64,000 nucleotides of DNA from contig CADEDJ010000009.1 of NCBI GenBank assembly GCA_902826055.1, positions 1 through 64,000 of the forward strand, read 5' to 3'. This document shows, one piece after another, positions 1 to 64,000 of the stretch. The DNA is from an uncultured Nitrosomonas sp. GTDB lineage: Bacteria > Pseudomonadota > Gammaproteobacteria > Burkholderiales > Nitrosomonadaceae. The notes below the pieces were generated by a model. The model was not told the origin of the DNA, ran no database searches, and saw nothing but the letters and a program-made list of their open reading frames with translations. Positions within the stretch are counted from its first letter, which is position 1. Each line of letters opens with the position of its first letter. The position numbers and the translations under genes are program-made.

Positions 1-53
1 ATCGTCCCGACATTTACGTGTGGCTTCGACCGCTCAAATTTACTCTTTGCCAT
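1..53 (-). CDS. tuf: Elongation factor Tu, N-terminal fragment (runs off window)
   Basis: The minus strand from 53 down reads MAKSKFERSKPHVNVGT, the standard proteobacterial EF-Tu N-terminus leading into the G1 loop. The rest lies outside the window. EF-Tu is the GTPase that carries aminoacyl-tRNA to the ribosome. A run of G on the coding strand just upstream (C run at about 59-67) can act as the ribosome binding site. The gene follows three tRNA genes on the same strand, the classic tRNA-tufB arrangement, so it is probably co-transcribed with them from the promoter at 480-508. Confidence 0.9.
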   Translation of the reverse strand, partial: MAKSKFERSKPHVNVGT

Positions 54-108
54 GACTGCCCCCCCCCTTTTTTGTGCCTTTAACCCTATCAGCTTATCAT
101 ATAACCTA

Positions 109-183
<75 letters not shown>

Positions 184-214
184 AAGCATAAAAAAATAAA
201 AAACCCATTAGAAC

Positions 215-288
215 TGGAGCGGGTGAAGGGAATCGAACCCTCGTCGTAAGCTTGGAAGGCTTCTGCTCTACCATTGAGCTACACCCGC
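215..288 (-). tRNA. tRNA-Gly (TCC anticodon)
   Basis: A complete 74-nt tRNA on the minus strand: acceptor GCGGGTG pairs with CACCCGC, the T loop is GGTTCGATTCC, and CCA is encoded (215-217). The anticodon loop CTTCCAA gives TCC, reading glycine GGA/GGG codons. It is the middle member of the Tyr-Gly-Thr array. Confidence 0.96.
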
Positions 289-379
289 GCTACAAACCCT
301 ATGAGAAAGCGAAAAATCGATCCGCCAAAGCAGAACATCCATTCCCTAAAGCCAATTTACTACTATACTACTTCCTAAC

Positions 380-465
<86 letters not shown>

Positions 466-479
466 AAACGAAACTCGCG

Positions 480-508
480 ATTATGAATATTTTGCGCTCA
501 TAAGTCAA
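480..508 (-). promoter_or_regulatory. Sigma-70-type promoter of the tRNA-Tyr/Gly/Thr-tuf cluster
   Basis: On the minus strand TTGACT (508-503) is followed by exactly 17 nt and then CATAAT (485-480). The bases just after the -10 box are CGCGAG, a GC-rich discriminator typical of stable-RNA promoters under stringent (ppGpp) control. The mature tRNA-Tyr 5' end lies about 14 nt downstream of the -10 box. The boxes are read directly. Stringent control is inferred. Confidence 0.8.
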
Positions 509-614
509 ACTAGTTTGCAGTTCCAAATCTCGCAAAACTACGATAATGACAACCCAACCCTCACAAATTATTTTTTATAATGTTTTTTTAATTATATTTG
601 GGCAAAAATTTTAA

Positions 615-1592
615 TTATGACAATCGAATTCTCGGATCAACAAAAGTATAAGATATGTCTGTTAGTATCAGTCCAACTATATACAGCATTGAACCAAGAA
701 AAACCATCGCTCTTACAACCGCAAAATCCTGTGAATTAATCGCATCAATGGTATAACTGCCGAGTCCGGGAATTCCAAAAAAAGATTCAACCAACAAGCT
801 ACCCAGAAACAATAGAGGTATCACTACAACAGCACCCGTCAAAATTGGAATCATTGCATTTTTTAGTACATGCTTAAATAAAATAATGTGCTCAGACATT
901 CCTTTTGCTCTGGCGGTGCGCACATAATCCTTATTCATCTCTTCCAAGAAAATTGTACGATACCAACGAATACTACTTCCAGCGCTACTTACCACCCCAA
1001 TTAAAATAGGCAACACTAGAAACTTTCCAGCATCTAACCCAACTCCATAACCAGAAATAGGCACCAAATGCCATAACTTACTGACTAAAAATTGCCCGGT
1101 AATAATATAAAACAAACTGGAAATTGACATCAGCGCAACACAAAAAACAACTCCCCAGAAATCAATGTAAGTGGCACGAAAAAAAACCATCAATAACGCA
1201 AAAGTGATATACACGATCAAACCAAGAACAAAAACAGGAAGTGCAATCGCCAAACTGGGTAGCATGCGCGATTTGATTTCTTGAGAAATATCGCGGCCAT
1301 CGTCCGCTCGTCCAAAATCAAATGCAAACATTGCTACTGATTTTTCAAAAAAAATTGTTTCGGTTAGCATTCTTAGTCCAGCTTCTTTTGAATTAACAAG
1401 TAGCGGCTTATCATAGCCACGTTCATACTTCCATTTTTCAATCGCTTCTGGCGTAACATACTTAATACCCAATTGCATGCGCGCCATATCGTCAGGAGTA
1501 TTGACTACAAAAAACAAAATAAAAGTAATGAGATTGACTCCTATAAGAATCGGTATAGCATACAAAGTACGTCGAAAAATATAGCCGAGCAT
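615..1592 (-). CDS. Peptide/nickel-type ABC transporter permease (DppB/OppB/YejB family)
   Basis: A 325-residue inner membrane permease. It starts with the family's N-terminal helix (MLGYIFRRTLYAIPILIGV) and has a periplasmic stretch around residues 30-105, five further membrane segments, and the EAA coupling loop near residues 220-250 (MNKDYVRTARAKGMSE followed by HVLKNAMIPI). The C-terminus VDPRI is typical and intact. The gene lies 18 bp downstream of a solute-binding protein gene on the same strand, so the two form one operon. The second permease and the ATPases that normally complete such a transporter are not here, because tRNA genes follow. The substrate is probably a short peptide, but this is not shown by the sequence. 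Confidence 0.85.
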   Translation of the reverse strand: MLGYIFRRTLYAIPILIGVNLITFILFFVVNTPDDMARMQLGIKYVTPEAIEKWKYERGYDKPLLVNSKEAGLRMLTETIFFEKSVAMFAFDFGRADDGRDISQEIKSRMLPSLAIALPVFVLGLIVYITFALLMVFFRATYIDFWGVVFCVALMSISSLFYIITGQFLVSKLWHLVPISGYGVGLDAGKFLVLPILIGVVSSAGSSIRWYRTIFLEEMNKDYVRTARAKGMSEHIILFKHVLKNAMIPILTGAVVVIPLLFLGSLLVESFFGIPGLGSYTIDAINSQDFAVVRAMVFLGSMLYIVGLILTDISYTFVDPRIRLS

Positions 1593-1610
1593 GACTATCT
1601 AACCATCCGC

Positions 1611-3809
1611 TTAAGTTGATATCTCACCGTTGACCGCTGCGCTACTTTCACGGCGATAAAAATTTGTGGCAGCGGGAATAAAGCAGATGATCAGCAAAAT
1701 AAATGCGCTACCAATTGGCCATAACACGGGATCATTCCATTCCTGCCTCCTTTGCTCCCGCTGATTGGCATCAATTTTGAAATATTTTAAGTTGTTGTTT
1801 GAAATTCGATTAGGCTTAATGTTTTGGTACCATGAATGATACAGTCCGTAGTCTTTCGGATGATATCCCCACAACCAAGGTGCATCGAAGCGCAATATCT
1901 CCAGCATTCGATCAATTATTTGTTGCCGCTTTGCTCCATCTTGCATATCCTTCATCTGTTCAAACAATTGATTATATTCTGCATTATCATAGTTTGCAGC
2001 ATTTTCACCACTGTTACCTACTTTACGCTGCGGTCCATATAACAAGAAAAGAAAATTCTCCGGGTCAGGATAGTCTGCGTTCCAACCCCATTCAAAAATC
2101 TGCGCATTTCCCTTACGGATTTTATCTTGAAAGCGATTGTAATCCGTACTTCTAATTACTAACTGTATGTTTAACTTATTAAATTGCTTACGCATCCAAT
2201 CAAGCTTGGATCGGTCATCGGAGCTGCGAGCAGTAACGTCAAAATACAAAATTAATGGCGCACCTGTTTTTTGATCGATTCCATTCGGATAACCTGCTTC
2301 GGCTAGCAACGCCCTTGCAACTTGAATGGGTTTTCGTCGTGGCTGATCGTTAATCCAATTATAGACTACTGGATTAATACCTTGCTCTCCGTCACGATAA
2401 CCTGCAATACCGGGTGCAATCGGACTCTGAGCGGGTAATCCACGGCCATTCGCAAAAATAGAAATAAACTCTTCATAATCCACAGCAATTGAAATCGCCT
2501 GCCGTAATTTTCTTGCCGAATCCCGCTGAAACTTGTTACCACCATCCCCTACTATAGGGTCGAGCATGTTAAAACCCATATAATATGTTGACACCGCGAC
2601 GGTAGTTTCCAATCTTATGCCTTGCGCAGCCATTTCATCCGTAACAGTTGCTTCTCCTTGTCCGACCAACTGCACAGCTTGATCAAAACTGTCCGAACCA
2701 ATTCCGGTGGCATCATAATATCCCTGCAAAAATTTATTCCAGCGCGGGATACTCTCTTTCTCACGGGTAAAAACTACTTTATCGATAAAAGGTAATTTTT
2801 TTTCCGCATCGCTCAACAAGCCATTCTCTTCATCTTCCGGCATACCTTCAGAAGGATAATACTCCTCATGAAAGTTTGGGTTTCTTTGCAATATCATCCT
2901 CAAATTGGGGTTATTCTCCGTTAGCATATACGGACCAGTACCAACGGGATACCAATCTAAGGTAATATTTTTTTGTATTAATCCTTGCTGCGAATAAAAC
3001 GAATCGGCTTCCCAAGGAATGGGTGCAAAAAACGGCATGGCCAGCCAGTAAAGAAATTGCGGATATATTCCTTTGATTTTTATACGATAGGTATAGATAT
3101 CGATTAATTCTACTCCTTCCAGTGGATATTTTCTTAAATCGAGAAACGCTTTGCCTGGCATTTGCTCTTGATCCATCTGCTTTAATACCTCTGCATACTC
3201 CCTTAATCCTACAATATAGTCCGCCATCAAACCGTAAATGGGTGAATGTAATCGGGGATGTGCCAATCGCTTAATTTGGTAAATATAATCTTCCGCTGTC
3301 AGTTCTCGTGTAGCGGTTTTTGGAAAATCCGACAGTTCAGTTATCAATCTTAATTCTTGATCACTCAGATGGTGGTACTGCCAACTATCCTGTTCTTTTT
3401 TAACAAATGCTGGGTGGGGCTGATAGAAAATTCCAGGCTTTATGGATACCTCATAAACACTGTAGGCAATATCGGCGGGTTGAGCATCATCGGATAATTG
3501 ATGACCTTCGCCATTAAAAATCTTAGTGATTGGCACCTCTCTTGCTGTTAAAGGCATAAGAGTAAATGGCCTTTTCAAATAATGATATTGGAGCGGCGGT
3601 TCATAAATTTGCGCTGTAAATTGAATTTCGTTAGAGCTGTAAGATTGCACTGGATCAAGATGCTTTGGTCGCTCGCTGAATACGTTATACAGAATGTTTT
3701 TTTCCGTATCTTCCGCAGTGTAAGGATTGTTCCAGCCACTTTCCCCACAGCCAGCTAATAACACTAGTAACAATAGCGACGACACACATGAAGCAATTAT
3801 CTTTGTCAT
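1611..3809 (-). CDS. Family 5 extracellular solute-binding lipoprotein of a peptide ABC transporter
   Basis: About 732 residues from the ATG at 3809, chosen because it gives a clean lipoprotein signal (MTKIIASCVSS, then LLAGC with the lipobox cysteine near residue 21). A longer in-frame start exists but would bury the signal. The body has the SBP_bac_5 style: SFDQAVQ, an ARKLRQAISIAVDYEEF core and a C-terminal FEWGWNADYPDPENFLFLLYGP segment. It is unusually long for the family (usually 500-550 residues). It also ends with an apparent membrane helix (about residues 700-720, WPIGSAFILLIICFIPA), so it may be anchored at both ends. It is co-oriented with the permease downstream and divergent from fabI. 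Confidence 0.8.
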   Translation of the reverse strand: MTKIIASCVSSLLLLVLLAGCGESGWNNPYTAEDTEKNILYNVFSERPKHLDPVQSYSSNEIQFTAQIYEPPLQYHYLKRPFTLMPLTAREVPITKIFNGEGHQLSDDAQPADIAYSVYEVSIKPGIFYQPHPAFVKKEQDSWQYHHLSDQELRLITELSDFPKTATRELTAEDYIYQIKRLAHPRLHSPIYGLMADYIVGLREYAEVLKQMDQEQMPGKAFLDLRKYPLEGVELIDIYTYRIKIKGIYPQFLYWLAMPFFAPIPWEADSFYSQQGLIQKNITLDWYPVGTGPYMLTENNPNLRMILQRNPNFHEEYYPSEGMPEDEENGLLSDAEKKLPFIDKVVFTREKESIPRWNKFLQGYYDATGIGSDSFDQAVQLVGQGEATVTDEMAAQGIRLETTVAVSTYYMGFNMLDPIVGDGGNKFQRDSARKLRQAISIAVDYEEFISIFANGRGLPAQSPIAPGIAGYRDGEQGINPVVYNWINDQPRRKPIQVARALLAEAGYPNGIDQKTGAPLILYFDVTARSSDDRSKLDWMRKQFNKLNIQLVIRSTDYNRFQDKIRKGNAQIFEWGWNADYPDPENFLFLLYGPQRKVGNSGENAANYDNAEYNQLFEQMKDMQDGAKRQQIIDRMLEILRFDAPWLWGYHPKDYGLYHSWYQNIKPNRISNNNLKYFKIDANQREQRRQEWNDPVLWPIGSAFILLIICFIPAATNFYRRESSAAVNGEIST

Positions 3810-3905
3810 TGCAAATAACCCATAAAATCTCTCAAAGTAAGTTACGACTGAATAACATCTTATAACGGCTAACCCTAACAACTCCAACTTATTCTAGCCA
3901 TCAGC

Positions 3906-3911
3906 TATAAT
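3906..3911 (+). promoter_or_regulatory. Possible -10 box for fabI
   Basis: A perfect TATAAT lies 34 nt before the fabI start codon in the divergent gap between the solute-binding protein gene and fabI. No convincing -35 hexamer is seen 16-18 nt upstream, so the call rests on the -10 box and its position. Confidence 0.35.
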
Positions 3912-3944
3912 TGGCCAATTATCTAAATTTTACAAGGAAGTTTT

Positions 3945-4730
3945 ATGGGATTTCTTGCCAATAAACGCGTACTCATTACCGGTCTTCTCAGCAATCGCTC
4001 TATAGCTTTCGGGATTGCCAAAGCAATGAAACGTGAAGGCGCAATTTTAGCATTTACCTATCAAGGGGAAGAATTACGTGAGCGCGTCGTAAAGTTAGCT
4101 GCTGAATTTGACAGCAATCTGCTATTTCCTTGTGATGTAGCAAATGATAACGAAATTACGTCATGCTTTGAAAGCTTACAAAAACATTGGGATGGCCTGG
4201 ATTGCATTATCCATTCCATTGCGTTTGCTCCACGCGATGCATTAACTGGCGATTACCTGGAAAGTGTCAATAGAGAAGCTTTTCGCATTGCCCATGACAT
4301 CAGTTCATACAGTTTCTCCGCACTTGCCAAAGCAGCACTGCCTTTAATGCAAAATAGAAACGCTTCACTTTTGACGCTGAGCTACTTGGGCGCAATCCGA
4401 GTTATGCCGAGCTACAATGTCATGGGATTGGCTAAAGCCAGCCTTGAAGCCAATGTCCGCTTCATGGCTTCGAGTCTCGGGCCGAAGGGAATACGAGTCA
4501 ACGCAATTTCCGCCGGCCCTATTAAAACGCTAGCGGCTTCCGGCATTGGAAATTTTGGCAAATTATTGGGCTACACTGAAAAAGTTTCGCCCTTGCGCCG
4601 CAATGTCACAACTGATGAAGTGGGTAATGTTGCCGCTTTCTTGTGCAGCGACCTTGCCAGCGGCATTACCGGAGAAATCACATACGTTGATGCCGGCTTT
4701 AATACTGTTGCATTTGATCTCATCGATTAA
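3945..4730 (+). CDS. fabI: Enoyl-[acyl-carrier-protein] reductase (NADH)
   Basis: A 261-residue short-chain dehydrogenase-fold enzyme that reduces trans-2-enoyl-ACP in the last step of the type II fatty acid elongation cycle. The N-terminal [15 protein letters not shown] is the FabI form of the dinucleotide loop. The catalytic set corresponding to E. coli Tyr146/Tyr156/Lys163 is present as Tyr147, Tyr157 and Lys164, and [13 protein letters not shown] follows. Length matches the family. A strong ribosome site AAGGAAG precedes the ATG. It is a single gene, divergent from the ABC transporter operon. Confidence 0.96.
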
Positions 4731-4813
4731 AAAACACCCATCTTACTTCATTTTAAACCCAGGCCGTGGCTTACTTTCCTTGGTAAAATCAAACAATATT
4801 GTAAGCCCAGCAC

Positions 4814-5317
4814 TTAGCGCGACCAATTAACCCGCAGTAAATTCTCTGCTGGATTATAGTGAAACTCCAGATCGCCTTGATAAGCATGATGAACAGCCTC
4901 CCCTATGCCTCGCGCCAGATGAATATCAGTTGTTGTGATCAATAAAGTTTGATCCTTTTCCTCAGTAGCCATAATGCGCTTCAAGGGATGTTCGGATTTT
5001 TCTTTTTTCTCGAAATTATGAATCAGGCTCAGAATTTCATCGCGATGCGCGCCCAAGAAATCTCCTTCTAAAGTCAAGTATCCGGCCGGAAAGTGATCAA
5101 GATTACGCTGGCAAGCCGGGCAATTATGTTGATGCGCATCAGGCGGCACCGCCAACCATTGCCAGTGCCCTTTATGAAATACCGCATTACACTGTGGACA
5201 AACGGTTGGTTCGGGAAGCTTCTGTTTAATTTTATATGTGTCGTGGATTTTCTCCTGAAAAATGCCATCGTGACGGCTAATATGCTGAAACCCCGGGGGA
5301 GTAATTTTTGTACCCAT
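4814..5317 (-). CDS. Zinc-ribbon protein resembling the BCAM0308 family
   Basis: A 167-residue cytoplasmic protein. The start at 5317 is preferred because the AGAGGAG ribosome site lies 7 nt before it. An ATG two codons upstream would sit too close. CPQC (around residue 41) and CPAC (around residue 68) form a probable zinc ribbon, followed by a conserved LTLEGDFLGAHRDEIL stretch and a C-terminal TTTDIHLARGIGEAVHHAYQG region ending in NLLRVNW. I associate this pattern with proteins called BCAM0308 family. No function is known to me. It is convergent with fabI and carries no signal peptide. Confidence 0.7.
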   Translation of the reverse strand: MGTKITPPGFQHISRHDGIFQEKIHDTYKIKQKLPEPTVCPQCNAVFHKGHWQWLAVPPDAHQHNCPACQRNLDHFPAGYLTLEGDFLGAHRDEILSLIHNFEKKEKSEHPLKRIMATEEKDQTLLITTTDIHLARGIGEAVHHAYQGDLEFHYNPAENLLRVNWSR

Positions 5318-5973
5318 GATCATTCTCCTCTCATCTATGTAATATTTTTAATATGCATTGGTTGCTTTCAATATTTTAATGATCTAGCCAAACAATAGTT
5401 TTTATCTTGACCCCTTTGTAAATTTTGTCAAGCGCTTCCATCAATATTCATAGAAGCGATAAACAATGTCTGCATATCCGGCAATCTGTTTAATCGAAGC
5501 ATTCCATCAGTGCAGAGAATAATATCGCTATTTAACTACATGGATTCAATTGGATATGCGTTTGCTCATAACAAGGAAGAAAAGCACATCATATGCAGAT
5601 TCACGCTCACTAACTCTTTCACCGTTTCATCCCCACCGTGGCATATCCATCCCAGCAGCATCTTAATTGGTAGTAACCCAGACAGGCCGGACAACCGGCG
5701 ACATCCGATGATAGCGCATAATGCTGGCTTTCACTGCTTCTACTGCTTCTATCGGTTATTAGTCAAGCAATCCAGGTATCGGGTGTATAGAAACGTTCCG
5801 GGTGTGACTACAGTGCGTGGTATCAACTTCTGAGAAACTCATGACGGTTACTTCAATGACATGATTTAATTTGAGTAAATTTATTATTGAGCCATAAAAA
5901 ACTGCTTTTTCAACAAAAAGCTACTGTCTAATTTGCTATATGCTGCTCCAACAACTATTAATGGGAGAAACAT
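5318..5973. other. Gene-poor interval of about 650 bp
   Basis: No intact gene is supported here. A plus-strand open frame of 107 codons at 5510-5833 has an unnatural composition rich in His, Arg, Cys and Ser, and no ribosome site, so I reject it. The minus strand carries short phosphatase-like fragments (see 5428-5660). The last 120 bp should hold the promoter for the EAL-HDOD gene, but no clear boxes stand out. Confidence 0.6.
5428..5660 (-). pseudogene. Possible remnant of a PP2C-type protein phosphatase gene
   Basis: On the minus strand two pieces resemble PP2C (PPM) phosphatase motifs in the right order. Around 5660-5614 the reading GWICHGGDETVKELV looks like the metal-binding DGMGGH..GE.A segment. 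Around 5532-5428 the reading SDIILCTDGMLRL looks like the late GD.ILLCTDGL motif. They lie only about 30 codons apart instead of about 150, with stops and frame changes between. The similarity is by eye and weak. It could be chance. Confidence 0.3.
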
Positions 5974-7242
5974 ATGGGAGGCTTTTTTCTTGGTAGGCAA
6001 CCAATTCTTGATCGTAACCATAATCTAGTAGCTTTCGAGTTACTTTTCAGACAAGAAGAAACTGAGGAAGCAGCTCATGTTACGGATGATTTGTCAGCTT
6101 CGGCCAATGTCATTGTAAATGCTTACGGCAAATTCGGCATTCACAATGTGTTGGGACAGCAACGCGGCTTCATCAATGCTGATCCCGATCTTATCATGAG
6201 CGACATTATCACTTTACTACCCAGTAGACACATCGTACTAGAAGTCAAAGAATCTGCTTCCATAACACAGGAATTTATGCAGCGCTGCAAGGAATTAAAA
6301 CAAAAAGGCTATCAGTTTGCGCTGGATAATATTGTAGCCATCAATGATAAAGTGGAATTATTGCTGCCTCTGGTCAGTGTCGTAAAAGTCGACATATTGG
6401 CATTGAGTCAAAATGAACTAACCAATCTGGTGACGGAGCTTAATCGCTGGCCAGTCTTATTATTAGCATTGAAAGTTGAAAACCGTGAGCAAGAGGCGCA
6501 TTGCCGGCAATTGGGCTTTCAAATGTTCCAAGGCTATTATTTTGCTAAACCCGAAGTCATGTCAGTAAAACGCGCTGAACCTGGCAAAGCATCACTTTTG
6601 AAGTTGCTATCTTTAACTACACGCGATGATAGTAGCCATGATAATTATGACGATGAAAATAACATTGACGAAATTGAAAAAGAATTTAAACACCTTCCCG
6701 GCTTAAGTTATAACCTGCTGCGCATGGTCAATTCAGGTCACGATAATTTTCCTCAGAAAATTAATTCCATTAAGCAAGCCATTAAGCTAATGGGACTTAA
6801 ACAGTTGCAAAAATGGATACAGCTTTTGCTTTACACATCGAATCAGGCAGAAGACAGCACATTGAATACTGTCACACAAACTGCAGTTACTCGTGGCAAA
6901 TTGATGGAGTTAATCGCTACCATTGAACGCCCTCATGATAAAAATTACCAGGAGCGGGCCTATTTAATTGGCATGTTATCACTGCTGGATGAACTACTCG
7001 GTATCGAAATGCATAAGATAGTCGATAAATTGGGAATCTCTGATGACATGAGCAGAGCATTATTGACTCGTCATGGACGGTTAGGTCAAGCATTGAAATT
7101 AATCGAGGCCAAAGAAAAAGGCGAGACTAGTTCCATACAAACTTTAGTCTCAGAACTGGGTTTTTTGAGCATGAATGAGTTTTCCAATATTGAAACCCAG
7201 GCTCTGGGATGGATCAATCGTATGGGCGAAACGATTAATTGA
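5974..7242 (+). CDS. EAL-HDOD signalling protein (YuxH type), probably enzymatically inactive EAL
   Basis: A 422-residue cytoplasmic protein with an N-terminal EAL-like domain (about residues 1-205) and a C-terminal HDOD domain (about 215-415, LPGLSYNLLRMVNS and INSIKQAIKLMGLKQLQKWI). The EAL signature is replaced by Glu22-Leu-Leu, and the usual DDFGTG loop is absent (ALDNIVAIND instead). It probably binds partners or nucleotide without hydrolysing c-di-GMP. Such proteins affect motility, surface behaviour or stress in other bacteria. The start is preceded by GGGAGAAACAT. It sits 181 bp upstream of cheV, in line with a role near chemotaxis or motility. Confidence 0.85.
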   Translation: MGGFFLGRQPILDRNHNLVAFELLFRQEETEEAAHVTDDLSASANVIVNAYGKFGIHNVLGQQRGFINADPDLIMSDIITLLPSRHIVLEVKESASITQEFMQRCKELKQKGYQFALDNIVAINDKVELLLPLVSVVKVDILALSQNELTNLVTELNRWPVLLLALKVENREQEAHCRQLGFQMFQGYYFAKPEVMSVKRAEPGKASLLKLLSLTTRDDSSHDNYDDENNIDEIEKEFKHLPGLSYNLLRMVNSGHDNFPQKINSIKQAIKLMGLKQLQKWIQLLLYTSNQAEDSTLNTVTQTAVTRGKLMELIATIERPHDKNYQERAYLIGMLSLLDELLGIEMHKIVDKLGISDDMSRALLTRHGRLGQALKLIEAKEKGETSSIQTLVSELGFLSMNEFSNIETQALGWINRMGETIN

Positions 7243-7352
7243 TCTCTCATTTCCCATAGGAAAACTTATATTTGGGCTCTATTTTTTAGGCGATTGCTGG
7301 CTGCATTTTTATACTTTCAGCAATGAAAAAAACCGTTCTACGAATGCACTTA

Positions 7353-7379
7353 TCAAGCTTTTTGCCGCTTAGCCGATAC
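7353..7379 (+). promoter_or_regulatory. FliA (sigma-28) type promoter for cheV
   Basis: TCAAGCTT, 11 nt, then GCCGATAC matches the flagellar sigma-28 consensus TAAAGTTT-N11-GCCGATAA at 6 of 8 and 7 of 8 positions with exact spacing. It ends 44 nt before the cheV start codon, giving a leader of about 38 nt. FliA control of a chemotaxis gene is expected biology. The match is read directly, while usage is inferred. Confidence 0.75.
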
Positions 7380-7423
7380 CCTACACTATTCAATCAAATG
7401 TCAACTACTACGGAGAGTATTCC

Positions 7424-8377
7424 ATGAATCCATCAACATTACACGAAATTGACGAGCGCACTAACTTAACAGCCAGTAACAAATTTGAATTATTACTGTT
7501 CAGATTAGGTGAAGCCCCTGGTACCGGTCACCGCGAATTATTTGGCATTAATGTATTCAAAATTCGTGAAATCTTAGTGATGCCCACTATCACCGCAATT
7601 GCTAATGCTCCAGCAAATGTAATGGGTGTTGCCAACATTCGAGGACAAGTCATTACTGTCATTGACTTACCCAAAGTCGTGGGGTGCACACCTAAAAAAG
7701 GAACTCCGATCCTTCTGGTTACTGAATACGCAAGATCAACGCAAGCTTTCGCGATTGAAGAAGTCAATGAAATTGTACGTCTGGAGTGGAACCAAGTAAT
7801 TGCTGCGGAAGGTAAGGGCGGTGATCTTATTACCAGCATTGCACGGCTCGATGGCAACACGGAAGATTCCAGATTAGCCCAGGTACTCGATGTTGAACAA
7901 ATCTTGCGCGATGTTTTACCTAGCACCGCCGAAAACTTTGTTCCGAATAAAATTGATACGACGTTTAAATTGCCTTCCGGCAAAATTATCTTAGCTGCCG
8001 ACGACTCACCGCTGGCGCGCGGCATGCTTGAAAATACTCTAAAAACACTAAATTTACCTTTTGTCATGACAAAAACTGGGCTTGAAGCTTGGACAAAAAT
8101 TCAATCCATGTCCGATGCAGCTATAGCGGAAGGTAAAACACTTCAAGACAAAGTAGCGCTCGTACTGACCGACTTGGAAATGCCAGAAATGGATGGCTTT
8201 ACACTCACGCGTAATATCAAGAATGACCAGCAATTCAAATCAATTCCGGTGGTCATACATTCATCACTCACCGGTGAAGCTAATGAAAACCATGTTAAAT
8301 CAGTTGGTGCCGACGCCTACGTTGCCAAGTTTGTAGCGGATGAATTGGCTGCGACCATTCAAAGAGTGTTGCAATAA
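7424..8377 (+). CDS. cheV: Chemotaxis protein CheV (CheW-receiver fusion)
   Basis: A 317-residue protein with a CheW-like coupling domain (about residues 20-165; FGINVFKIREIL, GVANIRGQVITVIDL) joined to a response-regulator receiver (about 187-317). Receiver residues are intact: acidic pair Asp193/Asp194, phospho-acceptor Asp250 in LTDLEMPEMDGF, and a conserved Lys near 302. It couples chemoreceptors to CheA and tunes signalling through phosphorylation. It starts after a CGGAGAG ribosome site and has its own FliA-type promoter. A strong hairpin follows at 8421-8453. No other chemotaxis gene is in the window, so it is an outlying member of the flagellar regulon. Confidence 0.93.
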   Translation: MNPSTLHEIDERTNLTASNKFELLLFRLGEAPGTGHRELFGINVFKIREILVMPTITAIANAPANVMGVANIRGQVITVIDLPKVVGCTPKKGTPILLVTEYARSTQAFAIEEVNEIVRLEWNQVIAAEGKGGDLITSIARLDGNTEDSRLAQVLDVEQILRDVLPSTAENFVPNKIDTTFKLPSGKIILAADDSPLARGMLENTLKTLNLPFVMTKTGLEAWTKIQSMSDAAIAEGKTLQDKVALVLTDLEMPEMDGFTLTRNIKNDQQFKSIPVVIHSSLTGEANENHVKSVGADAYVAKFVADELAATIQRVLQ

Positions 8378-8420
8378 TAACCTTGAAGTCGCTGATTCTT
8401 TATACTGATCCAACAATGCA

Positions 8421-8453
8421 TTAGCCGATCCCGTTTCCGATAGGATCGGCTAA
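8421..8453 (+). terminator. Hairpin after cheV
   Basis: A perfect 11-bp inverted repeat, TTAGCCGATCC and GGATCGGCTAA, with an 11-nt loop. It is followed by AT-rich sequence but no clean U tract. It lies between convergent genes and could stop transcription from both sides. Confidence 0.6.
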
Positions 8454-8507
8454 AATTATCTTAGATTTCCGTACTGATCGATATTCAATGACAGTGCCAA
8501 TATAAGC

Positions 8508-8894
8508 TCATAAATCTCCGGTTATTTCACGATAAATGGCTATCATGACAGCATTGTTGTAATCCTGAATGATATCCTGGGATTTAAACAACGCCTTGAG
8601 TTCAACTATGGTGATAGCGATTAGCAGAACCACCCCGGCCAGTGCAAGTCCCGTAAAAAGCAGTATCACACCGAACAGAAATATACTTAAATTGACTAAT
8701 CCCCGTACCCATTTGCCCAGATAAAAATGATGCAATCCGGCAATGAATAAATAATTCAATGTTGCGTAAGTATCGGGATCTTTCAATCGTTGTTCCGTTC
8801 GTTTAAAGAATTGGAATCGCTGCTCCTCCGGTAATTCGCGCACTAATTTCCGGATACGCTCCTCGTCTTCCTGAATTGCTTCTTTAGTTTTCAT
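8508..8894 (-). CDS. Small membrane protein with a TM2-like domain
   Basis: 128 residues. A charged helical N-terminus (about residues 1-40) is followed by a TM2-like hairpin: YLFIAGLHHFYLGKWVRGLVNL and then a hydrophobic run to about residue 100, with a polar tail. The pattern GLH.FYLG resembles the G.HRFYLG core of TM2 proteins. No function is known. It lies 4 bp downstream of the DUF4177 gene and is surely co-transcribed with it. Confidence 0.7.
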   Translation of the reverse strand: MKTKEAIQEDEERIRKLVRELPEEQRFQFFKRTEQRLKDPDTYATLNYLFIAGLHHFYLGKWVRGLVNLSIFLFGVILLFTGLALAGVVLLIAITIVELKALFKSQDIIQDYNNAVMIAIYREITGDL

Positions 8895-8898
8895 TGCA

Positions 8899-9111
8899 CT
8901 AACGTGCCAGCGTGATAATTACCGCTTCACGTTTCCAAAACAGCATAAAACGCTTCTGCTCGACAAATTGAAATAATAGCGTCCAACCATCGGCCGCCTC
9001 TTTATTGAGCGTAACCTCCAGTCGCTTAATCGGAATACCGGACGCTCCCAAGAAAATCGTCCCCAACCCGCCTTCTGTGATATGCAATACTTTATATTCC
9101 TTATAAGCCAT
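8899..9111 (-). CDS. DUF4177-type small protein
   Basis: 70 residues with the pattern of DUF4177: an initial YKVLHI strand, LEVTLNKEAADGWTLL (the LN..GWELV-like core) and a closing hydrophobic strand with basic residues. It is cytoplasmic, without a signal peptide, and has no known function. GGGAG 7 nt upstream supports the start. It forms a two-gene operon with the TM2-like gene. Confidence 0.75.
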   Translation of the reverse strand: MAYKEYKVLHITEGGLGTIFLGASGIPIKRLEVTLNKEAADGWTLLFQFVEQKRFMLFWKREAVIITLAR

Positions 9112-9173
9112 CCTTAATCTCCCTTGATATCAAAAAAAGTAAGACGTTACCGATCCATCATTATCTTTAATCT

Positions 9174-10136
9174 TTAAAACCAGCCTTCAAGACGCCACCC
9201 CCTCGTGACAAACAATGGAACGAATGCAGGCGGAATATATAGACGGTCTTCCACATTGGGAATGCGGAAGTAATGCTGCGCCTGCAAGATGACGTCATCA
9301 TCGCGGCTCAAATCAATCACGGCGCGATTGGGTATTTCGCGCCGTCCGAGATAGCGCACCTCAAATGCTTCCAAACGTAGCGGATTATCCGAGTTAAAAA
9401 TACCGATCTTGTTAGCACGCGCTTGGCGTACAAAATTACGCGCACGGCTCAAATCAATATTGGATTCAGCGACCCGCTTTGCCATGCCAGGCGCAAACAC
9501 GGCATCCAATAACGATTTTTCCCGAAATGGCGCAATATTTGGCCAAATGAAATAAGGCAGCGCCACCCCCTTTTCGAGCTGACGCTCATTGTACGAGAGC
9601 GGTCGCGGATTCGGAGTATTGGCATTGGGTTGATTGCGATTAATAAAAGCCAAAAAGCGGCCATACGCGTCAAATACTTCATGGGAAAACGCAAAAAAAT
9701 ATCCGAAGGTATCCGGGTTTTGCCCTAATGCATCCATATCCGCCTGCACCTGCTCGATTAATGCCTGCTCCGCTCTTTCACCGTGAAAGCGGTGATTGAT
9801 ACCGGCGCCAGGACCAACACGGCCACGCAAATATTCAATCAGCCCGGCATCGAGATGATACGAACCCAACCCGGGCAAAAAAGGATCGGTGAGATACGCT
9901 TCCCATTCCGCTGAATCAAGGCGGCGCGAAGCTTGTGACCCGGGAAGTTGAAAGTTTTTTTCCGGGGTATCCACGCCGAGAAAACGCAACGATCCGTTTC
10001 CGCTGAGATGAAAACCAATGGTATCGCCGTCTGCAATCGATGAATCGAGTGATTGCGGCTGACCATCTGTTCCGCGGCGGATAGAACCAACCGCCCGGAT
10101 ATTGCCGCCCACGTCAAAGAAAATATCAGCCATCAT
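9174..10136 (-). CDS. Thermonuclease (SNase-like) family protein, enlarged
   Basis: 320 residues. The N-terminal part keeps every catalytic residue of staphylococcal nuclease: Asp37 and Asp39 in ADGDTI, Arg51 with Asp56 and Glu59 in RFLGVDTPE, and Arg160 in DAYGRFLAF (matching the DKYGRGLAY arginine). The gap from Glu59 to Arg160 is about 100 residues instead of about 44, and about 155 extra residues follow. No signal peptide is visible, so it may be cytoplasmic or exported another way. GGAGG lies 4 nt before the first ATG and 7 nt before the next codon, also ATG, so the start may be 10133. The real substrate is unknown. Confidence 0.75.
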   Translation of the reverse strand: MMADIFFDVGGNIRAVGSIRRGTDGQPQSLDSSIADGDTIGFHLSGNGSLRFLGVDTPEKNFQLPGSQASRRLDSAEWEAYLTDPFLPGLGSYHLDAGLIEYLRGRVGPGAGINHRFHGERAEQALIEQVQADMDALGQNPDTFGYFFAFSHEVFDAYGRFLAFINRNQPNANTPNPRPLSYNERQLEKGVALPYFIWPNIAPFREKSLLDAVFAPGMAKRVAESNIDLSRARNFVRQARANKIGIFNSDNPLRLEAFEVRYLGRREIPNRAVIDLSRDDDVILQAQHYFRIPNVEDRLYIPPAFVPLFVTRGWRLEGWF

Positions 10137-10293
10137 GAAACCTCCGGCAAGTAGATAAGATTGTCTTTTTTAAAACGATGTTACTTTTTAAAACAATGAC
10201 TAAATCGACTGCCATCATATCATAGCCATTCTTTTAGACCTTAATTCGCCTTCAAATGCGAAACAAACAAACGTTAATTTGATGTTAGCGCAA

Positions 10294-10896
10294 TCAATTG
10301 GATTCAATTCGATTTGCAACAACAGCCCGCCTGCGATAGGCAATTAAGCACATCAGAACCACACATACTGCTGCAATGGAGGCTGGAAATAATAGCGTCG
10401 TAGCGGAAAAATTTTCCATCGCCATCATCACCAGCAAATTGCGAACCGTGAACAAACCAAAAAACAACAATGATTCTGAATAGGGGAAATAATAAGCTTT
10501 CCTGATAGTCGGCCCAAATCCGAGTACATCGACGATGGTCAAGGTGACTACCGCCCATAACGGATCCGAAGTCATATACCACAGCGGCAACGACGACAAC
10601 GCCGAAATAAAAAATATCCAATCAGTTTTTGTAATCGTCACATCCGCACGTTTTAAATAAGCCAAGCAAGCAATGAAAATTGTAATGCTGCCGGAAACGC
10701 CGATCGGCCAAGCTCCTATGCCTCCTTTATCCTCAAGTTGCGCCAGAAAAGCAAAAAATGTTGTGACGCCCCAGATGATCCAGGAAAACACGTGCGGCGT
10801 AATGGTACCGTTAAAGATTGCGCGGATATAGGGAATGAAGGCTGTCAGTGTCAACACGATGGCAATCGCGCTAATTATTTCTTTGTAATAAAACAT
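10294..10896 (-). CDS. Multispanning membrane protein of unknown function
   Basis: About 200 residues from the ATG at 10896. The longer open frame would overlap the glycosyltransferase and lacks a fitting ribosome site. Six or seven hydrophobic segments are visible. The N-terminal part (TAFIPYIRAIFNGTITPHVFSW) contains a proline-rich turn reminiscent of PQ-loop or SWEET-like transporters, but I cannot assign it. It ends in a basic tail (YRRRAVV). It lies 91 bp downstream of a glycosyltransferase gene on the same strand, so a shared transcript is possible. Confidence 0.6.
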   Translation of the reverse strand: MFYYKEIISAIAIVLTLTAFIPYIRAIFNGTITPHVFSWIIWGVTTFFAFLAQLEDKGGIGAWPIGVSGSITIFIACLAYLKRADVTITKTDWIFFISALSSLPLWYMTSDPLWAVVTLTIVDVLGFGPTIRKAYYFPYSESLLFFGLFTVRNLLVMMAMENFSATTLLFPASIAAVCVVLMCLIAYRRRAVVANRIESN

Positions 10897-10987
10897 GCCG
10901 CCCTGATTTTTTCTTATAAGTACCCTAACCACTATCACTTTTTGGTCAATAATCAGTGATATCTCACTATATTCGGAAAGACTAAAG

Positions 10988-12250
10988 CTACAAACTGCGG
11001 TTTTTCCTCGATGATGGCGATTGTGCCATGAGCTTTTCAATTTGTTCCACTGCACGCGACACACCATCTTCTTGCGCCATCACTTCACCCAAAGCATTTG
11101 CACACCGGACAACTTCTGGCATTTCAGCGAAAGCGATCATGTCAGATAAGCTTTTTGCATTGATTTGGGTATGGTGAATATAATTCGGTGCGACACGTGC
11201 TGCTGCCAATCGGCCTGCCCAGAAAAATTGATCGCCGGCAAATGGAATCACAATCGACGGCACACCCGCTCGGCATGCGGCATGCGACGTCCCAGCGCCA
11301 CCATGGTGAATCACCATTGCAGTACGGGGAAACAGCCAGTGATGCGGCGTATCGCCAATGACAAAAAAATTTTCCGGCAGTACAGTAGGATCAATGCCAC
11401 TCCATCCCGGATAAAAAAGGGCTCGACGCCCGGCGATGGCATCGACGACGATGGTTAAGAGTTTTTTCCGGTCAAACCCAGCCATGCTGCCAAACCCCAC
11501 ATAAATCGGCGGCGCGCCGGAAGAAAGGAATTCCGCCAAAACGGCTGGCGGTTCCCAGGTGCCGGAATCGACATACCATGTGCCGCATATTTTCCAGATC
11601 TCAGGCCAATCTTCCGGTTGTGGCACTAGATGGCGCGACATGCCATACAGAATCGGGTAATCGCACCACATCCGATTGCGTGGCGCTTGCCCCAACACTT
11701 CGCGGCGCGCTTCATTGATGCGTTTGCGGAATGACTGCCACAACAATGCGTTAACCGCACGATGACTGATCAGATTCAACCAGCCTGGCATCCGCCAAGG
11801 GGGCAACAGCGGCGAAGCAAACGTCCGGGTCGGCGACATCGGCCAAAGCCCCAGGCCGATAGCCGGCATATGCAAATACTCCGCCACAGACAAACCGACG
11901 TAACTCGCAATGCCTGAAAACAGAATTGCATCGGAAAATTGAGCGTGATCGGCAATCTCTCTCATCCACGAAACCGTATTTTCGTCGGCAATATGCGCAA
12001 CCGCCTTGGCCATTTGCGTCACATCGCTTCCTTCCCGCATCAGCTTAGAGAATGCACCATCATCCCCAACCGCTGCCTTCATGTCGCCACTCAGCGCATG
12101 AAAAGAAATTCCATGTGCTTGCGCAGCCGCCAGAGCGGACCGATCCGCAAAAAAATGAACTTCATGATCCGCATCCAACAAACCACGACATAATCCAATC
12201 AACGGAAGGGTATCTCCAGTTGTTCCATAGGTGACGACAGTCAAGCGCAT
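10988..12250 (-). CDS. Family 1 (UGT-like) glycosyltransferase
   Basis: 420 residues with a GT-B fold: an N-terminal MRLTVVTYGTTGDTLPLIGLCRGL acceptor half and a C-terminal donor-binding half carrying IYVGFGSMAG, and HHGGAGTSHAACRAGVPSI followed by PFAGDQFFWA. This is the signature of sterol/flavonoid/macrolide-type UDP- or TDP-sugar transferases. Residues HHGG and the closing DQ contact the nucleotide sugar. The acceptor is unknown; lipid or terpenoid acceptors are typical of bacterial relatives. It is cytoplasmic or peripheral. It is probably transcribed with the membrane protein at 10294. Confidence 0.85.
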   Translation of the reverse strand: MRLTVVTYGTTGDTLPLIGLCRGLLDADHEVHFFADRSALAAAQAHGISFHALSGDMKAAVGDDGAFSKLMREGSDVTQMAKAVAHIADENTVSWMREIADHAQFSDAILFSGIASYVGLSVAEYLHMPAIGLGLWPMSPTRTFASPLLPPWRMPGWLNLISHRAVNALLWQSFRKRINEARREVLGQAPRNRMWCDYPILYGMSRHLVPQPEDWPEIWKICGTWYVDSGTWEPPAVLAEFLSSGAPPIYVGFGSMAGFDRKKLLTIVVDAIAGRRALFYPGWSGIDPTVLPENFFVIGDTPHHWLFPRTAMVIHHGGAGTSHAACRAGVPSIVIPFAGDQFFWAGRLAAARVAPNYIHHTQINAKSLSDMIAFAEMPEVVRCANALGEVMAQEDGVSRAVEQIEKLMAQSPSSRKNRSL

Positions 12251-12439
12251 AATTTCTTTACGGATTTAAGGATGGATAATCAGGCTGGGCCTATTCTCTT
12301 GACGCAGTGCGGAAGGAAAATGAAAACGTATTGTATAGCTTTGTAGGCTTATTATCGCCTCATTTATTCGCAAGTGTTGTATGTTCTTATACAATAGAGG
12401 CAATTCATTCATCCATTATTTTAGGGAATAGAACAAAAA

Positions 12440-13195
12440 ATGTGCAAGTTACCCAACAAACAAGAAAACAAAGACCTGCAACAAAATCAGCACAGACGCT
12501 CATTTCTAAAACTCACTGCGGCATCCGTACTCGGTCTGGGAATCGCAGCAACCAATCAGGTCATGGCCACATCGGGCGTGATTAAAGAACCGCCGCAGCC
12601 TGAAAATGTACTCACACCGGAAGCAGCCTTAGAAAGGTTAATGGCAGGTAACGATCGTTACGTTGCCGGTCTCTCCACTCCGCTGAATTTTGAACATGAA
12701 CGCGCAGCTTTGGTTAAAGGCCAGAATCCTTATGCCAGTATATTAAGCTGCGCCGATTCCAGAATAAGTCCGGAGTTCTGCTTTGATGAGCAACGAGGGG
12801 ATTTATTTGTCGCGCGCGTAGCCGGCAATTATTTAACTACGGATTTTGTAGCCACGCTCGAGTATGCCGCGGTTGTGTTGCATACGCCCCTGATCATGGT
12901 CCTGGGCCATGAAAGCTGCGGCGCAATCCAAGCGGCTATCGATGCCGTAGATAACAGTACGCAATTTCCCGGGCATATTCAATCTATCGCCAGTGCGTTG
13001 GCACCGGCAGTAAGAGCCATTGATAAGCAGTCGAAAAATCGTATCGATGATGTCGTTAAAATGAATGTCATGCAAAATGTGCAAGAATTGAAGAAGCAGA
13101 CACCCATTCTTAATCGATTGGTCGCGGAAAAAAAGCTGCTTGTGGTGGGCGGCGTATATAATCTGAAAACCGGCAAGGTCGATATGGTCGCTTAA
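12440..13195 (+). CDS. Tat-exported beta-carbonic anhydrase
   Basis: 251 residues. A twin-arginine signal lies near residues 18-45 (HRRSFLKL, then a hydrophobic AASVLGLGIA run ending in VMA). The mature part is a beta-class carbonic anhydrase with zinc ligands Cys104, His157 and Cys160 (SCADSR and GHESCGA) and the Asp106-Arg108 dyad. It interconverts CO2 and bicarbonate, here in the periplasm. A Tat route fits a cofactor-loaded enzyme. It is monocistronic, with AGGGA 11 nt upstream of the ATG. A broken relative lies at 35820-36476. In an autotroph it would supply bicarbonate or CO2 to uptake systems (inference). Confidence 0.92.
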   Translation: MCKLPNKQENKDLQQNQHRRSFLKLTAASVLGLGIAATNQVMATSGVIKEPPQPENVLTPEAALERLMAGNDRYVAGLSTPLNFEHERAALVKGQNPYASILSCADSRISPEFCFDEQRGDLFVARVAGNYLTTDFVATLEYAAVVLHTPLIMVLGHESCGAIQAAIDAVDNSTQFPGHIQSIASALAPAVRAIDKQSKNRIDDVVKMNVMQNVQELKKQTPILNRLVAEKKLLVVGGVYNLKTGKVDMVA

Positions 13196-13292
13196 GGAAA
13201 CAGATTAATTGCTCGTGCACAAATCATTTTAAAATTCACAGCTAATCCGGCTCAATCCGCAGTGCCTGCAAATTCCTTTATCAATTGCTCGC

Positions 13293-13931
13293 TTACTCCC
13301 AAATCACCATCTTGAAGCGTTCCTTGACGATGCCGAAGTAATTGCACTTCCAGTCGCTTTGCGCGAAAAAATCGAGGTGATGCCATTGATCTTTCTGTTT
13401 CAAGATGCGGCTAGCGGCATCGTCCCAGTCGATGGCGGCAAATTTGGTTTCGAGCTGCTGTTTGCGGGCTTCGACCTCAGCAAAATCAAAACCGTCGTAT
13501 TCCCAATGCAATACTTCGAACACATTGCCATCGCGATCGGCATAGTCCATGCTGAAATCGAGCCCCCATTTCGGACGAATGCAGATGATTTTGTAAATCA
13601 ATGGGTTTACTTTGGCCCAGCGTTGCAATTGCTGCAATGCTTCTCCGGCATAGCCTTTGCGCTCAAACAACAGACTGTGATTCAATACCGCGCCTTCGAC
13701 CCGCTCCGGTTGTATAAACCACGGCATCTTCAGTGCACGCCGGTGCTCCCGGTGAGCATGCGCTGACATCAGATTGGCCTCAGCGTAACGCTGTTCCAAG
13801 TCGGTCAGATCGTAGCCGTTCTGGTCAAACAACGCCAGCTCGCGTGCTGGCGGCACATCTAAACTGTTTAGCGGCTGATCCCAATGGCTTTCTGGATTGA
13901 ATTGATGAGGGGTTAAATCGATATAACTCAT
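13293..13931 (-). CDS. Conserved hypothetical protein
   Basis: 212 residues, soluble, with no signal peptide or membrane segment. It is rich in aromatic and charged residues, with stretches such as WGLDFSMDYADRDGNVFEVLHWEYD in the middle and SDWKCNYFGIVKERFKMV at the end. I do not recognise the family. It starts MSYIDLTPHQFNPESHWDQPL. It is convergent with the carbonic anhydrase gene. The base composition resembles the neighbours, so recent transfer is not indicated. Confidence 0.6.
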   Translation of the reverse strand: MSYIDLTPHQFNPESHWDQPLNSLDVPPARELALFDQNGYDLTDLEQRYAEANLMSAHAHREHRRALKMPWFIQPERVEGAVLNHSLLFERKGYAGEALQQLQRWAKVNPLIYKIICIRPKWGLDFSMDYADRDGNVFEVLHWEYDGFDFAEVEARKQQLETKFAAIDWDDAASRILKQKDQWHHLDFFAQSDWKCNYFGIVKERFKMVIWE

Positions 13932-13980
13932 GACATGGCGAATCTACTCATAATAGCTGATAAACAAGATATCACATGCT

Positions 13981-14083
13981 AGCAAAAACCCTGCATTCCT
14001 GCCATTTCAGGCGTAGCAAGAAATCCATATTGTGGGTTCACGAAGATCCCTCACTTCATCCGCAATGACAAATGCAGGTTGCT
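13981..14083. repeat. Palindromic MITE/REP-like interspersed element
   Basis: About 100 bp that folds on itself. The outer arms are AGCAA..CCTGCATT at 13981-13997 and AATGCAGGTTGCT at 14071-14083, complementary apart from a 4-nt bulge. The complementarity continues imperfectly inward, pairing about 35 nt on each side. The right arm contains CCGCAATGACA, which resembles the TGTCATTGCG core of dispersed repeats seen in many bacterial genomes. No coding content is present. Confidence 0.6.
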
Positions 14084-14093
14084 CAACGAATCC

Positions 14094-14393
14094 CTAACGA
14101 ATATTGACCCGCGCTTTTCCATACAATTCCCGCAGCTCATCTTTGGCTTTTTCCAACACTTCGCGCTGCTGCGCAGATAAATGTTTCCCCGCCCGGTTGA
14201 TGTAAAAATTCAGCATCGACATTGCCGAAGCAAACGGCTCCGCCTTACGCCGCTGACTACTATCTGCCGAATGTTTCAACGACAATGCGATTTTATGCGG
14301 ATCATTCCAGGTAAACAGACCCGGTTCGAGATCCAGGGCGTTGCTGGTTTCGGTGATGTAGTCGGACCAATAGTGCGGATTATTATCGGGCAT
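14094..14393 (-). CDS. DUF3175 family protein
   Basis: 99 residues from the ATG at 14393. A start nine codons upstream is possible but adds an unrelated hydrophobic stretch. The sequence YITETSNALDLEPGLFTWNDPHKIALSLKHSAD, then RRKAEPFASAMSMLNFYINRAGKHL and VLEKAKDELRELYGKA, matches my memory of DUF3175 throughout. It is a small basic cytoplasmic protein of unknown function. It lies just downstream of the biotin operon on the same strand and may be read by run-on transcription. Confidence 0.7.
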   Translation of the reverse strand: MPDNNPHYWSDYITETSNALDLEPGLFTWNDPHKIALSLKHSADSSQRRKAEPFASAMSMLNFYINRAGKHLSAQQREVLEKAKDELRELYGKARVNIR

Positions 14394-14438
14394 GAGAGTT
14401 AATATATAATTAATCCACAACGAAGCTATATATCACAA

Positions 14439-15125
14439 TCATATTAGTGTATTCCCACGGTTTGCTAGTCTTGCAACATCCATAAAGCCGGCAGTTTTGT
14501 GTGCATCCATCTTCACATCAAACGGCATCACCCCCAGCAACGGACCCTCCAGCCGCTGCTCCAACGTCGCTATATTTTCTTCCAGCACCTGCATCTGCGG
14601 ATCGATGCAATTGGCCACCCAGCCCGCCAACGGCAAGCAGCTCGCATGAATTACTTGCGCCGTCAGCAACGCGTGATTCAAACAACCAAGACGCATGCCG
14701 ACCACCAGGATGACCGGAAGGTTTAACGCGCGCGCCAAGTCCGCGCCGGTTTGCCGTGCATTGAGCGGTACCAGAAAACCGCCGACGCCTTCGACGATGA
14801 CAATATCCGCCTTATCGCTGAGTTGCTGATATGCTTGCCGAATTACGCTCAGATCGATTTCTATTCCGGCTTGGTGCGCGGCGATATGCGGGGATACCGG
14901 CGGATCGAAGGCATACGGATTGATCTGTTTCCGTGTCACCTGGACATTGCCAGCCGCAAACAATTGTTCGACATCCAGCCATTGACCGTTGTCGCTGCCT
15001 GCCGCAATGGGTTTCATGCCAACAGCATGCAATCCTTGCGCCGCAAAAGCACGCAGCAAGGCGCAACTGATGGCGGTTTTGCCAATTCCGGTGTCGGTGC
15101 CGGTCACGAAGTAGCCACGTCCCAT
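14439..15125 (-). CDS. bioD: Dethiobiotin synthetase
   Basis: 228 residues from the ATG at 15125, which places the P-loop YFVTGTDTGIGKT at the N-terminus as in the family. The longer frame adds unrelated sequence from within bioC. It closes the ureido ring of 7,8-diaminopelargonate using CO2 and ATP, the penultimate step of biotin synthesis. MKPIAAG (substrate lysine region) and VEGVGGFLVPL are both present. It is the last gene of the bioBFHCD operon, starting 2 bp after bioC ends. Confidence 0.94.
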   Translation of the reverse strand: MGRGYFVTGTDTGIGKTAISCALLRAFAAQGLHAVGMKPIAAGSDNGQWLDVEQLFAAGNVQVTRKQINPYAFDPPVSPHIAAHQAGIEIDLSVIRQAYQQLSDKADIVIVEGVGGFLVPLNARQTGADLARALNLPVILVVGMRLGCLNHALLTAQVIHASCLPLAGWVANCIDPQMQVLEENIATLEQRLEGPLLGVMPFDVKMDAHKTAGFMDVARLANRGNTLI

Positions 15126-15127
15126 GT

Positions 15128-16009
15128 TTAAGGTGGCAAACCCAATTGCCGGCGCGTTTCCGGCGTCAGTATCGAACGGGGATCGCGCGGTTTCCAAGCA
15201 TGGCCGTACACCACTTCAAAAGTGGCTGGCAGTTTGCCGGCACGGCGCAGCGTTTCATAAGCATCGATGGCTTGCTGCCAGTGTTTTTTACCCATCAGCC
15301 CCTGGCGCCGGCCTTGCACGACGTTATGCGCGCCGATCGCTTTCAAATCGCGCATCACACTGATTACGTCATCATACGTCAGCGTGATATATTCCATATC
15401 CATAACCGGGGTAGAAAAACGGTTGTTCAATAATAGATCGCCGATGTCGTGCATGTCGACAAAACGGTTGACGTGATCATACGAATCGGCTTTCGCGAAC
15501 GACTGGCGCAATTCTTTCAAGGTATCCGGGCCAAAAGTGCTGAACATCAACAAACCATCTGCGCGCAATATACGGTGCATTTCGGCGAAAGTGTGCTGCA
15601 GATCATTGCACCATTGCAAGGCAAGGTTCGACCAAATCATGCCGACACTGTCGTTTTGAATGGGGAATTGCTCAATATCGGCGCACACATAGTGCGTATG
15701 CTGCTGTTGTAACGGCACGATGCGTTGCCACCAAGCGGTATTTGGCCGGGCATGCGACAACATCGCCCAGGCTATATCCATTGCAATCAGCCGGCTTTTT
15801 GGATAGCGTTTGGCAAGTTGTTGCATGCCGTAGCCCGTGCCACTACCGGCATCGATAATTACATCCGGTTGGTATTTGATGTATTCGAGACGCGACAGCA
15901 TACGATTGCTGATCTCACGCTGTAGCACCGCTGCCTGATCATAACTGTCCGCAGCGCGTTCAAATGAAGCACGCAATAGTTTTTTATCAAGAACTTGTCT
16001 GGAATTCAT
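15128..16009 (-). CDS. bioC: Malonyl-[acyl-carrier protein] O-methyltransferase
   Basis: 293 residues. It methylates malonyl-ACP to start pimelate synthesis in the fatty acid pathway. The SAM-binding motif VIIDAGSGTGYGMQQLA is near residue 50, with the N-terminal SFERAADSYDQAAVLQ characteristic of BioC and FSTFGPDTLKELRQSFA in the core. It overlaps the end of bioH by 23 nt, indicating translational coupling, and precedes bioD. BioC and BioH in one operon give a complete BioC-BioH route to pimeloyl-ACP. Confidence 0.94.
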   Translation of the reverse strand: MNSRQVLDKKLLRASFERAADSYDQAAVLQREISNRMLSRLEYIKYQPDVIIDAGSGTGYGMQQLAKRYPKSRLIAMDIAWAMLSHARPNTAWWQRIVPLQQQHTHYVCADIEQFPIQNDSVGMIWSNLALQWCNDLQHTFAEMHRILRADGLLMFSTFGPDTLKELRQSFAKADSYDHVNRFVDMHDIGDLLLNNRFSTPVMDMEYITLTYDDVISVMRDLKAIGAHNVVQGRRQGLMGKKHWQQAIDAYETLRRAGKLPATFEVVYGHAWKPRDPRSILTPETRRQLGLPP

Positions 16010-16757
16010 TAAGGTAAGCTACAAATTGTTCAGGATACGATAAAAATGGCGCATGGCCGCAGTGCGCGAACTTCACGCACTGAGATTGCGGCAACTGCCG
16101 ATGCATCCAATCGGCCGATGCCGGATGCGTGATCACATCATTTTCGCCATGTACGATTAAAACAGGCTGTTGAATATTCACGATACGATTGCGCAAGTCG
16201 CTATATTGCAAAATTTTCAAGCCTTTTTGCAAAGCATCGGGATCGGGTTCGGCACGTTGAAAGAAGTTTTTGCGCAATTGCGACAAAATTTGACTGGCAT
16301 CGCGATCCCCGCTCATTTGCAGCGTCAGAAAGCGATTGATCGTGGCGGCATAATTGAGTTTCAGGTTTTCCAAAAACAATTGCAGTAATTTATGCTCCAT
16401 CCCCGCTTGCCAATCATCGCGTTTGACAAAGCTCGGCGTGGTGGAAATCAATACCAGTTTGTCGATGCATTGCGGCTTCCGTACTGCCAATTCCATCGCA
16501 ATCTGCCCGCCCAACGACCAACCGCCCAGCATGCAGCGTTGCGGGAGCATTGCGCTGACGGTCTCAACCCAATGATCGAGCGTTCCGGGTTCACTGAGAG
16601 AACTTAAACCATGTCCCGGCAAATCGACCAAATGCAGACGAAACCGCTGCGCCAGCGACTCCCGCACACTGCCCCAAATACCGCTGTGCATCGCCCAGCC
16701 GTGCAATAGCACAAGATCCGGCCCCGCACCGACGGATTCAACATGCAATTGCGTCAT
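15987..16757 (-). CDS. bioH: Pimeloyl-ACP methyl ester carboxylesterase
   Basis: 256-residue alpha/beta hydrolase that removes the methyl group BioC added, ending pimelate elongation. The nucleophile Ser81 sits in GGWSLGG, the oxyanion region is LLHGWAMHSGIW, the acid is in HGENDVITH, and the histidine is in CGHAPFLSYPEQF. Length equals E. coli BioH. It overlaps bioF by 4 nt and bioC by 23 nt inside the biotin operon. Confidence 0.94.
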   Translation of the reverse strand: MTQLHVESVGAGPDLVLLHGWAMHSGIWGSVRESLAQRFRLHLVDLPGHGLSSLSEPGTLDHWVETVSAMLPQRCMLGGWSLGGQIAMELAVRKPQCIDKLVLISTTPSFVKRDDWQAGMEHKLLQLFLENLKLNYAATINRFLTLQMSGDRDASQILSQLRKNFFQRAEPDPDALQKGLKILQYSDLRNRIVNIQQPVLIVHGENDVITHPASADWMHRQLPQSQCVKFAHCGHAPFLSYPEQFVAYLNEFQTSS

Positions 16758-17917
16758 GATGCTGCCAATTCCTGCAATGCTTGTGACAGGCGCGTGATAT
16801 CTTGCGGCTGGTGCGCAGCCGAGAGCGAAATACGCAGCCGTGCCGTGCCCTGCGGTACAGTAGGTGGGCGGATGGCCGGAACCAGCAATCCTTGCTCACG
16901 CAGATGCTGGCTAATTCGTACTGCTTCATTACTGTCACCAATCAATAGAGGCTGAATCGGAGTGTTCGACGGCAACAATTTCCAGGGTAACGATTGCAAT
17001 CCTTCCTTCAATTGCACAATGTTTCTTGCCAAAGTTTCTCGCCGCCACTCGTCTTGTTTAATCAATTTGAGACTCGCCAGCAATGCATGCGACAACAAAG
17101 GTGGCGTAGCCGTGGTATAGATATAGCTACGCGCCGATTGAATAAGGGTTTCGATGATCTCGTCTTGTGCCGCGACAAATGCGCCAAACACACCAGCCGC
17201 TTTACCCAGCGTTGCCATGTACACGATATTGGGAGAATGGTTATTGATCTGATTCACCATGAATAAACTACCCCGCCCCTGCTGCCCCAGCACGCCAAAA
17301 CCATGCGCATCGTCTAATAATAATAACGCCCGATAACGCTCGCACAATGCTACCAACTGTTGGATCGGTGCGATATCGCCTTCCATGCTGAACACTGCAT
17401 CGGAAATAACCAGCTTACGCCGCAAATCGGCCGCTGCCAACCGCTTCTCCAATGCTGCCAAATCCGAATGCGGATAACGGATGAATTGCGCCCGCGACAA
17501 TAGCGCTGCGTCATTCAGCGACGCATGATTAAGTTTGTCGGCAAAAATGGCATCTTCGCGCCCGACCAGCGCCGTGACTGCACCGATATTGGCCATATAA
17601 CCAGTGGAAAACAGCAAGGCTTGCGGAAAACCGCTGAATTCTGCCAACGCCTGCTCTAAGTCATGATGTGCCGAGAAATGGCCATTGATGAGATGCGATG
17701 CGCCTGCGCCAACACCATAGCGCTGCGCGCCTTCGCAAGCCGCTTCGATTAAGCGTGGATGATTGGCAAGCCCCAAATAATCGTTACTGCAAAAGGCGAG
17801 ATAATCCCGACCATCAATGGCGATGCGGCTTGCTTGCGGGCTTTCGATAACTTGCCGAACACGCCGCAACCCTTGCTGCTCGCGAATTCGAAGCTGCTCA
17901 GCCAGACCTGGAATCAT
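16754..17917 (-). CDS. bioF: 8-amino-7-oxononanoate synthase
   Basis: 387 residues. A PLP enzyme that condenses pimeloyl-ACP with alanine. Family landmarks are CSNDYLGLANHPRL near residue 45, GVGAGASHLINGH, DDAHGFGVLGQQGRG and the PLP lysine in MATLGKAAGVFGAF. Length is normal. It directly follows bioB with no spacer (stop at 17918, start at 17917) and overlaps bioH by 4 nt. bioA, needed for the next step, is not in this window. Confidence 0.95.
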   Translation of the reverse strand: MIPGLAEQLRIREQQGLRRVRQVIESPQASRIAIDGRDYLAFCSNDYLGLANHPRLIEAACEGAQRYGVGAGASHLINGHFSAHHDLEQALAEFSGFPQALLFSTGYMANIGAVTALVGREDAIFADKLNHASLNDAALLSRAQFIRYPHSDLAALEKRLAAADLRRKLVISDAVFSMEGDIAPIQQLVALCERYRALLLLDDAHGFGVLGQQGRGSLFMVNQINNHSPNIVYMATLGKAAGVFGAFVAAQDEIIETLIQSARSYIYTTATPPLLSHALLASLKLIKQDEWRRETLARNIVQLKEGLQSLPWKLLPSNTPIQPLLIGDSNEAVRISQHLREQGLLVPAIRPPTVPQGTARLRISLSAAHQPQDITRLSQALQELAAS

Positions 17918-18925
17918 CTATGATAACGCGTGCAACCCCAATTTATCCAATAGCGCTTGATCGCGATCCACTTCCGGATTTCCCGTCGTCAACAATTTGT
18001 CGCCATAAAAAATGGAATTGGCGCCCGCTAAAAAACACAATGCCTGAATAGCCTCGGACATTTCCTGCCGGCCGGCGGATAGCCGCACCATCGCTTTTGG
18101 CATGGTAATCCGCGCCGCGGCAATGGTACGCACGAATTCGAACGAGTCGAGTGTAGCCGTGCCATAAAGCGGCGTTCCTTTAACTTGCACCAATTGATTA
18201 ATCGGTACCGATTCCGGATAGGGATTCAAATTGGCCAATTGCGCGATCAATCCGGCGCGGGTTTCTCGTGTTTCGCCCATGCCGACGATACCGCCGCAAC
18301 ACACGTTAATGCCTGCATCACGCACTTCCCGCAAAGTATTCAAACGATCCTGATACTGCCGTGTGGTAATAACTTCTTCATAATATTCCGGCGCGGTATC
18401 GAGATTGTGATTGTAGTAATCCAAACCTGCTTCGCTTAATTGATGAGCCTGACCAGGTTTTAGCAAGCCCAGCGTGGCACAGGTTTCCATGCCGAGCGCT
18501 TTGACTGCACGCACCATTTCAGTCATTTTTTCGATATCGCGTTGCTTTGGTCCACGCCATGCAGCGCCCATGCAAAACCGCGAAGCACCTTTGGCCTTTG
18601 CCGCCGCTGCCGCGGTGACCACTTCATCCAGCGAAAGCATGTCCTGATTGTCAACACTGGTGTGATAACGCGCCGCTTGCGGGCAATAACCGCAATCCTC
18701 CGGACAGCCGCCTGTTTTTACAGAAATAAGCGTAGATAATTGCACGCCGTTGGCATCGTGGTATTGCCGATGCACACATTGCGCACGGTAAATCAGATCG
18801 TTAAAGGGCATATCCAGTAATGACTGAACTTCAGCCACGCTCCATTGCGCCGCGTCTTCTGATTTTGCAGTGTTATTGACTAAACTGTCGTGTGTTTCGT
18901 AAGTTGTAAATGAGTTGTAATTCAT
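17918..18925 (-). CDS. bioB: Biotin synthase
   Basis: 335-residue radical SAM enzyme that inserts sulfur into dethiobiotin. The radical SAM cysteines Cys74, Cys78 and Cys81 occur in [17 protein letters not shown], followed by [23 protein letters not shown] and the C-terminal [15 protein letters not shown]. It is the first gene of bioBFHCD. Upstream on the same strand is a TTGACA (near 19010-19015) with a poor -10 partner, so the promoter is unsettled. A BirA-type operator is not obvious. Confidence 0.96.
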
Positions 18926-19050
18926 GCCGATTTACCTGTTAACTGTTGAAAGGGCAATAAACATTTTAAATGCCAATTAGTTCGGATGATCAAGGATTCA
19001 ATCAACGCTGTCAATTTTTCTACCATTCATTACCTGGCGATTAAGTATTC

Positions 19051-19749
19051 ATGATGTCAATATTCAATGAGAAAAACTGCGTGCTGTGCGGCATCGGCGC
19101 CCAGCACGACTTGTGCGCGCCGTGCGCTGATCATTTGCCACAATTGCCAGCAGCGCATTGTCCCGTATGTTTGTGGCCAGTGCCAGCGGCAGAAATATGT
19201 GGAACTTGCTTGACCAAACCGCCAGCTTTCACGCGTTCCATTGCCGCTGTCCGCTATGTCTTTCCGGTAGATGCGTTGATACATTCCTTTAAATATCAAG
19301 CCAATTTGGCGATTGCCCCCATTTTGGCGAATCTGCTTATAGCGCAATTAAAAACAACAATGACCATGCCGGATGTTATTATTCCTATGCCCTTACACCC
19401 CATCAGATTGCGTGAGCGCGGTTTTAATCAAGCATTGGAAATCAGCCGTTATCTTTCCAAGCAATTGCATATTGCGTTGCTACCTGATAGTTGCAATCGT
19501 ATCAAGCATACTCCGCCGCAAACGGGACTACCTTGGAAAGATCGGCAGAAAAATATCCGTAAAGCTTTTGACTGTAAAATTGACCTCTCGGGAAAACATA
19601 TTGCAATCGTCGACGATGTCATGACAACAGGCGCTACACTGAATGAATTGGCTAAAATTCTTCGCCGGCAAGGTGCGGCTGAAATCAGTAATTGGATCAT
19701 CGCCAGAACAATCAGAGAAATTAATCCAATCGATCCTTACACATCGTAA
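19051..19749 (+). CDS. comF: ComF family amidophosphoribosyltransferase-like protein
   Basis: 232 residues. An N-terminal zinc-finger-like Cys cluster (CVLCG, CAPC, CPVC, CGTC within residues 10-55) precedes a phosphoribosyltransferase fold with the PRPP loop HIAIVDDVMTTGATLNEL near residue 190 and IPMPLHPIRLRERGFNQALE. ComF proteins serve DNA uptake in competent bacteria; the enzymatic role is unclear. It is divergent from bioB and followed 13 bp later by trmL. The nearby type IV pilus genes suit a competence role, but that is inference. Confidence 0.88.
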   Translation: MMSIFNEKNCVLCGIGAQHDLCAPCADHLPQLPAAHCPVCLWPVPAAEICGTCLTKPPAFTRSIAAVRYVFPVDALIHSFKYQANLAIAPILANLLIAQLKTTMTMPDVIIPMPLHPIRLRERGFNQALEISRYLSKQLHIALLPDSCNRIKHTPPQTGLPWKDRQKNIRKAFDCKIDLSGKHIAIVDDVMTTGATLNELAKILRRQGAAEISNWIIARTIREINPIDPYTS

Positions 19750-19762
19750 ATAGTCCACCTAC

Positions 19763-20227
19763 ATGTTTAACATTGTCCTGCATCAACCTGAAATTCCTCC
19801 GAATACAGGAAATATCATCCGTCTCTGCGCTAATACCGGCATGCAATTGCACCTTGTCAAGCCACTAGGATTTCCACTGCAAGACAAGCAATTATTGCGT
19901 GCTGGTCTGGACTATCATGAATTTGCTCGAATGATCGTACATGAAAATTGGGTGGAGTGCCGCAAAAGCTTGCAGAGTCACCGCATTTTTGCAATCACAA
20001 CCAAAGGCACACAACGCTATGACAAAGTTCAGTATAGGGCAGGAGATGCTTTTTTATTTGGCGCGGAAAGTTGCGGTTTGCCTGTTCACATTATGGAAAC
20101 CTTCCAGGAAGCTGAGCGTATCCGGGTACCGATGATAAAAACCAGCCGCAGCCTGAATTTATCCAATGCCGTAGCGATTGTTGCGTATGAAGCCTGGCGT
20201 CAGATCGGTTTCCCGTCAGGGCAATAA
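19763..20227 (+). CDS. trmL: tRNA (cytidine/uridine-34-2'-O)-methyltransferase
   Basis: 154-residue SPOUT methyltransferase of the TrmL/YibK type, which methylates the wobble ribose of tRNA-Leu species. Landmarks are LHQPEIPPNTGNIIRLCANTG at the start, LFGAESCGLP in the middle and the knot sequence IRVPM, then RSLNLSNAVAIVAYEAWRQ at the end. Length equals the E. coli enzyme. It probably shares a transcript with comF, 13 bp upstream, and converges on pilQ with only 7 bp between stops. Confidence 0.94.
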   Translation: MFNIVLHQPEIPPNTGNIIRLCANTGMQLHLVKPLGFPLQDKQLLRAGLDYHEFARMIVHENWVECRKSLQSHRIFAITTKGTQRYDKVQYRAGDAFLFGAESCGLPVHIMETFQEAERIRVPMIKTSRSLNLSNAVAIVAYEAWRQIGFPSGQ

Positions 20228-20234
20228 TCGGCAG

Positions 20235-22343
20235 TTATTGAATATTAAGATTCTCGCTTAAAATACGCGGTGTAACGAAAATCAGCAGTTCACGCTTATT
20301 ATCCACTTTGGCGGTATTGCGAAAAACATTGCCCAGTACTGGAATATCCCCTAGCAAAGGAATTTTGTTAACCACTTCGTTCTCAGTGCGGTCAAAAATT
20401 CCACCGATCACCACTGTTCCGCCATTTTCCACCAACACTTTCGTCGTTACCTGCTTGGTATTGATCGGAGGCGGCAGGAACGCATTGAGCGGCGTACCGA
20501 TTTTGTCTTGATTGACATTTAACTCCATATCAATTTGCCCATTGTAAGTAATCAATGGCTTAACCCTTAATCTGAGTGTTGCATCCATAAAACGTATGCT
20601 GGTAGCACCGCTGCTGGTTGCCTGTTGATACGGAACTCGATCGCCTTGTTCGATTGTTGCTTCTACCCCATGCGCAGTCACAACACGCGGGCTAGCGATA
20701 ATTCTGCCTCGTTGGTCTGTTTCCAAAGCCGACAACTCGAGATTGATAATGCGGTTATTGTTTATTTTCATCAAACTGAGTCCTAAAGCAGCCGGCCCGC
20801 CTAGTAACCCGGTAGCCGCTGCAGCAGGTAAATTCACGTTCAGATTATTGGCGCCACTGGCTGAACCACCCGCAGCTAACGCGCTTGAGCCGGTCAAATT
20901 TCCTGATATCCCTAAATTTTGGTCTCCGACACCCGTGGCATTTTGTATACCAAAACGTGCACCCAAATTACGGCTGAATGTATCTGTCGCTTCAACTATG
21001 CGTGCTTCAATCATAACTTGCCGTTCAAAAACATCCAGTTTTTGAATACGTTTCTTAATTTCGTTTAACCTGACCGGAATGTCGGTAACCGTGATGGTGT
21101 TACTGATTTCATCCAAATTAATTGTTCCGCGCTTGCTGAGCATTCCTTCGAACATTAATGAATTGACTCTGCGATGATTGAGATGAAGAATTTCAGTTTG
21201 CAAGGGCTCCATTTCAGTAATTTGCAATTTCGCTTCCAAATCAAGCAATTCCCTATCCGCCATTTCCTTACCGGGTGCCACAAAAATAACGTTGCCAGTT
21301 TTGCGTTTATCCAATCCATGCACCTGCAACACGATATCCAGCGCTTGATCCCACGGAACGTCCTTTAAGCGCAAGGTCAGATTTCCACTCACAGAATCGC
21401 TGGCAATAATATTTAAATTGGTAAAGTCTGCAATAACTTGCAATATTGCTCTTACTTCTACATCTTGAAAATTTAGCGATAACCGTTCACCTGTATAACC
21501 GCCATCGACTCGCTTCCTTTTCGCCTGCTCTTCTTCATCGTCCGTCAATGCTCGAACTTCGAGAATAAATTGCGTACCCGATTGACGAGCCGAATGTTCC
21601 CACTTGCCGCCGGATTTCACAATGATACGAACATTATCACCCTTCTTTGAAGTCTCAATGGTATTTACTGGCGTGGCAAAATCTACAACATCCAAACGCC
21701 TTCTCAAGCTATCGGGAAGAAAAGTATCAACAAATTCGACAAAAATATCATTACCTTGCCGTTGAACGTCAACGCCGGTATTTGCTTTCGTCATATCGAC
21801 AATAATACGGCCTTCGCCACTTGTGCCACGCCGAAAATCGATATCACGCAAACTATTTATGTGTTTATTTGGCGTTGCTTCAGCAAATCGTACAGGCGCA
21901 CTCACCACCTGATTTTCAGTTACCGCAACCAACCTGATGAAAAGCGTATTATCAATCGCACGAATATTGTGTTTCATCAATTTAGATAAATTCAATACTA
22001 CCCGTGTTCGATTTCCAACTTGAACGATATTAATGCTGTGTAAGTCACTTTCTGGTGCTTCTTGGACATTCTTGCCCATGCCATTTGTAACGTCATAGAA
22101 ATCAAAATAAATACGATGAGGATTGCTTAATGAAACACCCGTTGGCAATGTTTGAAGTGGACGATCTAAGGTTAATTTTGCAACGACTTCGCCATTCTGA
22201 ATATTAGAAATATCAATCGATCGAATACTATTGCTATTCGCAGTATTCTGCACCATCTCTGAAGAATTCTCTTCAGCAAAAACTGCAGTAACAATAAAAA
22301 ACAACGGTGCTACTATTCCCAAACCTAGAATCTTTTTTCTCAT
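20235..22343 (-). CDS. pilQ: Type IV pilus secretin PilQ
   Basis: 702-residue outer membrane secretin through which the pilus passes. A Sec signal covers about residues 1-23 (ending VFAEE). Two AMIN-like domains follow (about 35-130 and 155-265) that bind peptidoglycan, then an STN/N0 domain (LNFQDVEVRAILQVIADFTNLNIIASDSV, about residue 290), an N1 domain, and the C-terminal secretin domain with VPYQQATSSG and VVIGGIFD. It is last in pilMNOPQ. aroK and aroB, which often follow pilQ, are absent here. Confidence 0.95.
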   Translation of the reverse strand: MRKKILGLGIVAPLFFIVTAVFAEENSSEMVQNTANSNSIRSIDISNIQNGEVVAKLTLDRPLQTLPTGVSLSNPHRIYFDFYDVTNGMGKNVQEAPESDLHSINIVQVGNRTRVVLNLSKLMKHNIRAIDNTLFIRLVAVTENQVVSAPVRFAEATPNKHINSLRDIDFRRGTSGEGRIIVDMTKANTGVDVQRQGNDIFVEFVDTFLPDSLRRRLDVVDFATPVNTIETSKKGDNVRIIVKSGGKWEHSARQSGTQFILEVRALTDDEEEQAKRKRVDGGYTGERLSLNFQDVEVRAILQVIADFTNLNIIASDSVSGNLTLRLKDVPWDQALDIVLQVHGLDKRKTGNVIFVAPGKEMADRELLDLEAKLQITEMEPLQTEILHLNHRRVNSLMFEGMLSKRGTINLDEISNTITVTDIPVRLNEIKKRIQKLDVFERQVMIEARIVEATDTFSRNLGARFGIQNATGVGDQNLGISGNLTGSSALAAGGSASGANNLNVNLPAAAATGLLGGPAALGLSLMKINNNRIINLELSALETDQRGRIIASPRVVTAHGVEATIEQGDRVPYQQATSSGATSIRFMDATLRLRVKPLITYNGQIDMELNVNQDKIGTPLNAFLPPPINTKQVTTKVLVENGGTVVIGGIFDRTENEVVNKIPLLGDIPVLGNVFRNTAKVDNKRELLIFVTPRILSENLNIQ

Positions 22344-22369
22344 TGTCGATAGCTAACATGGTTGTACTT

Positions 22370-22888
22370 CTAATTTTTCAGCATGAGTGCACTAACCCGC
22401 TCAGTCCATTCATTCACGCCCCCCTGTACAATTTCTACCAGCTTAACTTCTGTCTCAGAGATCTGATCGATTTTCCCAAAATTCTGCCCCAAATAATTAC
22501 CTTCTTTAACACGATACAATGTACCATCGGGTGACTTTATCAAAGCATAAATTGAACCTTCCCGTTGCAGTGAGCCCACCATGAGCAAACTCTCCAACGG
22601 ATAAGATTCCAATACTTCCTTGCTGCGATTTAAGTCTGGTTGAATGCCATTTATCGTGCTTTGCGCTTGATCACTCTTACGTGGCAAAAATGGGTTAGGT
22701 ATATCAAAAGCTTGATAAGTAAAATGCCTATAGGATTTAACGTCCGGTATCGGATCAATCTGTCCATGTAGACCATTCCCGGAATCATGAATAAATGCTT
22801 CCAGATCACTATAATCATTCTGACTACAAGCCGTTATCATTATCAAAGAAATAATAAGTAGTACTAGTAGGAATAACCGCTTAATCAT
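22370..22888 (-). CDS. pilP: Type IV pilus assembly lipoprotein PilP
   Basis: 172-residue inner membrane lipoprotein. The signal MIKRLFLLVLLIISL ends in a lipobox with Cys21 (MITAC). The periplasmic homology region near residues 90-170 (SLLMVGSLQREGSIYALIKSPDGTLYRVKEGNYLG) is the beta-sandwich that docks onto PilQ. It lies 26 bp before pilQ and 3 bp after pilO, linking the inner membrane PilMNO complex to the secretin. Confidence 0.94.
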   Translation of the reverse strand: MIKRLFLLVLLIISLIMITACSQNDYSDLEAFIHDSGNGLHGQIDPIPDVKSYRHFTYQAFDIPNPFLPRKSDQAQSTINGIQPDLNRSKEVLESYPLESLLMVGSLQREGSIYALIKSPDGTLYRVKEGNYLGQNFGKIDQISETEVKLVEIVQGGVNEWTERVSALMLKN

Positions 22889-22891
22889 AAT

Positions 22892-23503
22892 TCATTTTCC
22901 TCCAGCTTGCTTTGCTATTTCTTCTTCATCCAGATAACGAAACGTTTTTGCAACAGCATCCAATACCAATTTCCCGTCAGACCCAGGCGCCAGGCTGATA
23001 TTGTTCAAAGTTACTATCCGTGGTAATTGTGCAACATCACTGGCAAATGCACCAATATCGTGGTAATTACCAATTACACGAATTGCAATTGGAAGTTCAG
23101 CATAGAACGCATTGATAGTTTCGTTTGCAGCTGGTTTAAATAACTCAAATTGCAATCCACGACCCAACCCTGCCTGATTGATATCGATTAATAACGCTTC
23201 CATTTCAGATTTATCGGGTAACTGCCTCAACAACGCACTCAAAGAGTTTTCGATTTCTACGAGCTGCTGCCGTAACACGGGCAAATTAACAGCACTTCTT
23301 TTTTTTACTTGATAAGTTGTTTTTAATGTTTCTTCTTGACTTTGAGCATTTTCCAATGTTTTCAATTGCTCTTCCCAGACAAAAAAGTAACCTGTAATTA
23401 CAATGGCAATAAATAGAATAATCAATGCGCACACTTTGAATGCAACTGGCCAATTACCCGCACTATTGATGTCAAGCTGACGTAACTCATTGAGTAGATT
23501 CAT
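22892..23503 (-). CDS. pilO: Type IV pilus alignment protein PilO
   Basis: 203 residues: a short cytoplasmic N-terminus, one membrane helix at about residues 23-45 (KVCALIILFIAIVITGYFFVW), a coiled coil to about 100, and a ferredoxin-like periplasmic domain (LQFELFKP, VIGNYHDIGAFASDVAQLPRIVTL). It pairs with PilN in the alignment subcomplex. Start and length match the family. It lies within the pilMNOPQ operon. Confidence 0.94.
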   Translation of the reverse strand: MNLLNELRQLDINSAGNWPVAFKVCALIILFIAIVITGYFFVWEEQLKTLENAQSQEETLKTTYQVKKRSAVNLPVLRQQLVEIENSLSALLRQLPDKSEMEALLIDINQAGLGRGLQFELFKPAANETINAFYAELPIAIRVIGNYHDIGAFASDVAQLPRIVTLNNISLAPGSDGKLVLDAVAKTFRYLDEEEIAKQAGGK

Positions 23504-23552
23504 TGCAATATATTCTTACAAAAGATTATCAAAATAATTTAAATGCGAAATT

Positions 23553-24110
23553 CTATAAATCCTCAGTAGGTGTTTGCGTAAGCTTTACTTTCATATTAAA
23601 TTCATTTTGGCGCGCATTATTGACAGTAGTCGCCTTAATTTCTATTAATAAAGCCGATTCGAGATAGGGAGAGGATTCAAGGTTACGCATCAATGTTGAA
23701 ACCCATGCATTGGATTGCGCAAAACCAATCAAATTAATATCATCATCGACCTGTTTCACACTTTGCAGATAAACTCCATCTGGCAGCAATCTTACCAACT
23801 GATCCAACAAATGAACGACTTCTGATCGACTGTTCTGCAATGATTCGACGATTTGTTTCCGAGCCAATAGCTCGTTGGTTCGTGTTTTAATATCTTTAAT
23901 TTCCGCAATTTCTTTATCCAGGATAGCAATTTGATCATTTAAATACTGATTGCGACCATTTTGGTATTCTGTTTCTCCTGCAATCATCGAATTAATCCCC
24001 CATACAACAGCAATACCTAAACAACCCACTACGCCTCCAAATATCGCAATTTGTTGTTGCTGCGCCTTGCGCTTAAGTTCACGATGCGGTAACAGATTAA
24101 TGCGTATCAT
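23553..24110 (-). CDS. pilN: Type IV pilus alignment protein PilN
   Basis: 185 residues. The N-terminal INLLPHRE is the conserved cytoplasmic peptide that inserts into PilM. A single membrane helix at about 22-42 is followed by a coiled coil and a periplasmic ferredoxin-like domain (LLPDGVYLQSVKQVDDDINLIGFAQSNAWVSTLMRNLESS). Its ATG overlaps the pilM stop by 4 nt. Confidence 0.94.
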   Translation of the reverse strand: MIRINLLPHRELKRKAQQQQIAIFGGVVGCLGIAVVWGINSMIAGETEYQNGRNQYLNDQIAILDKEIAEIKDIKTRTNELLARKQIVESLQNSRSEVVHLLDQLVRLLPDGVYLQSVKQVDDDINLIGFAQSNAWVSTLMRNLESSPYLESALLIEIKATTVNNARQNEFNMKVKLTQTPTEDL

Positions 24111-25210
24111 GATGGATCAAAACTGCGCAATGCCAAACCGCAAGCAATTAAAAGAGACGATGCATCAACATTGAGTTGTCTAGAGATAATGCGGCTCGAT
24201 AATTCCATATTTGCAAATGGATTAACGACAAACGTGCTCACCTGCGTACGCGATGCGATAATATCGCTTAAGCCTGGAATCACTGCGCACCCGCCCGCTA
24301 TAAAAATATAATTCACTTCAGTATATTGTGTTGAAGTATAAAAAAACTGGATAGCGCGCATGACTTCGATTGCCAATGTTTCGCAAAAAGGTTGCAAAAC
24401 ATCTGATTTATAATTATCAGGTAAATTGCCATTTCGTTTGGCAGCCTCAGATTCCTCCGTAGAAAGATTAAACTGATTACTGATCTCCTGTGTTAGCTGA
24501 TTTCCCCCGAATGGTTGGTCTCTTGTATATACCGGCTCGCCATTGTGAAATACATTAATTTTCATAACGGTTGCACCAATGTCAACCAGAGCGATTACTT
24601 GATCCTTACTATTTTCGGGTAGCTGCCCCAGGGTTAATTCAAATGCGGCTTGCGCTGCATACGATTCAATATCCATAACAATCGCTTTGAGGCCGGCAGA
24701 TAAAGCTGCGGCTACTCGATCTTCCACTTTTTCTTTGCGCGATGCAGCAATAAGAACTTCGACTTCTTCCTGGCTATCTTGAACAGGTTTGACTACCTGG
24801 AAATCAAGATCAATTTCATCGAGAGGGAAAGGAATATACTGACTGGCCTCGGTTTCGACTTGGAAAGCGAGGTCATCTTCACGTTGTCCTGCCGGTACAA
24901 TAATCTTTTTAGTAATAACATCCGTCACAGGTAATGCAAGCGCCACATTCTTTAGGCGTGTTCCCATACGCTTCCATCCGCGTTGCAAACATTCACTTAC
25001 TGCTTCTAAATTTACAATCCCGCCGTCAAGCATCGCATCAGCAGGCATTGGTTCAATGACATAGCGGTCAATACGATAGGTTTGATTTCCTCTTCCACTC
25101 CTCGATAATTCAACCATTTTTACAGACGAAGAACTAATATCCACTCCTATTAATCGAGGGGATTTTATCCTTAAAAAGTCTAGATTGATCTCAAAATTAC
25201 TCTTAAACAT
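24107..25210 (-). CDS. pilM: Type IV pilus assembly ATPase-like protein PilM
   Basis: 367-residue actin/FtsA-like cytoplasmic protein. LIGVDISSSSVKMVEL is the phosphate-1 loop, IALVDIGATVMKINVF is the phosphate-2 loop, and IFIAGGCAVIPGLSDII is the adenosine loop. It binds PilN and anchors the alignment complex on the cytoplasmic side. It is the first gene of the operon, divergent from the PBP1A gene across 211 bp that should hold both promoters. Confidence 0.94.
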   Translation of the reverse strand: MFKSNFEINLDFLRIKSPRLIGVDISSSSVKMVELSRSGRGNQTYRIDRYVIEPMPADAMLDGGIVNLEAVSECLQRGWKRMGTRLKNVALALPVTDVITKKIIVPAGQREDDLAFQVETEASQYIPFPLDEIDLDFQVVKPVQDSQEEVEVLIAASRKEKVEDRVAAALSAGLKAIVMDIESYAAQAAFELTLGQLPENSKDQVIALVDIGATVMKINVFHNGEPVYTRDQPFGGNQLTQEISNQFNLSTEESEAAKRNGNLPDNYKSDVLQPFCETLAIEVMRAIQFFYTSTQYTEVNYIFIAGGCAVIPGLSDIIASRTQVSTFVVNPFANMELSSRIISRQLNVDASSLLIACGLALRSFDPS

Positions 25211-25421
25211 TAGCTCGTCAGAGTGATATTCGTAGTTTATAAATTACCCAATCTGTAAAAAAAATATGTAAACTACTCAATATTTTCTTAATTCTCAAAA
25301 TATGCTCAGATGATGCTGTTGATTCTGCCAGATTTAACAAATTCTTATCCTTAGAAAAGGGATGTATATTGCCCTTATAATTGTAAATTAATACCTTCAT
25401 CATTTAATTAATCCCATATTC

Positions 25422-27746
25422 ATGTTAGCTCGTTGGTTGTATTACTTGTTTGCTGCCCTGTCTGCATTGGGCTTAATTGTCGTCTTATTAGTTGGGTTTG
25501 CAGCATTGGTCATATATTCAAATCTACCCTCTCTGGATACACTAACCGACTATCGCCCCAAAATACCGTTACGAATATATAGTGACGAAGGTCTTTTAAT
25601 CGGAGAATTTGGAGCGGAGCGCAGAAATGTTGTGACAATTTCCGAAGTGCCCAAGCATCTTAAACAAGCAATTCTTGCGGCTGAAGATGATCGCTTCTAT
25701 GAGCATGGTGGCGTCGATTATCTAGGTGTATTGAGGGCTGCTTATTCAAATTTTTCGGCGGGAAGTGTGCGACAGGGTGCAAGTACCATCACCATGCAAG
25801 TGGCACGAAACTTTTTTTTATCAAGAGAAAAAACGCTTACTCGAAAATTCAGTGAAGCTTTGCTCGCTTTCAAAATTGAGCATAACCTGAGTAAAGACAA
25901 AATCTTAGAGCTTTATGTCAACCAAATATACCTTGGACAGCGTAGCTATGGTTTTGCCGCTGCAGCACAAACATACTTTGGAAAATCACTACAGGAAATT
26001 AACATGGCTGAAGCGGCTATGCTGGCAGGACTGCCTAAAGCACCATCCAGCTATAATCCCATCAGCAATTTTAAGCGTGCAAAAAGTCGACAGCTTTATG
26101 TACTCGGACGATTACGCGTCTTAAATCATATCTCCAGTAATGAATTGAGTGAATTAGAAAAGCAACCTGTTCCCATCAAAAGACAGTCACTTGTTTTTGC
26201 AATGCCCGCCGAATATATCGCTGAAATGGTGCGTCAGGTCATCTATGATCGTTATCAGGAAGACGCTTACAGTAAAGGAATCAAAGTTCACACAACGATT
26301 CGCCAACTTGATCAAATAGCTGCTTATCAGGCGCTAAGGAAAAATGTAATTGAATATGATAGACGCCGCGGCTATCGAGGCGCAGAAGCTCATATAGACT
26401 TACTTAAGTTCAGTGCTAATCAAGAAAAAACGATTGATGATGCATTGGATGAAATTAACGACAGTGGGGATATTCATCCAGCAATCGTATTAGCCGTTAA
26501 GTCCAATACAGTCCAAGTTTACCGCAAAGGTGGAGAAATCGTTGAGATCACTGGTGAGGGCCTCAAGTTTGCGCAAAAATTCTTAAGCAATAAGAAAGAG
26601 GCGGAAAAAAAATACATAATACCTGGTGCATTAATTCGTATACAAAAAAATAATAAAAATGTCTGGCACATTGTTCAACTCCCAGAGGTTGAAGGCTCTC
26701 TTGTTTCACTAGATCCCAATGATGGAGCCATTCGTGCTTTAATTGGCGGTTTCGATTTTTATAAAAATCAATTCAATCATGTTACACAAGCATGGCGACA
26801 GCCTGGTTCCAGTTTTAAACCGTTTATTTATTCTGCAGCTTTAGAAAAAGGCTTTACTCCAGCAACAATAATTAATGATGCACCACTGACATTTAGCGCC
26901 ACACAAACAGGTAGTCAGCTATGGGAACCTAAAAACTTTGATGGCAAATTTGAAGGACCAATGCGCATGCGCACTGCTCTAGCTAAATCAAAAAATCTTG
27001 TATCTATTCGCATATTACAGGCTATTGGTATTCAATACGGACAAGATTATATTACTCGCTTTGGTTTTGATGCCAATCGGCATCCACCTTATTTACCTAT
27101 GGTGCTAGGCTCAGGTTCAGTTACACCCATGCAAATGGCTGCAGGATACGCCATTTTTGCAAACGGTGGTTTTCGTGTTTCACCTTATTTTATAAAGAGT
27201 ATCGAGGATGAAAAAGGTAATGTACTTGAACAATTCCAGCCTTTAGCGGTGTCGAATGGCGCCAAACGGGTAATAGATCCACGGAATGCTTTCATTATGA
27301 CAAGCATGATGCAAGATGTTATCAATTATGGCACAGCCATTAAAGCTAAGCAGTTGGGGAGAACAGATCTGGCGGGCAAAACAGGAACTACGAGTAATTT
27401 CGTCGATGCATGGTTCTGTGGCTTCCAAAAAGACTTAGTAACAATTACGTGGACAGGATATGATGAACCTAAGTCGCTTGGAAATAACGAAACCGGGGGA
27501 CGTGTTGCATTACCAATTTGGATAGATTATATGAGTGTAGTTTTAAAAGGCATCCCTATAGCAGAGTACAAAGCTCCTAATGGGATTCTTGCAACAAAAA
27601 TTAATCCATTATCAGGATTTAGAGAATCCTCTGGAACTCTAACTGAATATTTCTTCAGTGAACATCTCCCACCGCTTGTAGAAACTCCAACTTACATTGA
27701 CCAAGCACCTAGAGATACAAGAGATCTAAAGGACCAGCTGTTCTAA
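25422..27746 (+). CDS. mrcA: Penicillin-binding protein 1A (bifunctional transglycosylase-transpeptidase)
   Basis: 774 residues. A membrane anchor (about 5-32) is followed by a GT51 transglycosylase with catalytic Glu88 in LAAEDDRFYEHGGVD and QGASTITMQVARNFFL. An OB-like insert follows (about 330-425), and then the transpeptidase with nucleophile Ser463 (SSFK), SKN and KTGT. It polymerises and crosslinks peptidoglycan in the periplasm. Length is typical. It is divergent from pilMNOPQ, a placement seen widely in proteobacteria. Confidence 0.95.
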   Translation: MLARWLYYLFAALSALGLIVVLLVGFAALVIYSNLPSLDTLTDYRPKIPLRIYSDEGLLIGEFGAERRNVVTISEVPKHLKQAILAAEDDRFYEHGGVDYLGVLRAAYSNFSAGSVRQGASTITMQVARNFFLSREKTLTRKFSEALLAFKIEHNLSKDKILELYVNQIYLGQRSYGFAAAAQTYFGKSLQEINMAEAAMLAGLPKAPSSYNPISNFKRAKSRQLYVLGRLRVLNHISSNELSELEKQPVPIKRQSLVFAMPAEYIAEMVRQVIYDRYQEDAYSKGIKVHTTIRQLDQIAAYQALRKNVIEYDRRRGYRGAEAHIDLLKFSANQEKTIDDALDEINDSGDIHPAIVLAVKSNTVQVYRKGGEIVEITGEGLKFAQKFLSNKKEAEKKYIIPGALIRIQKNNKNVWHIVQLPEVEGSLVSLDPNDGAIRALIGGFDFYKNQFNHVTQAWRQPGSSFKPFIYSAALEKGFTPATIINDAPLTFSATQTGSQLWEPKNFDGKFEGPMRMRTALAKSKNLVSIRILQAIGIQYGQDYITRFGFDANRHPPYLPMVLGSGSVTPMQMAAGYAIFANGGFRVSPYFIKSIEDEKGNVLEQFQPLAVSNGAKRVIDPRNAFIMTSMMQDVINYGTAIKAKQLGRTDLAGKTGTTSNFVDAWFCGFQKDLVTITWTGYDEPKSLGNNETGGRVALPIWIDYMSVVLKGIPIAEYKAPNGILATKINPLSGFRESSGTLTEYFFSEHLPPLVETPTYIDQAPRDTRDLKDQLF

Positions 27747-27752
27747 TATTTG

Positions 27753-28214
27753 CTATATTGTAGAAACAAAATCCAGAACTTCTTGGACATGGCCCGGTAC
27801 TTTTACACTACGCCATTCTTTCCGCAGGATTCCTTGCCCATCGATGACGAATGTACTGCGTTCGATTCCGCGGACCTGCTTGCCGTACATATTCTTCATT
27901 TTCAATACATCAAATAAATTACAAACTTTTTCGTCTATGTCACTAAGCAAATCAAACGGAAATTGCATTTTTTCTTTAAATTTCTCATGTGAATTGAGCG
28001 AATCACGCGAAACGCCAACGATAATGCAATTTTTATTCAAAAATGCTGACCAATGATCACGAAAATCTTGACCTTCCGTAGTACAGCCCGGCGTATCATC
28101 TTTGGGATAGAAATAAACAATTACTGTTTTACCCGAGTAATCTGCTAAAGAAAAATTGCTCCCTCCGGTTGCTGGCAATATAAAGTTTTCTATCGGTTGC
28201 TCAAGTTTTACCAT
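27753..28214 (-). CDS. bcp: Thioredoxin-dependent peroxiredoxin, Bcp/PrxQ type
   Basis: 153-residue cytoplasmic peroxidase. The peroxidatic cysteine is Cys44 in YPKDDTPGCTTEGQDFRD. The resolving cysteine usually found five residues later in the E. coli type is replaced (Gln49), so it may act as a 1-Cys enzyme or use another cysteine near 94 (VCNLFDV). Length is normal. It ends 6 bp from the convergent PBP1A gene and lies 8 bp downstream of ccmI on the same strand, so it may ride on the ccm transcript. Confidence 0.92.
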   Translation of the reverse strand: MVKLEQPIENFILPATGGSNFSLADYSGKTVIVYFYPKDDTPGCTTEGQDFRDHWSAFLNKNCIIVGVSRDSLNSHEKFKEKMQFPFDLLSDIDEKVCNLFDVLKMKNMYGKQVRGIERSTFVIDGQGILRKEWRSVKVPGHVQEVLDFVSTI

Positions 28215-28222
28215 GACTTTAA

Positions 28223-29587
28223 TTAAGGAATTTTCCGATCAATGATAATTGAAATGTCAGTGAGTCCTAATTTCACCGGCGCACTAAATCCTTGCAAATC
28301 TCCGCTTGCGGGAACAGCTTGACCGGACTTAGAAATTCTGGCTTCAATTACAATTTCCGGAAAATTTGACATTTTCATCGTTGGCATCATTGCCATATCA
28401 TCAGTCAATGTGAATGTTGCCGGCAGGTCGCTTACCCTCAAGCGTAAAATTGCCAACGGCACTTTTGGTCCAGTTTTAGCACGCGCATAAATGAATAAAG
28501 TGTCACTGGATGATGCTACAGACGCCAATTCAGGTTTTAGGGCTACGCGGCCAGAAACTGATAATGAATTAGCCGAAGTATCAGAACTTGTTTGAGCTAC
28601 TTTGGTTTCCGAAACTACAGCTTGGTGGTCTGGTGCATCCGTTGAATCATTTTTAGCAGCAGATGCAGTATGAACTACTGGTTGCTCAGCCGCCTGCGCT
28701 TTGCCTGCGCCATGTGCCAATAATTTAGCTTCAGCTATACTATCTTTAACAGACTTTGCTAAAGGTGAATCGACAGGAATAGTTGTCAACAATTTTTCCC
28801 AGTGAGCAGATGCTGCCGTATAATTTTCCTGCTCAAACTCCGCATGACCAGCAAGTGCCAGTGCCGGTGGAAATTCTGGGTCAATCTTTAGTGCATCGTA
28901 GAGTAATTCCGTTGGTTTTCCAGCAAGTGTTCCTTGATTCTTGAGTCCAAGTGCACGTGCATAATCGCTAAGTATTTGTGGATTATTGGGTACTAATTCG
29001 ACAAGTTTGGCATAAGTATTACTGGCTTCGGTAAAGCGTTCCATAGCTGTATAAGTACGTGCTAACATAAGCCAACCTTCAACGTCTTCGGGGTTACTGC
29101 TCAACCTTGCAATGAGATTTTCGAGCGCTGCGGAAAAATCATGACCACTCATATCTTCACCACTGTCACCACTGCGATTCATTTGTGTAACACTGGCTAG
29201 CTGCGCTTGTGGTAATAATCCACGGGTATCACCAATGTTTAAATACAAAAAAATTGCAACAAGCGGAAATCCCAATGTCAGAATCGCGGCTAATGTAATA
29301 TTCTGAATTTTTTTATTTTTCTGAAGTGTTAATTGCTCGTGCCCGCTCACATCTTGCAACATGCGTTGCTGTAACTCTTGCTTACTTTTGTTGTACTGTT
29401 CCTGACTTAAAATATCGTTTTCCAGATCTCTATCGAGTTCGGCGATTTGATCACGATATACCGTAATATTGACGGCATCGTGTTCAAGGTTTGCCAGTTG
29501 ATTATCTTTATTACGTAGTAGCGTAGGAATGACAAACAACAATGCTACTACAATGAAAATACCAGAAATAACCCAAAAAGCTGTCAT
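28223..29587 (-). CDS. ccmI: Cytochrome c maturation protein CcmI
   Basis: 454 residues. Two N-terminal membrane helices (about 1-22 and 95-115) flank a cytoplasmic leucine-zipper-like loop (DRDLENDILSQEQYNKSKQEL). A TPR-rich periplasmic part follows (about 165-290; DVEGWLMLARTYTAMERFTEASNTYAKLVELVPNNPQ), and a C-terminal beta domain (about 345-454) completes the chaperone that holds apocytochrome c. The start overlaps ccmH by 4 nt. It is last of the ccm genes here. Confidence 0.93.
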   Translation of the reverse strand: MTAFWVISGIFIVVALLFVIPTLLRNKDNQLANLEHDAVNITVYRDQIAELDRDLENDILSQEQYNKSKQELQQRMLQDVSGHEQLTLQKNKKIQNITLAAILTLGFPLVAIFLYLNIGDTRGLLPQAQLASVTQMNRSGDSGEDMSGHDFSAALENLIARLSSNPEDVEGWLMLARTYTAMERFTEASNTYAKLVELVPNNPQILSDYARALGLKNQGTLAGKPTELLYDALKIDPEFPPALALAGHAEFEQENYTAASAHWEKLLTTIPVDSPLAKSVKDSIAEAKLLAHGAGKAQAAEQPVVHTASAAKNDSTDAPDHQAVVSETKVAQTSSDTSANSLSVSGRVALKPELASVASSSDTLFIYARAKTGPKVPLAILRLRVSDLPATFTLTDDMAMMPTMKMSNFPEIVIEARISKSGQAVPASGDLQGFSAPVKLGLTDISIIIDRKIP

Positions 29588-30084
29588 ACTTTTTTACCTT
29601 TTTTTTCTTCGTCCAGTAATGCTTCCGCTTGTGCAAGCTGTTCTGGTGAAAGTGAGATCTCTCCAACTTGAACGCGGCGACGCCTTAAATGAACAATCAG
29701 TGCTCCGAGTGCAATGACAAATAATAAAATTGGACCAAACCATAACAGGATGGTTGTTGGTTTCATTGGAGGATTATAAAGAATGAAATCTCCGTATCGA
29801 TCAACCAAAAATTGAACAATCTCTTCATCTGTTTTATCGGCCTTGATTTGCTCCCGAATTTCACGCCGAATGTCATTTGAAAATTCCGCACGGGAATCCG
29901 AAATGGGTTCATTCTGACAAACCAAACAACGCAAATCCATCGTCAATGCTAACATTCTTTTTTCAACTTCAGGATCTTCGGCAACGGGTATTGCTTCTTT
30001 TGCCCATCCTGCTAACGGAATCAATAACAGTAATAAAAACACCAACTTCGTTACTTTTATTACTCCATTTAATGGATATATCAT
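29584..30084 (-). CDS. ccmH: Cytochrome c maturation protein CcmH (CcmL type)
   Basis: 166 residues: a signal-like N-terminus, the redox motif Cys53-Leu-Val-Cys56 in LRCLVCQNEPISDS, the three-helix domain with QIKADKTDEEIVQFLVDRYGDFILYNPP, and a membrane helix near 110-130. It keeps the CXXCH heme site of apocytochromes reduced together with CcmG. This is the short form, with the TPR part encoded separately as ccmI, the usual split outside enterobacteria. It is 36 bp downstream of ccmG. Confidence 0.94.
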   Translation of the reverse strand: MIYPLNGVIKVTKLVFLLLLLIPLAGWAKEAIPVAEDPEVEKRMLALTMDLRCLVCQNEPISDSRAEFSNDIRREIREQIKADKTDEEIVQFLVDRYGDFILYNPPMKPTTILLWFGPILLFVIALGALIVHLRRRRVQVGEISLSPEQLAQAEALLDEEKKGKKV

Positions 30085-30120
30085 GACAAGGCTGGCCTTT
30101 ATTCTAGAAAAATTCTAATA

Positions 30121-30651
30121 CTATACTTGCTGCTGCAATTCTTTGATCAGGGGGATAATAGTTTTTTCCAATGAATCCACTGTAACCGGCCCAATTTGTT
30201 TGTGCCTAATGATACCTTTCTTATCAATGACATAAGTTTCTGGTACACCGTAAACGCCATAATCGATTCCAACTTTGCCATCAATATCAACAATGCTAAT
30301 GGCATAGGGATCACCATATCGTTTAAGCCACTGCAATGCAGTACTGCGTTCATCTTTATAGTTGAGACCATAAATCGGTACAATCCCTGATTTCGCCAAT
30401 TGCACCAAAAGTGGGTGTTCGTCACGACATGCAACGCACCATGATGCCCATACATTCAGTATCCAAACCTTGCCTAGATTGTCTTCTGACGACATATTTT
30501 TGTCTGGTTCATGCAATTGATCGAGTTGAAATTTGGGTGCTGGCTTATTGATCAACGGCGAAGGGACCTGCCGGGGATTTAACGTCAATCCGACTAGCAG
30601 AAATGCCGCCAACACCATAAATGCAAATAGAGGAATGAGATAGCGCATCAT
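30121..30651 (-). CDS. ccmG: Thiol-disulfide interchange protein CcmG/DsbE
   Basis: 176 residues: a membrane-anchored periplasmic thioredoxin. The N-terminal helix is followed by KPAPKFQLDQL and the active site Cys72-Val-Ala-Cys75 in NVWASWCVACRDEHP, with the cis-proline region GVPETYVIDKKG. It passes electrons to CcmH and apocytochrome c. Its start overlaps ccmF by 4 nt. Two adjacent ATG codons begin the frame. Confidence 0.95.
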   Translation of the reverse strand: MMRYLIPLFAFMVLAAFLLVGLTLNPRQVPSPLINKPAPKFQLDQLHEPDKNMSSEDNLGKVWILNVWASWCVACRDEHPLLVQLAKSGIVPIYGLNYKDERSTALQWLKRYGDPYAISIVDIDGKVGIDYGVYGVPETYVIDKKGIIRHKQIGPVTVDSLEKTIIPLIKELQQQV

Positions 30652-32708
30652 ACCTTAGTTGTCTCTGTCGCTAAGTCAATCTTAGATACTGCAGGTGAAG
30701 TAGTCGTTACCGCAGGAATTTGTTTAGGTTGCTGCGCTATACCAACCTCCGCAGATGCTACTGATTTCTTTTTGCTGATCTTCAAACGATAGCGACGATC
30801 GGTCACAGATGTGATACCACCGATAGCCATCAATAAACATCCCAGCCAAATCCAATCAACAAATGGCTTATGATATGCACGTACTACCCATGCACCGTTT
30901 GTTAACGGCTCACCTAATGCGACGTAGAGATCACGCAACAGTCCTGTGTCGATCGCCGCTTCTGTCATTGCCATACCTGAAGCATTGTAAGTACGTTTTT
31001 CCGGATACAAGTTGCGTACAAATTGGTCATCTTTGAAAACCCCAATATCGCCGCGAACCGCTTTGTAATTCGGCCCAACGACATCACTGGTTCCATTGAA
31101 TTGGAATGTATAGCCACCAACAGCTACCTTACTGCCGATTTCCATGCGTACGTCTTTCTCGGTCTCATAACCATTTACAAGTGTTACCCCAATAATGAAT
31201 ACCGCCACACCTAAATGCGCTAAGTGCATACCATAGTAGCTTCTTGATTGCTTTATCAGCTTTGTCAAAAAACTACCTTCTCCACTGGTATTCAGGCGAT
31301 GTTTCACACTAACCACTATGCATACTATGATCCAGAAAGCCAGCAACAATCCAAAACTGATCATCGGCTTCCATTCACCCATGAAATATGGCGCAATCAA
31401 TGCAGAAAGAACACTTACAGCAAATGCCCAGCGTAAACGAACAGCCAACGCTGGCAAACTCATTTGCTTCCATCGAGAAATAGGTCCAACGCCGATTAGA
31501 AAAATTGCTGGTGTCATTACAGGAACAAAAACGGCTTCAAAGTAGGGAGGTCCTACTGATAGTTTTCCTAAACCCAAAGCGTCAATAATCAACGGATATA
31601 AAGTTCCCAGCAGTACACTTGCCGCTGCAACTAACAATAATATATTATTGGTCAATAACATAGATTCGCGCGAAACCAAATCAAATTTTCCACCCAATCC
31701 AACTTTAGGTGCACGCCATGCAAATAATACTAATGAACAACTGATAACAACTACTAGAAAAATCAGAATAAATATACCGCGAGCGGGATCTGTGGCAAAA
31801 GCATGAACAGAGGTTAGCACACCAGACCGGACAAGGAAGGTTCCCAGCAAGCTCAATGCAAATGCGCATATTGCTAATAAAACGGTCCAACTTTTGAAAC
31901 TTCCCCGTTTTTCAGTAACTGCTAATGAATGGACTAAAGCGGTACCCACCAGCCATGGCATAAATGAAGCATTTTCGACAGGATCCCAGAACCACCATCC
32001 ACCCCAACCTAGTTCATAATACGCCCACCAGCTGCCAAGCATGATTCCGAATGTCAAGAAAACCCACGCGACAATCGTCCAAGGACGAGACCAGCGCGCC
32101 CACGTTGCATCAAGTTTACCACTCATCAATGCTGCGATTGCAAAAGCAAAGGCAATTGAAAATCCGACATACCCCATATAAAGCATCGGAGGATGAACTA
32201 CCATACCTGCGTCCTGCAAGAGTGGATTTAAATCGCTGCCTTCAGCTGCGGCGGGTAATAATCGGTCGAATGGATTAGAAGTAATTAGCATAAATAAGTA
32301 GAAACCAATACTGACAACTCCCAGAACTCCGAGTACACGCGCCACAATATCATCCGGTAATTGTTTACTGAAAACACTGACTGCTACAGACCATCCTGCA
32401 AGCATCAATACCCACAGTAATAGCGAACCTTCATGCGAACCCCAAGTAGCTGCTAGTCTGTATTGAAACGGTAATTCGGTATTTGAATTTTTGGCAACGT
32501 TCAAAACTGAAAAATCGCTACTTACAAAAGAATAAGCTAAACATGAGAAAGCTATCAGCACAAATACAAATTGTCCTTGAACTACTGGCCTTGCGAGTGC
32601 AATCCAAGCTGGGATACCGCGAGTTGCTCCGATAATGGGCAGTGTTCCTTGTACAGTAGCTAAAAGCAGAGCTAGTATCAATGCAAAATTACCAATTTCA
32701 GGAATCAT
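30648..32708 (-). CDS. ccmF: Heme lyase subunit CcmF
   Basis: 686-residue polytopic membrane protein that attaches heme to apocytochrome c. The tryptophan-rich WWD motif appears in LGWGGWWFWDPVENASFMPWLVGTALVHS, and conserved periplasmic histidines flank it (GSHEGSL, VHPPMLYMGYVGF). About 14-15 hydrophobic segments are present, with a large periplasmic loop near 500-610. Length is typical. It lies between ccmE and ccmG. Confidence 0.96.
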   Translation of the reverse strand: MIPEIGNFALILALLLATVQGTLPIIGATRGIPAWIALARPVVQGQFVFVLIAFSCLAYSFVSSDFSVLNVAKNSNTELPFQYRLAATWGSHEGSLLLWVLMLAGWSVAVSVFSKQLPDDIVARVLGVLGVVSIGFYLFMLITSNPFDRLLPAAAEGSDLNPLLQDAGMVVHPPMLYMGYVGFSIAFAFAIAALMSGKLDATWARWSRPWTIVAWVFLTFGIMLGSWWAYYELGWGGWWFWDPVENASFMPWLVGTALVHSLAVTEKRGSFKSWTVLLAICAFALSLLGTFLVRSGVLTSVHAFATDPARGIFILIFLVVVISCSLVLFAWRAPKVGLGGKFDLVSRESMLLTNNILLLVAAASVLLGTLYPLIIDALGLGKLSVGPPYFEAVFVPVMTPAIFLIGVGPISRWKQMSLPALAVRLRWAFAVSVLSALIAPYFMGEWKPMISFGLLLAFWIIVCIVVSVKHRLNTSGEGSFLTKLIKQSRSYYGMHLAHLGVAVFIIGVTLVNGYETEKDVRMEIGSKVAVGGYTFQFNGTSDVVGPNYKAVRGDIGVFKDDQFVRNLYPEKRTYNASGMAMTEAAIDTGLLRDLYVALGEPLTNGAWVVRAYHKPFVDWIWLGCLLMAIGGITSVTDRRYRLKISKKKSVASAEVGIAQQPKQIPAVTTTSPAVSKIDLATETTKV

Positions 32709-32774
32709 GATTTTATTAATTGAAAATTATTACGGATTAAAAATGAATCCCTCAGATCATTAATATCTTCGGGT

Positions 32775-33224
32775 TTATTGTATTAATGACGCTTTTTGTG
32801 CTTTGGCAGCTTTTTCTAAAGCTTCTGCAGCTTCAGGCGGCATGTAATTTTCATCGTGTTTGGCTAGTACTTCATCAGCTTCAAAAACACCAGCACTCGA
32901 TATTTTTCCTTGTGCGACAATCCCCTTACCTTCGCGAAATAAATCAGGCAAGATACCGGTATATACAACCGGGATAGTTTCCGCTGTATCAGTCACAGCA
33001 AAATGTACTGTTGTAGAACCGTCTTCACGCTTAACGCTACCTTCTGCAACCAACCCTCCAATCCTAAAGCTTTTCCCAATAGGTGCTTCTTTTGCAACTA
33101 CTTGAGATGGACTAAAGAAAAAAACCAAGTTACTTTGAAAAGCGTTAAGGACCAGCATTGAAGCAATACCTAATACAGTAATTCCTGCAACAATGAATGC
33201 AAGTTTTTTATGACGGGGTTTCAT
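32775..33224 (-). CDS. ccmE: Heme chaperone CcmE
   Basis: 149 residues: an N-terminal membrane anchor (about 8-30) and a periplasmic OB-fold ([37 protein letters not shown]). The covalent heme ligand His123 and Tyr127 occur in [14 protein letters not shown], the canonical HXXXY motif. Its start overlaps ccmD by 17 nt. A Lys/Ala-rich tail follows the motif. Confidence 0.95.
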
Positions 33225-33405
33225 TTTTATCTCTTCTTATATTAATGTTACGAATGAGACTATATTGCTTTTCTAAAGTTCGGCGGCGATTTGAAATTAG
33301 CCAAATTTCAGCAACTATACAAATTAGTGTCACCACATACGAACCCCAAACATAAAGCCCATAGCCTCCCATTGAAAAAAAATCCGAGATACTCGACCAA
33401 TTCAT
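33208..33405 (-). CDS. ccmD: Heme exporter protein CcmD
   Basis: 65 residues from the ATG at 33405, which overlaps the ccmC stop by 4 nt. An upstream in-frame start would lie inside ccmC. It is a single-span small membrane protein ([36 protein letters not shown] in two parts), with the aromatic N-terminus and RR-rich cytoplasmic tail of CcmD. It helps release heme-loaded CcmE from CcmABC. Confidence 0.92.
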
Positions 33406-34148
33406 CGTATGAATTCCTTTTTCTGTAATTCTGCTACCCATGCCGTATGACTTTCGCGTTCAATTATGATCACACGCGTACGTTTTAGTATAATTGCAAT
33501 GGAGTACATCCAGCTCGAAAACACCATAATCATCATGCCTAGCAACATGGTCGATGCCATAGATGGAGCTTGATTAATACTAACCGACGCACCCTGATGC
33601 AAGGTATTCCACCATTGCACTGAGAAATAAATAATTGGAATATTCACTACACCAACGAGAGCAATAATTGCACCTGCTTTGTCAGCACGACGCGGATCAT
33701 CAATAGCCGCCTGTAAAGACATAAATCCTATATATAGAAATAATAGAATTAATTCGGAAGTCAGTCTTGCATCCCATACCCACCATGTTCCCCACATCGG
33801 CTTTCCCCATAATGCACCTGTCCAGAGTGCAATGAAAGTAAACATAGCACCTGTCGGCGCTATTGCTGTAGCAAACATTGAAGACAATCTCGTGTTAAAT
33901 GCCAAGCCAATACCGGCCCAGAAAGCCATTACAACATAAAGAAACATTGACATCCATGCAGCAGGTACATGAATAAATATTATTCGATAAGCTTCGCCTT
34001 GCTGGAAATCCGTGGGTGCCACAAAGAAACCAACATAAAGACCGGCCACTAATGATACCACCGCGGCAATTGTAAATATTGGAATCATTTTTCCGGCTAA
34101 TGAGTAAAAGCTTGCAGGAGAGGAATACTTAAACCAATTGATCGTCAT
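33402..34148 (-). CDS. ccmC: Heme exporter/handling protein CcmC
   Basis: 248-residue membrane protein with six helices. The WWD motif reads WGTWWVWDARLTSELILL, and conserved His residues lie in FIHVPAAWMSM and near NTLHQGASVS. It binds heme and loads it on CcmE. Start MTINWFKYSSP. It is separated from ccmB by 208 bp, an uncommon gap in an otherwise tightly packed operon. Confidence 0.95.
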   Translation of the reverse strand: MTINWFKYSSPASFYSLAGKMIPIFTIAAVVSLVAGLYVGFFVAPTDFQQGEAYRIIFIHVPAAWMSMFLYVVMAFWAGIGLAFNTRLSSMFATAIAPTGAMFTFIALWTGALWGKPMWGTWWVWDARLTSELILLFLYIGFMSLQAAIDDPRRADKAGAIIALVGVVNIPIIYFSVQWWNTLHQGASVSINQAPSMASTMLLGMMIMVFSSWMYSIAIILKRTRVIIIERESHTAWVAELQKKEFIR

Positions 34149-34356
34149 ATCAAATGTTATAGTTATTTTAATTAAATGTTAGTTCTTCTATATCTGAGAC
34201 TGAATGACTTATATTTTTATTCCGTCAATTCTATACTAAAAACACAAAAAAAATGCCTTCTATTTACAAATTCTAAATCCTAAGGATCATCACAAAACCG
34301 ATTTCCACAATACAATACAAATAGTTATGAACGTGCCTCTCTTAAAGCGCACTCAC
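34149..34356. other. AT-rich gap between ccmB and ccmC
   Basis: 208 bp with no supported gene. It interrupts an operon whose other junctions mostly overlap or nearly touch. It may hold an internal promoter for ccmCDEFGHI, but no clear pair of boxes or hairpin could be picked out by eye. Confidence 0.5.
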
Positions 34357-35010
34357 TTACTCCAACGAAACTCGTAGAGATGAGGCCGTAGCCCAAGGAG
34401 CAAGAGCCAAAGATGCCAGTAGGAATGCACCCAATAGCGACAGGTGTGCATCAAATCCAATTCCTGCCATATTCGCCTCAACCGCACCGGCACCAAAAAT
34501 AAGTACCGGAATATATAACGGTAATACCAATAATGAAACCAGCACACTTCCACCTCGTAACCCCAAAGTCAGTGCTGCACCAATCGCGCCGATTAAGCTT
34601 AATACCGGTGTTCCCAGCAGCAGAGTGATTGTTAGCACTAGCAAAGCTTCAGCTGGCAAATCGTATTGAATGCCTAATATCGGAGCCATTATCACTAGCG
34701 GAATACCTGTCACCAGCCAATGGGCAAAAGCTTTTCCGAGAACCAATAGCGATAACGATTGGGGTGATAGCAACATTTGTTCTAACGTGCCATCTATGTA
34801 ATCGTTAGAAAACATTCTGTTCAAAGACAACATCGAAGCCAGCAATGCAGCCACCCAAACCACACCGGGTGCCATTGCACGTAACATATTCATCTCGGGA
34901 CCCACGCTCAGTGGAAAAAGACTCACTACGATGACGAAAAAAAATAGAGTGGTTAGAACATCGGATTGGCGGCGTATAGCTAACAGTAAATCACGCTTAA
35001 TGATCCACAT
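34357..35010 (-). CDS. ccmB: Heme exporter protein CcmB
   Basis: 217 residues from the ATG at 35010 (MWIIKRDLLLAIRRQSDVL, the normal CcmB N-terminus). A GTG three codons earlier would overlap the ccmA stop and is the alternative. Six membrane segments are visible, with the FSNDYIDGTLEQMLLSP loop characteristic of the family. It is the membrane partner of the CcmA ATPase in releasing holo-CcmE. Confidence 0.94.
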   Translation of the reverse strand: MWIIKRDLLLAIRRQSDVLTTLFFFVIVVSLFPLSVGPEMNMLRAMAPGVVWVAALLASMLSLNRMFSNDYIDGTLEQMLLSPQSLSLLVLGKAFAHWLVTGIPLVIMAPILGIQYDLPAEALLVLTITLLLGTPVLSLIGAIGAALTLGLRGGSVLVSLLVLPLYIPVLIFGAGAVEANMAGIGFDAHLSLLGAFLLASLALAPWATASSLRVSLE

Positions 35011-35015
35011 AACTA

Positions 35016-35630
35016 TCACGCCAATTGGAGTTGCACAATAGATGCAGCCCCAATATCAATTTCTTGATGTGTTGTCATTACTACCATACCATCTTGTTGC
35101 AAGTGACGTTCTAATAAACCTTGAATAAACTTGACAGCCATTGCGTCCAACGCAACCAGAGGTTCATCAAGAATCCATAACGAAGTTTTGCAAGTTAGCA
35201 AGCGAGCCAGCCCAACTCTACGTCGCTGTCCTTGAGATAAAACCTTCACCGATAACTGCTCTCTGCCACCTAAACCAAGATTCTCAAGTGCTTCACTCGC
35301 TTGATTCTCACTAATCTCATATCCTGAGAGCGCACTTGAAATTCTTAAATTCTCTATTACTGTCAAATCGTCCTTAGTACCACTTAAATGACCGATATAC
35401 GTCATGGCGGAAAAATAATTTTCATTCAAAGGATGGATAGTTTCACCGTGCCAACGAATTTCGCCAGCAGCAGGACTCGATAATCCACAAAGCATGCGTA
35501 ACAGACTCGTTTTACCACTGCCATTTGGACCTCGTACCTGCATTAAGCTACCAGTTTCAAGAGAAAAACTAACATCCTTAAAAAGTTCACGATCACCGCG
35601 AACACATGCTAAGTTAATCCCTTGTAACAT
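35016..35630 (-). CDS. ccmA: Cytochrome c biogenesis ATP-binding protein CcmA
   Basis: 204 residues from the ATG at 35630; a TTG four codons earlier is less likely. ABC ATPase motifs are complete: Walker A GPNGSGKTSLL, signature LSQGQRRRVGLARL, Walker B LWILDEPLVALD and the H-loop TTHQE. It powers the CcmABCD complex. It is the first gene of the ccm operon. No good ribosome site is seen before the ATG. Confidence 0.95.
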   Translation of the reverse strand: MLQGINLACVRGDRELFKDVSFSLETGSLMQVRGPNGSGKTSLLRMLCGLSSPAAGEIRWHGETIHPLNENYFSAMTYIGHLSGTKDDLTVIENLRISSALSGYEISENQASEALENLGLGGREQLSVKVLSQGQRRRVGLARLLTCKTSLWILDEPLVALDAMAVKFIQGLLERHLQQDGMVVMTTHQEIDIGAASIVQLQLA

Positions 35631-35662
35631 AATTTTGGTCAATTATTGGAATAAAACGTAAG

Positions 35663-35668
35663 ATTATA
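35663..35668 (-). promoter_or_regulatory. Possible -10 box for the ccm operon
   Basis: TATAAT on the minus strand, 33 nt before the ccmA ATG. The hexamer 17 nt upstream is CTGTTA, only a partial -35 match. It is the best promoter candidate for ccmABCDEFGHI in this gap. Confidence 0.4.
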
Positions 35669-35819
35669 GCGTATGAAAAGGCCTATAACAGCAGATATTT
35701 CTGTAGCATGAATGCAGAACTTAAGAGAAATTACAAAAACATGACTATTATGGTATTAGATGTCCATAATTATTGATGCAAAATATCAACACAATATGTA
35801 AAAATTACAATAGTATAAT

Positions 35820-36476
35820 AAAAATAAAGAATTGAGCGGCAAGTTTCGCTTTTCCAGTTTCCCGATAATACACGTCTCCTACAATTCAATTCGAATTCTC
35901 TTTTGATCGTGATAAAAATCTAACACTGGGGTTTTATCCCTTAATCTTTCAACAGTCATAATGACATTCATTCGTGTGACATTCATTAGGCGATCACTGA
36001 ATGTATCACTAACGGCTTTAACTGCAGGAGCTATTACATTGGCCAAGAGCTGAATGTATCTAGAAGAATCTTTATGTTCATCTACTGCATTAATGGCTGC
36101 TTTACCAGCGTCACGTGCAACAAAAAGTATCACCACCACGCGCTTCGTCAAAGCAATGCTCCGGGCTCACACGTGAATCAGAACAACCCAATATTGTAGC
36201 TTATGGATTGTGTTCAACAATTAACGCAGATTGAATATCATGAAAATCCTATGGCTTGGATTTCCCGTCACATAACGTTCGTTAACTCGCATCAGTCTCT
36301 TCAGTGCTTGATCGGGTGTTAATACATTCTCTGATTTAGATGGAAGTGCGCACATAACTTTTGTAGCGACACCTTCATCAGATAATGCGATACCACATAA
36401 AAACATACCTATAATTATAGTTGATGCTGCAAATGCAGGAATAAGCGCCTGTCAGAACAAAGTGACAGGATTTCAT
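35820..36476 (-). pseudogene. Decayed Tat-type beta-carbonic anhydrase gene
   Basis: Pieces in several minus-strand frames align in order with the intact enzyme at 12440-13195. They are a twin-arginine RRLFL near 36450, ENVLTPDQALKRLMRVNERYVTGN near 36330-36260, then DFHDIQSALIVEHNP (new frame) ending at a TAA where the intact gene has Tyr, and ILGCSDSRVSPEHCFDEARGG with the first zinc Cys. Next come VARDAGKAAINAVDEHKDS (new frame) and VTRMNVIMTVERLRDKTPVLDF, and finally IVGDVYYRETGKAKLA (new frame). About 35 codons covering the GHESCG zinc site are deleted. There are at least four frameshifts and a nonsense codon, so it cannot make active enzyme. Confidence 0.88.
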
Positions 36477-36870
36477 TTCGATTGCAAGTTTGTTCACAAT
36501 AAAGGCACATTTTTACTCTTCTATTTTTAAATGAGAGATATAAAATTTTATACTTTACTTTCCGCAACAATAAAATTACGCTCATAAATGAGCATGAAGT
36601 AAGATACTTCTGTTTTGTCTATTTTTATTTCATTAAAGAAACGTAAGATCACTAATATTACAGGATTATCAATTTGACTAATTACTGCTTTCTCTTTGAT
36701 CTAATTGATTGCTTTATGAATTGTTAGTAGAAAATAGGTTTTCAATAATGTTCACAATTTAAATTTCAAGTATACTGCCCCGCTGCAAGGATTATCCAGT
36801 ATAAGAACACTCTTGCTGGAATAAATTATCTATTTATAAACAATAAATTAGCAGTTATCAAGGAGAGCGT
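36477..36870. other. AT-rich gap with no gene seen
   Basis: About 390 bp of AT-rich sequence upstream of the secreted protein gene at 36871. I see no open frame, RNA gene or clear repeat. It should contain that gene's promoter. A TATACT near 36771 is a possible -10 box, without a good -35. Confidence 0.45.
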
Positions 36871-37314
36871 ATGAATAAATTTTCACTTAGTATTTTTATA
36901 TTTTTAATACTTACTATTTCGTTTGACAGTTTCTCTCACGAAGGAGAGTACCACGAGCACGACGAATCCCCTGCAAATTCTCCCTTACAATTGGAAAGTG
37001 GAAACGGTTGGCAGCTTGTTCGCTCACTTGAGATGGGGACATCTGGAAAATTTGTTCATATGGTACTTATTGATCATAATGTATATACTGACAAAACAGT
37101 ATATAGCTCTGCTATCAATAGGTTGTGTCGCAATGGCAATGAATTCTGCAGAATTAGATTTTGGAGCGAAGAGCGTTTTGTACCGGAAACGGTTGCTTTA
37201 ACAATAGAACAAAACAAGCAACTCAGAGCAGATTATTTAGTAAATAAGTCGGCTGGAATTAGTCACTTACATTGGTCCTGCAGCGTCGATCCTGATAAAA
37301 GCCATTGCTTTTAG
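36871..37314 (+). CDS. Small secreted protein of unknown function
   Basis: 147 residues. A Sec signal (MNKFSLSIFIFLILTISFDSFS) is followed by a His/Glu-rich start to the mature protein (HEGEYHEHDESP). The domain has four cysteines (CRNGNEFC around residues 89-96, then WSC and HCF near the C-terminus), fit for two periplasmic disulfides. LTIEQNKQLRADYLVN and HLHWSC look conserved in style. The HEGEYHEHDE stretch might bind metal. The strong AAGGAGAGCGT ribosome site supports expression. I do not recognise the family. Confidence 0.75.
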   Translation: MNKFSLSIFIFLILTISFDSFSHEGEYHEHDESPANSPLQLESGNGWQLVRSLEMGTSGKFVHMVLIDHNVYTDKTVYSSAINRLCRNGNEFCRIRFWSEERFVPETVALTIEQNKQLRADYLVNKSAGISHLHWSCSVDPDKSHCF

Positions 37315-37385
37315 AGTTGAAATATCATAATAATTCTAGCCTTCAAGAGAAGTGAATAAGTATTACAAATAATGTCAAACCCGTT

Positions 37386-38846
37386 TCATAGATGCAGGGT
37401 ACGCTTATCCACACCAAGAGCAGCCTCATGAAATACCTCTGATAGCGACGGATGCGCGTGAACAATACAAGCAATATCTTGACTGCTGGCTGAAAACTTC
37501 ATGGCCATAACTGCTTCTGAGATAAGTTCTGAAACATGTGGACCGACCATATGCACACCAAGCACACGGTCGGTTTTTTCATCAGCTAATACTTTCACAA
37601 AACCAGTTGTTTCGCCAATTGCACGCGCACGGCCATTTGCTATAAACGGAAATTGCCCCGATTTATATGCAATACCAGCGGCTCTCAATTCTTGCTCATT
37701 TTTTCCAACCCAAGCAATTTCAGGTGCAGTGTAAATAACCCAAGGTATCGTATTAAAATCGATTGCCTCATTTTCACTCGCTTGGCCTTTTTGAATACGC
37801 TCAATCATTTCAGCCACAGCCACCCCTTCTTCAGATGCCTTATGTGCTAACATTGGACCACGCACAACATCACCAATCGCATAAACATTGTTCAAATTAG
37901 TACGGCAATGCTGATCAACAACGACAAAACCGCGCTCATCCAACTGCAAGCCATTTTCATCTACCCCTATCCCGGCGGTATTTGGAGTTCTACCAATAGC
38001 GACAATTAGCTTGTCGACTTCCAAAACTTGTTCCTGATTATTAGCATCACTATAACTCACAATAACACTGTTACTGGAAACTTTGACCGAGGCAATATTA
38101 ATACCAGTGCTAATCTGCAAACCAAGCTCTTTAGAAAAAATACTTTTTGCTTCTTTAGCAACTTGCTCATCAGCCGCCATGAGAAATCCTGGCATAGCTT
38201 CAAGAATGGTAACTTCCGCACCGAGCCTGCGCCATACACTACCCATTTCAAGCCCAATTACACCTGCACCAATAACTCCTAACCGCTGAGGCACTTCAGT
38301 TAAAGCCAGGGCACCAGCATTATCCAAAATCAAATTATTATCAATCGGTGCGAGAGATAATGATCGCGGTACTGATCCAGTCGCTACAATAACATGCGTT
38401 GCCCGAACAGTTTCAGTATTACCATTATCGTTAATTTTTATTTGCCACTCATCCGTCGATTCCTCACGTTTTAATAATGTCCCTCTGCCATGTATCGATT
38501 TAACCTTATTCTTTTTAAATAATGATGCAATGCCGGCAGTAAAAGTAGTCACAATTTTGTCTTTACGTGCGACCATAACAGGAACATCTACGGATACATG
38601 CTCAGCCGTAATGCCGTGAGCAGAAAATTTGTGTTTAATTTGAAAATAATTCGCGGAAGATTCCAGTAAAGCTTTGGAAGGGATACAACCGACATTCAAG
38701 CAAGTACCGCCCAAGCTTGCTTTACCTTTTGCATTCTTCCACTCATCAATACACACGGTACTTAAGCCAAGCTGCGCACAGCGGATTGCAGCAACATATC
38801 CTCCAGGACCAGCGCCAATAACGGCTACATCAAATATTTCTGACAT
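37386..38846 (-). CDS. lpdA: Dihydrolipoyl dehydrogenase
   Basis: 486-residue flavoprotein (E3) that reoxidises dihydrolipoamide of 2-oxoacid dehydrogenases or the glycine cleavage system. It has an FAD loop [10 protein letters not shown], redox pair Cys49/Cys54 in [18 protein letters not shown], an NAD loop [19 protein letters not shown], and the C-terminal His-Glu dyad in [16 protein letters not shown]. Length is normal. No E1 or E2 gene is adjacent, so it probably serves complexes encoded elsewhere. It lies 90 bp downstream of nagZ on the same strand, with AT-rich sequence between. Confidence 0.95.
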
Positions 38847-38936
38847 GACTTTAACCTTTTGATAAAAATCTTTTTAACCAAATGATTTTATAAAAAATAT
38901 TATTTTACAATTATTTTTGACTAAGAAGTCTCCTTA

Positions 38937-39989
38937 CTACTGCAAGGACAACTCTTCATTCGCACATCCAATGACACTAATTTCGCGTACTGCTTGCATA
39001 TAATCGCCATTTTCACGCAATCGCATCATCGAACCAAAATTATTCCTAGCATGCATACGGGCAAGACGCGAAAGGCTTGTCGCTGACATTTCCCATTGCA
39101 AGTTCGCTAAAATCTCATCTACTCCTGCCGGATTATTACAAACCAAAATCATATCGCAACCTGCGGCAAGTGCGGCTTGCGCCCTTAACAATATAGATTC
39201 CAGATACTCTCCAGCACCCTGCATACTCAAATCATCACTGAAAATGCAACCCTCAAATTGCAATTCCGTACGAAGTATTTTTTGTAGCCAAACAGCAGAA
39301 AAACCGGCCGGCTTCGAATCAATTTGCGGGTAGATGACATGAGCCGCCATTATCCCAGGCAAACCACAATCAATCATATGCTGAAATGGAATCAGATCAT
39401 TTATTTCGATATCAATATAGTGGCGCTGATCCATTGATTTTTCCACATGTGAATCAGCCTGAATATAGCCATGGCCGGGAAAATGCTTACCGATCGCGGG
39501 CATACCTCCTTTTTTTAAACCAATCATCTCATGCGATGCAAGATCGGAAACAGCGCTAGGATCGTGATGAAAAGCACGATTACCGATGACGCAGCTGTGC
39601 CCATAATCAAGATCCAGTACGGGTGTAAAACTAAAGTCAACACCACACGCATTTAATTCTGCGGCCAACACGAAACCCACCTGCTTAGCAAGATGGCGAG
39701 CACGAACAGGTTGCTTATCCCAAATTTTTCCCAACTCACGCATGGCTGGTAATTTTGTAAAATCTTTCTGGAAACGCTGAACACGGCCACCTTCATGATC
39801 CACAGCAATCAGCAAGCGAGGATTGCGCAATGCATGTATCTGTTGTGTCAATTCAGTCAACTGGCGATGGTTGGAATAGTTCCGCGAAAAAAGAATGACG
39901 CCACCTGTCAACGGATGTGACAACCTTAGGATGTCGTCTTCAGTCAATTGTGTACCAGCAATATCAAGCATTACAGGTCCTAGCGACAT
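38937..39989 (-). CDS. nagZ: Beta-N-acetylhexosaminidase (peptidoglycan recycling)
   Basis: 350 residues from the ATG at 39989, chosen for the GGAGAAATAATT ribosome site; an upstream frame start lies in acpS. A GH3-family cytoplasmic enzyme that removes GlcNAc from anhydro-muropeptides. Landmarks are [38 protein letters not shown] (catalytic His) and [13 protein letters not shown] (nucleophile Asp). It directly follows acpS, the typical beta/gamma order. Confidence 0.94.
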
Positions 39990-39991
39990 AA

Positions 39992-40369
39992 TTATTTCTC
40001 CAGAATGACAAAAGCGCACACCATCTTGATTTCATCACTGATTGTCAGATGATGCCGGGTGATACCTTTGTCGCTGATTAACTGATCAAGCTCCGGATGA
40101 AATTGAAAAAATGGTTTTCCCAAGCCGTCATGCGCAACCGTAACATAAGTCAAATTAACCGGATGCCGCAAACCTGTGCCTATAGCTTTAGATAATGCCT
40201 CTTTGGCAGCAAAGCGGCTGGCTAAAAAGAGAATCGGCCTGCTGCTTAAATGATATTCTGACCACTCGCTGTCGGTTAATATGCGCCGCGCAAACCGTTC
40301 ACCAAAACGATCGAGAGATTGTGCAATTCGTGATGATTCCACAATATCGGTGCCAATACCATAAATCAT
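39992..40369 (-). CDS. acpS: Holo-[acyl-carrier-protein] synthase
   Basis: 125 residues. It transfers 4'-phosphopantetheine from CoA to [21 protein letters not shown] carries the metal-binding Asp, and [15 protein letters not shown] carries the catalytic Glu-Lys region. Length is standard. The start overlaps the pdxJ stop by 4 nt, and nagZ follows 2 bp later. Confidence 0.95.
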
Positions 40370-41094
40370 CCACGCGCCTCTACCATGAGTTGTTTCATTT
40401 CTTGTACTGCCTGCTTCAAACCTACAAAGATAGCCCGTGCAACGATGGCGTGACCGATATTAAGTTCTGAGATTTCCGGAATAGCTGCGATGTGTTGCAC
40501 ATTGTCATAATGCAAGCCATGTCCGGCATTTACCTTCAAACCAAGATCAGTACCTAATGCAACCGCTTGTTGTATTTCGTTAAATCGCCTTTCTTGCGCT
40601 TCTGGTGTGACTGCATCCGCATAACTTCCTGTATGAATTTCGATTACAGGTGCGCCTGCACGGATTGCTGCATTAATTTGCAATGCATCGGCATTAATGA
40701 ACAATGACACACGAATTCCGGCGTCTCCCAAATTTCGGCACACACGACTAATTTGATCAAAATTCTTCACCACATCGAGCCCACCTTCTGTGGTCAATTC
40801 CTCACGTCTTTCCGGCACTAGGCAAATATCGTGAGGCTTTATTCTGAGCGCGATTGCAATCATCTCATCTGTTACTGCACTCTCCAGATTCATTCGGGTC
40901 GTTAATTGATCACGTAAAATCTCGACATCACGATCCTGAATATGGCGACGATCTTCCCGCAGATGCAATGTAATCGCATCCGCTCCGGCAGATTCAGCTA
41001 TCAGAGCGGCTTGAATGGGATCTGGATATGCAGTGCCACGCGCCTGCCTTAAAGTTGCTACATGATCAATGTTGACACCTAACTCAATGATCAT
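40366..41094 (-). CDS. pdxJ: Pyridoxine 5'-phosphate synthase
   Basis: 242-residue TIM barrel that closes the pyridoxine ring from aminoacetone phosphate and deoxyxylulose 5-phosphate. Landmarks are [23 protein letters not shown] at the start, [44 protein letters not shown] and [11 protein letters not shown]. It follows era after only 39 bp, with no recO between. It overlaps acpS by 4 nt. Confidence 0.96.
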
Positions 41095-41133
41095 TCCAAC
41101 TTCCTAGTACCAGATTGAAATTCTTGTAGCAAA

Positions 41134-42027
41134 CTATTCATAACCGAGATTTCTTAATATGTTTTCATTATCAGCCCAACCGCTTTTAACTTTAACCCAA
41201 ATTTCCAAATACACTTTTTCTCCTAGTAACAATTCCATATCCTTGCGTGCCTGGCTGGCTATTTGTTTGAGTTTTTCACCTTTTTTACCAATAATAATCG
41301 CTTTCTGATTTGGCTTCTCGACAAGGATAGTCGCATAAATTTTGTGCAAGTGATTCTCTTGTTTAAATTGATCTATTACGACACTGGTTGAATAAGGAAT
41401 TTCATCGCCCATTAAACGAAACAATTTTTCACGGATAAATTCCCCTGCAATGAAACGCTGACTACGGTCTGTGATTTCATCTTTATTATACAAAGGCTGA
41501 CTAACCGGCAGATGATTACGGATTGCACCAAGGAGTTCCGGTAGTTGAATTTTATGCATAGCGCTAACCGGTATCATGGCAGTAAATTTAAACGTTTCAG
41601 CCATATTATTCAAAAATGGCAGCAAACGATTTTTGTCAACCAGCTTGTCAATTTTATTGATGACTAAAATTACCGGAATATTCTCAGGCAAAATTCCAAG
41701 TACCTCGGCATCACGCTGATCAAAATGCATCGCTTCAATCACAAACAAAATAACATCAACATCTTGCACACTTTGTGTCACGACTCGGTTCATTGCAGTA
41801 TTTAACCGATTGGAATATTGCATTTGAAAACCTGGCGTATCAACAAACACAAACTGTGTCTGCTGATTGGTTAGAATACCATTTATACGGAAACGAGTAG
41901 TTTGTGCTTTTCTTGATGTGATGCTTATTTTCTGTTGCAGTAGCTTGTTCAGTAAAGTCGATTTACCCACGTTAGGTCGACCAATAATTGCGATATAGCC
42001 AGAACGGAAGTCGCCATCAGTAGTCAT
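41134..42027 (-). CDS. era: GTPase Era
   Basis: 297 residues. An Era-type G domain ([42 protein letters not shown]) is joined to a C-terminal KH domain ([34 protein letters not shown]) that binds 16S rRNA. It acts in small-subunit maturation. It lies 49 bp after rnc, the conserved rnc-era pair. Confidence 0.96.
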
Positions 42028-42076
42028 TCTAAAAAATCGAAAACCTTTAAGGAACTGTTAACAATCATTTTTATAC

Positions 42077-42784
42077 CTACCGATAGGGGCAAATTTCCTC
42101 ATACGCTAACTTCGCTGCTTCCTGTTCTGCACTACGGCGACTTGTCCCTTCACCAAACGTGCGGATATTAAATGTGGACAAAATACACTCCACTTTAAAC
42201 TTCTGTTTATGGGCTTTACCGCTGGTCATGACAACAATATACTCAGGCAGAGCTATTTTTTGGCTTTGCAAAAACTCTTGGAGCAGCGTTTTAGGATCCT
42301 TACCTTGTGATTTAAAATCGATATTTTGCATCAATGGTAAGAAGATTGCCATAACTACCTCTTCTGCTTGAGCAAAATTACTATCTAAATAAATAGCACC
42401 CAGTACAGCTTCAAGAGCATCTGCAAGAATCGAGGGACGGTGGCTCCCGCCACTTTTTAACTCACCTTCACCTAATCGTATGAGTTTATCGATCTGCAAT
42501 TTTAGTGCTATATCTGATAGTGCCTTTTGATTGACAAAATTAGCTCGAAGTCGTGATAAATGTCCTTCTGGTAAATCTGGAAAAAATTTATAAATCAATC
42601 CAGCAACCGCACAATTCAATACGGCATCACCTAGAAATTCTAGTCGCTCATTATGAGCTATACCATAACTGCGATGTGTCAAGGCTTCTCGCAGCAATTT
42701 GGGCTGCGAAAATGTATACCCTAAGCGTTCACAAAATAAATCTACTAGCACCTTTTTGTTATTTTGTACTGCTCCAGTTGGCAT
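42077..42784 (-). CDS. rnc: Ribonuclease III
   Basis: 235 residues. The catalytic signature NERLEFLGDAVLN (near residues 39-52) and a second acidic site in LADALEAVLGAIYLD are followed by a C-terminal double-stranded RNA-binding domain (DPKTLLQEFLQSQK to SAEQEAAKLAYEEI). It processes rRNA and structured mRNAs. It lies 11 bp downstream of the DUF4845 gene. Confidence 0.96.
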   Translation of the reverse strand: MPTGAVQNNKKVLVDLFCERLGYTFSQPKLLREALTHRSYGIAHNERLEFLGDAVLNCAVAGLIYKFFPDLPEGHLSRLRANFVNQKALSDIALKLQIDKLIRLGEGELKSGGSHRPSILADALEAVLGAIYLDSNFAQAEEVVMAIFLPLMQNIDFKSQGKDPKTLLQEFLQSQKIALPEYIVVMTSGKAHKQKFKVECILSTFNIRTFGEGTSRRSAEQEAAKLAYEEICPYR

Positions 42785-42795
42785 AATATTTCAGA

Positions 42796-43167
42796 TCACT
42801 CGCTTATAGCTTCAAAATCAATAACTAATGATACATTCGAGACCAAAGGTATCTTGGACGTATAACTCACACTCAAAACAACACGTCCCTTTTCTTTATT
42901 AATCCTAATATCCTGCGCGCTGACTGATTTAATGCTATCAATTTGAGCTCGCTTGCCAAATGATTGTCTTATATTGTTGATATCAGCGTCCTGCTTACTA
43001 GCTTCTTCGGCTACTGCATTCAAATTTTTCTTTATTGAATTATATTCAATATAAGCGGGTAAGACTCTGAAACCAAGAATAGAGATTAAAATAAGAATCA
43101 CAGACCATATCAGCATACCCGATAAGCTGATACCTTTTTGTTTATATGGCGTCTCGTGATTTTTCAT
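42796..43167 (-). CDS. DUF4845 membrane-anchored protein
   Basis: 123 residues: a short basic N-terminus, one membrane helix (about 12-33, SLSGMLIWSVILILISILGFRVLPAYIEY) and a periplasmic domain ending in SVSYTSKIPLVSNVSLVIDFEA. This fits DUF4845 and its invariable position between lepB and rnc in betaproteobacteria. The helix resembles a pseudopilin start (KGISLSGML). Function unknown. It lies 30 bp after lepB. Confidence 0.85.
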   Translation of the reverse strand: MKNHETPYKQKGISLSGMLIWSVILILISILGFRVLPAYIEYNSIKKNLNAVAEEASKQDADINNIRQSFGKRAQIDSIKSVSAQDIRINKEKGRVVLSVSYTSKIPLVSNVSLVIDFEAISE

Positions 43168-43197
43168 ACTTATACCCCCTGCCTGGAAACTTGAATG

Positions 43198-44001
43198 TTA
43201 CTTAATTGATAATCCAATACGACCAAAATCTCCAAAATTCCACCAAACCATAAAAGCTTTACCCACAATATTTTCTTCTGGTACAAATCCCCAATAACGG
43301 CTATCACTACTGCTGTCACGATTATCCCCCAAGGTAAAATAATTACCGGGTGGTACCTCACACGTAAATCCAGTACGGCGATATTTACAATTTTCCCTAA
43401 ATTCAAATTGCCTTACATTGGAAAATTGTATTCCTTTAACATCTTGATTAATAAGAATAGAATGACTATCGTTGGCCAGATACTCAGAGAAATGATCTGA
43501 ATAAATATAACCAAATCCTGACTCTACATACTTATAATCACCCTCATATTCCGTTCTAATGGGTTCTCCATTGATAATCAATTGCTTATTATGATAGGTA
43601 ACAATATCACCAGGCAATCCAACAATTCGCTTAATATAATCAATTGATGGATCTTCTGGATAACGAAATACCAATACATCACCGCGTTTCGGCTCATTAA
43701 CATCCAGTATTTTTTTGTTGATAACGGGAAGCCTAATTCCGTAGGTATACTTATTAACCAGAATAAAGTCACCGACTAATAACGTAGGTATCATAGAGCC
43801 CGATGGAATTTTAAAAGGCTCAATTACAAATGAGCGCAAACTGAAGACAATCAATATAATAGGAAAAAAACTTTTAGGATATTCAATCCACCATGGTTCA
43901 TTTTCACCCGGTTCACGCTTTTTTTTCCAGAAGATGATGTCTAAAAGCCAAATACTGCCTGTAACTACAAGAAGAACAAATAAAATCAAAGGAAAATTCA
44001 T
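43198..44001 (-). CDS. lepB: Signal peptidase I
   Basis: 267 residues: two N-terminal membrane segments (about 3-23 and 44-62) and a periplasmic catalytic domain with nucleophile Ser69 in PSGSMIPTL and general base Lys124 in DYIKRIVGLPGD, plus GDNRDSSSDSRYWGFVPEENIVGKA. It cleaves Sec and Tat signal peptides. It lies 103 bp downstream of lepA. Confidence 0.96.
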   Translation of the reverse strand: MNFPLILFVLLVVTGSIWLLDIIFWKKKREPGENEPWWIEYPKSFFPIILIVFSLRSFVIEPFKIPSGSMIPTLLVGDFILVNKYTYGIRLPVINKKILDVNEPKRGDVLVFRYPEDPSIDYIKRIVGLPGDIVTYHNKQLIINGEPIRTEYEGDYKYVESGFGYIYSDHFSEYLANDSHSILINQDVKGIQFSNVRQFEFRENCKYRRTGFTCEVPPGNYFTLGDNRDSSSDSRYWGFVPEENIVGKAFMVWWNFGDFGRIGLSIK

Positions 44002-44104
44002 TTCATTTCCTTTGTCAGAAGTTCATCAAAACACTTCCAAAATATATAAAAATAATTTAAATTCAATCTATTGTTAAGAAAATATAACTTACTTTTTATA
44101 ATCA

Positions 44105-45898
44105 TTACTTATTATCAACCTGCAAAATTGCTAGAAAGGCTTCTTGCGGAATTTCTACATTTCCTACCCGCTTCATTCTCTTTTTACCTGCTTTTTGTTT
44201 CTCCAGCAACTTTCGTTTACGCGTTATGTCACCACCGTAACATTTTGCCAACACATTCTTGCGTAACGCCTTGACAGTTTCACGCGCAATAATGTGTGCG
44301 CCTATCGCTGCCTGCACCGCAATATCAAACATTTGACGTGGAATCAATTGCCGCATTTTCTGAACTAATTCACGTCCTCGGTATTGGCTGCTGCTTCTAT
44401 GCACAATCAATGACAAAGCATCGACTTTATCACCATTAATCAATATATCCAGTTTCACTAAATCAGACGCGCGAAATTCTTTAAATTCGTAATCCAATGA
44501 CGCATAACCGCGACTAGTAGATTTCAATCGATCAAAAAAATCCATGACAACTTCATTGAGTGGCATCTCATAAGTTAGCATTACTTGCTTACCCATATAT
44601 TGCATATTGGTCTGGTTACCACGCTTGCTCACACACAAGGTAATCACTGCACCGACATACTCTTCCGGTACTAAAATAGTCGAAGTGATGATGGGTTCAC
44701 GAATTTCGGCAATCTTTGAAAGATCAGGAATTTTTGATGGATTTTCAATTTCCAGAATTGTGTCATCTCGCATCAGTATCTGATAAACCACCGTTGGTGC
44801 GGTAGTGATCAAATCCATATCATATTCTCTTTCTAATCGTTCCTGCACAATATCCATATGCAGCAAACCGAGAAAGCCACAACGAAAACCAAAACCTAAT
44901 GCTTGAGATACTTCCGGTTCAAAATGCAATGATGAGTCATTCAGTCTCAGTTTCTCCAGTGCTGAGCGTAGTGCATCATATTGATTGGATTCAACGGGAT
45001 ACAACCCAGCAAATACCTGTGGTTTGATTTCTTTAAAGCCCTGTAATGGCATGTCGGCTGGATGATTTGCAGATGTCACCGTATCGCCAACTTTTGCTAT
45101 ATTGAGTTCTTTGATGCCAGCAATAATGAAACCGACTTCTCCCGCACTCAGGGAATCACGGTAAACCGACTTTGGCACAAAAACCCCAACCTGTTCGCAT
45201 AATTGAACAGCCTTACTAGCCATCAACAAAATCTTTTCGCCAGGTTTAATTGTGCCGTCGATTACCCTGACCAAAATAACGACACCAACATAATTATCAA
45301 ACCAGGAATCGATAATCAGCGCTTTTAATGTCGCTTTTGGATCTCCTTTGGGGTCGGGGATTCGCGCAATCAACGCTTCTAAAACATCCACCACACCTTC
45401 GCCAGTTTTTGCACTCACTCTGACCGCATCATGTGCGTCAATTCCGATGACCTCTTCAATATTAGTGATGACACGCGTGGGATCCGCTGCTGGCAAATCA
45501 ATTTTGTTTAAAACCGGGATAACTTCAACACCCTGTTCAATTGCAGTATAGCAATTAGCAACAGTTTGCGCTTCAACGCCTTGTGAAGCATCTACTACTA
45601 AAAGCGCACCTTCGCAGGCTGCTAGTGAGCGCGAAACCTCATATGAAAAATCAACATGGCCAGGAGTATCAATTAAATTCAGTAAGTAAGTTTCACCATT
45701 TCTTGCTTTATAATGCAATGCTGCAGTTTGTGCTTTGATGGTGATACCTCTTTCACGTTCCAAATCCATGGAATCCAAAACTTGCTCGTCCATTTCACGA
45801 TCAGATAGACCGCCACACAAATGAATAATACGATCCGCCAGTGTCGATTTACCATGATCGATATGGGCGATAATAGAAAAATTTCGAATATGCTGCAT
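44105..45898 (-). CDS. lepA: Elongation factor 4 (LepA)
   Basis: 597 residues from the ATG at 45898 ([23 protein letters not shown]); a TTG one codon earlier is not needed. Translational GTPase motifs [21 protein letters not shown] and NKIDLPAAD are present, with the LepA-specific C-terminal domain ([23 protein letters not shown]). It acts on stalled or initiating ribosomes. It is followed by lepB, the conserved pair. Confidence 0.96.
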
Positions 45899-46004
45899 CA
45901 AGATATAAAAAATAAAATAATAGCTTCCGCCCCTCGAACAGGGATACTATCCCCATCACACTGGAATTTAAGATATTGTATAGTCAGTCAAAAGAGGCAG
46001 CATT

Positions 46005-46295
46005 CTAACGAAATTTGCCAAGATAATCATCTAATGCGGCTAAATCCAAAAAATGATGACAAATCTCTTGGTTAGTATGAGTGGATACTAACACCGGAAT
46101 ATTTTCGCCATAGAGCGCAACCAATTCCGGTTTAGTATCAATATCGATAACTTGCAAATTAAACAATACTTGTTTTTGCAAATTCTGCAAAGCAATTATC
46201 ATGTCATGGCACAGATGACAATTTTCACGAGCATATACAGTTAGTGAATTTGCTTGGATCAGGGCATGTGAAGCCGGTTTATTTTTTTGTTTCAT
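46005..46295 (-). CDS. Glutaredoxin/thioredoxin-like small redox protein
   Basis: 96 residues from the ATG at 46295; a TTG two codons upstream is the alternative. The active site CHLC lies near residue 26 (LTVYARENCHLCHDM), then LQVIDIDTKPELVALYGENIPVLV with the cis-proline, the fold of the glutaredoxin-like DUF836 group. It overlaps the end of degP by 17 nt, so it is translationally coupled to the envelope-stress operon. No signal peptide is present, so it is cytoplasmic. Confidence 0.85.
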   Translation of the reverse strand: MKQKNKPASHALIQANSLTVYARENCHLCHDMIIALQNLQKQVLFNLQVIDIDTKPELVALYGENIPVLVSTHTNQEICHHFLDLAALDDYLGKFR

Positions 46296-47748
46296 TATCA
46301 ATTAGTTTCATGGTAATGAACGTAGTAATATCTCCTCTTTTCACCAGCAAAGCGATATTTTTTCCACTCTTAACTTGATTGAGCAGATCATTAAATTGCT
46401 CGGCACTTGTCACATCCTTGCTGTTAAATCCGAGAATAATATCTCCACTCCGAATTCCTGCACGACTGGCAATACCGGGCTGCAAACCTTCTACCAATAA
46501 CCCATTAGCAATTTCCAATTGTTTCTTTTGCTCGGCCGTAATTTCACTCAGTGCTAGCCCTAGACGATTTGAAGTGTCTGCTTTTTTCCCTTGTTTAAAC
46601 TTGCGATTTTCTGCAACTTCATCAGAAGGTGATTCCCCTACCTCCACCTTAACTGTTTTCAGAGAACCATCTCGCCACACTTGAACAGATACTTTCGAAT
46701 TTGGTTTCGTATTACCCACTATGCGTGGTAAATCGGCGGATATTGCAACTTCTTTTTCATCAAAATTCAGAATAATATCCCGCGCCTTAATTCCTGCTCG
46801 ATCGGCCGGACCATCTTTTTCCACCGAAACAACTAATGCACCCTTACTATCCGTCAACCCAAAAGAATCAGCCAAATCTTTAGTAACCTCTTGAATCATA
46901 ACACCAATTCTTCCTCGACTTATTTTGCCGTTTAGCTTTAATTGATTGGCTATTTCAGTTGCGACATTAATCGGTATTGCAAATGACAATCCCATAAAAC
47001 CGCCGGTGCGACTGTAAATTTGCGAGTTGATTCCGACAACCTCTCCTTTCATATTGAACAACGGTCCACCTGAGTTACCTGGATTTATTGCCACATCGGT
47101 TTGTATAAACGGCACATAATTTTCTTGTGCTAGCGAACGACCTTTAGCACTGACAATACCTGCTGTCACACTATGTTCAAATCCAAACGGCGATCCAATT
47201 GCAATCACCCACTCACCTACTCTGAGCTTTTCCGGATCTCCCTGTGTAACAATAGGTAAATCAGTGGCATTAATCTTAATTAACGCAATATCCGTTTTCC
47301 GGTCAGTACCAACCACTTCTGCTACAAATTCGCGCTTATCATTCAGTTTAACCGTTATTTCATCGGCTGCTTCAACAACATGCGCATTTGTTAAAATGTA
47401 ACCATCAGAACTAATGATAAAACCCGATCCCAACGATTTAGGTTCTGATCTCCTTGGCGCAGAAAAAGGCTGCATATGTTTTTTAAAAAAATCATAAAAA
47501 GGAGAGTTCTCAGGAATACCCGGTATCTCTGGAAAAACCTGACCATTCACTAGGCTTGGAGTTTGTACAGCACTAATATTAACGACCATAGCACCATACG
47601 TCTCTACCAATCCAGTAAAATCAGGTAGTTGATTCATCTGCGCAGACACTAGCGACGATGCCATCAACGATGAGATTAATATTAACTGTGACATCACCAC
47701 CCCTAACCTTACCTTCAAACTCGTATAAATAATTATTATCTGTTTCAT
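46279..47748 (-). CDS. degP: Periplasmic serine protease DegP/MucD (Do family)
   Basis: 489 residues. Signal peptide (about 1-37), trypsin-like domain with His123 (NAHVV), Asp153 (KTDIALIKI) and Ser226 (NPGNSGGPLF), then two PDZ domains (about 285-375 and 400-485). It degrades or refolds misfolded envelope proteins. A second ATG at 47694 has a better ribosome site (AGGGGTGGTG), but starting there would remove the positive charges before the hydrophobic segment, so the longer start is kept. It follows rpoE-rseA-rseB after 194 bp. Confidence 0.94.
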   Translation of the reverse strand: MKQIIIIYTSLKVRLGVVMSQLILISSLMASSLVSAQMNQLPDFTGLVETYGAMVVNISAVQTPSLVNGQVFPEIPGIPENSPFYDFFKKHMQPFSAPRRSEPKSLGSGFIISSDGYILTNAHVVEAADEITVKLNDKREFVAEVVGTDRKTDIALIKINATDLPIVTQGDPEKLRVGEWVIAIGSPFGFEHSVTAGIVSAKGRSLAQENYVPFIQTDVAINPGNSGGPLFNMKGEVVGINSQIYSRTGGFMGLSFAIPINVATEIANQLKLNGKISRGRIGVMIQEVTKDLADSFGLTDSKGALVVSVEKDGPADRAGIKARDIILNFDEKEVAISADLPRIVGNTKPNSKVSVQVWRDGSLKTVKVEVGESPSDEVAENRKFKQGKKADTSNRLGLALSEITAEQKKQLEIANGLLVEGLQPGIASRAGIRSGDIILGFNSKDVTSAEQFNDLLNQVKSGKNIALLVKRGDITTFITMKLIDNETKK

Positions 47749-47942
47749 ATTGTGCTACTCATCAAATCAGGAAATTTAAAAATTTGCTTTGGATATAATT
47801 GAATAAAAACCAGGCAACTTAATAAAACTATAACACGTTAAAAATATATCTATAAAATAAGACACACAAACGTAAGAACGGTGATTTTATCAAGCTTTAT
47901 ATGATGAAAATATCTTTACAATAAATTTCTATCGGTCAACAT

Positions 47943-48929
47943 TTATTCTTGTTTATACACAGAATCGCCAATTAATTTTATAGTTTTCAACGGCACTTCA
48001 CCCACAGTTGTGATTTTGTTATCACCTAATATACGAACATAAATATTGATTGCACCGCGGCTAGTGAAAAAACCTGGCATGGGTGTTGGCGCATTTTTAA
48101 CAATTGGCTCAATAAATATAGAAACTGTCGCTAACCCATCCGATAGCGCAATATGATCCACTAATGTAGATTTATCAATCAAATTACGTTTCATTTCAAC
48201 TAATTTCTTAAAACCTTTTGGTAAGGTTTTAACCTGCCATTTTAATTCACCCTCGTTTAAAATCGATGAAACTAATTCAATCGCCTGCCAATCTGAAGTA
48301 AGCAGTGAATGATCAGGCTGCAACATGTTCAATTGAATTTCTTTATCAATTTCTATTTGGACAAACGAGAATTGTTCAATAATTTCATCACCCTCCACCA
48401 CTGCAACTTTTAGCAGCAAGCCTGTTTGCATATCAACCCAAAATTGCTGACCATAGCGAAGCGAATCTCTTGGTGTTAACAACAAAACTTGGGATTCATG
48501 ATTGGCTATTCGCTCACGCTTGGTTTCCTTGACGTGATAATTGTTATCGATCTCATTAGATGGCTGGGGAAGAAGATCGGGAAAAAATTTACGAAACCAC
48601 CGTTTTTCACTATAAGCTTTTTTACTCTCAGGGAGATAACATCTCATCTCATCATTATTACGAAAAACTATGCGCGGAGTTCCATCTAATACTTCAATTT
48701 TTTCATGCTGACCTGTTTTATCGATTTTATGAATTGTACGTGATGCCTCTATATGACCTTCAGCATAATAAACAAATATTCCTGAATAATTGTACTGAGC
48801 AGGCGCTTCAGCCATTTTCTTTAGCCAATTTAACGCATTTTCCGATGAATGCGGGAGAACCTCTGCTAGTGCAGCGTTACAGCTTATTATTAACAAAAAA
48901 AATAGCGTAAATATTAGGCGACTAGTCAT
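47943..48929 (-). CDS. rseB: Sigma-E regulatory protein RseB/MucB
   Basis: 328 residues. Signal peptide MTSRLIFTLFFLLIISCNAALAE, an N-terminal LolA-like domain (NYSGIFVYYAEGHIEASRTIHKIDKTGQHEKIEVLDGTPR) and a C-terminal RseA-binding domain (about 225-325). It senses mislocalised lipid or lipoprotein and shields RseA from proteolysis. Its start overlaps rseA by 4 nt. Confidence 0.93.
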   Translation of the reverse strand: MTSRLIFTLFFLLIISCNAALAEVLPHSSENALNWLKKMAEAPAQYNYSGIFVYYAEGHIEASRTIHKIDKTGQHEKIEVLDGTPRIVFRNNDEMRCYLPESKKAYSEKRWFRKFFPDLLPQPSNEIDNNYHVKETKRERIANHESQVLLLTPRDSLRYGQQFWVDMQTGLLLKVAVVEGDEIIEQFSFVQIEIDKEIQLNMLQPDHSLLTSDWQAIELVSSILNEGELKWQVKTLPKGFKKLVEMKRNLIDKSTLVDHIALSDGLATVSIFIEPIVKNAPTPMPGFFTSRGAINIYVRILGDNKITTVGEVPLKTIKLIGDSVYKQE

Positions 48930-49483
48930 CTACCATATCTTTCGTTATATTCGTTTATGTTATTAATATGAGTCATTTGTCCGCGCATATTGATTCCTGG
49001 AGAAAACTCTCGATGCACAAATAAGTATTCATTCATTTCAATCGAAGGGTAATTGGGTAACACAGCAGGAGACGAAACCATTAATGGCAGTGCAGTCGCG
49101 GGCAAATTATTACTGCTTTGATTTGAATTTTCTACAAGCATTGTTGGCTGTGTCATATAGGAAGGTGTATACATCATTAACCAAGCAGAAAACACGACAA
49201 CAATTGAAGCTGCTATTGAAGCCGCAAAAACTTTATATTTTTGCGGTTTAAGTATTAAAGAAGTTCTGGGAGAAAGTACAGTTGGTTCGGTTGTTAATTG
49301 TTGGCTGACTCGATGTGAAACATCGGTAGATAGTTTTGATGATTGCCTTAGTGTATCGCCAATAAGATGAAATGTTTGCCATTGCATTCGTAACTCATCA
49401 TCCCTTCGTAGTACTTCGATAATACTTAATGCATCTTGATTTCCTAGCTCACCATCCATTAACGCCGATATTTTGCTTTTCAC
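48926..49483 (-). CDS. rseA: Anti-sigma-E factor RseA/MucA
   Basis: 185 residues. The start is a GTG at 49483, supported by GAGGTGG upstream; the nearest ATG is out of frame. A cytoplasmic anti-sigma domain (KISALMDGELGNQDALSIIEVLRRDDELRMQWQTFHLIGDTLR) is followed by a membrane helix at about 88-108 and a periplasmic tail that RseB binds. It holds RpoE inactive until envelope stress triggers cleavage. It lies directly after rpoE. Confidence 0.93.
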   Translation of the reverse strand: MKSKISALMDGELGNQDALSIIEVLRRDDELRMQWQTFHLIGDTLRQSSKLSTDVSHRVSQQLTTEPTVLSPRTSLILKPQKYKVFAASIAASIVVVFSAWLMMYTPSYMTQPTMLVENSNQSSNNLPATALPLMVSSPAVLPNYPSIEMNEYLFVHREFSPGINMRGQMTHINNINEYNERYGR

Positions 49484-49484
49484 A

Positions 49485-50084
49485 TTACCACCTCTTGTCT
49501 TTACTCGTCCCTAACAAAGGACGTAACTGTTCAGATATTGCTTCACGAGCACGAAATATACGCGAACGTACAGTACCTATTGGGCAATTCATAATATTCG
49601 CAATTTCTTCATAACTTAATCCATCAATCTCTCTTAAAACTATCGCTGTACGTAATTCTTCTGGCAACGAGTCTAATGTTTGATTAACAGTTTGAGCAAT
49701 TTGCTTACTCATCAGTTCACTCTCGGGAGTATTCACTTCTTTTAAAATACCGCCATCTTCGAAATTCTCAGCATCTTCATTGTCAAATTCCTGCAGTGTG
49801 GGTACTTTTCGACCCTGAGACACCAAGAAATTTTTTGCAGTATTAATGCCAATTCGATATAGCCACGTATAAAAAGCACTATCTCCACGAAAGGAAGGCA
49901 AGGCTCTATAAGCCTTAACAAAAGCTTCTTGCGTCACATCCTCAACTTCAGCAGCATCGCGGATAAAATGTGATAATAAACGCGCCAGCTTACGTTGATA
50001 CTTGATAACCAGTAGATCGAATGCATGCTTATCTCCGCTTTGAACTCGTTCTACTAACTGCTGATCGATTTCCCGATCACCCAT
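49485..50084 (-). CDS. rpoE: RNA polymerase sigma factor RpoE (envelope stress)
   Basis: 199 residues from the ATG at 50084 (MGDREIDQQLVERVQSGDKHAFDLLV). The longer frame adds sequence unlike the family. It has ECF sigma region 2 (RDAAEVEDVTQEAFVKAYRALPSFRGDSAFYTWLYRIGINTAKN in pieces) and region 4 (LPEELRTAIVLREIDGLSYEEIANIMNCPIGTVRSRIFRAR). It controls the envelope-stress regulon, probably including this operon. An AGGGA ribosome site precedes it. It is divergent from nadB. Confidence 0.95.
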   Translation of the reverse strand: MGDREIDQQLVERVQSGDKHAFDLLVIKYQRKLARLLSHFIRDAAEVEDVTQEAFVKAYRALPSFRGDSAFYTWLYRIGINTAKNFLVSQGRKVPTLQEFDNEDAENFEDGGILKEVNTPESELMSKQIAQTVNQTLDSLPEELRTAIVLREIDGLSYEEIANIMNCPIGTVRSRIFRAREAISEQLRPLLGTSKDKRW

Positions 50085-50352
50085 ACTGCTTGATCCCTGA
50101 GCATTTTTTGAAAGAATGTCTGATTTTATTCTTGTTTTGCTAAATATTATGCAATGACGCAATGAACAAGTATATCCGTTCAACCAATTCTCGGGAACTA
50201 GATAATTTAATATTACCTATTTTAATGACAATTATGACAGTTAATAAGTTCACATTTTGTGATTGAATTATCTCGTAAAAGACATGAAGTTTACTGAGTC
50301 TGTTATCATTCAAAATTATGGCTTTTTTATTATTGAAGATAAATTCAGTTAA

Positions 50353-51954
50353 ATGGTTAACAATTATTTTGATACGCTAATTATTGGTAGTGGTTTAGCT
50401 GGATTTGCTCTTGCGCTTCATTTAGCCCCCTATAAAAAAGTCTGTATCGTAACCAAACAAACCATCGATTCAGGTGCCAGCTCGTGGGCTCAAGGTGGTA
50501 TCGCGGCAGCTTTGTCAGCTACCGATTCACCGGCACAGCACGCTCAAGACACATCAATAGCTGGAGCCGGCTTATGCGATGTAGAAATCACTCAGTATGT
50601 CACTGAACATGCAGCGAGCGCTATACACTGGCTCATAGATGAAGGCGTTACTTTTACCGGTGATCAAACCAGCGATACTGGATTTCATCTTACCAAAGAA
50701 GGCGGTCATAGCGTGCGGCGTATTATTCACAGTGGCGACGCAACTGGCAAAGCGGTTCAACAAACACTCATAGAAAAAATCAGAGCTCATGCAAATATCT
50801 GTGTATTAGAACATCACATCGCCATCGATTTGATTACCAGTGATAAGCTATCTGACTATCATTCGAAAACGCAAAATAGGCAATGCTTTGGAGCTTATGT
50901 GTTGGACAAAAACAAGGGCCGGGTTCGCACATTCACAGCTCAAAATACTGTACTGGCAACCGGTGGTGCAAGCAAAGTCTACCTCTATACCACCAATCCG
51001 GATACAGCTACTGGCGATGGCATCGCAATGGGTTGGCGCGCAAATTGCCGTATCGCCAACATGGAATTTATTCAATTTCATCCCACTTGTCTTTATCATC
51101 CTCACGCAAAATCTTTTTTAATCAGTGAAGCCGTACGTGGGGAAGGCGGTCTATTAAAGCTTCCCACCGGTGAACGTTTTATGCCTTGGCACGACCAACG
51201 TGCTGAACTTGCACCTCGTGATATAGTTGCCCGGGCCATCGATTTTGAAATGAAAAAAAGAGGATTGGATTGCGTTTACTTAGACATATCGCATAAATCC
51301 GCCAGTTTTCTAAGGGAACACTTCCCAACGATTCATGCCCGCTGCTTGGAATTGGGAATCGATATCACTAAAGAATCTATACCGGTTGTACCTGCCGCAC
51401 ATTATACGTGCGGTGGCGTTATGACCGACAAAAATGGTAAAACCGATTTGCATAATCTGTATGCCATTGGAGAGACCGCGCATACCGGGCTGCATGGCGC
51501 TAATCGGTTAGCCAGTAATTCACTGTTAGAATGTTTAGTGTTTGCTCATGCTGCAGGCAACGACATTATCAATCAGCCCACGCAAACATTGCCCCTACTG
51601 GCTGATTGGGATGAAAGCCGGGTTACTGATGCCGATGAAGAAATCGTAATCGCGCATAACTGGGATGAATTGCGTCGCTTTATGTGGAACTACGTTGGCA
51701 TTGTAAGAACCACAAAACGTTTACAACGTGCACAACGAAGAATAGAACTGTTGCGTGAAGAAATTAATGAATACTATACCAACTTCCGCGTCACCAGTGA
51801 TTTATTGGAGCTACGTAATCTGGTCGATAGTGCCGACTTAATCGTGCGCAGTGCCATGTTGCGCCATGAAAGCAGAGGATTGCACTATAGCAAGGACTAT
51901 CCAGGTGCGTTGCCTATTGCTAAAAATACCGTGTTAAAAAAAGAAACGAGCTAA
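50353..51954 (+). CDS. nadB: L-aspartate oxidase
   Basis: 533-residue FAD enzyme making iminoaspartate for NAD synthesis. FAD loop IIGSGLAGFALALHLAP, the SGASSWAQGGIAAA segment, EGGHSVRRIIHSGDATGKAV, HPTCLYHP, GLHGANRLASNSLLECLVFA and the C-terminal helical part with RRIELLREEI. Length is normal. It is divergent from rpoE, a placement common in proteobacteria. The gene downstream begins within 40 bp and may be co-transcribed. Confidence 0.95.
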   Translation: MVNNYFDTLIIGSGLAGFALALHLAPYKKVCIVTKQTIDSGASSWAQGGIAAALSATDSPAQHAQDTSIAGAGLCDVEITQYVTEHAASAIHWLIDEGVTFTGDQTSDTGFHLTKEGGHSVRRIIHSGDATGKAVQQTLIEKIRAHANICVLEHHIAIDLITSDKLSDYHSKTQNRQCFGAYVLDKNKGRVRTFTAQNTVLATGGASKVYLYTTNPDTATGDGIAMGWRANCRIANMEFIQFHPTCLYHPHAKSFLISEAVRGEGGLLKLPTGERFMPWHDQRAELAPRDIVARAIDFEMKKRGLDCVYLDISHKSASFLREHFPTIHARCLELGIDITKESIPVVPAAHYTCGGVMTDKNGKTDLHNLYAIGETAHTGLHGANRLASNSLLECLVFAHAAGNDIINQPTQTLPLLADWDESRVTDADEEIVIAHNWDELRRFMWNYVGIVRTTKRLQRAQRRIELLREEINEYYTNFRVTSDLLELRNLVDSADLIVRSAMLRHESRGLHYSKDYPGALPIAKNTVLKKETS

Positions 51955-51990
51955 GACTGCTACAAAAACTGTAGTGTGTTATCGATCAAT

Positions 51991-53784
51991 ATGTGCAGCA
52001 ATTCTTTTTATTTACGATCATCATGCGTATATCTTGTGCTGATAAGCCTATTGATATGGCACGATGTTGCGCTGGCGTTGGCACAAGATTATTCCTGTGA
52101 AATCCCAAGCAAAACGCATATCTGGATTTCACCCTTGAATCCTACATCTGAAAAGCCCCTCAAAATCATGGCGGTATCAACCGATGGCGCAATAACAGAA
52201 TTAGTTCTGACCGACAGTCAAGGCCACCACATACCGCTCCAGTCACGCTACCGTGGTGGCCCGCCCTGGAGCATTTTAAGCGCGCTGCAAAAACTGGATG
52301 AAGGCCACTTTCAAGTAACCGCGAATCGCAACGGCGAAACAATTGCTTGTCACCAATTCACTGTTGGATCGACAGTAACCCAACCTGCACGCGGGAAATG
52401 GAATCTAGCCACAGAAGCCTTGTACGCCGCCTGGATTGAAGAGCTTTTTGGCGCACCGCACGAGGAAAATTTAAGCTTTGATTCATTAGAGCCTGTGTTA
52501 CGCAATCGTAAACGCAACTTTCTCTACAACTATCATGGCCGTAGTGAAGACAAGGATTTGCCGCTCACCCCTGATTGCGCCGATTTGCCCTATGCTTTGC
52601 GTGCTTATTTTGCCTGGAAAATGGGATTGCCCTTCGCTTATCGCACCTGCGGGCGCGGTTCGATCAAATCACCGCCGCAATGCGGCAATGCAACAATCAT
52701 GTCGGAATTCACACGCAATATCAGTACGCAAGCCAGCTTCAAGAAATTTAGCAGACTATTGGTGGACACTGTGCATTCCGGTTCACTACGAACCGGTTTC
52801 GAAGATGAATCGACGGACTGGTATCCCATCGCTTTTAACCGTGAAACATTATGGCCTGGAACTATCTACGCAGATCCTTATGGCCATGTTCTAGTTTTGG
52901 TCGAATGGATCCCTCAAACTATAGATCAGCCGGGCACACTGTTGGTTGTCGACGCTCAGCCGGACAATTCAATTGCACGTAAGCGAGTATGGGAAGGTAC
53001 CCTGCTGTATGACCATACTGAAAGTGCAGGACCTGGTTTTAAGAGCTTCCGACCTCTGACCCGTACAACTGCAGAAAAGTGGCGCGCACTGACCAATGAA
53101 GAGCTGACTGTTCAATCCGAATTTCTTCCTTTTTCGTTGGAACAAAGCCAACTCGCGCGCGAAAATTTTTATGCCAAGTTAGCCAAGCTGATCAACCCGC
53201 ATGGACTGAATCCCACGCAAGCTTATGAAGCGACATTGGATGCTTTGGTGGAACAACTTGTGACACGCGTAAACTCAGTGAAAAACGGAGAAGCTTATTT
53301 CCGCAAAAACCCGCGCGGCGTCATCCCAATGCCCAACAGAATGGCAATTTTTCAGACGGTTGGCCCATGGGAAGATTACTCCACACCTTCTCGGGATATG
53401 CGCTTACTTATTGCTATCAACGTACTGCAGAGTTTGCCCGAAAAAATAATCCGTTATCCCGAATTATTCGTATTAAACGGAAAAAGTCCGGAACAAGCTA
53501 AAATAGAAATCGAGCACCATCACAACAAGCGCATTCACGAACGCAGTATCGTTTACACACGTAGCGATGGTAGTACGTGGGAATTGTCTTTAGCTGAAAT
53601 ACTGGTACGCAAAACGGCTTATGAAATCGCTTATAACCCAAACGATTGCGCAGAAATCCGCTGGGGCGCCCAACCCGATACTGAGGAATATTCTACTTGC
53701 CGTCGCCAGGCACCAGCACAGCAACGAACAAAAATGGAACAATACCGTACATGGTTCCGCGAAACACAAAGACCGGCTTATTAA
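51991..53784 (+). CDS. Secreted protein with a putative Cys-His-Asp (transglutaminase/NlpC-like) core
   Basis: 597 residues from the ATG at 51991; a GTG five codons earlier is also possible. A signal peptide ends near residue 31 (DVALALA before QDYSCE). The middle has DCADLPYALRAYFAWKMGLPFAYR with Cys196, then DPYGHVLVLVEW with His299, and LLVVDAQPD with Asp321. This order and spacing fit a papain-fold hydrolase such as transglutaminase-like or NlpC/P60 proteins. The remaining 270 residues are helical and unassigned. I do not recognise the family. It follows nadB closely. A periplasmic peptidase or crosslinking role is only a hypothesis. Confidence 0.65.
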   Translation: MCSNSFYLRSSCVYLVLISLLIWHDVALALAQDYSCEIPSKTHIWISPLNPTSEKPLKIMAVSTDGAITELVLTDSQGHHIPLQSRYRGGPPWSILSALQKLDEGHFQVTANRNGETIACHQFTVGSTVTQPARGKWNLATEALYAAWIEELFGAPHEENLSFDSLEPVLRNRKRNFLYNYHGRSEDKDLPLTPDCADLPYALRAYFAWKMGLPFAYRTCGRGSIKSPPQCGNATIMSEFTRNISTQASFKKFSRLLVDTVHSGSLRTGFEDESTDWYPIAFNRETLWPGTIYADPYGHVLVLVEWIPQTIDQPGTLLVVDAQPDNSIARKRVWEGTLLYDHTESAGPGFKSFRPLTRTTAEKWRALTNEELTVQSEFLPFSLEQSQLARENFYAKLAKLINPHGLNPTQAYEATLDALVEQLVTRVNSVKNGEAYFRKNPRGVIPMPNRMAIFQTVGPWEDYSTPSRDMRLLIAINVLQSLPEKIIRYPELFVLNGKSPEQAKIEIEHHHNKRIHERSIVYTRSDGSTWELSLAEILVRKTAYEIAYNPNDCAEIRWGAQPDTEEYSTCRRQAPAQQRTKMEQYRTWFRETQRPAY

Positions 53785-54076
53785 GATGCAATAGCGGTAT
53801 TTCCGGCAGCACATGGAAAAACTCTATTTTTATCAATCCAATCAGAATTAAATGAAACAATGCTAATAGTTGACAATCCATAAGCCCTTCGATAGTCTCA
53901 GCGCACGCACGAAACTTTGTATAGTTATACGCTCGCCGTACCCTGATTAAACTAAACGTAACGTTGGCAAGGACAGATTGATTATTTATACCTTCGTTTT
54001 CCAGTTAATCAGAATTGATTTTTGTGTGGTTAATAATAAATATACTTATGCTCGTAAAATTAAAAAGGAGAAAATA

Positions 54077-54496
54077 ATGGAATTGAAAGGATCTAAAACC
54101 GAAGGAAATTTAAAAGCCGCTTTTGCGGGAGAATCTCAAGCTAACCGCCGCTATTTATATTTCGCGGCAAAAGCCGATGTGGAAGGACAAAATGATGTTG
54201 CAGCGGTATTCCGATCTACTGCAGAAGGTGAAACAGGTCACGCGCATGGTCATCTGGAATATTTGGAAAATTGCGGCGACCCAGCAACAGGCATGCCTTT
54301 TGGTTCTTCCCGCGACAACCTGAAAACCGCCATTGCAGGCGAAACACATGAATATACCGACATGTATCCAGGCATGGCAAAAATAGCTCGTGATGAAGGT
54401 TTTGATGAAATTTCCGACTGGTTCGAAACGCTTGCAAAAGCAGAACGTTCTCACGCCAACCGTTTTCAGCGCGCACTGGACAGCTTGACTGATTAG
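54077..54496 (+). CDS. rbr: Rubrerythrin-like diiron protein without rubredoxin domain
   Basis: 139 residues from the ATG at 54077, with AAGGAG seven nt before it. A four-helix ferritin-like fold has the diiron ligands in [37 protein letters not shown] and [10 protein letters not shown]. The usual C-terminal rubredoxin CXXC pairs are absent; only one cysteine occurs. It probably reduces peroxide with electrons from a partner, perhaps the Fe-S protein encoded next. A hairpin follows. Confidence 0.9.
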
Positions 54497-54504
54497 TATA
54501 AGTT

Positions 54505-54540
54505 CGGGGTTTAGCCAGGCAAGATTCTGATTAAACCCCG
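54505..54540 (+). terminator. Hairpin after rubrerythrin
   Basis: CGGGGTTTA at 54505-54513 pairs perfectly with TAAACCCCG at 54532-54540, with an 18-nt loop. No U tract follows. It may be an attenuator between rubrerythrin and the Fe-S protein gene rather than a full stop. Confidence 0.5.
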
Positions 54541-54587
54541 TCACCGTCAAACTGGACAATCCTTAATAAGCTGAGATCGATTCCTTT

Positions 54588-56576
54588 ATGCCTATTCGTG
54601 AAGGTAGCCTAGAAGCCCCTAAACGCCACCCAATTGACTGGAAGAATCCAGATTTTTATAACGAAGCCAGCCTGACTCAGGAAATGGAGCGGGTTTTCGA
54701 CATCTGCCACGGCTGCCGGCGCTGTGTCAATTTGTGCACTGCTTTTCCGCGCTTATTCGATCTCATTGACGAAAGCTCGACCGGTGAACTTGATGGCGTC
54801 AATAAAAATCAATTTGCAGAAGTCGTGGATCATTGTTATCTCTGCGACATGTGTTTCATGACCAAGTGCCCTTATGTACCGCCGCATGAATGGAACATCG
54901 ACTTTCCGCATCTGATGTTACGTGCCAAGGCGGTGAAATATAAAAACAAGGGTGCCGGGTTTCGAGATAAGCTGTTATCCAGTACCGATTTGATGGGTAA
55001 ATTGGCCACCATTCCCGTTATCGTACAAACCGTTAATGCCGTCAACAAGACGCCAGCCACACGCAAATTAATGAATAGCATGTTAGGAATCCATGCTGAT
55101 AGAAAGCTGCCTGAATACAGCGCGAATAAATTTCGTGCAAACGCAAGACTCAACGCTACTTTTGCCGTCGTGAATGGCGCCAAGACACCGGGCAAAGTTG
55201 CGATTTATGCCACTTGCTATATTAATTATAACGAACCAGGTATCGGTCACGATTTGTTAACGATACTGGAACACAACGAAATTCCCGCTTGCCTGGTGGA
55301 AAACGAAGCCTGTTGCGGCATGCCGAAGCTCGAACTGGGTGATTTGGAAGCAGTGGAAGCATTGAAAAACAAAAATATCCCGCCATTGCTAAAATTGGCA
55401 CAGGAAGGCTACGCCATCATTTCCGCAGTACCATCCTGTACATTGATGTACAAACAAGAATTGCCGCTCCTGTTTCCACATGATGAAGCGGTTCACACTG
55501 TGGCTGCCGCGATGTTTGATCCATTCGAGTATTTATCTTTGCGCAACCAGGACAACCTGCTCAAAACTGATTTTAAAAAATCATTGGGCAATGTGGCATA
55601 CCATATCCCATGCCATCAGCGTGTGCAAAACATCGGAAAAAAAACGCGTGACATTTTGCAGCTTATCCCGGACACCACTATCCATACGGTGGAGCGATGT
55701 TCAGGCCATGATGGAACTTGGGGCGTGAAAAGTGAATTCTTTGCCGATTCCATGAAAATCGGCCGTCCGGTTTTCAAGCAAATGGCTGCTGCGAACCCGG
55801 ATTACATCAGTTCCGATTGTGCAATTGCCGCACGGCATATTGAACAAGGTATCGGTGAAAGCAAGGCCAAAAAATCACACCCGCTCACTTTATTACGTAT
55901 GGCTTATGGTGACTACGTTGAGCAAGGAACGCACATTGACCATAGTCAACCAACCGTTTCCGCCACTTCATTGGACGAAAAAAACATGGCACCCATTACT
56001 CGTGACAACCTGCTGACATTAGAAGCGTATGCCAAGATACGTAACGATTTTCGTACTCAAGTCATGGCGCATAAAAAAACGCGTAAAATCTCATTGGGAG
56101 AGAATATCACGCTGATTTTTGAAGATGCGCTGACAATACGTTACCAAATTCAGGAAATGCTCCATGTCGAACGCATCTTCCAAGAACAAGAAATCATACA
56201 TGAATTTGAAACCTATGCACCGTTAGTACCGGATGGCAGCAATTGGAAAGCCACCATGATGATCGAATACCCTGATCCGGCAATACGTGCAGCCAAGCTT
56301 GCCACCATGGTAGGCATTGAAGACAAAGTATGGATTAAAATTGGCGGGCATGCACCCGTTTATGCGATCGCCGATGAAGACTTAGAGCGGGAAAATAAAG
56401 AAAAAACCTCATCAGTTCATTTTCTGCGCTTTGAACTTAGCGCGGAAATGATTCAATCCCTGCGTCAGGGCGCTTCCCTCAGTATGGGTGTGGATCATCA
56501 AGCTTATCAAGCAAATATTGATATTACCGATGCCAGCATTCGAGACTCATTATTAAATGACTTAACCATTAAATGA
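54588..56576 (+). CDS. Fe-S oxidoreductase (CCG domain) fused to DUF3501
   Basis: 662 residues. Two ferredoxin-type clusters are set by Cys40/43/46/50 and Cys83/86/89/94. A GlpC/HdrB-like part follows with CCG-type motifs (ENEACCGMP near residue 240; SDCAIAARHI near 410). After a linker at about 445-466, the C-terminal 196 residues (from MAPITRDNLL) match DUF3501 in style. In related bacteria, as I recall, these are separate adjacent genes after rubrerythrin. It is likely an electron-transfer partner of the rubrerythrin in peroxide defence. The next gene overlaps it by 4 nt. Confidence 0.85.
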   Translation: MPIREGSLEAPKRHPIDWKNPDFYNEASLTQEMERVFDICHGCRRCVNLCTAFPRLFDLIDESSTGELDGVNKNQFAEVVDHCYLCDMCFMTKCPYVPPHEWNIDFPHLMLRAKAVKYKNKGAGFRDKLLSSTDLMGKLATIPVIVQTVNAVNKTPATRKLMNSMLGIHADRKLPEYSANKFRANARLNATFAVVNGAKTPGKVAIYATCYINYNEPGIGHDLLTILEHNEIPACLVENEACCGMPKLELGDLEAVEALKNKNIPPLLKLAQEGYAIISAVPSCTLMYKQELPLLFPHDEAVHTVAAAMFDPFEYLSLRNQDNLLKTDFKKSLGNVAYHIPCHQRVQNIGKKTRDILQLIPDTTIHTVERCSGHDGTWGVKSEFFADSMKIGRPVFKQMAAANPDYISSDCAIAARHIEQGIGESKAKKSHPLTLLRMAYGDYVEQGTHIDHSQPTVSATSLDEKNMAPITRDNLLTLEAYAKIRNDFRTQVMAHKKTRKISLGENITLIFEDALTIRYQIQEMLHVERIFQEQEIIHEFETYAPLVPDGSNWKATMMIEYPDPAIRAAKLATMVGIEDKVWIKIGGHAPVYAIADEDLERENKEKTSSVHFLRFELSAEMIQSLRQGASLSMGVDHQAYQANIDITDASIRDSLLNDLTIK

Positions 56577-57085
56577 GACGAACGCTAGTTACTCTGGCTT
56601 GTGTCTTATTTTTGCTTGCCTGCGCCAAACCGCCATTCAAAGATGAATTCGAAAGCGACAAGCCTTGGATTGAGCAAATGACACAATTGCCTGCTTATCC
56701 GGATGCAAAAAATCTACTGGCATTTGATGCAGGTGCTACTACCAGTAATCAATACATGGTCGATACAACTTCGATCAAAATTGGTGGCGATGGCGTCATT
56801 CGCTTTAGCCTCATAATCAAATCACCTAATGGCGCCGAAAATGTCAGTTACGAAGGCATACGCTGCGCCACCAACGAAAGAAAAATATACGCACTCGGAA
56901 GAAATGATAAAACGTGGGCACAACCACGCATATCCGAATGGCAAAAGCTCGATTTTGTCCGGCAATTTTATGCACAACGGGAGCTTTCCAAAAACATCTT
57001 TTGCCCGCACCGGCAAATTGTCAGTGATAGCGAAGAAGCAGTACAAGCATTAAAGGCAGGCATGCACCGAAGCATCATCCGTTAA
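56573..57085 (+). CDS. CNP1-like family lipoprotein
   Basis: 170 residues. A lipoprotein signal (MRRTLVTLACVLFLLAC, lipobox Cys17) is followed by FKDEFESDKPWIEQMTQLPAYPDAKNLLAF and SYEGIRCATNERKIYALGRNDKTWAQPRISEW, the pattern of CNP1-like proteins. Function unknown. Its ATG overlaps the stop of the Fe-S/DUF3501 gene, so translation is coupled. Confidence 0.85.
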   Translation: MRRTLVTLACVLFLLACAKPPFKDEFESDKPWIEQMTQLPAYPDAKNLLAFDAGATTSNQYMVDTTSIKIGGDGVIRFSLIIKSPNGAENVSYEGIRCATNERKIYALGRNDKTWAQPRISEWQKLDFVRQFYAQRELSKNIFCPHRQIVSDSEEAVQALKAGMHRSIIR

Positions 57086-57278
57086 TAAAACAACAAACGA
57101 AATTACGGCCACAATAGCTCGAAAATGCCATAGTTATCTGAAAAAGCACGGAATTGGCTTTATTTGTGCACGCATTAACAGACTGTTTTTTTTACAGATT
57201 CATGCACACTCTGCTTCACTTGGTATGACTCTTATTTAGATTGTTATCTTCACAAACTATCCTGTTATTGAGGTAATC

Positions 57279-59600
57279 ATGGATCATACCAATCGAACAA
57301 AATCTCGGTTGCTTGCAGAATTAAGCCAGTTACGCTCTGAGCTGGCAACCGTCAAGTTGATGACGGAAAAGCGCACCCATGAACTATATGTCAGTGAAGA
57401 ACGATTTTCTCTGGCAATGCGCGGCGCTAACGACGGACTTTGGGATTGGAATCTTGAAACGGATGAAGTTTATTATTCACCGCGCTGGAAAAGCATGTTG
57501 GGTTATGCCGAAAATGAAGTGGAGAATACGATTAACACCTGGGCAAGCCTGGTGCATCCGGATGACAAGGACATAGTATTGGAAAAAGCTCGAGACTACA
57601 TCGACGGCCGCAAAGATTCATTCGAAGTAGAAATGCGCATGCGGCATAAAGATGGTCATGAAGTGTATGTATTATCGCGCGCATTTCTAGTTACTCATGA
57701 ATCCGATGGTAAACCGTTCCGCTTGGTCGGCACGCATGTTGATATAACTGAGCGCAAGAAAGCGGAAACATTTGACAGCAAATATGCTGAAATACTCGAG
57801 CTGATTGCGATCGGACGTTCTGCATCGGATATCTATGATGCGATTGCATTGATGTATGAAGCCCGTCACCCCGGAATGCGATGCTCAATGCTCGAATTGA
57901 GCGGTAATAAACTTCTGCATGGTGGAGCGCCAAGTTTGCCGAAGGAATATTGTAAAGCTGTACACGGCTTGGAAAACGGCCCGAGTGTCGGTTCCTGTGG
58001 AACATCCACTTTCACGGGGAAACGTGTTCTTGTTGAAAACATTGAAACAGATCCCAAATGGAAGAAAATCAAACACTTCGCGTTACCGCATGGTATGCGG
58101 TGTTGTTGGTCTGAACCAATCAAGAGCTCCAATGGAAAAGTCTTGGGTGCGTTTGGCATGTACTACAATCACCCTGCTCTTCCCAATGAGAAAGAATTAA
58201 AAGATCTAATATCTGCTGCCAGACTCACGGCAATCGTCATGGAACGGGATCAAACACAAAAGCGTATACACACGTTAGCTTATACCGATGAATTAACGGG
58301 ACTCGCCAGTCGCGCCTCATTCATTCAGCACATAGAAGAATTAATCAAAGTATCTTCACGGCACAACCGCCGTTTTGGACTCCTTTACATCGATCTAGAC
58401 GACTTCAAAAGTGTTAACGACAGCCTCGGACATGATGCAGGGGATGTGCTGCTTAAAACCATTGCACAGCGTTTGATAAATACCTGTCGGGAAATCGATT
58501 TTATTGCACGGCTTGGCGGCGATGAATTCTGTATTCTCATCGACGAAGCCGAAGAAGATTACGCGGCCAATGTCGCAAAACGTTGTCTTGACGTAATCTC
58601 TCAACCCATCGAAATTTATTCCAGAAAACTCACGCCAGCTTGCAGTATTGGCATCGCTTATTATCCTGATGATGGAATGAATTTATCCGCCCTGTTGAAG
58701 GCTGGCGATACTTCGCTATACACGGCAAAAGAAAATGGCAAGAATCAGTATGCTTTCTACAAAGCAGAACTTACTCAAAAAACTGAATACCGCTTTCAAA
58801 TTGAACAAAGCTTGCGAGAAGCAATCGAGAAACAACAGCTTTCACTGGTTTATCAGCCTCAAGTCAATGTAAAAACAGGAAAAATATTCTGCGTCGAGGC
58901 ATTATCTCGTTGGTATCACCCACAATTAAAAAAGCATATTCCGCCGGTTGATTTTATTGCTACTGCCGAAAAAATCGGCATGATTAAACCATTAACCGAA
59001 TGGGTGCTGAGAACCGCTTGCAATCAATTAGTCACCTGGAAGAAAGAAGGCTTTAGCTCGCTTTGTATGGCAATCAATATTTCTCCAAGCCTTTTTCTCG
59101 ACCAAGGTTTTGTACTGCTGGTACAGCGCCTTCTGGATGAGGTGGGGATAGCGCCGTCTGAATTGGAACTAGAAGTAACAGAAAGCGTGGTACAAACGGA
59201 TCCACGGAATCTCTCCATTTTCCAGGATTTGAAAAAACTGGGGGTGTTACTGGCAATTGATGATTTTGGAACCGGTTATTCATCTTTTGCGTCGCTTAAG
59301 CACCTCAAAGCTGATTTTCTGAAAATCGACAAATATTTTATTGACGATATGCTTGTTGATAAGAAAGCATTCACATTGGTCAGCGCTATGATAGAAATGG
59401 GACATAAACTAGGCTATGGCATCATTGCCGAAGGTGTTGAGACATCAGAACAACTTGAGACTCTTAAACATCTTGGCTGCAATACCGTGCAAGGTTATCT
59501 ATTCAGTGAACCAATCAGTGCTGACAAAATATTAACGTTGCTCAATAGCGAGATACACAATGATATCTTCAGTCAGCACCAGTTGAACAAAATGGCCTAA
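57279..59600 (+). CDS. PAS-GAF-GGDEF-EAL c-di-GMP signalling protein
   Basis: 773 residues, no membrane segment. A short coiled coil (about 8-40) is followed by PAS (about 42-160), GAF (about 170-325), GGDEF (about 335-495, GGDEF at 413-417) and EAL (about 510-760, Glu540-Ala-Leu, DDFGTGYSS at 661). The product-inhibition I-site RxxD (Arg404-Asp407) is intact five residues before GGDEF. Both synthesis and hydrolysis of c-di-GMP look possible. The sensory input is unknown. GAGGTAATC precedes the ATG. A strong hairpin ends the unit. Confidence 0.92.
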   Translation: MDHTNRTKSRLLAELSQLRSELATVKLMTEKRTHELYVSEERFSLAMRGANDGLWDWNLETDEVYYSPRWKSMLGYAENEVENTINTWASLVHPDDKDIVLEKARDYIDGRKDSFEVEMRMRHKDGHEVYVLSRAFLVTHESDGKPFRLVGTHVDITERKKAETFDSKYAEILELIAIGRSASDIYDAIALMYEARHPGMRCSMLELSGNKLLHGGAPSLPKEYCKAVHGLENGPSVGSCGTSTFTGKRVLVENIETDPKWKKIKHFALPHGMRCCWSEPIKSSNGKVLGAFGMYYNHPALPNEKELKDLISAARLTAIVMERDQTQKRIHTLAYTDELTGLASRASFIQHIEELIKVSSRHNRRFGLLYIDLDDFKSVNDSLGHDAGDVLLKTIAQRLINTCREIDFIARLGGDEFCILIDEAEEDYAANVAKRCLDVISQPIEIYSRKLTPACSIGIAYYPDDGMNLSALLKAGDTSLYTAKENGKNQYAFYKAELTQKTEYRFQIEQSLREAIEKQQLSLVYQPQVNVKTGKIFCVEALSRWYHPQLKKHIPPVDFIATAEKIGMIKPLTEWVLRTACNQLVTWKKEGFSSLCMAINISPSLFLDQGFVLLVQRLLDEVGIAPSELELEVTESVVQTDPRNLSIFQDLKKLGVLLAIDDFGTGYSSFASLKHLKADFLKIDKYFIDDMLVDKKAFTLVSAMIEMGHKLGYGIIAEGVETSEQLETLKHLGCNTVQGYLFSEPISADKILTLLNSEIHNDIFSQHQLNKMA

Positions 59601-59747
59601 TTACAATTGAACTTCATTGATGGGCTATACGTTGCTTGCCGTGCTATGTAACTCAGTAATTTTGAAAATACCATCATCCTCTGCGCCATAAGAAAGACTG
59701 GCATGTCTTTCAGAAGGAGCAAAGTAGACACATTTGTATCAAGCGTG

Positions 59748-59780
59748 CAATGTTTAACCCATTATTGGGGTTAAACATTG
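59748..59780 (+). terminator. Bidirectional hairpin between convergent genes
   Basis: A perfect 13-bp inverted repeat, CAATGTTTAACCC and GGGTTAAACATTG, around a 7-nt loop. It sits between the GGDEF-EAL gene and the convergent secreted protein gene, so it can terminate both. No long U tract is present. Confidence 0.65.
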
Positions 59781-59815
59781 CGCTATTAGTAACTTGATGA
59801 AAATCAGATCAATGA

Positions 59816-60673
59816 CTACTGTTTTACGAAAGAACCATCTTGTTTAATCCAAAACTCTCGAGTAAATGCATCGTAAACGGTTTCTGCATCGGTCACAAAA
59901 CAATCCCCGACACTCTGTGTTGTGGTGGTATCTTTTGTCGCCAACGTAATCGGTGGAGTAACTGTGATTCCTGGAATATTATTAAAATCATCCCCAAACT
60001 GCGCAGTCATATCGTAGCAAACATCAGAGTTTATAATCAGATTCGCTCCTTCTGCAGGCACGTTAATGGTGCAATGCTTGCTGTTTGAAAAATCGTCTGC
60101 AATAGACTGGAATGGATTTGGAATACCGGGAATATCAATCGTAATTCCACTAAATGTTGATGAAATGACCGTACTGCTCGTCAATATAGAAATCCCTGTG
60201 GCTGCGGTTTGCTGAGGCGGCTGACACAAATTGTTGTTCTTTGGCAGAGTGATACATTGCCCGTTAGTGGTGACATTGACAACATTACCATTTTGCGTAT
60301 AAACCAGTCCGGCCGGTGCGGTGGCTGTATTGCACGCGGGAATGCTGTTATTGCCAGAACTTGCGAGCGCAAATAAATTAGGTAATGTATCGATGACTGT
60401 CGGCGTATCTCCCCATGGCCCACCCAAAACATAAACATTATTATCCGTTAGGTTTACACCGGCATAGATGCCTGTTTCAGGATAATATCTGTACAGCCAT
60501 GGATTTACACTCTGTGTAGCCTGATGGCTTGGAAAGTACTGTGGATAATTATTTTCAGCCCAGTTAAGCAGTACTTCAGTATCACTGGCAGTATCGGCCG
60601 CGGCAAAATGCATATTACCGAACAGTAAGAATGTACAAATAAACAAAATAAGCTGTTTCATGTGATGTTTCAT
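59816..60673 (-). CDS. Secreted protein with a WAE..YP..F / YRYYPETGIY module
   Basis: 285 residues from the ATG at 60673, seven nt after GGAGGG; the longer frame starts inside this ribosome site. Signal peptide to about residue 27 (FAAADT). The N-terminal module LLNWAENNYPQYF, then YRYYPETGIYAGVNLTDNNVYVLGGPWGD, is one I have seen in many secreted betaproteobacterial proteins. The rest is Thr/Asn-rich with several cysteines (about six) and no recognised domain. It is divergent from chrBA. Confidence 0.7.
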   Translation of the reverse strand: MKHHMKQLILFICTFLLFGNMHFAAADTASDTEVLLNWAENNYPQYFPSHQATQSVNPWLYRYYPETGIYAGVNLTDNNVYVLGGPWGDTPTVIDTLPNLFALASSGNNSIPACNTATAPAGLVYTQNGNVVNVTTNGQCITLPKNNNLCQPPQQTAATGISILTSSTVISSTFSGITIDIPGIPNPFQSIADDFSNSKHCTINVPAEGANLIINSDVCYDMTAQFGDDFNNIPGITVTPPITLATKDTTTTQSVGDCFVTDAETVYDAFTREFWIKQDGSFVKQ

Positions 60674-60841
60674 ATTTAAACCCTCCATTTTTTATAACAA
60701 ATACTTCCCGAATGCATAGAATATCATAATGTGAACAATCACTTGAAATACCTTTAAGAATCTTTGAAACTGTCATTATCTGATTCCAATTGAGCTGATA
60801 ACTCACGACTATTGCTTCTTGCACATTTTATTAGATTTTCT

Positions 60842-60877
60842 TGTAGCAATTAGAACAAATATGTTTTAATCGCTACA
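60842..60877 (+). promoter_or_regulatory. 36-bp palindromic operator/promoter of chrBA
   Basis: Two 18-nt halves are inverted repeats matching at 15 of 18 positions (outer TGTAGC/GCTACA, inner AACA/TGTT). The element ends 2 nt before the chrB start codon. It contains TTTAAT (60865-60870), with TTGTAG 18 nt upstream as a likely -35. If these boxes are used, the mRNA leader is only about 3 nt. No Shine-Dalgarno sequence precedes the ATG. ChrB is a chromate-responsive regulator in known systems, so self-regulation here is likely. Confidence 0.65.
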
Positions 60878-60879
60878 TT

Positions 60880-61830
60880 ATGAAACTTATAGCATTAATA
60901 TTATCGCTGCCCACTGAAAATGCCACTGTGCGTATGCGTGCATGGCGGACTTTGAAGGCTTCTGGTGCCGCAGTATTACGCGATGGGGTGTATTTAATGC
61001 CCGATCAGGAGCCTTGCCGCAGCACATTGCGTATGATTGCTTCCGATGTGCAAGCAAGTGGCGGCAATGCTTATATACTGCACATGGATGAATCCGATGA
61101 TAGCGATTTCATCCATTTATTTGACCGCAGCGAAGGCTACACCCGATTACTGGCTGAAATCGTTGATTCCCGCAGTAACTTAACAAGCAATACCGCGCCA
61201 GAAAAACTCAAGCAAGTACGCAAGTTACGAAAAACATACGCAAATCTTGCCGCTATCGATTTTTTCCCTAGTACCCATCAACAGCAAGTTGATAGCGAAT
61301 TGCAAGAATTGGAACTAATGATCACACAAGCACTGACACCTGATGAACCTCATGCGATCAATAGCAATACGATAACTCACCTTCAGCTCAATGACTTCCA
61401 AGGTATGACATGGGCAACCCGCCGCCGTCCGTGGGTAGACCGCTTGGCTAGTGCATGGCTAATACGTAATTTTATTGACCAAAAAGCCAAATTTCTGTGG
61501 CTGCAATCGCCATTAGATTGCCCAGCCAATGCTTTGGGATTCGATTTTGACGGTGCAGCATTTACTCATGTCGGCCATCGCGTTACGTTCGAAGTGCTAC
61601 TAGAAAGCTTCGAATTGCAACAGCCCGGATTGAAACACCTCGGTGCTTTGGTACATTGCCTGGATGTTGGCGGCATACAGTTGCCCGAAGCTATTGGCAT
61701 TGAAAGCGTGTTATCAGGACTACGCACCGCCATTGCCGACGATGATCAACTTTTAACTACAGCAAGCGTCGTGTTTGATGGTTTGCTGCAAACTTTTTCA
61801 CAAGGAACTGTGAACCATGAATCAACCTGA
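60880..61830 (+). CDS. chrB: Chromate resistance regulator ChrB
   Basis: 316 residues. The N-terminus (LSLPTENATVRMRAWRTLK, GAAVLRDGVYLMP) is the typical ChrB DNA-binding-like start, and the C-terminal half (TWATRRRPWVDRLASAWLIRNFID, FDFDGAAFTHVGHRVTFEVLLESF) is the chromate-resistance domain. In known systems ChrB senses chromate and controls chrA. The ATG at 60880 gives the full conserved start despite lacking a ribosome site. It overlaps chrA by 14 nt. Confidence 0.93.
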   Translation: MKLIALILSLPTENATVRMRAWRTLKASGAAVLRDGVYLMPDQEPCRSTLRMIASDVQASGGNAYILHMDESDDSDFIHLFDRSEGYTRLLAEIVDSRSNLTSNTAPEKLKQVRKLRKTYANLAAIDFFPSTHQQQVDSELQELELMITQALTPDEPHAINSNTITHLQLNDFQGMTWATRRRPWVDRLASAWLIRNFIDQKAKFLWLQSPLDCPANALGFDFDGAAFTHVGHRVTFEVLLESFELQQPGLKHLGALVHCLDVGGIQLPEAIGIESVLSGLRTAIADDDQLLTTASVVFDGLLQTFSQGTVNHEST

Positions 61831-63181
61831 AACCTCACCACTTGAAACAACAAGCAGTCAAGCGCCCTCAGTCAGTTTCTGGCAGGCATTTTTATTTTGG
61901 CTCAAGCTTGGGTTTATTAGTTTTGGCGGGCCTGCAGGACAAATTTCCATCATGCATCAAGAGTTGGTAGTTAACCGCCGCTGGATTTCCGAAAGGCGTT
62001 TTTTACATGCACTCAATTATTGTATGGTGCTGCCAGGACCGGAAGCACAGCAGTTAGCCACCTATATCGGCTGGTTGATGCATCGCACCTGGGGCGGAAT
62101 CGTCGCCGGTGCACTGTTCGTATTGCCATCGCTTGTCATCTTAATTGTGTTGTCATGGATTTATATTTCCTTTGGTGACGTGCCTTTCATAGCCGGTCTA
62201 TTTTATGGTATCAAGCCAGCAGTAACAGCAATTGTAGTACAGGCGGCTCATCGCATTGGCTCCCGGGCATTGAAAAATAACGTGCTGTGGGCAATTGCAG
62301 CCGCGTCGTTTGTCGCGATTTTTGCATTACACATACCATTCCCACTGATCGTAATAGCCGCTGCATTGATCGGTTTTGTGGGTGGTCGCATGGCACCGGA
62401 AAAATTCAGAACTGGTGGTGGCCATGGCACAGTTAAGGAATCTTTTGGTCCGGCTTTGATCGACGATAATACGCCACCACCAGATTATACTCAGCACCGC
62501 TGGTCAAGATTGGCAAAAATAGCAGCTATCGGCGGCCTACTTTGGGCCATTCCAATAGGACTGCTCAACGCCACTTATGGTTGGGATCATACGTTGACGC
62601 AAATGAGCTGGTTTTTCACTAAAGCAGCATTAGTAACTTTTGGAGGTGCGTACGCGGTACTGCCTTATCTGTATCAGGGTGCGGTCGAATACTATAATTG
62701 GCTCACCCCCGAACAAATGATCGACGGTTTGGCATTGGGAGAAACGACACCCGGCCCGCTGATAATGGTGGTTGCATTCGTTGGTTTTATAGGCGGTTAT
62801 GTCAAAGCTGTGTTTGGACCGGAAGCGGTATTTCTTGCAGGTACGATCGCCGCTTGCTTAGTGACTTGGTTCACTTTTTTACCATCTTTCATTTTCATCC
62901 TAATGGGCGGCCCGTTGGTAGAGTCTACGCACAATGACTTGAAATTTACCGCACCGCTAACTGCGATCACTGCAGCTGTTGTTGGCGTAATTCTGAATCT
63001 GGCATTGTTTTTTGGCTATCACGTACTATGGCCTGATGGCTTTGGCGGCACATTCGATTGGATTTCAGCGCTGATTTCGCTCGCTGCCACGATAGCATTG
63101 TTCAAATTTAAACTCGGTGTCATTCAAGTCATCGCGGCCAGCGCTATGGTTGGATTGATGGTAAAAACCTTGATTGTGTAA
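61817..63181 (+). CDS. chrA: Chromate efflux transporter ChrA
   Basis: 454-residue CHR-family inner membrane protein made of two homologous halves. Half one has FWLKLGFISFGGPAGQISIMH and YCMVLPGPEAQQLATYIGWLMH; half two repeats the pattern with TKAALVTFGGAYAVLPYLYQG and LALGETTPGPLIMVVAFVGFIGGY. A long cytoplasmic linker lies near residues 195-225. It exports chromate. Its start lies within the 3' end of chrB, so expression is coupled. Confidence 0.95.
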   Translation: MNQPETSPLETTSSQAPSVSFWQAFLFWLKLGFISFGGPAGQISIMHQELVVNRRWISERRFLHALNYCMVLPGPEAQQLATYIGWLMHRTWGGIVAGALFVLPSLVILIVLSWIYISFGDVPFIAGLFYGIKPAVTAIVVQAAHRIGSRALKNNVLWAIAAASFVAIFALHIPFPLIVIAAALIGFVGGRMAPEKFRTGGGHGTVKESFGPALIDDNTPPPDYTQHRWSRLAKIAAIGGLLWAIPIGLLNATYGWDHTLTQMSWFFTKAALVTFGGAYAVLPYLYQGAVEYYNWLTPEQMIDGLALGETTPGPLIMVVAFVGFIGGYVKAVFGPEAVFLAGTIAACLVTWFTFLPSFIFILMGGPLVESTHNDLKFTAPLTAITAAVVGVILNLALFFGYHVLWPDGFGGTFDWISALISLAATIALFKFKLGVIQVIAASAMVGLMVKTLIV

Positions 63182-63619
63182 AACCCGACTACTATGATTT
63201 AAGACAAACCATACGAATAGCGACTAAACATTTGCCTGATTTCTAAGTGATTGTTACTTCATATGCAGAAAGGTATATATGTTATTGATTTGTTAATATT
63301 ATTTACTAATATTAGAATGCCAAATCTAGATTACCTGCACGAGATCTCTCGGATTTTATTGATTTGAATCAAACTTGCCTGCAGAAAATTTTAGTAGTCT
63401 GCAAAGATTGCTAAGTCACTAAAGACTCCGCTACATTGAATGATAATTTTGATTCTGTAGGCAATCATGGCATTTTGGATTTAATGCCTTCCGTCCCGAA
63501 TGTAATGCGTTAAAGCAATTAGATTATACCGCGCCAATTGCGATATCATTTAGAGCATTTTCTTAATAAAGATATTAAAAATCTATAAGTTATAAATATT
63601 TTTACTACTGGAGATTGAT
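63182..63619. other. AT-rich gap with an FNR-type site, no gene seen
   Basis: About 440 bp without a supported gene. It holds an exact FNR/Anr consensus palindrome at 63359-63372 and a small hairpin GGCATT-N8-AATGCC near 63470-63490. The promoter of the gene at 63620 should lie here. Confidence 0.5.
63359..63372 (+). promoter_or_regulatory. Exact FNR/Anr-type site
   Basis: TTGAT-TTGA-ATCAA matches the FNR consensus TTGAT-N4-ATCAA at all ten defined positions. It lies about 250 bp before the start codon at 63620, farther than usual for an activator site, and no promoter boxes are identified beside it. Chance occurrence in AT-rich DNA is possible. Confidence 0.4.
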
Positions 63620-64000
63620 ATGAAATGGCTGACTCTTGCGATTACACAAATTTGGCATCGTGTCCTGAATATTCGTGCTAAAAAGCTAGGGATTTTATGG
63701 GTCGCTATTATAGTGATGAGCTTCCCAGCGTATGCGAAAGATCAATATTTGCTGGTCAGTAGTCGCGAGGGAGGAGATATCCTCCGCTACAATGTCAACA
63801 CGGGTAATTTTGTTGATGTTTTCATACCAGCGCAAGCAAGTGGCATAAACGTATCTTATGGCATGACCCTAGGTCCAGATGGTAATTTATATGTTACAAC
63901 AGGAAGTACTGAGACTTATCCAAATGAAGATCCACGCGTTTTGAAGTTTGATAGTAATACAGGGGAATATTTAGGCACGTTTGCCTCTAATATCGAAATG
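63620..64000 (+). CDS. Exported beta-propeller/NHL-like protein, N-terminal part (runs off window)
   Basis: 127 codons are visible, from an ATG 7 nt after GGAGA. A long signal with a basic n-region (HRVLNIRAKKLG) and hydrophobic stretch ends near FPAYAKD. The mature part shows blade-like repeats: YLLVSSREGGDILRYNVNTGNFVDVF, then GMTLGPDGNLYVTTG and VLKFDSNTGEYLGTF, the pattern of NHL/SMP-30-like propellers. The rest of the gene is outside the window, so the final size and role are unknown. Confidence 0.75.
   Translation, partial: MKWLTLAITQIWHRVLNIRAKKLGILWVAIIVMSFPAYAKDQYLLVSSREGGDILRYNVNTGNFVDVFIPAQASGINVSYGMTLGPDGNLYVTTGSTETYPNEDPRVLKFDSNTGEYLGTFASNIEM

Follow-up and report, generated by a model that had tools for sequence, protein, structure and literature searches.

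A labile fusion of an Fe-S protein to DUF3501 in the rubrerythrin module of Nitrosomonas

Introduction

Peroxide reduction is the chemistry associated with rubrerythrins. This chemistry is summarized in part of PMC7760498. In the sections of a 2016 paper that deal with the aerobic type of rubrerythrin (PMC5114695), a rubrerythrin (RBR) without rubredoxin is described, together with its neighbours, a DUF3501 protein and a COG0247 protein named RFO, and the co-occurrence of the three. The same sections have had the fusion of RFO and DUF3501 in one gene in print since 2016 ('e.g., Nitrosomonas spp.'), propose that RFO compensates for the rubredoxin domain absent from RBR, and record that Thermoproteales have RBR and DUF3501, with RFO absent. 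The fusion, the cluster and the proposed role are, therefore, already known.

According to the relevant parts of PMC5960693, rubrerythrin accounts for 1.22% of the proteome in N. ureae and is missing from N. europaea. The absence in N. europaea agrees with our own survey, in which 16 genomes of the genus had neither RBR, DUF3501 nor RFO. DUF3501 is also reported from some protists, with mitochondrial targeting predicted, in the part of PMC7050145 that treats it. Our literature search found no experiment on the function of RFO or DUF3501.

The fusion gene and its neighbours

The window, meaning the whole stretch of DNA that we analysed, comprises 64,000 nt from an uncultured Nitrosomonas sp., an ammonia-oxidizing bacterium (GCA_902826055.1, contig CADEDJ010000009.1, positions 1 to 64,000, forward strand). 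The features of its rubrerythrin locus are as follows.

54077..54496, + strand: RBR, a rubredoxin-less rubrerythrin of 139 aa (PF02915, 100 bits), upstream of the fusion gene
54588..56576, + strand: RFO-DUF3501 fusion gene, 662 aa in a single open frame, with Pfam CCG and DUF3501 domains
54588..55910, + strand: RFO part, residues 1-441, with two 4Fe-4S-type motifs and two CCG domains
55911..55985, + strand: linker, residues 442-466, predicted by the model to be disordered and the site of the break in aligned split relatives
55986..56576, + strand: DUF3501 part, residues 467-662, starting at an ATG, with PF12007 at residues 470-659
56573..57085, + strand: CNP1-like protein (PF08750, 153 bits), downstream, with an ATGA overlap with the end of the fusion gene

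A sequence-only reading of this DNA had proposed that an Fe-S protein is joined to a complete DUF3501 domain in one ORF, and the 662-residue open frame bears this out. Both domains scored above their Pfam cut-offs: CCG (PF02754) at 47.2 bits against 20.6, in two stretches, and DUF3501 (PF12007) at 243.1 bits against 25, covering positions 2-187 of the 187 in the profile, and hence complete. The DUF3501 part contains no cysteine, and the ATG that opens it aligns with the start codon of separate DUF3501 genes. Mean pLDDT was 80.6 for the model of the full-length protein, falling below 50 at residues 444-468, which points to a disordered linker, and was 90.5 for DUF3501 modelled alone. The nearest relatives of the fusion in a search of named genomes were from Nitrosomonas, the top one at 91%, and PADLOC returned no match to the fusion protein.

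The RFO part carries two CxxCxxCxxxC motifs (C40-C50 and C83-C94), a first CCG domain at 204-287 (C210, C242-C243 and C284) and a degenerate second one (C342, C371 and C411). The full CCG motif is defined by five cysteines and ends in CxxC; it was found in neither copy, as the first reads C210, C242, C243, C284 and then xxM, and the second reads CSG at 371-373. The motif and CCG cysteines were invariant across 57 aligned rows. Alignment A4 comprised 54 rows, namely the window, all 11 of the 11 fused proteins and 42 of the 69 separate RFO proteins.

RBR aligned with the NCBIfam rubrerythrin model over positions 3-144 alone, out of 194, and scored 130 bits, below the cut-off of 200; since the match stops at position 144, the protein lacks the C-terminal rubredoxin part. 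A rubredoxin-less RBR adjoining both partners, a complete DUF3501 and a GlpC-related CCG Fe-S protein are all found here; judged by these sequence features, the locus corresponds to the aerobic-type rubrerythrin module already described, present in this Nitrosomonas as the fused variant.

The CNP1-like gene is probably carried on the same transcript as the fusion gene, to judge by their arrangement. Among the 80 best loci from named genomes, a relative followed DUF3501 within 700 bases in 27 and lay elsewhere in 6; none was found in 43 loci with enough DNA, and 4 had too little. The CNP1-like gene may belong to the operon as its fourth member. Two further observations concern the surrounding DNA. 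A 602-residue ORF just upstream of RBR (51976-53784) had no hit in either Pfam (threshold E 1) or NCBIfam (threshold 0.01), and a gene for a ChrB-like protein is followed by an overlapping chromate transporter gene at 60880-63181.

Distribution of fused and split forms

Open frames containing DUF3501 matches in the genus fell into 46 fused, 23 short and 2 contig-end pieces. The short frames adjoined a separate RFO in 22 cases and lacked RFO in one (genome G013), giving 68 loci with both partners, 46 of them fused and 22 split. Two of the fused loci (G028 and G085) are truncated where their contigs stop, and nine come from genomes of one or two contigs. In the three other genera of the family, 0 of 37 matches were fused, and none lay in an open frame longer than 258 aa.

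Further afield, at least 160 of 369 genomes of the class had DUF3501 among the matches listed. Ten places in the class with long open frames (279-715 aa) were fetched, and in 10/10 RFO and DUF3501 lay in different frames, so that none is fused. In the phylum, 25 of 398 genomes had DUF3501; outside the genus no frame exceeded 509 aa, a length that cannot accommodate the full fusion. Among the frames examined in the family, class and phylum, we found no DUF3501-RFO fusion outside the genus. Separate neighbouring genes had been put forward as the usual arrangement, and this view was upheld by the named genomes, in which just 11 of the 80 best loci were fused (10 titled Nitrosomonas and one Nitrosomonadaceae), even though that list was ranked by similarity to the fusion protein and is biased toward fused forms. 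The fusion is evidently not universal.

An artefact of sequencing or assembly could be suspected, since small changes in the linker separate split relatives from fused ones. Against it stand the 46 fused loci, whose linkers vary in sequence and length, and the nine among them from genomes of one or two contigs; independent genomes already refute an artefact, and we regard it as vanishingly improbable.

Repeated switching between fused and split states

A careful two-protein tree with an outgroup placed 9 changes between fused and split states, at least 7 of them forced by well-supported branches. For the genus rows alone, the best tree had 8 changes, at least 6 forced, with 7-8 across bootstraps. 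In none of the 200 bootstrap trees was one change of state enough. These counts do not distinguish gain from loss of fusion. The careful tree comprised 73 of 75 rows, namely 44 fused and 22 split rows from the genus and 7 outgroup rows, the latter from the 37 matches in other genera. All trees leave out G072, in which DUF3501 lies in two contig-end pieces, and G013, which has no RFO; the careful tree also leaves out L101 and L133, in which RFO is partial.

In four aligned groups of close relatives, the difference between split and fused was a stop codon or small indels within the linker. G082, a near relative of the window (94% for RFO, 89% for DUF3501), has the split form, and its fusion-matched region contains two stops. 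These observations would fit a process in which neighbouring genes of one cluster became joined; with a disordered linker between them, both halves would work as before, and the join would be close to neutral and repeatedly made and broken. The fusion is compatible with the mechanism proposed for the module, but adds little proof of it because it has been made and broken so often. Taken alone, the fusion reveals little about the way its parts function.

We also considered whether neighbours already in frame could easily become fused. In named genomes, RFO and DUF3501 shared a frame in 63 of 69 separate pairs, but that list was ranked with the fused protein and is biased toward in-frame pairs. 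We dropped the idea because the fetched family loci gave 5/22 in the genus and 3/7 outside it, no excess above chance.

An internal start for DUF3501

An ATG is retained at the DUF3501 start in 41 of the 46 fused loci. The other five form one clade, in which L099 has GTG and the remaining four (L101, L116, L123 and L124) no longer have any start codon where DUF3501 begins, which probably makes the fusion obligatory in these four. A Shine-Dalgarno match of at least 4 bases precedes the DUF3501 ATG in 19/41 fused and 8/22 split loci. In the control set, made up of all other internal ATGs in the fused genes, 105 of 889 have such a match. Because the loci are related, their counts lack independence. 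At the DUF3501 ATG of the window, the match is only 3 bases long.

With the old start codon surviving, a fused gene may still give a separate DUF3501. We tentatively raise the possibility, which we think rather unlikely, that most fused Nitrosomonas loci yield two products, the RFO-DUF3501 fusion and a free DUF3501, the latter serving RBR. If true, a free DUF3501 serving RBR would explain both the near-neutral fusion and fission and the survival of DUF3501 where RFO has been lost.

RBR or RFO as the partner of DUF3501

The 125 family genomes divide identically for RBR and DUF3501: 106 have both and 19 have neither. Together with the 139-residue RBR directly upstream of the fusion gene, this confirms the earlier suggestion of a link with a rubredoxin-less rubrerythrin. 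RFO is found in 105 of the 106 genomes. This count excludes G108, which has neither RBR nor DUF3501 and gives only a distant RFO match (1e-10).

The exception is G013 (locus L140, G013:C1:2088287-2092209), which has an intact RBR and DUF3501 and, between them, fragments that we read by eye as a decayed RFO. No RFO was found elsewhere in the G013 genome. Alignment A1, which consists of the window and 61 of the 69 separate DUF3501 proteins, has 30 invariant residues, and 29 of them are retained in the DUF3501 of G013. Loss of RFO within the family is seen in a single genome, and the evidence is accordingly thin, but it is in line with the RFO-less RBR-DUF3501 pairs described in the module sections of PMC5114695.

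The sequence-only reading had taken the fusion as an argument that DUF3501 works directly with the Fe-S protein. This argument was weakened by the switching, at least 6 times within the genus, by the position of the breaks in the linker of the four aligned groups, and by the RFO-less G013. A stronger version sees DUF3501 mainly as a subunit or partner of the Fe-S protein and attributes the fusion to selection for a complex of fixed 1:1 stoichiometry. The excess of fused over split loci in the genus, the presence of RFO alongside DUF3501 in 105/106 genomes and the clade of five fused loci without the DUF3501 ATG, four of which probably rely on the fusion, all speak for it; the same switching, the retention of DUF3501 in G013, the Thermoproteales with RBR and DUF3501 and without RFO in the published account (PMC5114695), and the lack of any fusion outside the genus among the frames examined speak against it. 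We consider this explanation doubtful. Because of the switching, G013 and the RFO-less Thermoproteales of that account, RBR appears at least as good a partner for DUF3501 as RFO.

Within the DUF3501 part, one conserved element attracted our attention.

56376..56429, + strand: loop and following strand, DUF3501 residues 131-148, conserved and probably mobile

E131, D132, R135, K140, T141, V144, H145, F146 and R148 of DUF3501 were invariant in 62 rows. Residues 131-140 had a mean pLDDT of 56, although they belong to a most conserved stretch. The modelled mobility and the conservation make residues 131-148 a possible docking element.

Such residues might also be read differently, with DUF3501 as a maturation factor of RBR, for example a chaperone or a di-iron loading factor, and RFO as a separate reductase. 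The conserved acidic residues and H145 in a domain that lacks cysteine in the window, the exact co-occurrence of RBR and DUF3501 across 125 genomes and the persistence of DUF3501 without RFO in G013 are in line with this possibility, which leaves the repeated fusion to RFO unexplained; we hold it to be somewhat improbable, though less so than a fixed complex with RFO.

Proposed mechanism

Taking the evidence together, we lean slightly towards a reading in which the locus is the known module, RFO is the electron donor, DUF3501 is a docking or assembly factor and the fusion is near neutral. By analogy with rubrerythrin chemistry, RBR would reduce peroxide at its di-iron site. RFO would stand in for the missing rubredoxin domain, with electrons passing through its Fe-S clusters. 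As a guess by elimination, DUF3501, which has no cysteine and no recognized cofactor site, may act as a docking or assembly factor on RBR, bringing RFO and RBR together, perhaps via the conserved mobile loop. RFO cannot be the sole source of electrons, because the Thermoproteales of the module account (PMC5114695) and G013 are without it. As a counterpoint, fusion in 46 of the 68 two-partner loci of the genus could reflect selection for joint action. The switching between fused and split forms and the RFO-less G013 offer natural comparisons for asking whether the conserved DUF3501 serves RBR or RFO.

Comparison with known systems

The nearest annotated family to the RFO part is GlpC, the anaerobic glycerol-3-phosphate dehydrogenase subunit C, with 237.1 and 177.5 bits in NCBIfam, both under the equivalog cut-offs (278 and 279.9, respectively). 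A sequence search at E 0.001 found no relative of the RFO half in the PDB. LutA, mycobacterial EtfD and HdrB have folds like that of the RFO part (Foldseek E 3e-8 to 1e-5), at just 13-20% identity. The alignments with HdrB and LutA cover about 250-290 columns, the LutA structure used for comparison being an integrative model, and that with EtfD spans 535 columns, but with a low TM-score (0.37-0.41).

For DUF3501, a Burkholderia pseudomallei crystal structure (3FJV) was recovered both by sequence search and by fold search, with 54-55% identity over 190-193 residues, and Z 26.9 and rmsd 1.4 over 190 residues against our model. Chain B of 3FJV has 177 residues, compared with 193 in chain A. The protein stands alone and its function is unassigned, whereas the DUF3501 of the window is fused to RFO. 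The fold search gave no outstanding match besides 3FJV. CrdA, the second-best match, was considered as a clue to DUF3501 function and set aside, since its scores (Z 6.9 over 93 residues, rmsd 3.1) are in a range common for the tool.

The closest system as a whole is the aerobic-type RBR-DUF3501-RFO module of PMC5114695, whose three parts lie side by side in the window, and from which, as that module is described there, the locus shows no essential difference. To that description our analysis adds that the fusion is neither an artefact nor universal, that its state is labile within the genus, that RFO has been lost in one member, and that the tie of DUF3501 to RBR is no weaker than its tie to RFO.
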